Source of the DNA: Nitrospirota bacterium
GTDB lineage: Bacteria > Nitrospirota > Thermodesulfovibrionia > Thermodesulfovibrionales > UBA1546
Reading direction: 5' to 3'
DNA: 36,195 nt
NCBI GenBank assembly: GCA_016212165.1
Contig: JACRGY010000044.1
Coordinates: 1-36,195, forward strand
The notes below the pieces were generated by a model, which was given only the letters and a program-made list of their open reading frames with translations, had not been told where the DNA came from and did not search any database. The first letter of the stretch is position 1, and the number at the start of each line of letters is the position of its first letter. The position numbers were made by a program, and so were the translations under genes. Of the stretch, positions 1-36,195 are shown piece by piece.

Positions 1-50
1 CTTTCTTTTTGGTTTTTGAGGAAGCACATACAGGACATTTTTTTGCTCAT
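1..50 (-). CDS. 5' end of a minus-strand gene running off the window, possible A7 frameshift
   Basis: An ATG at 48-50 on the minus strand is preceded by a GGAGTG ribosome-binding site, so a gene appears to start here and leave the window on the left. As written it reads MSKKMSCMCFLKNQKE. A run of seven A follows the third base of codon 2. Removing one A would give MSKKCPVCASSKTKKK, whose CPVC looks like half of a zinc ribbon. This may be a homopolymer error, a real frameshift or chance. No function can be assigned from so short a piece. Confidence 0.3.
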   Translation of the reverse strand, partial: MSKKMSCMCFLKNQKE

Positions 51-326
51 TTTACACTCCATTGTAAATTAGTGAACTTAACTCCCTGATAGTATTGCAT
101 TATTAGAGACTTTTAGACCCACTAATTTGTAATTATCCCTTATTGGTGTCTCTCAATGAAAATAGAGGGGCAGGGTCATTGATGCTCAGGGCAAAAGCCG
201 TTGATGCTGTCAGGAAAAGCAGATATATTGATAGTATTATGGTCTTCATACTGAAATAAGGATACTATAGGCAGAAAAGGCAAATCAAGGCAATTTTCAC
301 TTCTCAGGTAAAAGGCAGAACAGACT
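51..326. other. Non-coding gap left of panD
   Basis: There is no convincing ORF, RNA gene or strong terminator. It should hold the promoter of the partial gene at the left edge and the 3' end of the panD transcript. I see no clear hairpin with a T-run. Confidence 0.4.
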
Positions 327-683
327 CTATTTAATCTTGCTTATCCTGTTCTTTGAATTGATGACGACTATTGTGGGCCTGGATTTTTTTATCTTCTCGT
401 CTTCGAAATAGCCGTAGCAGAAGATGATTATCTTGTCTCCGACAGCGCCTTTTCTTGCAGTGGGGCCGTTAAGGCAGAACATCCCGGAGCCTTTTTTGCC
501 CGGGATTACATAAGTCTCGAATCTCTCGCCGTTATTCATATTGCTTATCATTACCTGCTCCCACGGAAGGATGCCTGCTTTTTTAAGGATTCCTTCGTCT
601 ATTGTTATGCTTCCTTCATAGGCAAGGTTTGATTCCGTAACAGTTGCCATGTGTATTTTGGCTCTTAACATGCACCGAAGCAT
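327..683 (-). CDS. panD: Aspartate 1-decarboxylase precursor
   Basis: PanD converts L-aspartate to beta-alanine for pantothenate and coenzyme A synthesis in the cytoplasm. It is a pyruvoyl enzyme made as a proenzyme that cleaves itself between Gly24 and Ser25. Here YEGS places Gly24-Ser25 exactly right, and the N-terminus (MLRCMLRAKIH) is typical. The 118-residue length fits the family. The start at 683 is chosen because GGAGG lies 5 bp upstream. The reading frame stays open upstream to about 782, but that stretch translates tandem repeats and the gatC 3' end and is not part of PanD. It follows gatC on the same strand after a 91-bp repeat-filled gap. Other pan genes are not in the window. Confidence 0.95.
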   Translation of the reverse strand: MLRCMLRAKIHMATVTESNLAYEGSITIDEGILKKAGILPWEQVMISNMNNGERFETYVIPGKKGSGMFCLNGPTARKGAVGDKIIIFCYGYFEDEKIKKSRPTIVVINSKNRISKIK

Positions 684-696
684 GAGAACCTCCAGT

Positions 697-769
697 AAAT
701 AGTGAATAGTGAATGGTGAATGGTTTTTGAAAATGCTGATAGCTGATAGCTGATAGCTGACTGCTGTTC
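697..769. repeat. Two adjacent heptamer tandem arrays (panD-gatC gap)
   Basis: 697-724 holds four 7-bp units of the form gaatAgt/gaatGgt. 735-769 holds five units of the form gctgata. Both are imperfect tandem arrays with period 7. The second family (agctatc/gctgata) recurs at 1056-1080, 21913-21942 and 29317-29351. Confidence 0.8.
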
Positions 770-774
770 TTTTT

Positions 775-1053
775 TCATTCAATTATCTTCGGCACTCTGT
801 AGAACTTGTCTGTATGGTCAGGCGCGTTCATGAGGGCATCTTCCCTTGGGATGGATTTCCCGGGCATATCATCACGCATCACATTGCTTAAAGAAAGCAC
901 ATGTGATGTAGGCCCAACATCTTTTGTATCAAGCTCATCCAGTTTTTCCATGTAACTCAGTATGCCGTTAAGTTGAGGGCCGAAAAGCTCTTTTTCTTCC
1001 TCAGAAATAGACAGCCTTGCAAGTTTTGCGATATGTTCCACAGATATCTTCAT
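775..1053 (-). CDS. gatC: Asp/Glu-tRNA amidotransferase subunit C
   Basis: GatC is the small subunit of the GatCAB complex, which amidates misacylated Glu-tRNA(Gln) (and often Asp-tRNA(Asn)). It wraps around the GatA-GatB interface and stabilises it. The 92-residue protein begins with the family's helical N-terminus (VEHIAKLARLSISEEE). It has the central LNGILSYMEKLDELDT segment and ends with the conserved FYRVPKIIE. gatA and gatB are not in the window, so the subunits are encoded apart here. It lies 34 bp downstream of the helicase gene in the same direction, with a heptamer array (1056-1080) just in front of its ATG. Its presence implies that at least part of the organism's Gln-tRNA or Asn-tRNA is made by the indirect route. 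Confidence 0.93.
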   Translation of the reverse strand: MKISVEHIAKLARLSISEEEKELFGPQLNGILSYMEKLDELDTKDVGPTSHVLSLSNVMRDDMPGKSIPREDALMNAPDHTDKFYRVPKIIE

Positions 1054-1055
1054 AT

Positions 1056-1080
1056 AGCTGTTAGCCGATAGCTGTCAGCA
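1056..1080. repeat. Heptamer tandem repeat before gatC
   Basis: Three units of the agctgtt/agccgat/agctgtc type plus a partial fourth, period 7. It fills most of the 34-bp gap between the helicase stop and the gatC start, so the gatC ribosome-binding region is made of repeat DNA. Confidence 0.7.
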
Positions 1081-1087
1081 AGTTTTT

Positions 1088-3193
1088 TCAAATCTTCTCG
1101 AGATTGGCAAACCTGAGGCAGAGCCTCTTTATTCCCACATTCGGGAAATTTACCATAACCTTCTGCTCATCCCCGTCTCCATAGCACTCCCTTACAACAC
1201 CCTGTCCCCATTTCGGATGCTTCACCCTGCAGCCCGCCACATATAAACGCGGCGCGCTTAATTTAACAATCCTCTTCACCGGCATGGCAACAGGCTGAGG
1301 ACTTGCCGATTTTTCTGTCCATTGACAGCAGTGCGGGGGTATATCGCTGAGGAATCTGGAAGGCTCCTGCTCCTGCATCTTTGTGTAGAGTCTTCTCTTT
1401 TTTGTGCCTGTAAGCCAGAGGATATCCTTGGCCCTTGTCATCCCGACATAAAATAATCTTCGTTCCTCCGACAGTTCTTCTTTATTGTTAAGCGCCTTAA
1501 AGTATGGGAGCAGCCCATCCTCAAGCCCACCGACAAAAACAACAGGGAATTCAAGGCCCTTTGTGCTGTGCAGGGTCATAAGCGATACAGAGTTCTCTGC
1601 ATTACGGGAGTCCATCGCAGTAACCAGAGCTGCCCTGTCACTGAATTCATTTATATCCTTGCCTTCTGCAGATGCGATAAGCTCATGGATATTCTGGGCC
1701 TTTTCCTCTCCTATAAAATCCACATATTTTGTCTTATCAACTATTTCCTTCAGCATGTCAGCTGCAGAACTGTAGTCAGCAGAGACAATTTTTTCTATAA
1801 GGTGAATAAATCCATTGAGTTTATCTCTTGCAGAAACCGCAACGCCATTCACCTTTAATATGGCCTTAATCGCATTGAACAGGCTCAATGATTTCTTTTT
1901 TGCCTCATGTTCTATCTTGGAGAGTGTCGCAGCGCCTATGCCCCTCGGAGGGCAGTTGATTATGCGCCGCAGGCTTACGTTATCGTCAGAATTGATTACA
2001 AGCCGCATATAAGCAATAATATCCTTTATCTCTTTGCGCTGGTAGAAGCTTATTCCACCCATCACGCGATATGAAATAAGTTCTTCCCTGAGTGCGTCTT
2101 CTATGGCCCGCGCCTGGAAATTCACCCTGTAAAGCACTGCAAAATCCTTATAGTTATATTTACCCTTCAGATAGAGTTCTTTTATCACGCTCGCTATATG
2201 TTTTGCCTCTTCCTCTTCGGTATTAAGCCAGCAGTGATTAACTTTTTCTCCCTGTCCCCTCTCCGTCCATAGTTTCTTGGGCTTTCTCATCGCATTGCTG
2301 GCTATTACAGCGCCTGAAACATCAAGTATATTCTGGGTTGAACGATAGTTCTGCTCAAGCTTTATGACCGCTGCGCCGGGAAAATCCTTTTCAAAATTAA
2401 GTATATTGGCAATATCCGCGCCCCTGAATTTGTATATGCTCTGGTCATCGTCTCCAACAGCACAGATATTATCCTCAGCAGCAAGCAGTTTCAACAGCCT
2501 GTACTGCGCATAATTGGTATCCTGAAACTCATCAACAAGAACGTACTTAAACATATCATGGTATTTCCCGAGCAGCGCCGGGTTTTCTTCAAACAGCTTA
2601 ACTGAAAGCATTATCAGGTCATCAAAATCAAGGACATTGCATCTCTTAAGTTCGTCCTGATACCTCACATAGACCTTTGCGAGTTTTTCATCAAAGCCAA
2701 AACCATTTGTCTGTGAGAGGAAGCTGCCCGGACTTACAAGCGAAGACTTCATGGAGCTTATTCTTGACACAACACCTCTATACATGGCCTCATATATCTT
2801 AAACTCCTTGAGTATGTGCCTTATAAGGTTGCTCTGGTCATCGTCGTCATATATTACAAAGTTGTTATTGTATCCAAGCGCCTTTATCTCTTTCCTGAGT
2901 ATCCTGTTGCACTGTGAATGAAAAGTGCCTATCCATGAAATATCCGTGTCCTTTCCAATGAGATGATATATCCTCCCTTTCATTTCCTCAGATGCCTTAT
3001 TTGTAAAGGTGACTGTAAGTATTGAATTCGGGGAAAGTCTCTTTGATTTTGCCAGATGCGCAAACTTATGAGTGATAACTCTTGTCTTGCCGCTGCCTGC
3101 CCCCGCAAGCACCAGAAGCGGACTGCCTGTATGGAGAACTGCATCCCTCTGCTGGGGATTCAGGTCTTTCAATAAAATCTCTTCCTTTGACAT
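1088..3193 (-). CDS. pcrA: ATP-dependent DNA helicase, PcrA/UvrD type
   Basis: A superfamily 1A 3'-5' helicase of 701 residues, slightly shorter than typical UvrD/PcrA. Visible motifs in order are: Q-motif region LNPQQRDAV (11-19), Walker A GAGSGKT (31-37), TFTNKASEEM (motif Ia), Walker B VDEFQDT, motif III GDDDQSIYKFRGA, motif IV LEQNYRS, motif V LHSTKGLEFPVVF, and motif VI FYVGMTRAKD. The last ~50 residues (from VAGCRVKHPKWGQGVV) match the Tudor-like C-terminal domain by which PcrA/UvrD contacts RNA polymerase. Expected roles are nucleotide-excision repair, removal of recombination intermediates and replication-transcription conflict resolution. A GGGAG site precedes the ATG. PcrA versus UvrD naming cannot be settled from sequence alone. 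Confidence 0.93.
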   Translation of the reverse strand: MSKEEILLKDLNPQQRDAVLHTGSPLLVLAGAGSGKTRVITHKFAHLAKSKRLSPNSILTVTFTNKASEEMKGRIYHLIGKDTDISWIGTFHSQCNRILRKEIKALGYNNNFVIYDDDDQSNLIRHILKEFKIYEAMYRGVVSRISSMKSSLVSPGSFLSQTNGFGFDEKLAKVYVRYQDELKRCNVLDFDDLIMLSVKLFEENPALLGKYHDMFKYVLVDEFQDTNYAQYRLLKLLAAEDNICAVGDDDQSIYKFRGADIANILNFEKDFPGAAVIKLEQNYRSTQNILDVSGAVIASNAMRKPKKLWTERGQGEKVNHCWLNTEEEEAKHIASVIKELYLKGKYNYKDFAVLYRVNFQARAIEDALREELISYRVMGGISFYQRKEIKDIIAYMRLVINSDDNVSLRRIINCPPRGIGAATLSKIEHEAKKKSLSLFNAIKAILKVNGVAVSARDKLNGFIHLIEKIVSADYSSAADMLKEIVDKTKYVDFIGEEKAQNIHELIASAEGKDINEFSDRAALVTAMDSRNAENSVSLMTLHSTKGLEFPVVFVGGLEDGLLPYFKALNNKEELSEERRLFYVGMTRAKDILWLTGTKKRRLYTKMQEQEPSRFLSDIPPHCCQWTEKSASPQPVAMPVKRIVKLSAPRLYVAGCRVKHPKWGQGVVRECYGDGDEQKVMVNFPNVGIKRLCLRFANLEKI

Positions 3194-3584
3194 TACAACT
3201 CCCTTTTTAAAAGTTATCTAAAGGTTACGCCTGTTTGTTCATGAAAATAATGTCGAATGCCGGAGATATAGTGATTTCAACGAGCCAGCCCCCTCACTTC
3301 CTTTGTCTGCCTAAAGCCTGAATTAGATGATTTAGTCTAAAACAAATTAGCAAAAAAAATAAAGTTGTATGTACAATGCTATCCTTCATTTATATAAACG
3401 GGGTATTCGGTTTTCCTCGGCTGAAAAATCGGTTTAAAACAACTCAAACGGTTAATAATCTTATTGAAAAACAACCATCCAAGAAAGAAATTCATACTTA
3501 ATTATTGTAAGTGTTAGCTGTAAAAAAAAGCAAGGATAAAAAAATAAAAATCAATAAAAAAATTTTATAAATATTTCCGTCATC
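3194..3584. other. AT-rich gap between glmS and the helicase gene
   Basis: This 391-bp stretch has no supported ORF or RNA gene. The side next to glmS (about 3530-3580) gives T-rich tracts on the minus strand and could end glmS transcription, but I see no GC stem. The side next to 3193 must carry the helicase promoter; only its GGGAG ribosome-binding site is clear. Confidence 0.4.
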
Positions 3585-5411
3585 CTACTCAACCGTAACG
3601 CTCTTGGCAAGATTCCTCGGCTGGTCCACATCGCATCCCCTTAATACTCCGATATGATATGCGAGAAGCTGCAACGGGACCGCCAGCAGAACTGCCATAA
3701 GGAAAGGATTGGTCTCAGGCACAAATATGCAAAAATCCGAACGGCTGAGGACTTCCGTGCTGCTTTCATTTGTTACTGCTATAATCCTGCCGCCCCTGCT
3801 TCTTACTTCTTCTATATTAGACAGCACCTTATCATAAAGCCTGCCCTTTGGCGCCAGAAATACAGACGGGACAGCTTCATCAACAAGGGCTATCGGCCCA
3901 TGTTTCATCTCTCCTGCGGGATAGCCTTCTGCATGGATATAAGATATTTCCTTAAGCTTAAGCGCTCCTTCAAGTGCAATAGGGTAATTTATGCCTCTTC
4001 CAAGATACAGAAAATCATCTGCCTTGAACAGTTCCTTTGCTATACGGGCAATCTCGCCGTCTGCCGTAAGGACCTTCTCTATCATCCCGGGCAGGGAAAG
4101 GAGATCCCTCAGCAGCCCTGTCGTTGAGTCCTTATCCATGGCCCCTTTGAGCCTTGCAAGTCCGATTGCAAAAAGATAGAGCCCGATTATCTGGGTCGTA
4201 AATGCCTTTGTTGATGCAACACCTATCTCAGGGCCTGAATGTGTATAAAAAACAGCTTCAGCCTCCCTTGATGCAGTGCTGCCGACAACATTGCAGATAC
4301 TCAGCACCTTCGCACCGAGCCGTTTTGCTTCTCTTTGAGCTGCAAGGGTATCAGCGGTCTCTCCTGACTGTGTTATGGCTATCAAAAGATTCCTCTGCCC
4401 CACTATTGGATTCCTGTACCTGAACTCTGAGGCTATATCCACCTCTACAGGAATCCTTGCAAGCTCTTCTATCATATATTTCCCGATAAGGGCCGCATGC
4501 CATGATGTGCCGCATGCAACGATAAATATTTTCTCAAGCTCTTTCAAATCCCCTGTATCCATGCCAAACTCATCAATATTCACCTCGCCGCTTTCAGGAT
4601 AAAACCTTCCCCTCATCGTATCGGCAATCGCCCTTGGCTGCTCATATATCTCCTTGAGCATAAAGTGCCTGTAGCCGCCCTTTTCAGCCATGGACGGGCT
4701 CCAGGAAACAGATATAACTTCCTTTTTCACCGGCAAACCAGCGAGAGTTGTTACCATCACGCCGTCTTCCGTCATAACGACCATTTCTCCTTCATCAAGG
4801 AATATCACATCCCTTGAATGACTAAGAAAGGCAGGCACATCGGATGCAAGAAAAAACTCTCCGTCGCCAAGGCCGATGACCAGGGGGCTGTCTTTTTTTA
4901 TTCCAACAATCTTACCGGGCTCCTTCTCATTCATTACCGCAAGGGCATATGCGCCTTTTACTTCACTGAGGGCTCTCCTTACCGCGTCTTCCAAAGGGAA
5001 ATCCTTTGAATACTTTTCAATCAGGTGGCATATAACTTCCGTATCGGTTTCGGATGTAAATTTATATCCTTCTTCTATCAGCTTCTTTTTCAGAGGCAGA
5101 TAATTTTCTATTATCCCGTTATGCACAAGAACTATCCCGTCTGACCTGTGAGGATGCGCGTTCTCTTCCGATGGCTTTCCATGGGTTGCCCACCTGGTAT
5201 GCCCTATTGCCGTATGGCTGAACGGCTTATCAGCCTCCATTACAGAATAAAGGTCTTTTATCTTCCCTGTGCACTTCCTGACCTCTATGCCTTTTTCACG
5301 GAAGAATGCAATTCCTGCTGAATCGTATCCCCTGTATTCAAGGCGTTTGAGCCCGTCAAGGATTATCGGGACCGCATTCTTTTTGCCTGTATAACCTATT
5401 ATCCCGCACAT
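3585..5411 (-). CDS. glmS: Glutamine--fructose-6-phosphate aminotransferase (isomerizing)
   Basis: GlmS makes glucosamine-6-phosphate from fructose-6-phosphate and glutamine, the first step to UDP-GlcNAc for peptidoglycan and lipid A. The 608 residues match the usual length. The N-terminus MCGIIGYTG exposes Cys2, the glutaminase nucleophile, after Met removal. The glutaminase domain includes GHTRWATHG and HNGIIENY. Two SIS domains follow, with ACGTSWHAAL, SQSGETADT and SNIEEV-type segments. The C-terminus DQPRNLAKSVTVE is the classical one carrying the catalytic Lys. It sits just downstream of glmU on the same strand, separated by a 9-mer tandem repeat. I see no strong ribosome-binding site and no glmS ribozyme in the short leader, so regulation is probably not by that route. 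Confidence 0.97.
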   Translation of the reverse strand: MCGIIGYTGKKNAVPIILDGLKRLEYRGYDSAGIAFFREKGIEVRKCTGKIKDLYSVMEADKPFSHTAIGHTRWATHGKPSEENAHPHRSDGIVLVHNGIIENYLPLKKKLIEEGYKFTSETDTEVICHLIEKYSKDFPLEDAVRRALSEVKGAYALAVMNEKEPGKIVGIKKDSPLVIGLGDGEFFLASDVPAFLSHSRDVIFLDEGEMVVMTEDGVMVTTLAGLPVKKEVISVSWSPSMAEKGGYRHFMLKEIYEQPRAIADTMRGRFYPESGEVNIDEFGMDTGDLKELEKIFIVACGTSWHAALIGKYMIEELARIPVEVDIASEFRYRNPIVGQRNLLIAITQSGETADTLAAQREAKRLGAKVLSICNVVGSTASREAEAVFYTHSGPEIGVASTKAFTTQIIGLYLFAIGLARLKGAMDKDSTTGLLRDLLSLPGMIEKVLTADGEIARIAKELFKADDFLYLGRGINYPIALEGALKLKEISYIHAEGYPAGEMKHGPIALVDEAVPSVFLAPKGRLYDKVLSNIEEVRSRGGRIIAVTNESSTEVLSRSDFCIFVPETNPFLMAVLLAVPLQLLAYHIGVLRGCDVDQPRNLAKSVTVE

Positions 5412-5430
5412 ATCAATTTAATAAAGGGTT

Positions 5431-5466
5431 CGATAACCGTTCAAACGGTTTAAACAGTTTAAACCG
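5431..5466. repeat. Tandem array of four 9-mers overlapping the end of glmU
   Basis: On the minus strand the units are CGGTTTAAA, CTGTTTAAA, CCGTTTGAA and CGGTTATCG, exactly contiguous. The first unit supplies the final Val codon and stop of glmU. The array is also partly palindromic because each unit resembles its own reverse complement. Confidence 0.75.
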
Positions 5467-6859
5467 TTTTTTTCGCTTGACCCCTTGAAGCCTTTCCTTT
5501 CCTTTTTTTCGCCCAATCTTTAATGTTCCTCTGCTCGGCCCTGCTCAGTGCAAGTGCCTTTGGAGGAACACTTTTTGTAATCGTAGACCCTGCGCCGATA
5601 TAGGCGTCCCTGCCAACTCTGACAGGCGCAATAAATTGCGTATCACTCCCGACAAATACCCTGTCTTCTATTGTTGTCCTCCGTTTTTCTTTACCGTCAT
5701 AATTACAGGTTATTGTGCCTGCGCCGATATTGACATCATTCCCTATTGAGGCATCTCCCAGATAGCTTAAATGCGATGCCTTTGTTCTTTTGCCTATTAT
5801 GGATTTTTTCACCTCAACAAAATTACCTATCTTGGCCCCGGCGCCTATCTCGCTTCCAGGCCTGATATGCGCAAAAGGCCCAACAACTGCCCCTGCCATT
5901 ACGACAGACCCCTCAATAACTGTTGAATCCTTGATAACAGCTCCATCTTTAACCACGCTGTCTATTATCCTGACATTCGGGTAAATAGTGCACCCTCTGC
6001 CTATTTTTGTTTTGCCTTCAAGAAAGACATCAGGATAAATAGTTGTCCCCTTCCCTATCATAACCTCCGGATAAATAAAGACTGAATCAGAGTCAAAAAA
6101 TGTAATGCCTTTTCCCATCCAGTTATTGATGAGCCTCTTCCTGTATGCCTGCTGTGCCTTTAACAACTCGGGCATTGTGTTAATCCCCATCATCTCATCC
6201 TCGAAACCTATGCAGTATGCCTCTACTTTACAGGCCTTGCTTTTGGCAATGCCGATAATATCAGTAAGGTAGTATTCATTCTTTAAGGTATTAAGCCTGA
6301 TTTCTTTGAGAAGGCCTAAGAGGCCTGATTTAACAGCATATATGCCGCTGTTGACTTCGGTTATCTTTTTCTGAACATCAGTTGCATCTCTTTCTTCTGC
6401 TATTGACAGGATATTGTCTGATTCATCCCTCACAATCCTGCCGTATGCAGCAGGCCTGGCTGCAACAAATGATATAAGTGAAATATCATTATTGCTCTTC
6501 CCGTGCAGTCCGAGAAACTTAAGCAGGGCCTCTGCTGTAACCAAAGGGGCATCTCCATTCAATATGAGTACAGTGCCCTTAAAACCTTCAAGAAATGTCC
6601 TCGCCTTCAGGACTGCATCGCCTGTTCCCTTAGGTTCTTTTTGTATGGCAAATAAAATATTGCTGCCCTTCAAAGTATCCTTTATTTCCTTATACTGCCG
6701 GCCGGCAACAACAATAGTCCTGGAAGGTTTCAGCTTTGAAGCAGAATCAATTACATGCTGAAGCATTGCCTTACCGGATATCTTATGCAGAACCTTCGGC
6801 AGGGCGGAGTTCATCCTTTCACCACGGCCAGCTGCAAGGATAACAACTGCCAATTTCAT
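5459..6859 (-). CDS. glmU: Bifunctional UDP-GlcNAc pyrophosphorylase / GlcN-1-P acetyltransferase
   Basis: GlmU carries out the last two steps to UDP-GlcNAc: acetylation of glucosamine-1-phosphate, then uridylylation. The N-terminal nucleotidyltransferase domain starts with VVILAAGRGERMNS, holds ALPKVLHKISGKAM and has the NGDAPLV metal-binding segment. The C-terminal part is a left-handed beta-helix of hexapeptide repeats ending with YLGDASIG and CNYDGKEKRRT, including the catalytic His in KASHLSYLGD. Length (466) is normal. The Lys/Arg-rich tail (residues ~450-466) is low-complexity, and its end is encoded by the 9-mer array. It overlaps the upstream DUF502 gene by 4 bp (ATGA), so translation is probably coupled. 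Confidence 0.96.
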   Translation of the reverse strand: MKLAVVILAAGRGERMNSALPKVLHKISGKAMLQHVIDSASKLKPSRTIVVAGRQYKEIKDTLKGSNILFAIQKEPKGTGDAVLKARTFLEGFKGTVLILNGDAPLVTAEALLKFLGLHGKSNNDISLISFVAARPAAYGRIVRDESDNILSIAEERDATDVQKKITEVNSGIYAVKSGLLGLLKEIRLNTLKNEYYLTDIIGIAKSKACKVEAYCIGFEDEMMGINTMPELLKAQQAYRKRLINNWMGKGITFFDSDSVFIYPEVMIGKGTTIYPDVFLEGKTKIGRGCTIYPNVRIIDSVVKDGAVIKDSTVIEGSVVMAGAVVGPFAHIRPGSEIGAGAKIGNFVEVKKSIIGKRTKASHLSYLGDASIGNDVNIGAGTITCNYDGKEKRRTTIEDRVFVGSDTQFIAPVRVGRDAYIGAGSTITKSVPPKALALSRAEQRNIKDWAKKRKGKASRGQAKKTV

Positions 6860-7473
6860 TCCTTTGCCTCTAAAATTTTTGCAGGAGCTGCGATGCCGCC
6901 TGAAAGGATTATCTTGACGCCTTCCTCTATTGAGATGTCGGTATAGAAAACATCCTTCTCCGTAAAGAGTATTATCTCACCGAGATACAGGTTATTTGTA
7001 GGGACATATACTGCCCTGAGGCATGTTTCTCTGCCGGAATTATCCGTCTTTATTGTGCTTTCTTTAGTTAAAAAACCAAATGCATAGGAGCCTGCCCTGG
7101 GATATTCAACTATCACAAACTTTTTAAATGAGCTCTTATTCTCAGGTGAAAACGCATCCACCAGCTGTTTTACGGATGAATAAATACCCTTGAATACAGG
7201 CACCCTGACAATAGCCTTCTCAATAAATTCTATTGCCTTTTTACCAAAAACATTTGTTGAAATTATGCCGATAAGTAATATAAGGGTTATTGCTGAGACA
7301 AAACCAAGGCCCGGAACGTGATGTTCAAGGATTTTATCATAAACAGGCCCGAGTATCCCGTCCACAAACTCAAAGAACCAGACAAGAACCAGGGCAGTAA
7401 TTACTGCAGGAATTGATACAATCAGTCCGGCAAGAAATTTTCTTTTAAGAATCGCTCGAATCGAAATTGCCAT
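6856..7473 (-). CDS. DUF502 family membrane protein
   Basis: A 205-residue inner-membrane protein with two predicted hydrophobic helices near residues 12-36 and 55-73. A soluble C-terminal region follows that carries the family's VPVFKGIYSSVKQLVDAFS segment and an AVYVPTNNLYLGEI-type loop. DUF502 proteins are widespread in Gram-negative and deep-branching bacteria but have no established biochemical function. The 4-bp overlap with glmU and the position after yebC place it in an envelope or housekeeping operon. The start at 7473 has only a weak AAAGAG-like site. I infer membrane location from the helices alone. Confidence 0.85.
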   Translation of the reverse strand: MAISIRAILKRKFLAGLIVSIPAVITALVLVWFFEFVDGILGPVYDKILEHHVPGLGFVSAITLILLIGIISTNVFGKKAIEFIEKAIVRVPVFKGIYSSVKQLVDAFSPENKSSFKKFVIVEYPRAGSYAFGFLTKESTIKTDNSGRETCLRAVYVPTNNLYLGEIILFTEKDVFYTDISIEEGVKIILSGGIAAPAKILEAKE

Positions 7474-7541
7474 CTCTTTTTATAATAAATCCATGAACAT
7501 TAATATTGCAAGGCTCATAATTACGGTCAAGTCCTGCACTC

Positions 7542-8297
7542 TCACTTGCTGAGCTTCTCGGCCACTTCATCAGGGATATCAAAATTTGCATATACATTCT
7601 GGACATCTTCGTGGTCTTCAAGCGCATCCATGAGCCTCAGCATCTGCTCCGCAGACTTTCCATCCAGGGCCACATAGTTTTTGGGAAGCATTGTTACTTC
7701 AGCGGATTCGATTGGTATATTTGCCTTCTCGATAGCAGCCTTAACCTCGTTTAAAGCCTCAGGCGCTGTGATTATCTCATAATTGTCCTCCTGAGGATCA
7801 TTTTTCATGTCCTCGGCGCCTGCATCCAGAGCAGCAGACATGAGAGAGTCTTCTGAAGCCTTTGCCTTGTTAACCAATATATAACCCCTCTTGTCAAATA
7901 TCCACGAAACACACCCGGTTTCTCCAAGGCTTCCGCCGCTTTTGGACATCATATGCCTTATCTCCGGAACTGTCCTGTTTTTGTTGTCAGTCATGACCTC
8001 AATAAGCATGGCAACACCTGCAGGCCCATATCCCTCATATACAATTTCCTCGTACGTAACTCCGGGAAGTTCTCCGGTTCCTTTCATAATCGCCCTTTTA
8101 ATATTATCGTGAGGCATATTTACTTCCTTGGCCTTCTCTATTGCGGTGCGCAGCCTGGGGTTGCCTTCGGGATCTCCTCCCCCGAACCTTGCCGCGACCG
8201 ATATCTCTTTTACTATCTTGGTAAAGGCCTTGCCTTTTTTTGCGTCCGTATGGGCCTTTTTATGTTTTATCTGAGACCATTTCGAATGTCCTGACAT
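7542..8297 (-). CDS. yebC: YebC/PmpR family (TACO1-like) protein
   Basis: A 251-residue member of the YebC/PmpR/TACO1 family. The N-terminus [19 protein letters not shown] is diagnostic, followed by the basic segment [12 protein letters not shown]. The rest forms the three-domain fold with conserved [10 protein letters not shown] and [11 protein letters not shown]. Members are described as DNA-binding regulators and, more recently, as factors acting on ribosomes stalled at poly-proline. Which applies here cannot be seen. In many genomes yebC precedes ruvC; here it is followed by DUF502 and glmU instead. It lies 14 bp after the upstream lipoprotein gene. Confidence 0.95.
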
Positions 8298-8311
8298 TAT
8301 GTACCCCCAAC

Positions 8312-8971
8312 TTATTTTTTGAGTTTCTTTATTTCTTCCAGCCTCTTTTGGGAAGTTTCACCTTCCGTGGTTTTCGGGAAGAACTCTATTACTATCTTAT
8401 ACCCCTTCTCTGCTTCTATAAGGTCGCCAAGATTGAACTTTGCTTCAGAAAACATGAACAGATGATATGGCCTGTCAAGCTTCCCTGTGGCGATAAACTT
8501 TTTGACATGCGGCGTAAATATCCTTAGAAGCCTGTCCCACATCTTATTAGCGTAATAAGATTGCCCGAAGGCCTGTTCTATGTTGAACCCGAGCGTGGAA
8601 TCAGGATATCTCCCGAGAAAATCTTTATATAATTTTTCCGCCTTGTCAACTTTTGGGGGCTTGAACTCGTCAATGAGCAAAACAATAAGTCTCCAGTAAG
8701 TTTCTTCAACCAAAGGGACATCTGGATACTTATTTATTATCTCATCATACAAAGCCTCCATCTGCGGAAGTATGGATTGCCTATCCTCTGCTTCCTCTGT
8801 AAGGCTGAGTATCCTGCCAAACAGTTCATTCACCTTTTGCTCCTGCTCTTCAACAGAAGCTTTCTTCCCAGCAGAAAGCGGCTTCTTGTCATCTGTTATT
8901 TTGGGCGGCGTTACGCAAGCAGGGATTAAAAAAAGAAAAATCATGAGACCGGCAAAAAGCGCAGAGCGCAT
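8312..8971 (-). CDS. TPR-like outer-membrane lipoprotein (BamD/YbgF flavour)
   Basis: From the ATG at 8971 the protein has a short basic start, a hydrophobic stretch and LIPAC with Cys19 as the lipidation site, so it should be a lipoprotein of 219 residues. The mature part is helical. It has a linker rich in Lys/Glu, a coiled-coil-like [15 protein letters not shown] and helix pairs ([21 protein letters not shown], then [15 protein letters not shown] and [13 protein letters not shown]) typical of TPR lipoproteins such as BamD. Specific function is not assignable. The frame is open up to an ATG at 9130 that overlaps the upstream regulator's stop, with AAAGGAG 11 bp before it. That longer form would put ~53 residues of repeat-derived sequence before the signal peptide. 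I prefer 8971 because it gives a proper signal peptide, though no ribosome-binding site is visible there. Confidence 0.7.
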
Positions 8972-8985
8972 AGCGCATAGCGTGT
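8958..8985. repeat. Heptamer array across the lipoprotein start codon
   Basis: Four 7-bp units (agcgcag, agcgcat, agcgcat, agcgtgt). On the minus strand two successive units each contain an ATG, at 8978 and 8971, in different frames. The second is the start used for the lipoprotein call. Confidence 0.75.
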
Positions 8986-9018
8986 TACAAAGAAGTGTAT
9001 AAGTATGAGAATCTGATT

Positions 9019-9078
9019 TGTCACTCCGGCTTGTCCGGAGTCCTTCTGAAAAAGGATTCCCGGCAAGCGGGAATGACA
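9019..9078. repeat. Palindromic dRS3-like repeat, copy 1
   Basis: Outer arms tgtcactcc and ggaatgaca are inverted. Inside them are two small hairpins (ctccggcttgtccggag and attcccggcaagcgggaat) joined by a short spacer with ggattcc. It lies between the regulator stop and the lipoprotein signal peptide, inside an open frame. It is the most divergent of the copies in this window. Confidence 0.75.
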
Positions 9079-9126
9079 CCTTACTAATAAACCTCTTAGT
9101 AATTGCAGAAAATATATATTGCGTTT

Positions 9127-10491
9127 TCATTCTATATGATACTCCTTTATCTTAGTCAGCAGTGTTTTGTAACTCACCTGTAAAGCTTCTGCTGCCCTGC
9201 TTTTATTCCCTTTTGTTTCTTTCAATGCCTTTGTTATCCTCTGCGTTTCAGCAATCCTCAGCGCCTCCTTTGACGCATCCTCAAGAGTCCCGTTCATAGG
9301 GAGATTCTTCAACCCGGCTTCCAGGGACAGAGTGCTCAAAGATACATGTCCAGGAGTTATTACCCTGCCGTCACACAATATTATTGCCCGCTCAATCGTA
9401 TTTTCAAGCTCCCTTACATTGCCTTTCCATGAATAGTTAACAAGCATCTCCATAGTCTCATTCGAGATGCTCTTCAATGGAGCTTTAAGTTCTCTGCAGT
9501 ACTTATTAAGGAAAAAGTCTGCAAGTAACGGAATATCCTCTGTTCTTTCCCTGAGCGGAGGAATCATTACAGGAAAAACATTCAGCCTGTAGAACAGGTC
9601 TTCCCTGAACGCCTTTTCCGAAACAGCCTTTTCAAGGTCCTTATTGCTCGCTGCAATAATCCTGACATCTATCTTTATTGTCTTCAATCCTCCAATACGC
9701 TCAATTTCTCCTTCCTGCAAGACCCTGAGCAGCTTGGCCTGAAGCGCAGTGTCCATCTCTCCAATTTCATCGAGAAATATAGTCCCCTTATCAGCAAGTT
9801 CAAACTTTCCCATCTTCCTGAAATCAGCGCCTGTAAATGCGCCTTTTTCGTGTCCGAAGAGTTCAGATTCAAGAAGCTCTCTCGGTATGGCTGCACAGTT
9901 AATCGGCACAAATGGATATTCCCTTCTGGGACTGAGATTATGTATACCCCTTGCAAATAATTCCTTGCCTGTACCGCTCTCACCCAGTATGAGCACTGTC
10001 GTCTTGCTCGGCGCGACCTTCTGAATGTTCTGCGCGACAGTTGTAATTTTTTCACTCTTACCGATAATCCTTGGGATTCCAAGCTGGGCCGAGAATTCTT
10101 CTTTCAAAAGCATATTTTCTGTCATTAGCCTCTGTGTCTCAAGCGCCCTTTTCATAAGCATCAGCAGGTGGTCGGTATCAAAAGGCTTTGTAATAAAATC
10201 AAAGGCCCCCTCTTTCATTGCAATAACAGCAGTCTCAACCGACCCGAATGCTGTCATCACAATTACCGGCGTCAACGGGTTTTCCTCTTTTGCCGCTTTC
10301 AATACATCTATCCCGTCTTTTTTAGGAAGCTTCAGGTCAGTCAAAACCATATCCACCCTATCTTCCTTCAATTTTTTAATTCCCTCAAGCCCGTCCCTTG
10401 CAATGACAGTCCTGTAGCCTTCAGCCTTGAGGGTCTCTTTAAGCATATCTGACATTGATTCTCTGTCTTCGACTATGAGGATTGTTTCCAT
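9127..10491 (-). CDS. NtrC-family sigma-54-dependent response regulator
   Basis: A 454-residue activator with the three NtrC domains. The receiver has acidic E8/D9, the phospho-acceptor Asp52 (VLTDLKLP), Thr80 and Lys102. The AAA+ domain has Walker A GESGTGKE (170-177), the sigma-54 contact loop GAFTGA (217-222), Walker B TIFLDE (237-242) and an R-finger region [13 protein letters not shown]. The C-terminal Fis-type helix-turn-helix is at ~[20 protein letters not shown]. All key residues are present, so it should activate sigma-54 promoters when phosphorylated. No sensor kinase is adjacent, making it an orphan in this window. It is translationally close to the downstream lipoprotein frame (ATGA at 9127-9130). 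A perfect sigma-54 promoter lies 2.4 kb away at lpxC; whether this protein acts there is unknown. Confidence 0.95.
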
Positions 10492-10551
10492 ATTCTCTAG
10501 GTTATAGGGTGCAGGGATTAGTGTGCAGAAACCGTTTTAATTTTTCTCTCC

Positions 10552-10579
10552 ACGCTATACGCTACACGCCAAACGCTTT
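10552..10579. repeat. Heptamer array upstream of the NtrC-type gene
   Basis: Four 7-bp units of the acgctat/acgctac/acgccaa/acgcttt type. It lies just past the stop of the phosphorylase gene and before the regulator start. Confidence 0.7.
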
Positions 10580-10588
10580 TTTATCATA

Positions 10589-11368
10589 TCACATCTTTGC
10601 ATCTTTCAGTGCATCCCTGCAACCGCAGTTTCTTTGCTCCGGGATAATGCTGAATACCTTTTCTAAAAGAACTTTTATTCTTCCAGTTGATTCTGCCATC
10701 TTTTCTACAACCTCTGTTGTTGTCAGTTTTTTCCCCGAGATGCCTGCGGCAGGATTCGTTATAACAGCAATGCCGGCAAGGCATATCCCAAGTTCCCGGG
10801 CCAATGAAGCCTCAGGCATCCCTGTCATTCCCACAACATCAGCGCCGAGCAAAGAGAATGCCCTTATCTCTGCCGCTGTCTCAAGCCTCGGCCCGTTTGT
10901 ACATATATAAGAAGCCTTTTGTTTAAGTTTAATGCCGGCCTCTTTCCCTGCTGAAATTATTGCCGCCCTCAGTTCAGGACAGTACGGCTCAGTAAAGTCA
11001 ACATGGACTATCTCTTCCTTATCATAAAAAGTTCTTTCCCTGCCCTCTGTCATATCTATGATTTGGTCAGGAAGAACAATGTCGCCGGGTTTCATTTTCT
11101 TATTTATCCCGCCGACAGCGTTTATCGAGATAATCCTTTCTGCGCCGAGTTTCTTAAACCCCAGGATATTTGCCCTGTAGTTAACCTTATGAGGCGCGAT
11201 ATGGTGCGGAGAGCCGTGCCTTGGAAGAAATGCAACCTCTTTTCCTGCTATATCGCAAAGCCTGTAAAGGCCTGACGGTTCCCCGTAAGGAGTTGATATC
11301 TTCCTTTCTTCCCTGACAACAACGCCTTCTATCTCATAAAGCCCGCTTCCGCCGATAACACCTACCAT
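10589..11368 (-). CDS. mtnP: Methylthioadenosine/methylthioinosine phosphorylase
   Basis: A 259-residue PNP/MTAP-family phosphorylase. It has the N-terminal phosphate loop GVIGGSGLYEIEG (3-15), the PRHG phosphate contact (49-52), HKVNYRAN, and the MTGMPEASLARELG segment that contacts the ribose side. It phosphorolyses a 5'-methylthio-nucleoside formed from polyamine or quorum-signal synthesis. At the base-recognition loop it has T204-N205-P206-A-A-G where human MTAP has an Asp-Tyr-Asp. In this family Asn at that place usually goes with 6-oxopurines, so methylthioinosine may be the true substrate. A C248-G-C250 pair near the end resembles the CxC found in thermostable relatives. It is divergent from tldD across an 88-bp gap. 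Confidence 0.9.
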   Translation of the reverse strand: MVGVIGGSGLYEIEGVVVREERKISTPYGEPSGLYRLCDIAGKEVAFLPRHGSPHHIAPHKVNYRANILGFKKLGAERIISINAVGGINKKMKPGDIVLPDQIIDMTEGRERTFYDKEEIVHVDFTEPYCPELRAAIISAGKEAGIKLKQKASYICTNGPRLETAAEIRAFSLLGADVVGMTGMPEASLARELGICLAGIAVITNPAAGISGKKLTTTEVVEKMAESTGRIKVLLEKVFSIIPEQRNCGCRDALKDAKM

Positions 11369-11456
11369 TAACTTTCTCCTTCAGATTGATAGATGAAATT
11401 TTAACATATTAGACTACTAACTTTAATGTTATAATATTGCCTCACTGGAGGCTTTT

Positions 11457-12839
11457 ATGTTAGACAATACATTTCTCCAAGAAATACTTAAAAAAACCCT
11501 CTCTTCAGGCGGGGAATATGCCGATGTGTTCGTTGAGCGCAGAAAACCGACATCCATCCAGCTTGAAGACGATAAAATAGAAAAAATATTCACAGGCATT
11601 GATTCAGGAGTTGGTATAAGGCTTATCGCAAATAGCAAGACCTTCTATGCCTTCAGCAATGACCTGTCTGAAAAGGCATTATTGGAAATTGCAGACAGCC
11701 TGACAAAGGCATCCAAATCCCCCCAAAAGGACATAACCCTAGACCTCAGGAAACAAAGGCCTGAGGTAAACTTCAGCATAAAATTAATCCCTGAAACTGT
11801 TCCTATGGATAAAAAAATAGAGCTTGTCAGATCTGCAAACAAGGCTGCGCGTGATTTTGACAAAAGAATTAAACAGGTAATTGTAATGTACCGGGATTCT
11901 GTACAAAAAGTTCAGATAGCAACATCAGAAGGTTTCATAGCAGAGGATGAACGCATTCATACCCTTATGGTCGCCCACGTAATCGCATCTGATAACGGAG
12001 TAATCCAGACCGGATACGAGCCGGCAGGAGGCCTGATAGGCTTTGAACTCTTTGAAAATATAAAACCGGAAGAGCTTGCCTTAACAGCAGCGCGGCGCGC
12101 AACAATGATACTTACGGCAAGAAGGGCTCCCGGAGGAAGAATGCCTGTTGTAATATCATCCAATGCCGGCGGCACAATGATACACGAAGCCATAGGCCAC
12201 GGCCTTGAGGCTGACCTTGCACAGCAGGGCCTTTCAGTATATTCAAATAAGGCAGGCGAAATGGTAGCATCGCCTTTGATCACTGTTCTTGATGATGCCA
12301 CTATTCCAAATAAAAGAGGCTCTTTCAGATTTGATGACGAAGGAACACCTTCACAAAGAACAGTCCTTGTTAAAAACGGGGTGCTGACAGGTTATATGTA
12401 TGACAATTATACTGCCATGCAGGACAAAACAAGGTCCACAGGCAACGGGCGCAGGGAGTCCTATCACAGCAGGCCGATTCCGAGAATGACCAATACATTT
12501 ATAGCGTCAGGGGAATCTCTGCCTGAAGACGTTCTAAAGTCTACAACTAAAGGCCTTTTCGTTAAAAAAATGGGCGGCGGCCAAGTTAATACAGTAACCG
12601 GAGATTTTGTTTTTGAGGTACAGGAGGGCTATATAATTGACAATGGAAGGATTGGAGAGCCGGTGAGAGGGGCTACGCTCACAGGCAATGGCCCGGAAGT
12701 GCTGAAATCCATTGATAGGGTCGGCTCTGACATGGGGTTTTCAATAGGAACATGCGGGAAGGACAACCAGGGAGTGCCTGTATCAGATGCAATGCCTACA
12801 ATAAGAATACCTGAAATTGTTGTAGGCGGCGAGGCATAG
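11457..12839 (+). CDS. tldD: TldD metalloprotease
   Basis: TldD, with TldE/PmbA, forms a heterodimeric zinc protease that acts on unfolded peptides, matures microcin B17-like products and affects the CcdA antitoxin in E. coli. The 460-residue protein carries the zinc-binding HEAIGH (243-248). Nearby are GLEADLA and the conserved C-terminal blocks GRRESYHSRPIPRMTNTF and MGGGQVNTVTGDFVFEV. A GGAGG site lies 7 bp before the ATG. tldE is not in the window. The gene is divergent from the phosphorylase and 120 bp upstream of lpxC, with a sigma-54 promoter between. I see no peptide-precursor gene nearby that would be an obvious substrate. Confidence 0.95.
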   Translation: MLDNTFLQEILKKTLSSGGEYADVFVERRKPTSIQLEDDKIEKIFTGIDSGVGIRLIANSKTFYAFSNDLSEKALLEIADSLTKASKSPQKDITLDLRKQRPEVNFSIKLIPETVPMDKKIELVRSANKAARDFDKRIKQVIVMYRDSVQKVQIATSEGFIAEDERIHTLMVAHVIASDNGVIQTGYEPAGGLIGFELFENIKPEELALTAARRATMILTARRAPGGRMPVVISSNAGGTMIHEAIGHGLEADLAQQGLSVYSNKAGEMVASPLITVLDDATIPNKRGSFRFDDEGTPSQRTVLVKNGVLTGYMYDNYTAMQDKTRSTGNGRRESYHSRPIPRMTNTFIASGESLPEDVLKSTTKGLFVKKMGGGQVNTVTGDFVFEVQEGYIIDNGRIGEPVRGATLTGNGPEVLKSIDRVGSDMGFSIGTCGKDNQGVPVSDAMPTIRIPEIVVGGEA

Positions 12840-12929
12840 CCTGTTAATAGTGTGTTGATAACTACACATCTGATGAATATAAACAACACCTTTTATCCGT
12901 AAATCCCTTGATTTTAAAAAAAAATTATC

Positions 12930-12945
12930 TGGCACTCTATTTGCA
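12930..12945 (+). promoter_or_regulatory. Sigma-54 (-24/-12) promoter for lpxC
   Basis: TGGCAC-TCTAT-TTGCA matches the sigma-54 consensus, with GG at 12931-12932 and GC at 12943-12944 separated by exactly 10 bp. The start point expected 12 bp past the GC is near 12956, only about 4 bases before the lpxC ATG. An A-tract lies just upstream. Confidence 0.75.
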
Positions 12946-12959
12946 TTCATTTAACGGTC

Positions 12960-13838
12960 ATGCGTTTGCAAAGAACAATAAAACAGGAAGTGAGCTTCGA
13001 AGGCATAGGGCTTCATACAGGTAACCATGTCAACGTACAACTCAAGCCTGCATCGAGAGATACCGGCATTATTTTCCATAGAATAGACAAAAATGTAATG
13101 ATAAGGGCGCATGTAGGCGAAGTTTCAGACACTGCGTTTGCAACAAGTCTCGGCTCTAATGGCACAAGAATAAAGACCGTTGAGCATATCCTTGCAGCAA
13201 TATCAGGACTTGGGATAGATAATCTTGTTATTGAGATGGATGGCTCTGAGGTACCAATTCTTGACGGCAGTTCTACTGAACTTATTGCTCTAATCCTGAA
13301 AGGCGGAATCGCAAAACAGGGCAAAAAAAGGCCGTATCTGCGTATTGTAAAGCCTGTTGTTCTCGAGGACGGGCATTCTGAGATTGCTGCCTTTCCGTAT
13401 GAGGGCAGAAAAATTACTTACAGAATACATTTCAATCACCACCTTTTAGGCGAACAAAGGCTGAGTATTGAACTCAACGAGGAAACCTTCATAAAAGAAG
13501 TGGCCCCGGCAAGGACCTTCGGGTTTTTAAAGGATGTAGAATATCTGAGGGCAAACGGCCTTGTAAAGGGCGGCTCGCTGGATAATGCTATAATCCTTGG
13601 AGACAACGGGGTAATTAACAAAACAGGCCTGAGGTTCAAAGATGAATTTGTAAGGCATAAAATACTTGATTTTATTGGAGATTTCTCCCTGATAGGGTTT
13701 CCTGTGCACGGCCATATAATAGCAAACAGGGCAGGACATTCAACGAACATAAAGTTTATAAAGAAACTGCTTTCAGCTACGGATTGCTGGGAAATTGTAT
13801 CAGATGTTGAGCATGCCCAGGCACTGACTTACTCATAA
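12960..13838 (+). CDS. lpxC: UDP-3-O-acyl-N-acetylglucosamine deacetylase
   Basis: LpxC is the zinc deacetylase that commits UDP-GlcNAc to lipid A synthesis. The 292 residues begin with the typical RTIKQEVSFEGIGLHTG. Zinc ligands are visible as His76 (TVEHILAA), His233 and Asp237 (RHKILDFIGD), with the catalytic His260 (AGHSTN). Glu75 next to His76 is the expected general base. The C-terminus is shorter than in E. coli (305), so the degradation tag recognised by FtsH there need not exist here. The ATG at 12960 has no Shine-Dalgarno and sits about 4 bases from the predicted sigma-54 start point. Readthrough from tldD is also possible. The gene is followed by a strong dyad region at 13911-13950. 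Confidence 0.96.
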   Translation: MRLQRTIKQEVSFEGIGLHTGNHVNVQLKPASRDTGIIFHRIDKNVMIRAHVGEVSDTAFATSLGSNGTRIKTVEHILAAISGLGIDNLVIEMDGSEVPILDGSSTELIALILKGGIAKQGKKRPYLRIVKPVVLEDGHSEIAAFPYEGRKITYRIHFNHHLLGEQRLSIELNEETFIKEVAPARTFGFLKDVEYLRANGLVKGGSLDNAIILGDNGVINKTGLRFKDEFVRHKILDFIGDFSLIGFPVHGHIIANRAGHSTNIKFIKKLLSATDCWEIVSDVEHAQALTYS

Positions 13839-13917
13839 AAAACACTGTAATTTCAAGCTGTTACAAAATTTTACTTGATTTATTTGTAAAAATCAGTATC
13901 TTATAAGGATAGCCTCT

Positions 13918-13950
13918 GAAAAAAGAGGCTGGAGAGTCGGATCTCCAGCC
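13918..13950 (-). terminator. Rho-independent terminator (minus strand)
   Basis: A 9-bp GC-rich stem, GGCTGGAGA / TCTCCAGCC with a 6-base loop (13927-13950), is followed on the minus strand by TCTTTTTTC. This ends transcripts coming from the 14-aa peptide and the 14633 regulator. An overlapping second stem (agcctct / agaggct, 13911-13930) may help end lpxC on the plus strand but lacks a T-run there. Confidence 0.8.
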
Positions 13951-13971
13951 CAAAAGATTCTAAACAGTAAC

Positions 13972-14016
13972 TTATTTCTTTTTCTTCTTTGCTGCTGCTT
14001 TCTTCTTAGCTGCCAT
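13972..14016 (-). CDS. 14-residue Lys/Ala-rich peptide
   Basis: A tiny ORF reads MAAKKKAAAKKKKK followed by TAA. It has a strong GGGGGTGA ribosome-binding site 7 bp before the ATG and lies directly upstream of a clear terminator, in the same direction as the regulator at 14633. Composition (nine Lys, four Ala) resembles the tails of histone H1-like proteins, so nucleic-acid binding is conceivable. It is far too short for family assignment and could be a leader peptide or a remnant. The evidence for translation is only the site strength and placement. Confidence 0.4.
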   Translation of the reverse strand: MAAKKKAAAKKKKK

Positions 14017-14060
14017 TATAGTTCACCCCCTCTCCATCCCCCTAAGGGGAAAGCTTAAAG

Positions 14061-14633
14061 TTATATTCTGCCTATCAGGGTAATTCTTTTTCCTGACAGC
14101 AGTTTTTCCAGATCAATATCTCCTTTTTCCTTTTTGACCTTATATTCCGAGTCATCAAGCAATGTATAATGAATCTTCTTGCCAAATTCATCCTCCAGGG
14201 CCTTCAGGCTTGCTCCGATATTATTGGATGTTGCACCGATTATGAAAAGGTCAACTGTGCCCACATCCTCGCTCTCTGCATATGGACCGTAAAGGAATGC
14301 TGCCTTTGCACCGGACTTTCTGGCCAATGTCTTTAAAGCGCCGGGCAGGCCGAGAGATTTGGCAATGAGGTTCTTGAGTTCTGAAAACAACTGGGACGTC
14401 TTATTAGCCTGAAAGTATTTCAGATTAGCAACCTTATGGCTGAACACTATACCCATCTTTTCGAGGTTATCGAGTTCTCTCTTGACACCGGATGGATTCT
14501 TTCTTATGAGAGTTGCTATTTCCCTGACATAGAATTTTTCATCAGGGCTGTTCAGAAGAAGGGCAAGCAGGTCAGCTCTTATAGTTGATGAGAAGAGCAT
14601 CTTTAGGGTCTCTCCTGTTGGCTGTTTTACCAT
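14061..14633 (-). CDS. Winged-helix regulator with degenerate nucleotidyltransferase domain
   Basis: A 190-residue two-domain protein. Residues ~10-75 form a winged helix (IRADLLALLL, FYVREIATLIRKNPSGVKRELDNLEKMGIV). Residues ~108-190 look like a minimal (MNT-type) nucleotidyltransferase fold. The usual GSxAxG...SDxD motif is changed to GPYAES...VDLF: Ser to Pro117, the second Gly to Ser, and only Asp128 of the two catalytic acidic residues remains. It is therefore probably not an active transferase and may act as a ligand or partner sensor. No HEPN toxin partner is adjacent. A near-consensus promoter ends about 4 bases before the ATG and a perfect inverted repeat overlaps its -10 box, suggesting autoregulation. 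No Shine-Dalgarno is visible. Confidence 0.75.
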   Translation of the reverse strand: MVKQPTGETLKMLFSSTIRADLLALLLNSPDEKFYVREIATLIRKNPSGVKRELDNLEKMGIVFSHKVANLKYFQANKTSQLFSELKNLIAKSLGLPGALKTLARKSGAKAAFLYGPYAESEDVGTVDLFIIGATSNNIGASLKALEDEFGKKIHYTLLDDSEYKVKKEKGDIDLEKLLSGKRITLIGRI

Positions 14634-14642
14634 CTTGCATTA

Positions 14643-14672
14643 TGTTATATCATAACAATTCAGGTTTGTCAA
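14643..14672 (-). promoter_or_regulatory. Promoter and overlapping operator for the 14633 regulator
   Basis: On the minus strand TTGACA (14667-14672) and TATAAC (14644-14649) are separated by exactly 17 bp. The perfect inverted repeat TGTTAT-ATC-ATAACA (14643-14657) covers the -10 box. A second perfect pair, AGGTTTGT (14662-14669) and ACAAACCT (14693-14700), brackets the -35 side. The expected start point is about 4 bases before the ATG. Confidence 0.75.
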
Positions 14673-14784
14673 CAAAAAAATCAATATTTTATACAAACCT
14701 CTATTTTTTTTATTCGATAGCTGAAGTAACAGTCAACGACCAAGCCGTTAATGAATACAGAAACATACATAATGCATAAGGATT

Positions 14785-14919
14785 GATGCAGTTGTAAATA
14801 CAGTACACTTAGTTGCATATACAAGAAACTTGTTAATTGATACAGAAAAGCAGATTAATGCGAACTTTGATGCTCTAGGCGGAACAATCGCATACAAACA
14901 CGTTAAATACTATATATAG
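14785..14919 (+). pseudogene. Possible decayed coding fragment
   Basis: A stop-free stretch of 44 codons (from DAVVNTVHLVAYTR to GTIAYKHVKYYI, then TAG) has protein-like composition but no plausible start. It could continue, after a frameshift, from an upstream stretch at ~14720-14779 reading AEVTVNDQAVNEYRN. I do not recognise it. The surrounding 14634-15016 gap otherwise holds only the promoter and operator listed above. Confidence 0.25.
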
Positions 14920-15016
14920 TGGCCGCTGATAAGCCGCATACAAGTTGCGAAATATCTAAACTTTAAACTTTAGGTTTGAATAACGCCCTTTGTTTCTAAG
15001 CGTTGAAAACCGTTAT

Positions 15017-15346
15017 TTATTGTTTAGTCTCGGTATATGCATTGTCGCATACTTTGCCGTTGCTGTCGAAATCCACGATCAGAGCGGCACTAACGGTTTT
15101 TGCGCCGCCATGAGATGAGAATGCATAAACATAAGTCCACCGCTCCACACACCCAGCCGGATGTCCCTGTAAAGGAGCTGTTACCTGATAAGGTTCGCCG
15201 AACCACTCCCTGATCTGGGTCTTGGTGTGAACGCCCTTCCTGATATCATTTACGTGTGTCCTGTCGAATTGCTTGCCTGATGAAGCGCAGGCAAATATCA
15301 CCATGGCTGCTGCTGCCAATAAACAGATTCTCACAGATGCCTTCAT
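15017..15346 (-). CDS. SmpA/OmlA (BamE)-like outer-membrane lipoprotein
   Basis: From the ATG at 15346 (GGAGGG 6 bp upstream) the protein has 109 residues. A signal peptide ends in VIFAC with Cys20 as the lipidation site. The mature domain contains VNDIRKGVHTKTQIREWFGEPYQV, the helix-turn pattern of the SmpA/OmlA/BamE fold, followed by beta strands (RWTYVYAFSS, AALIVDFDSNGKV). BamE-fold lipoproteins support outer-membrane protein assembly, but small paralogues of unknown role are common, so I do not name it bamE. It stands alone between the 14633 regulator and the fab cluster. Two Cys in the mature part (CVERW and CDNAY) could form a disulfide. Confidence 0.75.
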   Translation of the reverse strand: MKASVRICLLAAAAMVIFACASSGKQFDRTHVNDIRKGVHTKTQIREWFGEPYQVTAPLQGHPAGCVERWTYVYAFSSHGGAKTVSAALIVDFDSNGKVCDNAYTETKQ

Positions 15347-15501
15347 CTTACCCTCCTTTAAAGCTGGAATATCCCCTGTTCTTAAACTGTACCAACTCAA
15401 TAATTGGTAACTTTCTAAATCATAGCACTTGTTTATTTCAGGGTCAATTAAAGTCCGGAAATTTATCGGGTAATTGTACTGGGAGAATTGATAATTCTGG
15501 A

Positions 15502-16746
15502 TTAAGCTTTGTATCTCTTGAAAATAAGGCAGGCGTTTGTTCCGCCGAAGCCGAAGGAATTCGACATCACGCAGTTCACTTCCATCTTCCTTGCCTTGTT
15601 AGGGACATAATCAAGGTCGCACTGCGGGTCAGGATTATCAAGATTTATTGTCGGAGGCACAATATTATCCCTCATGCACAGGACGCTTATGACAGCCTCC
15701 ACGCCTCCTGCAGCGCCAAGCAAATGGCCTGTCATGGACTTTGTCGAACTCATTGCAACTTTATAGGCATGTTCCTTAAAAACCGTTTTTACAGCAATGC
15801 TTTCAAGTTCATCACCATATTTCGTGGATGTGCCATGGGCATTTATGTAGTCAATATCTGACGGGTTAAGACCTCCGTCCCTGAAAGCCATTGCCATGCA
15901 CCGCGCTGCGCCCTCGCCTTCAGGCGCAGGCGAAGTTATGTGATATGCATCTGACGTCATTCCATATCCGACAACTTCTGCCTGTATCTTTGCGCCTCTT
16001 GCAAGTGCGCTTTCGAGGCTCTCAAGCACCATAATGCCGGAGCCCTCTCCCATTACAAAACCGTCTCTGTCCCTGTCAAAAGGCCTGCTTGCCTTTTCAG
16101 GTTCATTGTTTCGTGTCGAGAGCGCCTTCATTGCATTGAAACCGCCTATGCCCAATGGAGTTATGACTGATTCAGAGCCTCCTGCAATCATTGCCTCAGC
16201 ATCACCCCGCTGAATCATCTTAAAGGCATCTCCGATTGCATGGCTTCCTGAGGCACATGCAGTCGCCACTGCAGAATTCGGGCCTTTAGCGCCAAATCTT
16301 ATAGATACCTGGCCGGCTGCAAGGTTTATTATCAGCATAGGGATAAAAAAAGGCGTAATCCTTCTGGGGCCTCTCTCAAGCAGGACAGAATGATAATGCT
16401 CAATAGCAGGCAGCCCGCCAATGCCTGAACCGATTATAACTCCGACCTTTTCAGTATTGGCCTCCGTCACCTTTAAACCCGAATCCTTCATCGCCATATC
16501 AGAAGCTGCAATAGCGAGATGGATAAAACGGTCCATCTTCTTTACTTCTTTAGGCTCTATGTAGTCTTCAGGGTTAAAGCCCTCTATCTCGCCTGCTATC
16601 TGCGTTGCAAATGCTGAGGAGTCAAAGTGGGTAAGCCTTCTGACGCCTGACCTGCCTTCAATAAGCCCTTCCCAGCTTTTTTCGGCTCCAATCCCGAGAG
16701 GTGTGACAATACCCACCCCTGTTACAACAACTCTCTTTTTTCCCAT
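15502..16746 (-). CDS. fabF: Beta-ketoacyl-ACP synthase II
   Basis: FabF elongates fatty acids by condensing malonyl-ACP with acyl-ACP. The 414-residue protein has the full Cys-His-His triad: Cys164 in ATACASGSHAIG, His304 in NAHGTST, and His341 in MTGHLLGAAGG, with Lys336 just before. The N-terminus RVVVTGVGIVTPLG and C-terminus NSFGFGGTNACLIF are typical. It overlaps the acpP stop by one base, so the two are translationally coupled. Order fabG-acpP-fabF is standard; fabD and fabH are not in the window. Confidence 0.97.
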   Translation of the reverse strand: MGKKRVVVTGVGIVTPLGIGAEKSWEGLIEGRSGVRRLTHFDSSAFATQIAGEIEGFNPEDYIEPKEVKKMDRFIHLAIAASDMAMKDSGLKVTEANTEKVGVIIGSGIGGLPAIEHYHSVLLERGPRRITPFFIPMLIINLAAGQVSIRFGAKGPNSAVATACASGSHAIGDAFKMIQRGDAEAMIAGGSESVITPLGIGGFNAMKALSTRNNEPEKASRPFDRDRDGFVMGEGSGIMVLESLESALARGAKIQAEVVGYGMTSDAYHITSPAPEGEGAARCMAMAFRDGGLNPSDIDYINAHGTSTKYGDELESIAVKTVFKEHAYKVAMSSTKSMTGHLLGAAGGVEAVISVLCMRDNIVPPTINLDNPDPQCDLDYVPNKARKMEVNCVMSNSFGFGGTNACLIFKRYKA

Positions 16747-16976
16747 TAAGGCTTTTTGCTGTTAATATACGCTATTGCGTCTTTTACCTTGGTTATCTTC
16801 TCAGCATCTTCATCAGGTATCTCTATATTGAAAGCCTCTTCAAATGCCATTACAAGTTCAACAGTATCCAGAGAGTCTGCACCGAGATCCTCAACAAAAG
16901 ATGCCTCGGGCGTTACCTCAGCAGAATTAACCCCGAGCTGTTTTGATATAATCTCTTTTACTTTTTCGTCAACCAT
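16746..16976 (-). CDS. acpP: Acyl carrier protein
   Basis: A 76-residue acidic carrier protein. Ser35 in [12 protein letters not shown] is the 4'-phosphopantetheine attachment site. It carries growing acyl chains for FabF and FabG, and would supply acyl groups to the lipid A pathway in which lpxC in this window acts. GGAGGTG lies upstream of the ATG. It sits between fabG and fabF on the same strand. Confidence 0.98.
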
Positions 16977-17023
16977 TAAAGCACCTCCAATTAAATTCTT
17001 ATTTTAAACTGCTCAGCTAAAAT

Positions 17024-17764
17024 TTATACGTACATGCCTCCATTAACATGTATTACCTGTCCCGTTATATACCCTGCCTCCGGCGATGCAAGAAAAACAA
17101 CAGCATTTGCAACATCCTCGGGCGTGCCGAACCTCCCTAACGGGATTGCTCTCTTCATCTCATCCTTAACGTTTTCAGGGAGGGCATCAGTCATCGCAGT
17201 TGTTATGAAGCCGGGGGCAATGGCATTTGCAGTTATGCCCCTGCTTGCATATTCCTTTGCAGTAGTCTTTGTCAGGCCGACAATCCCTGCCTTTGACGCG
17301 CTGTAGTTTGCCTGTCCCGGATTTCCCATGAATGCAACAACAGATGCGATATTTATAATCCGTCCATACCTCTGCTTTGCCATTACCTTAATTGCCTCTT
17401 TCGAGCAAAGAAACACGCTCTTCAGATTAATGTTAATTACAGTATCCCAATCCTCTTCTTTCATCCTCATTATAAGGCCGTCTCTTGTTATGCCTGCATT
17501 ATTTATGAGAATGTTTATTTTACCAAATTCTTTCGATATATCTTCAAATATTTTAATTACCTCATCTGATTTCGAAACATCGAGCTTAACCGGCATTGCC
17601 TTTACGCCAAGCTTTTCAAGCTCAGCAGCGGTATCTTTTGCCTGTTCAAGGCTGATATCGGCAATAACAAGATTAACGCCTTTTCTGGCAAGCGCATCAG
17701 CTATTGCCTTCCCGATACCACGCGCGCCCCCTGTAACAACAGCAACCTGTTCCCTAAAGTCCAT
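17024..17764 (-). CDS. fabG: 3-oxoacyl-ACP reductase
   Basis: A 246-residue short-chain dehydrogenase. It has the NADPH-binding TGGARGIG (11-18), NNAG (88-91), and the catalytic Ser141, Tyr154 and Lys158 (in NYSASKAG). The C-terminal VIHVNGGMYV is typical of FabG. It reduces beta-ketoacyl-ACP in fatty-acid elongation, and its place before acpP and fabF supports that over other SDR roles. A GGAGG site precedes the ATG. The 215-bp gap to divergent galU holds both promoters. Confidence 0.96.
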   Translation of the reverse strand: MDFREQVAVVTGGARGIGKAIADALARKGVNLVIADISLEQAKDTAAELEKLGVKAMPVKLDVSKSDEVIKIFEDISKEFGKINILINNAGITRDGLIMRMKEEDWDTVININLKSVFLCSKEAIKVMAKQRYGRIINIASVVAFMGNPGQANYSASKAGIVGLTKTTAKEYASRGITANAIAPGFITTAMTDALPENVKDEMKRAIPLGRFGTPEDVANAVVFLASPEAGYITGQVIHVNGGMYV

Positions 17765-17931
17765 TTTTTCCTCCAGAAAAAAGCCGGCTATAATTTTAAC
17801 AGAGAATTCTTATTATTTTCCAGTCTTTTTAGAAAAGATCCGGCTTTCCATTTATCAGGACAGAAAAGCAGAATCCTTGTTCACATGGAAATCTTATATT
17901 ATTGGAAGTAAAAAAAACAAGCATTGCGGTG

Positions 17932-17940
17932 TGTTATAAT
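17932..17940 (+). promoter_or_regulatory. Extended -10 element upstream of galU
   Basis: TG-T-TATAAT matches an extended -10 sigma-70 element. A second TATAAT sits at 17971-17976, only 3 bp before the galU ATG, which could give a leaderless transcript. No good -35 box is seen for either. Confidence 0.5.
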
Positions 17941-17979
17941 TTATGGTATTAGTTTATATTAGTACAACAATATAATTTT

Positions 17980-18888
17980 ATGAATAAAAAAATAAAAAAA
18001 GCCATATTCCCTGCAGGGGGACTCGGGACAAGGTTTCTGCCCGCAACAAAGGCCTCGCCCAAAGAGATGCTGCCTATTGTTGATAAACCCATGATCCAAT
18101 ATGCAATCGAAGAAGTAATGGCATGCAACATTAAAGAGTTCATAATAATCACGGGAAAATACAAGCGCTCCATAGAAGACCATTTCGATTCTGCATATGA
18201 GCTTGAAGAAAATCTCCGGAAACTCGACAAGAAAAAGCTCCTTGAGGAAATAACAAGGCACAACCACCTGGACTTTGCATACATCCGGCAGAAGGCAGCG
18301 CTGGGGCTTGGACATGCAATCCTTTGCGTAAAGCCCTTTGTAAAGGACGAACCATTTGCAGTCCTTCTCAGTGATGATGTAATAGAACCCGAGGAGACGC
18401 TGCTTAAGGATATGATTAAACTTTATGAAAAACTTGAATGCCCGATACTGGCGCTCGAAGAAGTTCCCATGACAGACATACACAAGTATGGCGTAATAGA
18501 AGGAGCAGATTTAGGCAACGGGCTGTATAAGATTAATAACCTCATTGAAAAACCTTCTAAAGAAAAGGCGCCTTCCAATCTCGCAATAATAGGAAGATAT
18601 ATTCTTACACCGGAGATATTCAGCATCCTTGAAAAACTGACGCCGGGCAGAGGAGGCGAAATACAACTTACAGATGCACTGAGAGAACTTCTCAAAAAAC
18701 AGACTATTTACGGCTACCTCTTTAAAGGCAAAAGATACGACGCCGGAGACAAGCTGGGATATCTCAAGGCAACAGTTAATTTTGCACTGAAAAATGCAGA
18801 GGTTTCAGAGGCATTCAGCAAATACTTGCTTGATATTGCACACATGTTAAAAAATAAAAAACATCATGAAGATAAAACACATCAGTAA
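17980..18888 (+). CDS. galU: UTP--glucose-1-phosphate uridylyltransferase
   Basis: GalU makes UDP-glucose from UTP and glucose-1-phosphate for envelope polysaccharides. The 302 residues open with the nucleotide-binding FPAGGLGTRFLPATKASPKE and continue with KPMIQYAIEE, LGLGHAILC and LLSDDVI (metal-binding Asp). The NLIEKPSKEKAPSN and GRGGEIQLTDALREL blocks follow. All are GalU hallmarks distinguishing it from RfbA-type enzymes. No Shine-Dalgarno is seen before the ATG. lon follows after 45 bp with its own ribosome-binding site. Confidence 0.96.
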   Translation: MNKKIKKAIFPAGGLGTRFLPATKASPKEMLPIVDKPMIQYAIEEVMACNIKEFIIITGKYKRSIEDHFDSAYELEENLRKLDKKKLLEEITRHNHLDFAYIRQKAALGLGHAILCVKPFVKDEPFAVLLSDDVIEPEETLLKDMIKLYEKLECPILALEEVPMTDIHKYGVIEGADLGNGLYKINNLIEKPSKEKAPSNLAIIGRYILTPEIFSILEKLTPGRGGEIQLTDALRELLKKQTIYGYLFKGKRYDAGDKLGYLKATVNFALKNAEVSEAFSKYLLDIAHMLKNKKHHEDKTHQ

Positions 18889-18933
18889 AGTTTCGGTAAA
18901 AAAATTATTATAAAATAAAGTTAGGAGTTTAGA

Positions 18934-21231
18934 ATGGCAAATCTTGCAGAAAAAGAAGAGAAAGAGGTTGAGATACCTGATAGCCTTCCCGTGCTTCCCG
19001 TAAGGGATATTGTTGTCTTTCCTTATATGATATTGCCTCTCTTTGTTGGAAGAGATATGTCCATAAAGGCTATAGAACATTCATTGAGCACAAACAAGAT
19101 GGTCATGCTTCTTACGCAAAAGGACCTTAATGCAGAGAATCCGGTACCTGATGAACTGTATTCTATCGGCACTGTGGGACTTATAATGCGGATGCTGAAA
19201 CTTCCGGATGGAAGGGTCAAGGTGCTTGTGCAGGGCCTAGCCAAGGCAAGGGCAGTAAAGTTTTCTCAGGAGGAGCCGTTCTTTACAGCAGGCATAGAAA
19301 AAATACTTGACAAGAAGCCGGAAGAAATAACAATTGAGATAGAAGCCATAATGAGGAGCGTGAGAGAACAGATAGACAAGGCAGTCTCTCTCGGCAAAAC
19401 AATCCTCCCTGATATAATGATCGTTATCGAAAACCTCGACGATCCGGGAAAACTTGCCGACCTTATTGCGTCAAACATAGGCCTGAAGACAGAGCAGGCA
19501 CAGGCAGTGCTTGAGATAACAGACAATGTCAGGCGGTTAAAAAAAGTCAGCGAGATAATGAACAGGGAGATAGAGCTTCTTACAGTCCAACAGAAAATCC
19601 AGACCGAAGTCAGGGGCGAGATAGACAAAAACCAGAGGGAATATTTTCTCAGGGAACAACTGAAGGCAATTCAGAAAGAGCTTGGAGACATTGATGAGCG
19701 CTCGGAAGAGATAAAGGAATTCAAGAAAAAGATTCTGGAAGTAAAGATGCCGGAAAAAGTCCAGAAGGAGGCGGAAAAGCAGCTCAAACGCCTCGAAAAG
19801 ATGCACCCTGACAGCGCTGAAGCCGGAACAGTCAGGACATACCTTGAATGGATGGTTGAAGTTCCGTGGTCAAAATCAACTAAAGACAGCCTGGACATAA
19901 AGGCAGCCCAAAAGGTGCTTGACGATGACCACTATGATCTCGAAAAGGTAAAAGAACGCATTCTGGAATATCTCAGCGTAAGAAAATTGAAAAAAGAAAA
20001 AATGAAGGGCCCGATACTCTGCTTCATAGGCCCCCCCGGAGTCGGCAAAACATCTTTGGGAAAATCAATAGCAAGGTCATTGGGAAGAGAATTTGTCCGC
20101 ATGTCTTTGGGCGGGGTAAGAGATGAAGCGGAAATAAGAGGGCACAGAAGAACATATGTTGGAGCGCTGCCCGGCAGGATAATACAGGGGATAAAGACCG
20201 CAGGCACAAACAACCCGGTTTTCATGCTCGATGAAATAGACAAGATAGGCATGGATTTCAGGGGTGACCCCTCATCCGCTCTCCTTGAGGTCCTTGACCC
20301 TGAACAGAACAATACATTTGTTGACCATTACCTGACTGTGCCCTTTGACCTTTCAAGGGTAATGTTTATCACAACAGGGAACCTTGTCGACACTATACCA
20401 GGCCCTTTGCGGGACAGGATGGAAATAATCCACCTTTCCGGATACACAGCAGAAGAGAAGCTTGGAATCTCAAAAAACTATCTTATCCCTAAACAGCTCG
20501 AAGAGCACGGCATAACAAATAAGATACTGAAGATAACAGACGCGGCTGTTTTAATGACAATATCCCAGTATACGAGGGAGGCAGGCGTCAGAAACCTTGA
20601 AAGAGAAATAGCCAACCTGTGCAGAAAGGTTGCGAAAAAAATAGCAGAAGGCAAACAGAAAACATTTGTTGTAAAAGCCAAAAATCTTCACAGGTTTCTT
20701 GGTGTTCCAAAACACCTTCCTGAAGAGGAGATGGAAAAAGATGAGGTTGGTGTTGCAACCGGCCTTGCATGGACCGAGGCAGGCGGAGACATAATCTATG
20801 TTGAAGCAACGACCATGAAGGGAAAGGGGAGCCTTACCCTTACAGGGCAACTCGGAGATGTCATGAAAGAGTCTGCTCAGGCAGCCCTGAGCTACGTCAG
20901 GTCAAAGGCAGCTTCACTCGGGATAAAAGATGAGATATTCGCTAAAACAGATTTGCATATTCACGTCCCCGCCGGAGCAATACCCAAGGACGGCCCCTCG
21001 GCAGGTATAACAATGGCAACCTCCATTGCATCTGCGCTCACAGGGAAACCCGTAAAAAAAGATGTTGCAATGACAGGCGAGGTCACCTTAAGAGGCAGGG
21101 TTCTTCCAATAGGCGGGCTCAAGGAAAAAGCGCTCGCGGCAAAAAGAATGGGCATCAAAGTGGTGATTGTGCCAAAAAGAAATAAAAAAGACCTCGAAGA
21201 TATTCCCAAGTATGTTAAGAAGGATATGTAG
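18934..21231 (+). CDS. lon: Lon protease, truncated by an in-frame amber codon
   Basis: ATP-dependent cytoplasmic protease that degrades misfolded and regulatory proteins. The substrate-binding N domain begins [15 protein letters not shown], the AAA+ domain has Walker A GPPGVGKT (366-373), and the protease domain has the Ser689 (DGPSAG) / Lys732 dyad with the 43-residue spacing of E. coli Lon. AGGAG precedes the ATG. The frame stops at TAG (21229-21231) after IPKYVKKDM, but continues for 24 more codons (FIFADTMNDVLRIALK...) to TAA at 21306. That downstream stretch matches the normal Lon C-terminus, and the stop replaces what is usually a Lys codon. With readthrough the protein would be 790 residues, close to the E. 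coli length. The catalytic residues lie before the stop. Confidence 0.96.
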
Positions 21232-21306
21232 TTTATCTTTGCAGATACAATGAACGATGTGCTCAGAATAGCGCTTAAAACTAATAAAAAGGTTAAACAA
21301 GGTTAA
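21229..21306 (+). other. Amber codon plus conserved lon 3' extension
   Basis: TAG at 21229-21231 is followed in the same frame by 24 sense codons and TAA. The extension keeps the hydrophobic and acidic pattern of Lon C-termini. One base change (for example AAG to TAG) would restore the full gene. Confidence 0.8.
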
Positions 21307-21363
21307 GGCTGAGGTTGGGTTTAGCTTTTCTTAACCTCAATCTCAACCTTTCTTACTTAGATT
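21307..21363. repeat. Imperfect dyad of ggttaa/ttaacc units between lon and thiL
   Basis: Units such as aaggttaaggctgaggtt face cttaacctcaatctcaacctt, giving a long imperfect hairpin that also includes bases from the lon extension. No T-run follows, so it is not a clear terminator. It resembles the other short-period repeats in this window. Confidence 0.45.
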
Positions 21364-22431
21364 ATGAGACTCTCTGATATAGGGGAACTTGCCCTCCTGG
21401 AAATAATCCGAAAAAGATTTGCCCGGAAATCAAAGCTGCGAACAAAGCAGAAGGGTATTATCGTCAATATAGGCGATGATGCAGCCGTGATAAAACCCCG
21501 GGCTAAAAAACTCCTTATCACCACTGACATGATGGTTGAAAGAGTGCACTTTGACTTAAGTTTTACAACACCTTACCAGCTTGGATTCAAACTCGTCTCT
21601 GTAAACGCAAGTGACATCTACGCAATGGGCGGGACACCTCATTACCTTCTGCTTGATATTGCAATGAATAAAATAACAGAGGAATCATTTGTTAATAGTT
21701 TTTTTGACGGTATTCAGGATGCCATAAAGCTATACGGGATATCGCTTATTGGCGGAGACCTCTCTTCTTCAAAAAAAGACATGGTTGCAGCTGCATCTCT
21801 CATAGGATACGCAGAAATACCTGTAAAGCGTTCAGGCGCAAAACCAGGGGATAAGATATATGTAACAGGCAGCCTCGGAGACTCTGCATGCGGGCTGGAG
21901 GTTCTTAAAAAAGCTGACAGCTGTCAGCTGTCAGCTGTCAGCAAAAAAATAACTGCTGCAAACTACCCTCTAATCGCTAAATTTAAAAAAACAGGATTAA
22001 CATGGAACACTATCGCCCCGCTGTTGAAAAGACACCTCATGCCGGAGGCAAGAAATTCTAAAAATTTAATTAAATATGCAACAGCGATGATTGATTTAAG
22101 CGATGGATTGTTTATTGACTTATCAAGACTGTGCAATGAAAGCAGAGCCGGCGCAAGGATTTACATAGAGCATATTCCTGTATCCAATCAGGCAAAAGAG
22201 GCATCATCGGCTTTAGGACTGGATTTATTTAAGCTCGCCACTTCAGGTGGTGAAGATTATGAACTGCTCTTTACAGCGCCTCCTGACTACAAGCCACGGG
22301 CCATGAGCCATGAGCTGAAGATAACCTGTATAGGCGCTATCACAAAAAAAGGCATGGTTGCAGTTGATAAATACGGGAAGGAATCAGCGTTAAAGGCAGA
22401 GGGTTACCAGCACTATGGGATTCAGAGATAG
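21364..22431 (+). CDS. thiL: Thiamine-monophosphate kinase
   Basis: ThiL phosphorylates thiamine monophosphate to the cofactor thiamine diphosphate. The 355-residue AIR-synthase-fold protein shows the nucleotide and metal sites: IGDDAAVI near residue 37, TTDMMVERVHF near 56, VSVNASDIYAMGG near 79, and GGDLSSS near 133. The C-terminal half has ATAMIDLSDGLFIDLSRL and the SGGEDYELLF block. Residues ~184-193 (KADSCQLSAV) are translated from a heptamer array (21913-21942) between the two halves, apparently tolerated in a surface loop. The start has little Shine-Dalgarno. It overlaps the next gene by 17 bp. Confidence 0.93.
   Translation: MRLSDIGELALLEIIRKRFARKSKLRTKQKGIIVNIGDDAAVIKPRAKKLLITTDMMVERVHFDLSFTTPYQLGFKLVSVNASDIYAMGGTPHYLLLDIAMNKITEESFVNSFFDGIQDAIKLYGISLIGGDLSSSKKDMVAAASLIGYAEIPVKRSGAKPGDKIYVTGSLGDSACGLEVLKKADSCQLSAVSKKITAANYPLIAKFKKTGLTWNTIAPLLKRHLMPEARNSKNLIKYATAMIDLSDGLFIDLSRLCNESRAGARIYIEHIPVSNQAKEASSALGLDLFKLATSGGEDYELLFTAPPDYKPRAMSHELKITCIGAITKKGMVAVDKYGKESALKAEGYQHYGIQR
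21913..21942. repeat. Heptamer array inside thiL
   Basis: Four 7-bp units (gctgaca, then gctgtca three times) plus two bases, the same family as at 735-769 and 29317-29351. It is translated in frame between the N- and C-terminal halves of ThiL. Confidence 0.8.
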
Positions 22432-22852
22432 GCTCAGAGACATATTGAGCCTCAAAGACTCTCCGCACAAACTGGCAATGGCATTTGCTGCCGGTGTTTT
22501 CATAGGGATGTCTCCCCTGCTTGGCCTCCACACAGTTCTTGGCCTTGCAATAGCATGGGCATTCGGACTAAACAGGCTCGTAACTATTACAGGGGTATTC
22601 GTAACAAATCCATGGACTATTGTTCCAATTTATACTTTCAGCACATGGGTCGGAGCAAAGTGCCTCGGCATAAAAAATATAATTCCTGAAATAGACTGGG
22701 CACACATTACATTCACTTACCTTCTTCACGAGTTCAAACCTCTCCTTATGCCTTTTGTCTTAGGCACCTTGCTTGTTGGCTTTATCTCTGCGGTTATCGG
22801 ATATTTTATCATCTACCACTCAGTGAAAAAGGCTCATTCCCTTGGCAGATAA
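22415..22852 (+). CDS. DUF2062 family membrane protein
   Basis: A 145-residue protein with three hydrophobic segments (about 20-45, 52-75 and 108-138) and the DUF2062 signature: AAGVFIGMSPLLGLHT followed by NPWTIVPIY. Family members are small inner-membrane proteins of unknown biochemical role, often near lipid or glycosyl genes. It overlaps thiL by 17 bp and rimO by 11 bp, so it is in one translationally coupled operon with them. Confidence 0.88.
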   Translation: MGFRDRLRDILSLKDSPHKLAMAFAAGVFIGMSPLLGLHTVLGLAIAWAFGLNRLVTITGVFVTNPWTIVPIYTFSTWVGAKCLGIKNIIPEIDWAHITFTYLLHEFKPLLMPFVLGTLLVGFISAVIGYFIIYHSVKKAHSLGR

Positions 22853-24272
22853 GATATGTGTCATAAGCCTGGGCTGTCCGAAAAATACGGTTGATTCTGA
22901 TAACCTCACACGAAAACTTATCGGCAATGGCTTCCTGTATCTTAATACCCCTGAGGATGCAGATATCCTTCTCATCAACACATGCGGCTTTATTGAGGCT
23001 GCAAAAAAAGAATCAATTGAAGAAATACTGAAACTGGCAGCAATAAAAAAAGGGCCCAAAAAACTCATTGTCTTCGGCTGCCTTGCAAAGAGATATAAAG
23101 ATGAAATATTGAAGGCGATACCTGAAATAGACGCAATATTCGGAGTTGGAGAGGATGAAAAGATTGTTGAATACTGCGAAAGACTGAAAGAGTCAGAGGG
23201 TCTCGCCTCAGGTCCGCACTCAGGCGGATTCGCCGAGGAGAACGAGTCGCCGAGGAGACAGAGGGTCAAAGGGTCAAAGGAAATAAATAAGAATATAGGG
23301 CCGTCAACACCATCTCTTACCTATTCACCTATTAACCTATTCACCCATTCACCTATTCACCCATTCAGTAGCTATGCTTATCTCAAAATTTCTGAAGGTT
23401 GCAACAAAAGATGCTCATACTGTGTCATCCCCTCAATCAGGGGCAAATACAAAAGCATAAACCCCGATGAGATACTTAAAGAGGCAGAACGAGCTGTAAA
23501 AAGCGGGGCCAAAGAGCTTATCCTTGTTGGCCAGGACACAGCATGTTATGGTAAGGACCTCAATGGTTATAATATCTCAAAACTTCTGAAAGATATCTGT
23601 TCCTTAAGCGGTGATTTCTGGATAAGGCTGCTTTATGCCTACCCTGCTTCAATAAGTGAATCCCTCCTGAAAGTAATTGCGGAGGAGGATAAGATATGCA
23701 AGTATCTTGATATCCCCTTTCAGCATTCTGAGGACAGAATACTTAAATTGATGAAAAGAGGAGGCACCAGGAAAGGATATCTGAACCTTATCAGAAAAAT
23801 CAGGGACACAATACCTGATATCGCCCTCAGAACAACTTTTATCATAGACTTCCCGTCTGAAACAGAAAAAGAATTTAATTCTCTTTTAGATTTCATAGAT
23901 GAAGCAAGATTTGACAGGCTGGGCGTCTTTAAATACTCGCAGGAAGAAGGCACGCCTGCTGCAAAACTCAAGGGACAAATATCAGATATAATAAAAGACA
24001 GAAGGGTCAATGAGATAATGAAACATCAGGCACATATCTCTTTAGACGAAAACAAAAAACTTATCGGCAGACAATTCAAGGCACTTATTGATGAGATTAC
24101 TAATGGGATAGCAATTGGAAGGTTATATTCCCATGCGCCTGAAATAGACGGAGTGGTGATAATAGAGGCGGGGTCAAAGGGTCAAAGGGTCAAAGGGTCA
24201 AACACAGGCAGCTTCGTGACTGTTAAGATTACTACAGCATTTGAATATGACTTGAAAGGTATTATTGCATAA
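22842..24272 (+). CDS. rimO: Ribosomal protein S12 methylthiotransferase
   Basis: RimO adds a methylthio group to an Asp of ribosomal protein S12 by radical-SAM chemistry. The N-terminal UPF0004 domain has cluster ligands Cys12 (LGCPKN), Cys48 (NTCGF) and Cys80 (FGCLAKRY). The radical-SAM triad is Cys187, Cys191 and Cys194 (SEGCNKRCSYC). A C-terminal TRAM domain follows. It starts at TTG 22842, overlapping the DUF2062 stop. At 476 residues it is longer than usual because of repeat DNA: residues ~122-176, between the first two domains, are translated from a 32-bp dispersed repeat and two octamer arrays, and residues ~444-454 within TRAM come from a third. All catalytic Cys are intact, so it is probably functional. 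RimO rather than MiaB is chosen from SLGCPKN and its overall layout. Confidence 0.93.
   Translation: MADKICVISLGCPKNTVDSDNLTRKLIGNGFLYLNTPEDADILLINTCGFIEAAKKESIEEILKLAAIKKGPKKLIVFGCLAKRYKDEILKAIPEIDAIFGVGEDEKIVEYCERLKESEGLASGPHSGGFAEENESPRRQRVKGSKEINKNIGPSTPSLTYSPINLFTHSPIHPFSSYAYLKISEGCNKRCSYCVIPSIRGKYKSINPDEILKEAERAVKSGAKELILVGQDTACYGKDLNGYNISKLLKDICSLSGDFWIRLLYAYPASISESLLKVIAEEDKICKYLDIPFQHSEDRILKLMKRGGTRKGYLNLIRKIRDTIPDIALRTTFIIDFPSETEKEFNSLLDFIDEARFDRLGVFKYSQEEGTPAAKLKGQISDIIKDRRVNEIMKHQAHISLDENKKLIGRQFKALIDEITNGIAIGRLYSHAPEIDGVVIIEAGSKGQRVKGSNTGSFVTVKITTAFEYDLKGIIA
23213..23244. repeat. 32-bp dispersed repeat inside rimO (inverted copy at 28753-28784)
   Basis: This stretch is the exact reverse complement of 28753-28784, 32 of 32 bases. 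It contains an internal hairpin (ctcaggcg / cgccgag with one bulge). In rimO it is translated in the linker between the UPF0004 and radical-SAM domains; in the gspH-like gene it is translated in the prepilin leader. Confidence 0.85.
23263..23278. repeat. Octamer repeat gggtcaaa x2 in rimO
   Basis: Two perfect gggtcaaa units, the same unit that occurs four times at 24171-24202 in the TRAM part of the same gene. Confidence 0.75.
23320..23367. repeat. Six octamers in the rimO linker
   Basis: Six contiguous 8-bp units of the CC(T/C)ATTCA type, 48 bp or 16 codons. It is translated as a Pro/Ser/Ile-rich linker. The unit resembles the heptamer ccattca of the array at 697-724. Confidence 0.85.
24171..24202. 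repeat. Four perfect gggtcaaa octamers in the rimO TRAM domain
   Basis: Four perfect 8-bp units, 32 bp in total. They encode the GSKGQRVKGSN loop close to the C-terminus. The length is not a multiple of three, yet the frame remains correct through to the end. Confidence 0.85.
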
Positions 24273-25114
24273 TGAAAAAAATCCCGTGGCTTCATTTAGT
24301 CTTATTTATTGCCACATTTTTCTCAACCCTTGCAGTGGGTGCGCTTCAGGCCCAGCCAATAGAAAATATAACTAAAGACCCGTCAAATATATTAAAAGGG
24401 CTGCCATTCTCGCTGGCCCTGATGCTTATACTCCTCTGCCATGAACTCTCGCATTACATCGCCTCTAAAAAGCACCATGTAAAAGCAACCCTGCCCTATT
24501 TCATCCCTGCCCCAACGCTTATCGGGACAATGGGCGCATTCATAAAAATGAAGTCTCCTATCACAACCAGAATGGCGCTGATAGATATTGGCGCATCAGG
24601 GCCCATCGCAGGTTTTATTATATCCCTGATAGCAACAATTATCGGCCTCCCGTTATCACAGGTCGTACTCACAAAGGGAATAAAGGGCAGCCTGGCCCTC
24701 GGCGACTCTCTGCTTTTTTCTCTGCTCTCGCGCCTTATCCTTGGAGAGATACCCGATTCATATGACGTCCTTTTGCACCCTATTGCATTTGCAGGCTGGA
24801 TCGGTTTTTTTGTTACAGCATTAAATCTTATCCCTGTAGGACAGCTCGACGGAGGACATATTGCATATGCCATCATGGGAGAAAAACACATACGCATATC
24901 AAAGGTCCTTGTGCCGGTACTGATAGTACTCGGGGTTTTTCTGTGGGAAGGCTGGATTATATGGGGAGTGCTGCTGTTAATACTGGGACTGCGGCATCCG
25001 CCTGTTTTGTACTGGGAAACACCGTTAGACAAAAACAGAAGGGCTATCGGCTGGATTACAGCAATAATTTTTATTATCACTTTCATACCGACGCCGTTTA
25101 AGGCGCTGCCCTAA
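24272..25114 (+). CDS. Site-2 protease (M50) family membrane metalloprotease
   Basis: A 280-residue integral membrane protein. It has the zinc motif HELSH (57-61), within a hydrophobic helix, and the second-site motif NLIPVGQLDGGH (185-196), whose Asp is the third ligand. About six to seven hydrophobic segments are visible. There is no PDZ or CBS domain, so it resembles the minimal soluble-domain-free M50 group rather than RseP. Substrates cannot be inferred; family members cleave membrane-spanning regulators. Its ATG overlaps the rimO stop by one base. The C-terminal half has a Trp-rich segment (WEGWIIWGV). Confidence 0.9.
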   Translation: MKKIPWLHLVLFIATFFSTLAVGALQAQPIENITKDPSNILKGLPFSLALMLILLCHELSHYIASKKHHVKATLPYFIPAPTLIGTMGAFIKMKSPITTRMALIDIGASGPIAGFIISLIATIIGLPLSQVVLTKGIKGSLALGDSLLFSLLSRLILGEIPDSYDVLLHPIAFAGWIGFFVTALNLIPVGQLDGGHIAYAIMGEKHIRISKVLVPVLIVLGVFLWEGWIIWGVLLLILGLRHPPVLYWETPLDKNRRAIGWITAIIFIITFIPTPFKALP

Positions 25115-25170
25115 ACGGATTACCCTTGATTTTTGTCATGCTTTTAACCGAAAATAATGAGTAGCAAAAC

Positions 25171-25206
25171 CTGAACTATTTAACCTATTTAAACTACTTA
25201 ACCTGT
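25171..25206. repeat. Tandem array of four 9-mers before rplI
   Basis: Contiguous units CTGAACTAT, TTAACCTAT, TTAAACTAC and TTAACCTGT, period 9. It fills the gap immediately ahead of the rplI ribosome-binding site. Confidence 0.7.
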
Positions 25207-25228
25207 AAAGTAAAAAGGAGACCTGCAA

Positions 25229-25672
25229 ATGAAAGTAATTCTTAAAGAAGACGTGAAAAATCTCGGGAAAATGGGTGACATCATTACTGTTGCCGAAGGC
25301 CATGCAAGGAATTTTCTTTTACCGAAAAAACTTGCTGTTGAGGCCCTGACAGAAAACATCAAGGCCCTTGAGCATCAGAAAAAGACGATTCAGGAAAAAG
25401 CAAAAAAAGTTAAGAACGTATCTCAGGATTTAGCTAACCGAATATCCTCCCTGGCCCTGTCTATAAAGGCAAAGGCAGGCGAAGAGGAAAAACTCTTCGG
25501 CTCGATAACATCTATGGATATCGCAGCCGCCCTTAAAAATGAGGGGATAGACATAGACAGGAAAAAGATATCACTGGAAGAACCGATTAAAAGGCTTGGC
25601 TCTTACGCTGTGAGCATTAAAATTCATCCTGAAATAACAGCGCAATTAAACATTTCAGTAGTCCCGGAATGA
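25229..25672 (+). CDS. rplI: 50S ribosomal protein L9
   Basis: A 147-residue L9. The N-terminal RNA-binding domain begins MKVILKEDVKNLGKMGDIITV and has the conserved GHARNFLLPKKLA. A long connecting helix (~45-75) and a C-terminal domain (GSITSMDIAAAL...) follow. AAAAGGAG precedes the ATG. It overlaps dnaB by 4 bp (ATGA), a common gene pair. Confidence 0.97.
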   Translation: MKVILKEDVKNLGKMGDIITVAEGHARNFLLPKKLAVEALTENIKALEHQKKTIQEKAKKVKNVSQDLANRISSLALSIKAKAGEEEKLFGSITSMDIAAALKNEGIDIDRKKISLEEPIKRLGSYAVSIKIHPEITAQLNISVVPE

Positions 25673-27042
25673 AAAAACCAGACCAGGCAACAGACAAGCT
25701 GCCGCCGCAGAATATCGAGGCAGAGCAGTCTATACTCGGCGCAATCATGATAGAAAATGATGCGCTCCCGAAAGTCATTGAGGTCATCTCGCGTGAAGAC
25801 TTCTACAAAGAATCCCATAGAAAAATTTATGATGCAATGATAGAGCTCTTTGATAAAAGCGAGCCGATTGACCTTATAACAATTGCAGAAGAACTGAAGA
25901 AAAGAAACGAAATAGATGCTGTGGGCGGCGAGGCATATCTGTCCGCCCTTGCAAGCCAGGTCCCTACTGCCGCAAACATAAGGTACCATTCAAAAATAAT
26001 CCGTGAAAAAGCGCTCCTGAGGGCCCTCATAAATTCTGCCTCAGAGATTGCAGGCAAGGTTTATGAAGAAAATCTTGATGCTGATGAACTTGTTGACCAG
26101 GCAGAAAGAATAATCTTTACCATATCAGACAAACGGATAAAAACTTCTTTTGTGAGCCTTAAAGACCTGATAAAGGGCAGCTTTGAGACCATAGAGCACC
26201 TCTATGATAAAAAGAGCGCAATAACAGGCACGGCTTCAGGGTTTACACAGCTGGATGAGCTGACATCAGGATTTCAGAAGGGCGATCTTATAGTAGTAGG
26301 CGGAAGGCCGTCAATGGGTAAGACAGCCCTCGGGCTGAACATAGCGCAACACGTCGGAATGGAATTAAAAGAGCCGGTTGCAATCTTCAGCCTTGAAATG
26401 TCAAAAGAACAACTTGCAATAAGAATGCTATGTTCTGAAGCAAGGATTGATTCCAACAAGGTAAGAAAAGGATTTATTAACGGGAAAGAAGACTGGAGCA
26501 AACTTACCAATGCTGCCGGAAAACTTACAGAATCGCCTATATTCATAGATGATTCCTCAAGCACAACCGTACTGGAAATGAGGGCCAAGGCAAGGCGCCT
26601 TAAACTGGAACATAAAGGACTAAGCCTTGTAATTGTAGACTATCTGCAGCTCATGAGAGGCAGGGGTGGTTTTGAAAGAAGCAGGGAACAGGAGATATCA
26701 GAAATTTCCCGCTCTCTCAAAGCTCTGGCAAAAGAACTTGATGTCCCTGTGATAGCCCTGAGCCAGTTAAACAGGGGAGTTGAGCAGAGGCAGGTAAAAA
26801 AACCGACGCTTGCAGATTTGAGAGAATCAGGCGCTATAGAGCAGGATGCGGATGTCATTATTTTCCTTTACAGGGACGAATTCTATAACAGAGAAACCCC
26901 TGAAAAAGGAAAGGCAGAGATTATTGTTGCAAAGCAGAGAAATGGCCCCACTGATACAATAAACCTCTCATTTTTCCCGCATTATACAAGGTTCGAAAAT
27001 TACAGCGACAGGGAATATAGCGAAACCGAAGAGGTTTATTAA
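25669..27042 (+). CDS. dnaB: Replicative DNA helicase
   Basis: DnaB is the hexameric 5'-3' helicase at the replication fork. The 457-residue protein has the N-terminal collar domain (PPQNIEAEQSILGAIM) and the RecA-like C-terminal domain with Walker A GRPSMGKT (212-219). Downstream are VDYLQLM (Walker B), LSQLNRGVEQR and LRESGAIEQDADVI. No intein is present at the Walker A site, where dnaB inteins often sit. The start overlaps rplI, and a Memo-family gene follows after 4 bp. Confidence 0.97.
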   Translation: MKKPDQATDKLPPQNIEAEQSILGAIMIENDALPKVIEVISREDFYKESHRKIYDAMIELFDKSEPIDLITIAEELKKRNEIDAVGGEAYLSALASQVPTAANIRYHSKIIREKALLRALINSASEIAGKVYEENLDADELVDQAERIIFTISDKRIKTSFVSLKDLIKGSFETIEHLYDKKSAITGTASGFTQLDELTSGFQKGDLIVVGGRPSMGKTALGLNIAQHVGMELKEPVAIFSLEMSKEQLAIRMLCSEARIDSNKVRKGFINGKEDWSKLTNAAGKLTESPIFIDDSSSTTVLEMRAKARRLKLEHKGLSLVIVDYLQLMRGRGGFERSREQEISEISRSLKALAKELDVPVIALSQLNRGVEQRQVKKPTLADLRESGAIEQDADVIIFLYRDEFYNRETPEKGKAEIIVAKQRNGPTDTINLSFFPHYTRFENYSDREYSETEEVY

Positions 27043-27046
27043 TGTC

Positions 27047-27868
27047 ATGAGACGGCCCCCGGCAGTTGCAGGCCAATTCTACCAGGGCACAGCAGCAAAG
27101 CTCACCCAGCAGGTCAAACAATATATAAATGATGGCCTTGTAAAGGAACACGCAATAGGAATCCTCTCGCCACATGCAGGGCTCATATATTCAGGCTCTG
27201 TTGCAGGCGAGGTATATTCCACCATTGAGATTCCAAAAACATTTGTGCTTCTCGGCCCCAATCATACAGGCCTTGGCTCCAAAGTTTCCATAATGGCAGC
27301 AGGCGAATGGGAGATACCAACAGGTGTTTTTTCCATAGATGAAAAACTTTCACAAAAAATAGCTTCAAATGTACCAATAGCCTCAAGGGATTCTCAGGCG
27401 CATACCTTCGAGCACTCACTTGAAGTGCAGCTGCCGTTCATAGCCCATTTTTCCAGAGAGCCGAAGATTGTTCCGATAATCATCATGTCTGCATCCCTCG
27501 AAGAATGCCGTTTGATTGGAGACGGTATTGCGAAATCAATAAAAAGCGTTATCGCGTCAAGCGCTGAGCGTTATAGCGTTGTCATAGTCGCAAGCTCTGA
27601 CATGAGCCATTATGTCTCTGATGATGTTGCAAGGCAGAAAGATAAAAAGGCAATAGAGATGATTAAGGGGCTTAATCCCGAAGGGCTTTATGAAACCGTA
27701 GCAAGAGAGAGAATATCCATGTGCGGTTATCTGCCGGCAACAGTAATGCTCTTTGCCGCAAAAGCCCTTGGCGCTATCGAGGCAAGGCTTATCAAATATA
27801 CCACCTCCGGCGAGGTCAGCGGAGATTATGAGCAGGTTGTGGGATACGCCGGAATGATAGTTAAATAG
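27047..27868 (+). CDS. amrB: AmmeMemoRadiSam system protein B (Memo family)
   Basis: A 273-residue Memo-fold protein with RPPAVAGQFYQG at the start, HAGLIYSG, LGPNHTG and the SSDMSHY motif. These make up the metal-binding site related to extradiol dioxygenases. In many prokaryotes it forms a conserved set with an AMMECR1-domain protein and a radical-SAM protein; neither is in this window. The biochemical role is not established. It lies 4 bp after dnaB. Part of the gene (27544-27580) shows weak heptamer periodicity (agcgtta/agcgctg). The gene ends 22 bp before the GIY-YIG element. Confidence 0.88.
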   Translation: MRRPPAVAGQFYQGTAAKLTQQVKQYINDGLVKEHAIGILSPHAGLIYSGSVAGEVYSTIEIPKTFVLLGPNHTGLGSKVSIMAAGEWEIPTGVFSIDEKLSQKIASNVPIASRDSQAHTFEHSLEVQLPFIAHFSREPKIVPIIIMSASLEECRLIGDGIAKSIKSVIASSAERYSVVIVASSDMSHYVSDDVARQKDKKAIEMIKGLNPEGLYETVARERISMCGYLPATVMLFAAKALGAIEARLIKYTTSGEVSGDYEQVVGYAGMIVK

Positions 27869-27890
27869 GTTCTTCCGACTTTCCTGTGGA

Positions 27891-28270
27891 TGTCATTCCG
27901 GCGAAAGCCGGAATCCAGTGACTTTGCCTTATAATACGTTATGCCAAAGAAGGGCTATTTATATATTCTTGCCAGTCGCAGAAATGGGACTTTATATGTG
28001 GGCGTCACGTCAAATTTGGTCAAACGTGTTGAAGAGCACAGAGAAAAGCTGGTGGATGGGTTCACAAAACGTTACAGTGTTACAAGGCTTGTCTATTTTG
28101 AAATGTTTGAAGACATAAAAGACGCCATTACACGCGAAAGGCATATAAAGGAATGGAAACGCAAATGGAAAACAGAATTGATCCAATCCATCAATCCTTA
28201 TTGGCGCGATCTGTATGAAGACATTACATAGACATGAGTCGCTGGATTCCGGGTCAAGCCCTGAATGACA
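27891..28270 (+). mobile_element. dRS3-like palindromic element carrying a GIY-YIG nuclease gene
   Basis: The left half (27891-27918) has tgtcattcc, a small hairpin and ggaatccag. The right half (28242-28270) has ctggattcc, a partly matching hairpin and tgaatgaca. Between them lies a complete GIY-YIG ORF with little else. The empty copies at 31378-31445 and 35298-35373 have the same halves joined by only 11 or 19 bp. The arrangement looks like a repeat family with its own nuclease gene. Mobility is inferred, and no target duplication is seen. Confidence 0.6.
27941..28231 (+). CDS. GIY-YIG nuclease family protein (UPF0213-like)
   Basis: A 96-residue single-domain GIY-YIG endonuclease. The motif GYLYILASRRNGTLYVG covers residues 5-21, the catalytic Arg is probably Arg29 (SNLVKRVEEH), and the metal-binding Glu is probably Glu67 (TRERHIKEW). 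The length is that of the small UPF0213/YhbQ class, with no extra DNA-binding domain. Known GIY-YIG enzymes nick or cut DNA in repair, restriction and homing. It lies between the two halves of a palindromic repeat. No Shine-Dalgarno is visible; a TATAAT at 27930-27935 ends 5 bp before the ATG. Confidence 0.9.
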   Translation: MPKKGYLYILASRRNGTLYVGVTSNLVKRVEEHREKLVDGFTKRYSVTRLVYFEMFEDIKDAITRERHIKEWKRKWKTELIQSINPYWRDLYEDIT

Positions 28271-28350
28271 AAAAAGGATTACATGATGGGGACGATGTTT
28301 TTATCCACAAGGTTCCCCGAAGAGCCGTTAAATAACTGCTACTAAAGAAC

Positions 28351-28427
<77 letters not shown>

Positions 28428-28535
28428 ATTCAAAAAAAGTTACAATAGTTTCAAAAATTAAAATAGTTCAAAAAACAATAAAACACCTGCTGAAACTACT
28501 TCAACTTTTTAGCCTTCTGCAACTCTAAATAAGAG
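28428..28535. other. Spacer between the two tRNA genes
   Basis: An AT-rich spacer with loosely repeated caaaaa/tagttca words (28443-28510) similar to the 9-mer arrays elsewhere. No terminator is obvious, so the two tRNAs may be cotranscribed. Confidence 0.4.
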
Positions 28536-28608
28536 TAGGCGGAACAGGGATTGAACCTGTGACATCAGCCTTGTAAGGGCTGCGCTCTCCCAGCTGAGCT
28601 ATCCGCCC
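28536..28608 (-). tRNA. tRNA-Val (TAC)
   Basis: A cloverleaf on the minus strand with acceptor GGGCGGA paired with TCCGCCT (a G-U at the first pair). The D-arm is AGCTCAGCTGGGAGAGC, the anticodon is TAC, and the T-loop is GGTTCAATCC. The discriminator is A. CCA is not encoded, unlike in the neighbouring tRNA-Asp. Confidence 0.95.
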
Positions 28609-28674
28609 GAAAGAGACTAATATTAAACTATATAAAGGACCATTTTGTCAAATATAGCGGAATAATTACGGCTT

Positions 28675-29307
28675 ATGATAGAATTTATTCAAGGCTATCA
28701 AATGGAAGATAAAAGTTCAATATTAAAAGTAAAAAGTTTAATTTGTCATTCCCGTTCTCCTCGGCGAATCCGCCTGAGTGCGGATGAAAACGGGAATCCA
28801 GTCCCATTCACCGAAAATGGTTTTACCCTCATCGAGACAATAATGGTGATGGTGATCATAGCCATTCTTGCTGTGGCAATTGTTGTGAGAAATCCCTTTG
28901 ATGCCATAAAACTCAGCAGCGCAACGCGAAAAGTCGCAGGGGATATAAGATATGCTCAAAAACTTGCAATCTCAAACCAGTCAAGAGCAGGCTTGGTATT
29001 CGCTGCTGCCGGTTACAGCGTATATCGGGATATGACTGTTGCGGCTCCATATCCAGCAGCAGTTAGCCCCGGAGACCCCTGTTCAACAGACTCATCAAAT
29101 AATTTTGTGGTGGATTTTAATGATCCCAGATGCAGTAATTATCAAAATGTAACATTAGCACCCCCTGCTACTACAATTGCATTCAACGCCCTCGGCTCGC
29201 CTGTTGACGCTGCCGGCGGAGCCATTGGTCCCGTTACCATTACAGTCACATATAACGGCTCTCAGACAATAACAATTGCAGCAGGCACAGGAAGGGTGAG
29301 TTACTGA
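28675..29307 (+). CDS. GspH/FimT-type prepilin with repeat-derived long leader
   Basis: A 210-residue minor pilin or pseudopilin. The prepilin peptidase site is ENG49|FTLIETIMVMV, followed by a hydrophobic helix and a GspH-like body (ATRKVAGDIRYAQKLAISNQSRAGLVF). The leader of 48-49 residues is far longer than the usual 5-25, because residues ~23-43 are translated from a dRS3-like half-element (28744-28801). An ATG at 28702 would shorten it to 39-40. No good Shine-Dalgarno is visible at either start. It is first of four overlapping prepilin-like genes, which together probably prime assembly of a type IV pilus or type II secretion pseudopilus. Confidence 0.85.
   Translation: MIEFIQGYQMEDKSSILKVKSLICHSRSPRRIRLSADENGNPVPFTENGFTLIETIMVMVIIAILAVAIVVRNPFDAIKLSSATRKVAGDIRYAQKLAISNQSRAGLVFAAAGYSVYRDMTVAAPYPAAVSPGDPCSTDSSNNFVVDFNDPRCSNYQNVTLAPPATTIAFNALGSPVDAAGGAIGPVTITVTYNGSQTITIAAGTGRVSY
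28744..28801. repeat. dRS3-like half-element with expanded loop, inside a prepilin leader
   Basis: Arms tgtcattcccg and cgggaatccag normally enclose a 6-8 base loop. Here the loop is ~36 bp and contains the 32-bp sequence also found inverted in rimO (23213-23244). The right half of the full element is missing. Confidence 0.8.
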
Positions 29308-29873
29308 TGAAAAATCAGCTATCGGCTATCAGCTATCAGCCATCAGCTAACAACAAAGGCTTCACCCTCATCGAAATAGTGATGATAATTGTGATTGTTT
29401 CTATTGCAATCCCCGCGCTTTTAATAGTCCTCGGACAGGAGACAAGGCAGAGCGTCAATGCCGAGTTGCAGATAAATGCGGTGAATGTGGGTCAAGCGAT
29501 GATGGATGAGATACGGTCAAAGTGCTGGGATGAAACAGCCGCAAGTGCAGCTAATTGCAGTGGAACAGTAACACCTTCCGCTATAGCTAATGATGGAGAT
29601 GACAGAACTCAATGCACAGGCGCATTCACCGGAACACCTTATGACGATGTTGACGACTACAACGGATATTCAGAGACATGCACATGGGGCGGCCCAAGTT
29701 TTACAACAACTGTGCAGGTCTGTTATGTTCCTTCAGGGTCAGGGAACCTCGACAGTATTTCACCTTGTGTTACTGCTCAGGCGTCAGCAACAGACTACAA
29801 ACGCATTCAGGTAACCGTCTCAAATGCAACCCTCGGCTCAGTTAATCTCGTGACAGTGGCGGGGAATTATTGA
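29307..29873 (+). CDS. PilV/GspI-type prepilin
   Basis: A 188-residue prepilin with cleavage site NNKG18|FTLIEIVMIIV and a long hydrophobic N-helix. The C-terminal domain contains four or more Cys (KCWDE, NCSG, QCTG, ETCTW) that may pair. The leader (MKNQLSAISYQPSA) is encoded by a heptamer array at 29317-29351. The start ATG overlaps the previous stop (TGATG) by one base. Minor pilins of this type form the tip complex of type IV pili. Exact naming (PilV versus GspI) is not certain. Confidence 0.85.
   Translation: MKNQLSAISYQPSANNKGFTLIEIVMIIVIVSIAIPALLIVLGQETRQSVNAELQINAVNVGQAMMDEIRSKCWDETAASAANCSGTVTPSAIANDGDDRTQCTGAFTGTPYDDVDDYNGYSETCTWGGPSFTTTVQVCYVPSGSGNLDSISPCVTAQASATDYKRIQVTVSNATLGSVNLVTVAGNY
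29317..29351. repeat. Heptamer array encoding the pilV-like leader
   Basis: Five 7-bp units: agctatc, ggctatc, agctatc, agccatc and agctaac. Same family as at 735-769, 1056-1080 and 21913-21942. Confidence 0.85.
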
Positions 29874-30532
29874 TGAAAACTATGAATTACTACACAAACA
29901 AAATAATAGAGATATCCTTCACGCCCCTTTTGTCATTCTCGCGAAAGCGGGAATCCAGACGCCGTCTCCGTGAAAGCTGGGAACTAAAATCCTGGATTCC
30001 GTGTCAAGCACGGAATGACAGACGAGAGCATATTTGTACTAATAAAAAAGGCTTCACCATCATCGAACTTGTCATCACTATGGTACTAATAGGCATCATC
30101 GCCTATATTGTTGCAACTGCGCTTTCAACAGGCATTACTGCATATTTTACGACAGATTTTCGCAAAGAGGCGCTTGACCAAACAAGGATTGCAATGGAGA
30201 GGATGACGAGGGAGATAAGAAATCTAAGGGACAGCGACGATGTTGCCACAGGCACATCATCACAGTTTAATTTCACAGATGTAAGTGGAACCAACATAGA
30301 TTTTAGTTATAGCAATCCAAATATCACCCGCGACGGCGCTACCCTTGCAACAAATATAACCTCGTTTTCATTTAGTTATATCCGGGCAGATGGCGCTTCC
30401 AATCCCACATTTGTTGATTCGGATCCTGATGACCCTGCTATAGATACAAAACGAATCAGGATAACCTTCACAGCTACAATCTCAGGCGAAACTGTTACGC
30501 TTCAGTCCGAAGTCTGGCCGAGGAGTTTATGA
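29870..30532 (+). CDS. PilW/GspJ-type prepilin with repeat-derived leader
   Basis: A 220-residue prepilin. The cleavage site is NKKG61|FTIIELVITMVLIG, followed by a hydrophobic helix and a PilW/GspJ-like body (MERMTREIRNLRDSDDV). Residues 21-50 of the 61-residue leader are translated from a complete 90-bp dRS3-like element; without it the leader would be 31 residues. It overlaps the preceding gene by 4 bp (ATGA) and the next by 4 bp. It is predicted to act with the neighbouring minor pilins at the pilus tip. Confidence 0.85.
   Translation: MMKTMNYYTNKIIEISFTPLLSFSRKRESRRRLRESWELKSWIPCQARNDRREHICTNKKGFTIIELVITMVLIGIIAYIVATALSTGITAYFTTDFRKEALDQTRIAMERMTREIRNLRDSDDVATGTSSQFNFTDVSGTNIDFSYSNPNITRDGATLATNITSFSFSYIRADGASNPTFVDSDPDDPAIDTKRIRITFTATISGETVTLQSEVWPRSL
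29931..30020. repeat. Complete dRS3-like element inside the pilW-like leader
   Basis: Left half 29931-29958 and right half 29992-30020 are joined by a 33-bp spacer. Total 90 bp, exactly 30 codons, so the insertion or its removal keeps the frame. Confidence 0.85.
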
Positions 30533-31335
30533 TTAAACATATTAGCGCACAATCAGGCCTCTCAATCGTCGCCACAATCCTTGCGCTCCTGATATTTTCG
30601 CTTTTCATCGCTGTTGCAGTATCATTGGTTACAACAGGCGCGCATATTGGGGTGCAGGAAGAGCAGGGAGATCAGGCGTTTTATATCGCGGACGGAGGGA
30701 TACAGTATGTGCTTGCATATGCGCAGGACACAAGCACCATCCCCAATTATTCGACACATGGACAATGGATTCCGCTTGGCGCAGGAGAGTTTAAGGTTGA
30801 TACGCTGACTTACTTAACATCAGCCGTAGCAGTCGGCGATACAACAATCAATGTTGATTCAACAGCAAATTTTCCCTCAACAGGAGGCCGCATAACAATA
30901 GACACTGATTTCAACATTACTTACACTGGTACAAATCCTCCTAACCAATTTACGGGAGTCACTGTAACCACATCACATTCTATAAATAATTCCGTCTATC
31001 CGTCTGCGAAGATATTCACAACAATCCCCAATGACCCTTCATGCGCGGTGCGTCCGACAATTGATGTTGATGATCCACTATACCCTGATGATACAGGAGC
31101 TTTTGATATCGTTCATCCCCTTTTTATTGACAACGAATACTTCTTATGCTCTGCTAAAATAGCAGGGGCATTTCAAAACTGCCAGCGCTGTTATCTTGGA
31201 AGCGCTCCGGCTGCCCATCCTACAAATCGCTATGCATCGCAATATATCCTGACTTCAACAGGAAGAGTTACCAACTTTCTTTCAAACAATGTCCAGCGTG
31301 TTGTGAAGATAAGCGCAGGACCACATGAGGAGTAG
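30529..31335 (+). CDS. PilX-like minor pilin/pseudopilin
   Basis: A 268-residue protein beginning MIKHISAQSG|LSIVATILALLIFSLFIAVAVSL. This is a short leader and hydrophobic helix like PilX/GspK, though the canonical Phe+1 and Glu+5 are absent. The next segment (EEQGDQAFYIADGGIQYVLA) is typical of PilX-type proteins in this position. The body includes a beta-rich region and several Cys (CAVR, LCSA, CQRC). It is last in the four-gene prepilin set, overlapping pilW by 4 bp. Unlike its three neighbours, its leader carries no repeat. Confidence 0.75.
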   Translation: MIKHISAQSGLSIVATILALLIFSLFIAVAVSLVTTGAHIGVQEEQGDQAFYIADGGIQYVLAYAQDTSTIPNYSTHGQWIPLGAGEFKVDTLTYLTSAVAVGDTTINVDSTANFPSTGGRITIDTDFNITYTGTNPPNQFTGVTVTTSHSINNSVYPSAKIFTTIPNDPSCAVRPTIDVDDPLYPDDTGAFDIVHPLFIDNEYFLCSAKIAGAFQNCQRCYLGSAPAAHPTNRYASQYILTSTGRVTNFLSNNVQRVVKISAGPHEE

Positions 31336-31377
31336 GAGATGGGAGCATAAAATTACACCTTGCATAGGTACGCTTTT

Positions 31378-31445
31378 TGTCATTCCTGCGGAAGCAGGAA
31401 TCCAGAAAAAACAAAACTGGATTCCGCATCAAGTGCGGAATGACA
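31378..31445. repeat. Complete dRS3-like element before the DUF11 gene
   Basis: Left half 31378-31405 and right half 31417-31445 are separated by an 11-bp A-rich spacer. It lies in an open frame just upstream of the real start at 31470, so an automatic long start call would translate it. Confidence 0.85.
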
Positions 31446-31469
31446 GACCCGAAACTATTTGGAGGGAAT

Positions 31470-34004
31470 GTGAATAAATGTAAGACATATAAAAATCTTT
31501 TGAAGCTGGTTATCTTCTCTGTCATTGCATCTGCCTGCCTGCTTTACCACACAGACACGGCTCACGCATATGGTCCAACAGATTGCGCAGGACCGCGATT
31601 CGGCTCGAACCTGGGCTGCACTGCCAATGACGTTTCGATCACCGGCATAGCAGTCGTAGGCGGTCCCTCATCCTGCACAGGCGGCAGCAATATCACGGTT
31701 GATCTTGATGTTACGGTCAATTCCGGCACGCCTAACCGCTGGGATATCGGCATTTTCATCTCCAACGACGGCAAAGATCCGCAGTTGACCCCAGCAAGTG
31801 GCGGAGCTGCAAATTGTTCCGTGGCAATCCTGCCGACCACCGATCCACCATTCCGGAACTTAGACCCCGGCCCGTGGAGCGGCATTACCGACACCTGTGG
31901 CGACGTCAACGGCTCGATGAACGACCCGGCGGAGGGAAAACCCGGACCAAAAGGTACTGGCGTTCTGCGCATGACCAACGTAACCATTAATTGCCAGGCA
32001 TATAACGGACCCTTAGGCAGTAGCGGAGGCAATTTGTTTATTCCCTTTGTAGTAAGCTGGGACAACCAGTCCAGTCCCGCAGGCGCTACCTGCACATCCA
32101 TTGCTGACCCGGTACCCAACACGACATCCAAATGCAATGCCCCTCTTGTTGCCCAGGGCACAGTCAGTGTCGTGGTTCTGCCCGCAATCACCAATACCGA
32201 CAACATCACCATCATAAACCCTGGCGATACCGTTAATTATATTGTCGTCATCACAAATACCACGGGAGATACTATAAACAACTCAGTTTTTAAAGACCCT
32301 GCTGTAACCTATCTCACTGCTAACAGCGTAAGCTGCACTGCAGGCGGCGGAGCAACTTGCCCTGCCGGCCCCACAGTAGGGGCAATGCAGGGAGCAGGCC
32401 TCACTATTCCGTCCCTGCCCAACAACAGCAACGTGACCTTCAGCATCAACGCCACGCTGGCTATCAATGCACCGGCAGGTGAACTACTCACCAACACAGC
32501 AAGCGTCACTGTCAGCAGCCAGACCAACTCGGCCAGCGACACCGACACCATCTCTTCTATCCCCGTCGGAGTGATTTCAATAAGCCCTTCAAGCTCTTCA
32601 AAAAATACAGTTACTCCTTCCTCTGTTGTATTTAATTATACTATTTATAATCAAGCTTCAAGCCCTCCTTCAGATACAATCAGTCTTTCAGCTACATCAA
32701 GTCAGGGTTGGACTGTGCTGTTAAGCACATCCTCTATTACAGTAAATGCAAACGGGTCAGCAACATTTACACTAACTGTACAGGTTCCTTCAGGCATAAC
32801 CGCAGGCACGCTTGATACAACAACTATTACTGCAATATCAGGCAATAATCCGGGTAATACAGCAACGGCGACTGCTATTACAACAGTTAGTAACCCTATA
32901 ACCATAATACCAAACAACATAGCTTCGGGTGGTAAAGGATCCTCTGCATACTACGACCACACAGTCCAGAATAATACAAGCACAACTCAAACTGTGAATC
33001 TATCAACATCTTTTTCAGGTTCATGCACAGGATGGACAGCAACAATATATAAATCCGACAGGGTAACATCCATAACATCTGTCACACTTGACCCTTATGG
33101 CAGCTCTGGTGATCTGGACAAAGACATTGTAGTCAAGGTGAACATACCCGCTTCTGCCGCAACTGGAAGTATATGCACGGTGACTGTCACTGCCACCGCA
33201 GGAAGCGATACAGCATCAGCTACAGATGAAACAACGGTAAAAGACTTAGTCCTCTACTCAGATTCCGGCCACACAGATGAAAGTTACATATTCCCTGCAG
33301 GGAATATTGTTTATGCAAAGGCATTTGGTCTCGCTACAACTGGCAATAAAAAGTATTATTTCAAATGGTATGATTCAAGCAATACATTAAAAGAAACTTC
33401 GCCATCCAACAACCCGGATGCCAACAAACAATTGCCCGATAGCTATTCGATTTTAACAAGCGAATTAAATTTTGGAACATGGCGTGTAGAGGTCTGGTTA
33501 GATGAAACAACCGATGTAAAGATGTTAGAGACTAATTTCTATGTCGGCCCTGACCATGTAAGTGCGAGTTATACCGGTGCTAATCCAAGTATTAATACCG
33601 ACGTAACTATTAACCTCTCCCTCCATGACAGATATAACCACGATGTACCCTTAGATCCAGCCTATCTCTCCCCTAATATAAGAGTTGTCCGGGGAAACCC
33701 TCCGGCCACAAAAGACCCTTTAAAAATAACTGTAACTGTCAGCGGTTCTGCAACTATCGTCTCCACTACCCTGACGGGAGCTGTAATTACAGGCCAGACA
33801 GTTACCGGAATACTTAACAGTGCTATAGGAAGCACTACAGGAACAGCCACTATAACGATCACCGACAGCGTCAGGGAAATAGTTACTATCACTGCGACCA
33901 CCTATAACTCAGCCCTGTACGGCTCACCAGCGAGAGACGAATTCGCCGAAGTAAGGTTTGTCCTCAGAAGAATGAGGATACTCAAATGGCGGGAGGTGCA
34001 GTAA
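31470..34004 (+). CDS. Large secreted protein with DUF11-like repeat, mosaic
   Basis: From GTG 31470 (GGAGGG 3 bp upstream) the protein has 844 residues. The signal peptide has a hydrophobic core KLVIFSVIASACLLY and probable cleavage after AHA33. Residues ~34-255 are a Cys-rich domain. Residues ~255-365 match the DUF11 beta-sandwich pattern (NPGDTVNYIVVITNTTGDT). The rest is a series of Thr/Ser-rich Ig-like segments (e.g. SATFTLTVQVPSGITAGT, TVQNNTSTTQTVNLSTSF). No sorting signal or C-terminal anchor is seen. Base composition drops near 32570 (hand counts: 65% GC at 31861-31920, 42% at 32821-32880). It occupies the slot where pilY1 often follows minor pilins, but shows no PilY1 propeller. Function is unknown; a surface or adhesive role is a guess. 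Confidence 0.75.
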   Translation: MNKCKTYKNLLKLVIFSVIASACLLYHTDTAHAYGPTDCAGPRFGSNLGCTANDVSITGIAVVGGPSSCTGGSNITVDLDVTVNSGTPNRWDIGIFISNDGKDPQLTPASGGAANCSVAILPTTDPPFRNLDPGPWSGITDTCGDVNGSMNDPAEGKPGPKGTGVLRMTNVTINCQAYNGPLGSSGGNLFIPFVVSWDNQSSPAGATCTSIADPVPNTTSKCNAPLVAQGTVSVVVLPAITNTDNITIINPGDTVNYIVVITNTTGDTINNSVFKDPAVTYLTANSVSCTAGGGATCPAGPTVGAMQGAGLTIPSLPNNSNVTFSINATLAINAPAGELLTNTASVTVSSQTNSASDTDTISSIPVGVISISPSSSSKNTVTPSSVVFNYTIYNQASSPPSDTISLSATSSQGWTVLLSTSSITVNANGSATFTLTVQVPSGITAGTLDTTTITAISGNNPGNTATATAITTVSNPITIIPNNIASGGKGSSAYYDHTVQNNTSTTQTVNLSTSFSGSCTGWTATIYKSDRVTSITSVTLDPYGSSGDLDKDIVVKVNIPASAATGSICTVTVTATAGSDTASATDETTVKDLVLYSDSGHTDESYIFPAGNIVYAKAFGLATTGNKKYYFKWYDSSNTLKETSPSNNPDANKQLPDSYSILTSELNFGTWRVEVWLDETTDVKMLETNFYVGPDHVSASYTGANPSINTDVTINLSLHDRYNHDVPLDPAYLSPNIRVVRGNPPATKDPLKITVTVSGSATIVSTTLTGAVITGQTVTGILNSAIGSTTGTATITITDSVREIVTITATTYNSALYGSPARDEFAEVRFVLRRMRILKWREVQ

Positions 34005-34006
34005 GG

Positions 34007-34306
34007 CTAATTACCCTTCAGGCTCACAGCCCCTGTCTGAGGGTCGTAGCTGTATTTTGACATATCCATCTCAGCGTGGATTGACTCTTTAATCTCATCC
34101 AGAGACTGAGGATACTTGCCATTGAGCGCATAATATGCCTGAACCGCCTTTCTCACCGCATCGAGGTTTGCTGTCGCTCCTGCCTGCTGGCCCTTTTTAT
34201 ACGCATCTGTCAGGGAATTTCCGTATTCAGCCACAGGATTTTTGGGCTCTTCCCCGCAGGCGGCAAACATGAATAAGACAAGCGCAGACAAAAATAACAC
34301 CTTCAT
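34007..34306 (-). CDS. Small lipoprotein with GspG-like pilin domain
   Basis: A 99-residue protein. The signal peptide MKVLFLSALVLFMFAAC gives Cys17 as the lipid site. The mature part has LDAVRKAVQAYYALNGKYPQ followed by YSYDPQTGAVSL, the pattern of the globular part of GspG/PilA-type major pseudopilins. The hydrophobic pilin helix is missing and replaced by the lipid anchor. It is convergent with the DUF11 gene, with only 2 bp between the two stops, and close to the minor-pilin cluster. A role at the pilus or secretion machine is inferred only from fold and place. Confidence 0.7.
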   Translation of the reverse strand: MKVLFLSALVLFMFAACGEEPKNPVAEYGNSLTDAYKKGQQAGATANLDAVRKAVQAYYALNGKYPQSLDEIKESIHAEMDMSKYSYDPQTGAVSLKGN

Positions 34307-34312
34307 GAAACT

Positions 34313-34347
34313 ATCTTATCACAAATTAAGCGTTAATCCTGTAAAAT
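34313..34347. promoter_or_regulatory. Divergent -10 elements of the lipoprotein and EamA genes
   Basis: On the minus strand TG-A-TAAGAT (34313-34321) is an extended -10 ending 6 bp before the lipoprotein ATG. On the plus strand TAAAAT (34342-34347) ends 5 bp before the EamA GTG. No -35 or Shine-Dalgarno is clear for either. The whole divergent gap is 46 bp. Confidence 0.4.
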
Positions 34348-34352
34348 AATCC

Positions 34353-35222
34353 GTGTGGGTAATATTTGCATTAATCTCCGCATTCACTCTCGCAACAAGC
34401 GATGCGCTTACAAAGAAGGCGCTCAGAGACAGCAATGAATATCTTGCTGCATGGTTCAGGCTTTTCTTTTCTCTGCCACTTTTAGTAGTTATCCTGCTTT
34501 TTATTCCAATGCCTCAACTGGACAAAGAGTTTTTCAGTGCCTTTTTCATAGCCCTGCCGGTTGAGATAATAACAATAATCCTTTATATAAAGGCCCTGAA
34601 GGTTTCTCCCATGAGCCTTACCCTTCCCTTCCTTGCATTAACACCTGTGTTTTTAATTTTCATTTCCTATTTCATAGTCGGGGAAAAAGTATCCTTTTGG
34701 GGAGGCATGGGCATTTTCCTGATAGCGGCAGGGAGCTATATATTAAATATCAGCGAGATAAAGAAGGGTTTTTTTGAACCATTTAAGGCTGTAACAAAGG
34801 AAAAGGGTTCTGTATTTATGATATGTGTTGCCCTGCTCTACAGCTTTACAGCATCATTCGGAAAAAAGGCAATAGAACATTCTTCGCCTTTATTTTTTGC
34901 AGTAACCTATTTCATAGCCCTGACTGTTTTGTTTGCGCCGATAGCTTTCTGGATGGCAAGGAATGACTTAAAAAATTTTATAAGGGAAAGACAATTCAGG
35001 GGATTGTTCCTGCCGGGTATTTTTTATGCTGTTATGGCTAGCTCACATATGCTGGCAATGAAACTTACTAAAGTGGCTTATATGATATCCTTGAAGAGGC
35101 TGAGCCTGATTATAGGGATAATGTACGGCTACTTCCTTTTTAAAGAAGAGAACATAAGGGAAAGGCTTCTCGGCGCAATACTAATGTTTATTGGTTTTGT
35201 GATAGTTGTAACGGCATCATGA
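34353..35222 (+). CDS. EamA/DMT-family transporter
   Basis: A 289-residue inner-membrane protein with about ten hydrophobic helices in two tandem EamA halves. The first half is ~1-130 (ALISAFTLATSDALTKKAL...) and the second ~148-289 (FMICVALLYSFTASFGKKAIEHS... LLGAILMFIGFVIVVTAS). Members export or import small metabolites; the substrate cannot be told. It starts with GTG. Stand-alone gene, with a dRS3-like element downstream. Confidence 0.85.
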   Translation: MWVIFALISAFTLATSDALTKKALRDSNEYLAAWFRLFFSLPLLVVILLFIPMPQLDKEFFSAFFIALPVEIITIILYIKALKVSPMSLTLPFLALTPVFLIFISYFIVGEKVSFWGGMGIFLIAAGSYILNISEIKKGFFEPFKAVTKEKGSVFMICVALLYSFTASFGKKAIEHSSPLFFAVTYFIALTVLFAPIAFWMARNDLKNFIRERQFRGLFLPGIFYAVMASSHMLAMKLTKVAYMISLKRLSLIIGIMYGYFLFKEENIRERLLGAILMFIGFVIVVTAS

Positions 35223-35297
35223 CAAGTAAATGATTCAGCCTATCTAAGACAAAGCATACGATAGAATGAAATTGCTGTCATTACTGAACTGACTTTT

Positions 35298-35373
35298 TGT
35301 CATTCCCGCGAAAGCGGGAATCCAGAAGCATCATCAAAAAATAACTGGATTCCGTGTCAAGCACGGAATGACA
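35298..35373. repeat. Complete dRS3-like element between the EamA gene and rpmA
   Basis: Left half 35298-35325 has ATTCCC-GCGAAAGC-GGGAAT. Right half 35345-35373 has attccgtgtcaagcacggaat. The spacer is 19 bp. Outer arms tgtcattcc / ggaatgaca are inverted. It is the clearest empty copy and serves as the reference for the others. Confidence 0.9.
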
Positions 35374-35397
35374 GAATAGGGGAATTTAGCCTAAGAA

Positions 35398-35670
35398 CTA
35401 GACCGCTGCTGTCTCTGCTACAGGATATACACTAATCTTAAGAGTATCGCGGTTCTTTCTCTCGAAAGCAACTTTCCCGTCAATCATGGCAAAAAGCGTG
35501 TCATCAGTGCCTTTGCCAACATTCTGGCCGGGGTGAAATTTCGTGCCTCTCTGTCTTACAATTATATTGCCTGCGCGTACAACCTGCCCGCCGAATATTT
35601 TAACGCCAAGGCGCTGCGCCTCGCTGTCACGGCCATTTCTTGAACTTCCTACGCCTTTTTTATGTGCCAT
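35398..35670 (-). CDS. rpmA: 50S ribosomal protein L27
   Basis: A 90-residue L27. [22 protein letters not shown] is diagnostic, and the N-terminal tail reaches the peptidyl-transferase centre. It starts directly with MAHKKG and so needs no Prp-type cleavage. The downstream obg gene common in this operon is not present; a repeat element and the EamA gene follow instead. It is separated from rplU by 1 bp. Confidence 0.98.
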
Positions 35671-35671
35671 C

Positions 35672-35989
35672 TTATCCTCCGACCACTATATCTTTTATCT
35701 TCAATGTAGTATATTGCTGCCTGTGCCCGTTGGTCTTTCTGTAGACCTTTCTCGGCCTCTGTTTGTGGATGATAACCTTTTTCCCCTTTCCGGAACCAAC
35801 AACCTCTGCCTTAACCTCAGAGCCTTTAATATACGGCGTTCCGGTTATGTTCTTGTCATCCGTGACTATTGCAAGCACCTTATCCAGTGTGACAGCAGCG
35901 CCTGTCTCTGCAGGCAACTTTTCTACATTTATATTGCCTCCTGCAATGACCTTATACTGCTTTCCGCCTGTTTCTATAATCGCATACAT
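35672..35989 (-). CDS. rplU: 50S ribosomal protein L21
   Basis: A 105-residue L21 beginning [14 protein letters not shown] and ending with the RNA-binding [27 protein letters not shown] lies upstream of the ATG. A promoter (TTGACT-N18-TTTAAT) is visible on the minus strand at 36019-36048. rpmA follows in the same transcript. Confidence 0.98.
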
Positions 35990-36018
35990 AATTAATTTCC
36001 CTCCAAAGTGTAATGTTA

Positions 36019-36048
36019 ATTAAACACTATTTTTCATTAAAAAGTCAA
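36019..36048 (-). promoter_or_regulatory. Sigma-70-type promoter of rplU-rpmA
   Basis: TTGACT (36043-36048) and TTTAAT (36019-36024) on the minus strand have an 18-bp spacer. The expected start point near 36012 leaves a short leader with GGAGGG. Confidence 0.65.
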
Positions 36049-36174
36049 GAGATGCCAGGAATCACAGTAGCTGGAAAAGTTACGATACATATGCGACATT
36101 AGGGAGTAATGGACCATTATGCACGTGCATACTCAATTTTTAGTAGGATACGAGGCTACAGGAGGTATCAGAAG

Positions 36175-36195
36175 ATGCTTTCAAGCCTCAGGAAA
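36175..36195 (+). CDS. 5' end of a plus-strand gene leaving the window
   Basis: An ATG at 36175 is preceded by ACAGGAGG with 9 bp spacing and reads MLSSLRK to the window end. The frame cannot be followed further. Upstream, a perfect 12-bp palindrome ATGCACGTGCAT (36119-36130) could be a regulatory site. Too short to identify. Confidence 0.35.

Follow-up and report, generated by a model that had tools for sequence, protein, structure and literature searches.

The lpxC locus and its upstream elements

The window, that is, the whole stretch of DNA that was analyzed, comprised 36,195 nt of contig JACRGY010000044.1 (assembly GCA_016212165.1) from an uncultured Nitrospirota bacterium (UBA1546). The genes and sites considered here are listed in Table 1. 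The ORF at 12960-13838, whose ATG at 12960 was given as that of lpxC in the original prediction, was confirmed as lpxC by the domain matches (Pfam LpxC, 1.3e-104; NCBIfam lpxC, 312 bits against a cut-off of 187), and the genome carried one copy of the gene. Divergent from tldD and lpxC, the minus-strand region 3585-10491 contained co-directional genes for an NtrC-type activator, a TPR protein with weak similarity to YbgF/BamD, YebC, DUF502, GlmU, and GlmS, and was read as a UDP-GlcNAc supply cluster having its own sigma-54 activator.

Table 1. Positions of the lpxC control elements and of the genes discussed in the text
Feature	Position	Strand	Evidence or remark
UAS copy 1, GTGTGTTGATAACTACACAT, near-palindrome TGTGT-N8-ACACA	12850-12869	+	Best position in the window, 18.5 bits with the class matrix, whose training set included this copy
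UAS copy 2, CTGATGAATATAAACAACAC	12870-12889	+	Abuts copy 1 (20 bp phase); second-best position in the window, 12.5 bits with the same matrix
Sigma-54 -24/-12 element, TGGCACTCTATTTGCA	12930-12945	+	Exact match unique in the window; conserved in two phyla
Predicted transcription start and 4-nt leader GGTC	12956 (+/-1-2); leader 12956-12959	+	Placed 12 nt past the -12 C
lpxC, UDP-3-O-acyl-GlcNAc deacetylase, 292 aa, ATG	12960-13838	+	PF03331 and TIGR00325 above cut-off
tldD, possible source of read-through into lpxC	11457-12839	+	PmbA/TldD Pfam domains
NtrC-type sigma-54 activator, rival lpxC regulator	9127-10491	-	Receiver, AAA, and Fis HTH domains; GAFTGA
NtrX-like response regulator	L418:7279-8625 (G000:C182)		GSFTGA; reciprocal best hits in five distant genomes

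The -24/-12 element was the sole exact match to TGGCAC-N5-TTGCA in the window, with the GG at 12931-12932 and the GC at 12943-12944 in GG-N10-GC spacing, just as had been proposed. With two mismatches allowed, the window contained 15 matches against 11.9 expected by chance, so only the exact match was informative. In the 2.79-Mb genome, the pattern TGGCAY-N5-TTGCW occurred 10 times and a control pattern once, and rpoN was present in one copy.

Conservation of the promoter in two phyla

The DNA upstream of lpxC was compared among 150/188 Nitrospirota genomes with an LpxC match, 70 named loci, and the rest of the window's own family. The named loci were 70 of 72, with L067 and L088 beginning inside the gene. 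Identical upstream sequences were merged, the named and sampled sets partly overlapped, and the class, phylum, and Desulfobacterota labels of the loci were inferred assignments. The Desulfobacterota sample consisted of the best 30 of 115 lpxC loci and therefore leans to the nearest LpxC. A promoter match was defined as a score of at least 17 of 20.4 within 200 nt upstream of lpxC, and dinucleotide shuffles and the opposite strand served as controls. Matches were found at 59 of the 67 distinct loci of the window's class (1.5 in shuffles, 4 on the opposite strand) and at 81/82 lpxC loci of other Nitrospirota (1.8 and 0). The named loci gave 66/70 (1.4 and 0), and all 10 further members of the own family had one (0.2 and 0). 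Among the best 30 of the 115 Desulfobacterota loci, 28 carried the match (0.3 and 0).

The original prediction had named loss of the GG and GC bases in relatives as its own refutation. Both were kept in 222/236 loci: 112/124 in the class, 82/82 in other Nitrospirota, and 28 of the best 30 of 115 in Desulfobacterota; the spacer between them was variable. The best site at each locus was picked by a score that favors GG and GC, a bias shared by the shuffles, which remained low. The exceptions in the class were mostly Thermodesulfovibrio-like genomes with TTGT or TTGA at -12. Outside these counts, L089-L094 had sites scoring 17.5-19.7, and the acidobacterial loci L095 and L096 scored 15.0 and 17.4. 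On this evidence from sequence comparison, the predicted sigma-54 promoter of lpxC is almost certainly real.

A tandem palindrome upstream of the promoter

The 40-bp block upstream of the promoter was near-invariant in the window's own family, even where the DNA further upstream differed. The only exact match to TGTGTTGATAAYNACACA in the genome was the one at lpxC; the other matches carried 3 mismatches and were near the control level. This single exact match suggests that the regulator acts mainly or exclusively on lpxC. A matrix of the palindrome TGTGT-N8-ACACA was trained on 111 class loci, and the 99% shuffle level was taken as the threshold, which 99 of the 111 training loci exceeded. The same was true of 11 of the 12 held-out class loci, all 12 of which had been set aside by eye as lacking the palindrome. 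Among loci not used in training, 48/82 from other Nitrospirota and 21/29 from Desulfobacterota were above the threshold, and 34/82 of the former were below it. EM searches were run at motif widths of 14-20, and at some of these the same half-sites were recovered at other offsets. EM on Desulfobacterota alone gave no clear motif, and in that phylum the palindrome was seen only with the trained matrix.

The center of the palindrome lay at -126 to -161 in the 11 held-out class loci, whereas most class loci had it near -50 or -70, and in a group of loci carrying an activator gene of the 9127-10491 type it was located about 90 bp further upstream. A palindrome whose sequence is kept while its distance to the promoter varies is expected of an enhancer for a looping activator. 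A conserved palindrome tolerant of distance change, as expected 50-200 bp upstream of such a promoter, was thus found, and it very probably represents the enhancer of lpxC. The earlier suggestion that a sigma-54 activator governs lpxC was thereby supported, as the conserved enhancer-like palindrome would supply the second element that such an activator needs.

The same block also contained a sigma-70-like sequence, TTGATA-N17-TATAAA, at 12855-12883, which overlapped both enhancer copies and matched at 10 of 12 positions. LpxC is normally essential, and lpxC could be transcribed mainly from a housekeeping promoter of this kind or by read-through from tldD, with the sigma-54 site as a conditional boost. 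No terminator-like site was found between tldD and lpxC when 12700-13100 was scanned, and a sigma-70-like site overlapping the enhancer was present in 6 of 10 further own-family loci versus 1.4 expected. Against this, the site was absent in 6 of 8 loci inspected singly, was near chance beyond the class (6/82 versus 4.4 and 1/30 versus 2.6), and in a stricter scan no plus-strand sigma-70-like site appeared there. A sigma-70 promoter inside the enhancer block was accordingly rejected as a shared feature, being present in the window and not conserved. The overlap would equally fit a dual design. At E. coli glnA, a single activator both represses one promoter and turns on the other; the sequence at 12855-12883 could likewise serve for basal transcription and be shut off by the activator as it turns on the sigma-54 promoter. 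Predominantly housekeeping or read-through transcription of lpxC is less likely than not.

Candidate activators

After three additional hits that were weak or partial had been set aside, the genome contained 22 full-length sigma-54 activator ATPase genes. Among their products, the NtrX-like protein alone had a reciprocal best hit in each of G025, G115, G225, G077, and G169; the comparison took in 15 of the roughly 25 activators of G169 and 7/8 of G025. Its recognition-helix motif was present in all six NtrX-like orthologs, whereas the other 73 activators all lacked it; of the 29 NtrX-like proteins of Desulfobacterota, 11 had no such motif. The protein scored 513 bits against the NCBIfam NtrX model (NF051870), the best among the NCBIfam models shown and below the cut-off of 600, and is therefore called NtrX-like. 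Just upstream of its gene, in the adjacent arrangement of an NtrYX pair, lay a gene for an NtrY-like kinase with HAMP, PAS, HisKA, and HATPase domains, and a DUF4390 protein gene adjoined. A homologous kinase stood beside the NtrX-like gene in each of the five distant genomes. An NtrY_N domain was found in two Desulfobacterota kinases, and the kinase of the window's genome had no NtrY_N match at 1e-8.

Linkage of this pair to lpxC was seen in Desulfobacterota. Among the genomes of the best 30 of 115 loci, 29 contained an NtrX-like protein (52-60% identity). Its gene was on the lpxC contig in 10 of the 30, and in 9 of them lpxC, the NtrY-like kinase gene, and the NtrX-like gene followed in line on one strand, with DUF4390 between lpxC and the kinase gene at 5 of the 9 linked loci. 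The sole genome of the 30 lacking an NtrX-like protein, G263, was also the one whose lpxC had no promoter match of at least 16 (13.8). Taken together, orthology and linkage make the NtrX-like protein a reasonably likely candidate for the lpxC activator. No strong palindrome indicating autoregulation of ntrYX was found in the surrounding 16 kb (best, 10.6 bits). Directly after the NtrX-like gene, L418:8661-10217 encoded a 518-aa TPR protein with a hydrophobic N-terminus; the short flanking sequences of five relatives showed no homolog of it.

The same promoter and enhancer could instead be served by the NtrC-type protein encoded at 9127-10491, clustered with glmU and glmS. Such a gene was near lpxC in 30 of the 95 loci searched, the protein had an ortholog-level match in 42/50 genomes, and the adjoining genes supply the LpxC pathway with its precursor. 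This protein was the first choice by synteny and was demoted when no reciprocal best hit was found in two Thermodesulfovibrio-like genomes and one Nitrospira-like genome (G115, G225, and G169), all of which retain the lpxC promoter; palindrome-like sequence was visible by eye in the two Thermodesulfovibrio-like ones. In addition, the short flanking sequences of the 30 Desulfobacterota lpxC loci contained no activator of this type, and at 9 of these loci the NtrX-like gene was linked instead. Its role as the lpxC activator is therefore rather improbable. Flagellar and NifA-type activators were also considered and rejected: L097 was NifA-like, and L099, L102, and L110 had matches in some distant genomes that were not reciprocal in all five.

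A predicted near-leaderless lpxC message

With C12944 as the -12 base, the computed start was 12956, leaving 4 nt before the ATG. The longest Shine-Dalgarno match upstream of lpxC was 3 nt, confirming the earlier statement that the gene lacks one, whereas matches of at least 4 nt preceded 17 of the 27 genes in the window. Four other TGGCAY-N5-TTGCW sites of the genome were located within 40 nt of an ORF start, one of these ORFs starting like NifH. Their leaders were 21, 22, 29, and 34 nt, each with a purine-rich SD-like stretch, and a 4-nt leader was found at lpxC only. On account of these longer leaders and SD-like stretches, lpxC stands out even among the candidate sigma-54 genes of its own genome.

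In the window's class, the predicted leader was 2-11 nt at 62/67 loci, mostly without an SD and with ATG. The median leader was 22 nt in other Nitrospirota, where an SD was present in 71/73 long leaders, and 26 nt in Desulfobacterota (best 30 of 115 loci), where it was present in 24/25. Nine other Nitrospirota beyond the class had short leaders, none with an SD. When the named and sampled sets were merged to 232 distinct loci, the SD was absent in 115/122 short-leader genes and present in 96/110 long-leader genes; the loci are related, so these leader, SD, and ATG counts are not independent events. Leaderless translation prefers AUG. ATG was the start codon in 118/122 short-leader lpxC genes, and at a GC content of 0.45-0.55 it was used in 35/36 short-leader versus 13/40 long-leader genes. 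The roughly 4-base leader of the original prediction is thus backed by a class-wide link among a short predicted leader, the lack of an SD, and ATG, and from the promoter position the lpxC message is likely to be near-leaderless throughout the window's class.

The link between leader and SD was imperfect: 13 class loci had longer leaders (21-142 nt), and 11 of these were likewise without an SD. Such leaders of 26-142 nt, mostly without an SD, were seen at L070, L071, L073, L076, L028, L031, L032, L037, and L044. The SD-less long leaders of the class look as if they had been lengthened from a near-leaderless ancestor. The predicted +1 base of the 122 short leaders was T in 50, A in 43, G in 16, and C in 13, and with mostly T or A the exact starts are uncertain.

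The promoter could also be right and the mRNA not near-leaderless, if the start codon lay downstream or initiation were shifted upstream. A TTG occurs at lpxC codon 3 (12966), and sigma-54 starts can move by 1-2 nt. This TTG is likewise without an SD, alignments with almost all close relatives begin at residue 1 of LpxC, and a shift of 1-2 nt would alter nothing essential, which leaves this explanation quite improbable.

Comparison with known systems

Control of LpxC is mainly known as the FtsH/LapB proteolysis of E. coli; this acts on LpxC stability and not on transcription. FtsH proteolysis of LpxC is also described in the available text of PMC12444477. Control of lpxC by sigma-54 is not new: the available text of PMC3333781 reports it in D. 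vulgaris, and a sigma-54 promoter has been predicted in Leptospira. In D. vulgaris, DVU2934 binds upstream of the lpxC gene DVU2917, its single target, and its motif was found at lpxC in only two others, D. vulgaris Miyazaki and D. desulfuricans G20 (PMC3333781). In the available part of PMC4641369, DVU2934 appears as a GAFTGA regulator, with lipid A biosynthesis as the process it controls. As with this NtrC-type sigma-54 regulator, whose sole target is lpxC, the enhancer described here has its one exact genome match at lpxC. The operon of the orthologous regulator in S. fumaroxidans is directly preceded by lpxC, and the authors raised the possibility that the target had been retained and the motif changed (PMC3333781). 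The lpxC-ntrY-ntrX arrangement in 9/30 Desulfobacterota genomes resembles the S. fumaroxidans linkage and fits this suggestion; kinship of DVU2934 to the NtrX-like protein is inferred from the S. fumaroxidans remark in that paper. Unlike the D. vulgaris report, which describes an HD-GYP regulator in the operon (PMC3333781), no such regulator was seen here. The available text of PMC3333781 had no mention of leader length or of Nitrospirota for the DVU2934 regulator, and its main text did not give the letters of the D. vulgaris motif.

The lpxC mRNA of R. sphaeroides rises 8.8-fold when NtrYX is lost, an effect judged indirect by the authors (PMC7240162), and a review reports NtrYX effects on lpxC (PMC12444477), both as far as the accessible text goes. 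An NtrYX-type pair acting on envelope genes and on the lpxC transcript level is common to the alphaproteobacterial case and the present one. In alphaproteobacteria, however, NtrYX lowers lpxC mRNA, indirectly in R. sphaeroides, and has a broad regulon, whereas the prediction here is of direct activation, through a sigma-54 promoter that has its own dedicated palindrome. The NtrX motif GCA-N9-TGC, proposed for alphaproteobacteria, was unlike the TGTGT-N8-ACACA palindrome and was set aside.

In Leptospira, a putative sigma-54 promoter upstream of lpxC, predicted by software, resembles the present one, but no enhancer or leader is described for it in the accessible text of PMC12655853. In Deinococcus-Thermus, leaderless mRNAs are found next to -10 elements (PMC12340547, available text), so that the promoter abuts the start codon as it does here; those promoters use -10 regions, unlike the activator-dependent sigma-54 promoter predicted for lpxC. 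Elsewhere, there was no lpx hit in the available part of a paper on sigma-54 and the bacterial exterior (PMC3162934), no hit for Nitrospir, lipid A, or lpx in PMC12316311, no lpxC hit in PMC5243855, no occurrence of sigma54 in the available text of PMC12444477, and no sigma54, RpoN, or Desulfovibrio in the main text of a 2025 review of lipid A regulation. No report of sigma-54 control of Nitrospirota lpxC, or of a leaderless lpxC, was recognized in searches of the open-licence PMC literature. What is new here is the breadth of the promoter, the shared palindromic enhancer, the near-leaderless class, and the NtrYX-like candidate activator.

Proposed mechanism

In the mechanism we propose, sigma-54 RNA polymerase would transcribe lpxC from the element at 12930-12945. 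An activator bound to the tandem palindromes at 12850-12889 would loop over and open the promoter; this activator would most likely be the NtrX-like protein, paired with the NtrY-like kinase encoded just upstream of it. An envelope signal may in this way be turned into a transcriptional switch of lipid A commitment, and the message of the class would start 2-11 nt before the AUG and be translated in leaderless fashion without a Shine-Dalgarno sequence. The promoter, the enhancer motif, their conservation, the short distance to the start codon, the lack of an SD, and the conserved NtrYX-like pair are established at the level of sequence. The scheme as a whole, with sigma-54 promoter, tandem enhancer, NtrX-like activator, and near-leaderless class message, is favored on balance. 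That the -24/-12 match is a chance or non-functional resemblance, as might be argued from one 16-mer in a 36-kb window and from two-mismatch counts at the chance level, is scarcely credible given conservation in two phyla many times above the shuffles with constant GG and GC and a variable spacer.

A broader reading is more tentative, with slightly less than an even chance of being right. The NtrYX-type pair would be an ancient, dedicated lpxC switch in Nitrospirota and Desulfobacterota acting through one palindrome, sigma-54 and the activator would be effectively essential, this essential gene would in one class be read from a near-leaderless message, and the effects of alphaproteobacterial NtrYX on lpxC would be an altered relic. 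With an activator-dependent lpxC switch conserved in two phyla, lipid A supply would be wired to a signal through sigma-54, rpoN may be essential in these bacteria, and NtrYX, whose role is disputed, would gain a concrete function. The loci would also provide a natural experiment in which lpxC moved between SD-led and near-leaderless translation while the same promoter was kept.

Opposite-strand reading frames downstream of lpxC

An antisense mini-ORF encoding MAAKKKAAAKKKKK was located just past lpxC at 13972-14016 on the minus strand, with an equivalent place in L002-L081. More generally, an opposite-strand Lys/Ala/Pro-rich, histone-H1-like ORF of 13 to about 70 aa was found at most 500 nt after lpxC in 67 of 92 loci.

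Follow-up and report, generated by a model that had tools for sequence, protein, structure and literature searches.

The window, that is, the whole stretch of 36,195 nucleotides analyzed here (contig JACRGY010000044.1, assembly GCA_016212165.1), belongs to an uncultured Nitrospirota bacterium (genome G000; 2.79 Mb in 202 contigs, contamination estimate 8%) that has GWF2_44_13 and SURF_35 among its named relatives. Its forward strand carries three consecutive prepilin genes, gspH-like (28675-29307), pilV-like (29307-29873) and pilW-like (29873-30532), all of which match PF07963 above the cut-off (25.2, 23.0 and 29.5 bits, respectively), with a G|F-type cleavage site, a hydrophobic helix and Glu5. 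The gspH-like product also matches the GspH family PF12019 (25.9 bits), and the pilV-like protein scores 36.4 bits with the PilV model TIGR02523, under its cut-off of 52.2. The cleavage motif (PF07963/TIGR02532) lies at residues 47-48, 15-17 and 57-59 of the respective ORFs, and the leaders would be cleaved by a prepilin peptidase; no motif of that enzyme was found in the sampled stretches, which cover only part of G000. The next gene of the operon (30529-31335, forward strand) has no family match, is named pilX by position only, and encodes the repeat-free N-terminus MIKHISAQSG. Downstream of the minor pilin genes lies a large gene for a surface-type DUF11 protein (31470-34004, forward strand; PF01345, 26.3 bits).

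Repeat DNA in the Prepilin Leaders

The gspH-like leader, which ends in PFTENG|FTLIE, contains the left half of a dRS3-like element with an expanded loop (28742-28801, forward strand), read as CHSRSPRRIRLSADENGNPV. All 60 bp are the same as in an intergenic copy on contig C144 (L041, about 1429-1488), where the element has its right half as well. Most of the pilV-like leader is a CAGCTAT heptamer array of five imperfect units (29314-29349, forward strand), read as QLSAISYQPS, while the pilW-like leader, whose predicted peptides include ESWELKSWIPCQAR, holds a complete palindromic dRS3-like element (29930-30019, forward strand) with its left half at 29930-29958 and its right half at 29992-30019. 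The arrangement described in the earlier note, namely a half-element, a heptamer array and a full element of about 90 bp, each stopping just short of the G|F site, was thus borne out. The term dRS3-like serves as a label here, for what we take to be a likeness to the dRS3 repeats of Neisseria.

The starts of the pilV-like and pilW-like genes are well fixed, since each overlaps the stop codon of the preceding gene (TGATG). They give leaders of 18 residues, as the earlier note had stated, and of 60 residues from the coupled ATG29873; the 61 residues previously proposed for the latter are obtained only from the alternative TTG29870. As for the gspH-like gene, a leader of 49 residues would begin at ATG28675, which sits within TATGATAGAATT. 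Because the counterpart of this sequence in two genomes of the same genus, TATGATAAAATT, is located upstream of the ATG, where it resembles a -10 box, the start is probably ATG28702, with a leader of 40 residues. Published bacterial prepilin leaders span 6-26 residues (PMC4471445), which places the gspH-like and pilW-like leaders outside the usual range and the pilV-like leader inside it.

Twelve prepilins were identified in G000, and a fourth one with a repeat leader (L009, contig C152) has 33 leader residues that correspond to (GCGTTCA)4 and (CCTATTCA)4. Another prepilin (L002, contig C84) lacks ATG, GTG or TTG near its leader, and GGAGGAG precedes an ATT codon; this ATT is a possible start, and similar cases were seen in G003 (L124) and G014 (L171).

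The half-element patterns and an 18-nt pattern of the CAGCTAT array were counted across G000 and in reversed-sequence controls. Matches to the left half numbered 32, those to the right half 15 and those to the heptamer pattern 112, the controls giving 0 in each case. Since the half-element patterns are absent from the controls, the leader repeats are not chance occurrences; they are the genome's own dispersed repeats. The dRS3-like copies lie mostly outside clear genes. Complete intergenic elements matching the half-element patterns are found in the window at 31377-31444 and, in the same orientation, at 35297-35372 (both forward strand). The first of them is upstream of the DUF11 gene, whose likely start is GTG31470; an ORF from TTG31377 was rejected as yet another repeat leader because GTG31470, with the Shine-Dalgarno-like GGAGGG just upstream, is the better start. 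Four of the 32 left-half matches of the genome occur at 27890-35372, in about 1.3% of the genome, and the dRS3-like copies there all have the same orientation, a clustering that suggests local proliferation.

Probable Translation of the Repeats

All data come from metagenome-assembled genomes, with one genome per species in the comparison set; simple scripts were used for ORF calls and array detection, and statistics were computed over about 1.32 Mb of sequence stretches. Some small G000 contigs were excluded from the analyses of reading frames, internal arrays, repeat load and array pairing. The frame test considered prepilins located 41-260 nt after an upstream stop and asked if the pilin frame extends uninterrupted from that stop. 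Among the 34 repeat-bearing intervals, the pilin frame was open in 28 and the other frames in 4 and 1, with totals of 12 stops versus 88 and 94. When frames were picked at random, 28 open intervals were never reached in 100,000 trials (P about 1e-5 or less, a value that, like all others given here, is not phylogenetically independent, since the species share ancestry). The corresponding numbers of open intervals were 14, 1 and 7 for the 39 repeat-free intervals. For the pilW-like gene of the window, frame 0 has no stop over 179 nt, and the other frames have 5 and 4. Because the pilin frame is open in excess through non-native DNA, which would not be the case for an untranslated leader, the repeat-bearing leaders are very probably translated.

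The situation that the earlier note had named as contrary to its reading is one in which initiation occurs past the repeats, close to G|F, and the repeats are untranslated 5' sequence. Some relatives do have an in-frame ATG or GTG about seven codons before the cleavage site, provided by the CATCGTG array itself (MHRGKKG, VHRDNNG), and in a dRS3-like case in G003 the closer ATG is linked to a Shine-Dalgarno sequence. The frame test argues against such downstream starts, as do the coupled start codons of the pilV-like and pilW-like genes and the lack of any ATG, GTG or TTG between the repeats and G|F in the window. This explanation consequently appears very unlikely.

The heptamer arrays might also act as contingency loci, in which one 7-bp unit more or less would change the reading frame and so turn the production of minor pilins on or off. 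Their unit is not a multiple of three, they are located between the start codon and the mature protein, and phase variation is often associated with tandem repeats close to the starts of genes, according to work cited in PMC4692102. The arrays share the non-triplet unit and the 5' coding position with phase-variable loci, but they are short and imperfect, with about 3-5 units, in contrast with the long, near-perfect tracts of the latter. In addition, arrays of this kind are found inside housekeeping enzymes, for which switching would be detrimental, and palindromic elements occupy the same place in leaders without any tandem structure. Frame switching is therefore an unlikely function of the arrays. 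The broader idea that mobile heptamer arrays in leaders make up a frame-switch set that diversifies the minor pilins and is renewed by genome-wide repeat turnover would be quite improbable.

Leaders of Orthologous Prepilins

The comparison of orthologous leaders called for in the earlier note revealed that the same leaders carry unrelated repeats in different species. Within the family of the window genome, orthologous leaders are mostly 13-60 residues long and their repeats differ between species, even inside a genus. Thus, six family members (G004, G005, G007, G009, G011 and G014) have long, repeat-built leaders of other kinds than those of the window. The kinds found in the family include ACAGGAT arrays (IQDTGYR), CATCGTG arrays (HRASCIV), AGTTAAA and TTCACTG arrays, and CCCC...AAGGGG palindromes (PPHPPLSKGG). 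Despite these different leader repeats, the mature pilW-like proteins are 58-67% identical across these members. In two genomes of the same genus, G001 and G003, the gspH-like leader is a heptamer array of 18 residues, in place of the palindromic half-element of G000, and the pilV-like leader of G003 carries ACAGAAC and TGTCTAC arrays where G000 has CAGCTAT. For the mature pilV- and pilX-like proteins, no match was obtained in eight relatives, some of which have no operon or an operon cut at contig ends.

Orthologous leaders of repeat-poor relatives are 4-19 residues long, and those of other families of the order (L052-L055) about 4-8. G339 (family f10) represents a remote case, with a heptamer leader of 43 residues. 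Among 396 genomes of the phylum, 5 have CATCGTG-type leaders, and 4 of these belong to the window's family. Families f1 and f11 are likewise rich in the AGTTAAA heptamer pattern, which hardly occurs elsewhere in the order. The operon of G001 is broken right after the gspH-like gene (L120:10440-10699), where the pilV-like start opens a short frame; downstream pilins were not found after that start.

Leader Length, Repeat Load and Enrichment

Leader length, as hand-assigned from candidate starts, correlates with the repeat load of the genome (Spearman 0.67, p=0.006, n=15 genomes). Mean leader length is 4.5-16 residues in the five genomes that have 0-2.5 arrays per 100 kb outside leaders and 18-45 residues in the ten that have 4.9 or more. 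Leaders range from 4 to 19 residues in the array-poor genomes G006, G022, G029, G034 and G043, and from 10 to 60 in array-loaded ones.

Long leaders might alternatively be selected because they slow down or regulate the synthesis or export of pilins, the repeats merely supplying length. Type IVb pilins with longer leaders are known (PMC4471445), and the RNA of the pilW-like leader folds better than its shuffles (z = -2.4), so that some effect of this folding on translation is possible. On the other hand, length and sequence vary freely among close relatives and follow the repeat load, and G006, a nearly array-free member of the same family with the same operon, retains leaders of 10-19 residues. 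The suggestion of the earlier note that long leaders slow or regulate export found no positive support in leaders that are conserved neither in sequence nor in length, and selection for length is improbable.

A fixed-start test was restricted to genes whose start overlaps the preceding stop codon, a property that prevents the choice of start from biasing the result; starts were de-duplicated, and arrays of 6-10 bp units were recorded within the first 60 codons. Arrays were found in 15 of 29 prepilins, in 7 of 89 other hydrophobic N-termini, including one GspK-like pseudopilin, and in 1 of 61 other genes (Fisher tests, 2e-8 and 1e-6). The bodies of these genes contained 4 array-bearing cases in 131 kb, as counted before the de-duplication of starts. 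Tolerance explains the excess of prepilins over other hydrophobic N-termini only if their leaders are looser than Sec n-regions. This excess could also indicate that the repeats target prepilin leaders by way of an insertion enzyme that recognizes the conserved cleavage-site motif. However, three unrelated classes of repeats occupy one site, these classes are also seen in intergenic DNA and in other proteins, and many prepilins of the same genomes are repeat-free, all of which makes active targeting highly unlikely.

The same arrays are also present in signal peptides of the Sec type and, at shared positions, inside uncleaved cytosolic enzymes, for example in a RimO/MiaB-like linker and a NagZ-like loop, whose repeats differ by species. 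In the window, the tandem array of the RimO/MiaB-like linker is at 23317-23367 (forward strand), where relatives carry different repeats. The possibility that repeats are confined to cleaved sites was rejected on account of the arrays inside uncleaved enzymes, and leader removal through prepilin peptidase does not fully explain why repeats are there, given the arrays in Sec signal peptides and at enzyme sites that are never cleaved. Cleavage makes leaders a favored site and is not a precondition for tolerance. The neutral landing site proposed in the earlier note is supported by the unrelated repeats, the link between length and load and the enrichment in prepilins, but its rationale, removal of the leader, does not account for the arrays in Sec signal peptides and uncleaved enzymes.

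In-frame heptamer or octamer arrays were observed at 21910-21944, 23317-23367 and 24169-24204, in the ThiL-like and RimO/MiaB-like genes of the window, and likewise in NagZ-like, RecJ-like and BadF-like genes of other genomes. A minus-strand gene starting near 9130 has a heptamer array and a palindrome-like stretch (8956-8983) ahead of the lipoprotein-type signal IFLFLIPAC; this putative lipoprotein signal also has a repeat-derived N-terminal extension.

Leaders as Probable Permissive Sites and Comparison with Known Systems

Prepilin leaders in this Nitrospirota lineage are probably permissive sites that dispersed repeats keep entering. This reading draws on the identity of the repeats, the open frame, the coupled starts, the turnover, the link to repeat load and the enrichment, and it would entail that the leaders are translated, cleaved and nearly neutral and that the repeats move. 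The entering repeats would be palindromic dRS3-like elements, CCCC..AAGGGG palindromes and paired heptamer arrays. Because the minor-pilin genes overlap head to tail, they leave hardly any space between one another. From the coupled start codon up to the final residues ahead of the cleavage site, the leader would tolerate extra sequence, since only these last residues and the hydrophobic helix would matter and the rest would be discarded. Insertions that preserve the frame would survive and be translated into the leader, and others would be lost. The leader repeats then turn over, so that related species carry different ones. Prepilin leaders would be the densest case of a wider tolerance that extends to Sec signal peptides and to certain loops inside proteins. 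Selfish DNA apparently settles where the damage to proteins is small, lengthening leaders from about 5 up to 60 residues.

Like described type IV prepilins, those of the window have a hydrophilic leader ending in Gly, a hydrophobic helix and Glu5 (PMC4471445; PMC10191384), but leaders in this lineage reach 40-60 residues and are largely repeat DNA. Apart from the last few residues, leaders are largely dispensable; some systems allow a shorter leader, and the final Gly is critical (PMC4471445). The closest precedent for the leader repeats is the Rickettsia palindromic elements, which were reported to be inserted in frame and translated in many unrelated protein genes (Ogata et al., 2000, as cited in PMC10969869). 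The window repeats resemble them in being multi-copy palindromes with intergenic copies that keep the host frame open. They differ in that several classes are involved, including heptamer arrays, and in their common preferred site, the cleaved leaders; the likeness drawn here is one of behavior, and the repeats would work like such elements and are not assigned to them. Enterobacterial RU repeats are fused to ORFs, and in YPO1552 a portion of the predicted signal peptide comes from RU-2 (Delihas, 2007; PMC2759123). There too, a mobile repeat supplies residues of a cleavable N-terminal signal, but in one Sec signal peptide, whereas here class III (prepilin) leaders show such repeats systematically across a family. 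The heptameric SSRs of Xanthomonas and Nostoc, which form G-quadruplexes and are under-represented on coding strands within ORFs (PMC4692102), are similarly dispersed 7-bp tandem arrays of few units, whereas the present arrays are of diverse kinds, occur in pairs and often lie in frame within genes. The open-licence papers searched yielded no description of heptamer arrays in coding regions, GIY-YIG-linked repeats or intragenic repeats of Nitrospirota that corresponds to this pattern, nor of prepilin leaders systematically occupied by repeats of several classes. In-frame palindromic repeats are already known, and it is this systematic, multi-class occupation that is new as far as could be found.

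If the leaders are indeed permissive, these genomes would constitute a long natural insertion experiment on the prepilin leader, in which up to about 60 varied residues are tolerated upstream of the last residues before cleavage. Such tolerance would bear on how substrates are read by SRP/Sec and by prepilin peptidase. Cleaved leaders, like intergenic DNA, could be refuges for selfish repeats, and a simple test of this would be that leader length follows repeat load. For annotation, long leaders in such genomes need not mean wrong start calls, and the peptides HRASCIV, IQDTGYR and PPLSKGG might serve annotators as marks of translated repeats.

Paired Arrays and GIY-YIG Units

Adjoining pairs of arrays separated by a short spacer number 54 genome-wide versus about 2.5 expected (for example at 694-766), and their second arm tends toward likeness with the reverse complement of the first, which suggests that paired heptamer arrays are a two-armed element.

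A single-domain GIY-YIG nuclease gene (27941-28231; PF01541, 63.1 bits) is enclosed in a unit of the forward strand at 27890-28269, flanked by the left half (27890-27918) and the inverted right half (28242-28269) of a dRS3-like element. About 21 GIY-YIG genes of this single-domain type are present in the family, and 5 of them have significant inverted flanks. As a lead, the unit is a candidate full-length relative or source of the palindromic class, and the short repeats may be non-autonomous derivatives of GIY-YIG elements. Similar arrangements with other repeat families were seen at L234, L225, L244 and L237. Two distant GIY-YIG frames (L120:9352-9558 and L138:8224-8430) lie beside a tRNA gene and are flanked by tRNA-like fragments and GGTCGTCCCGAT..ATCGGGATCC palindromes.
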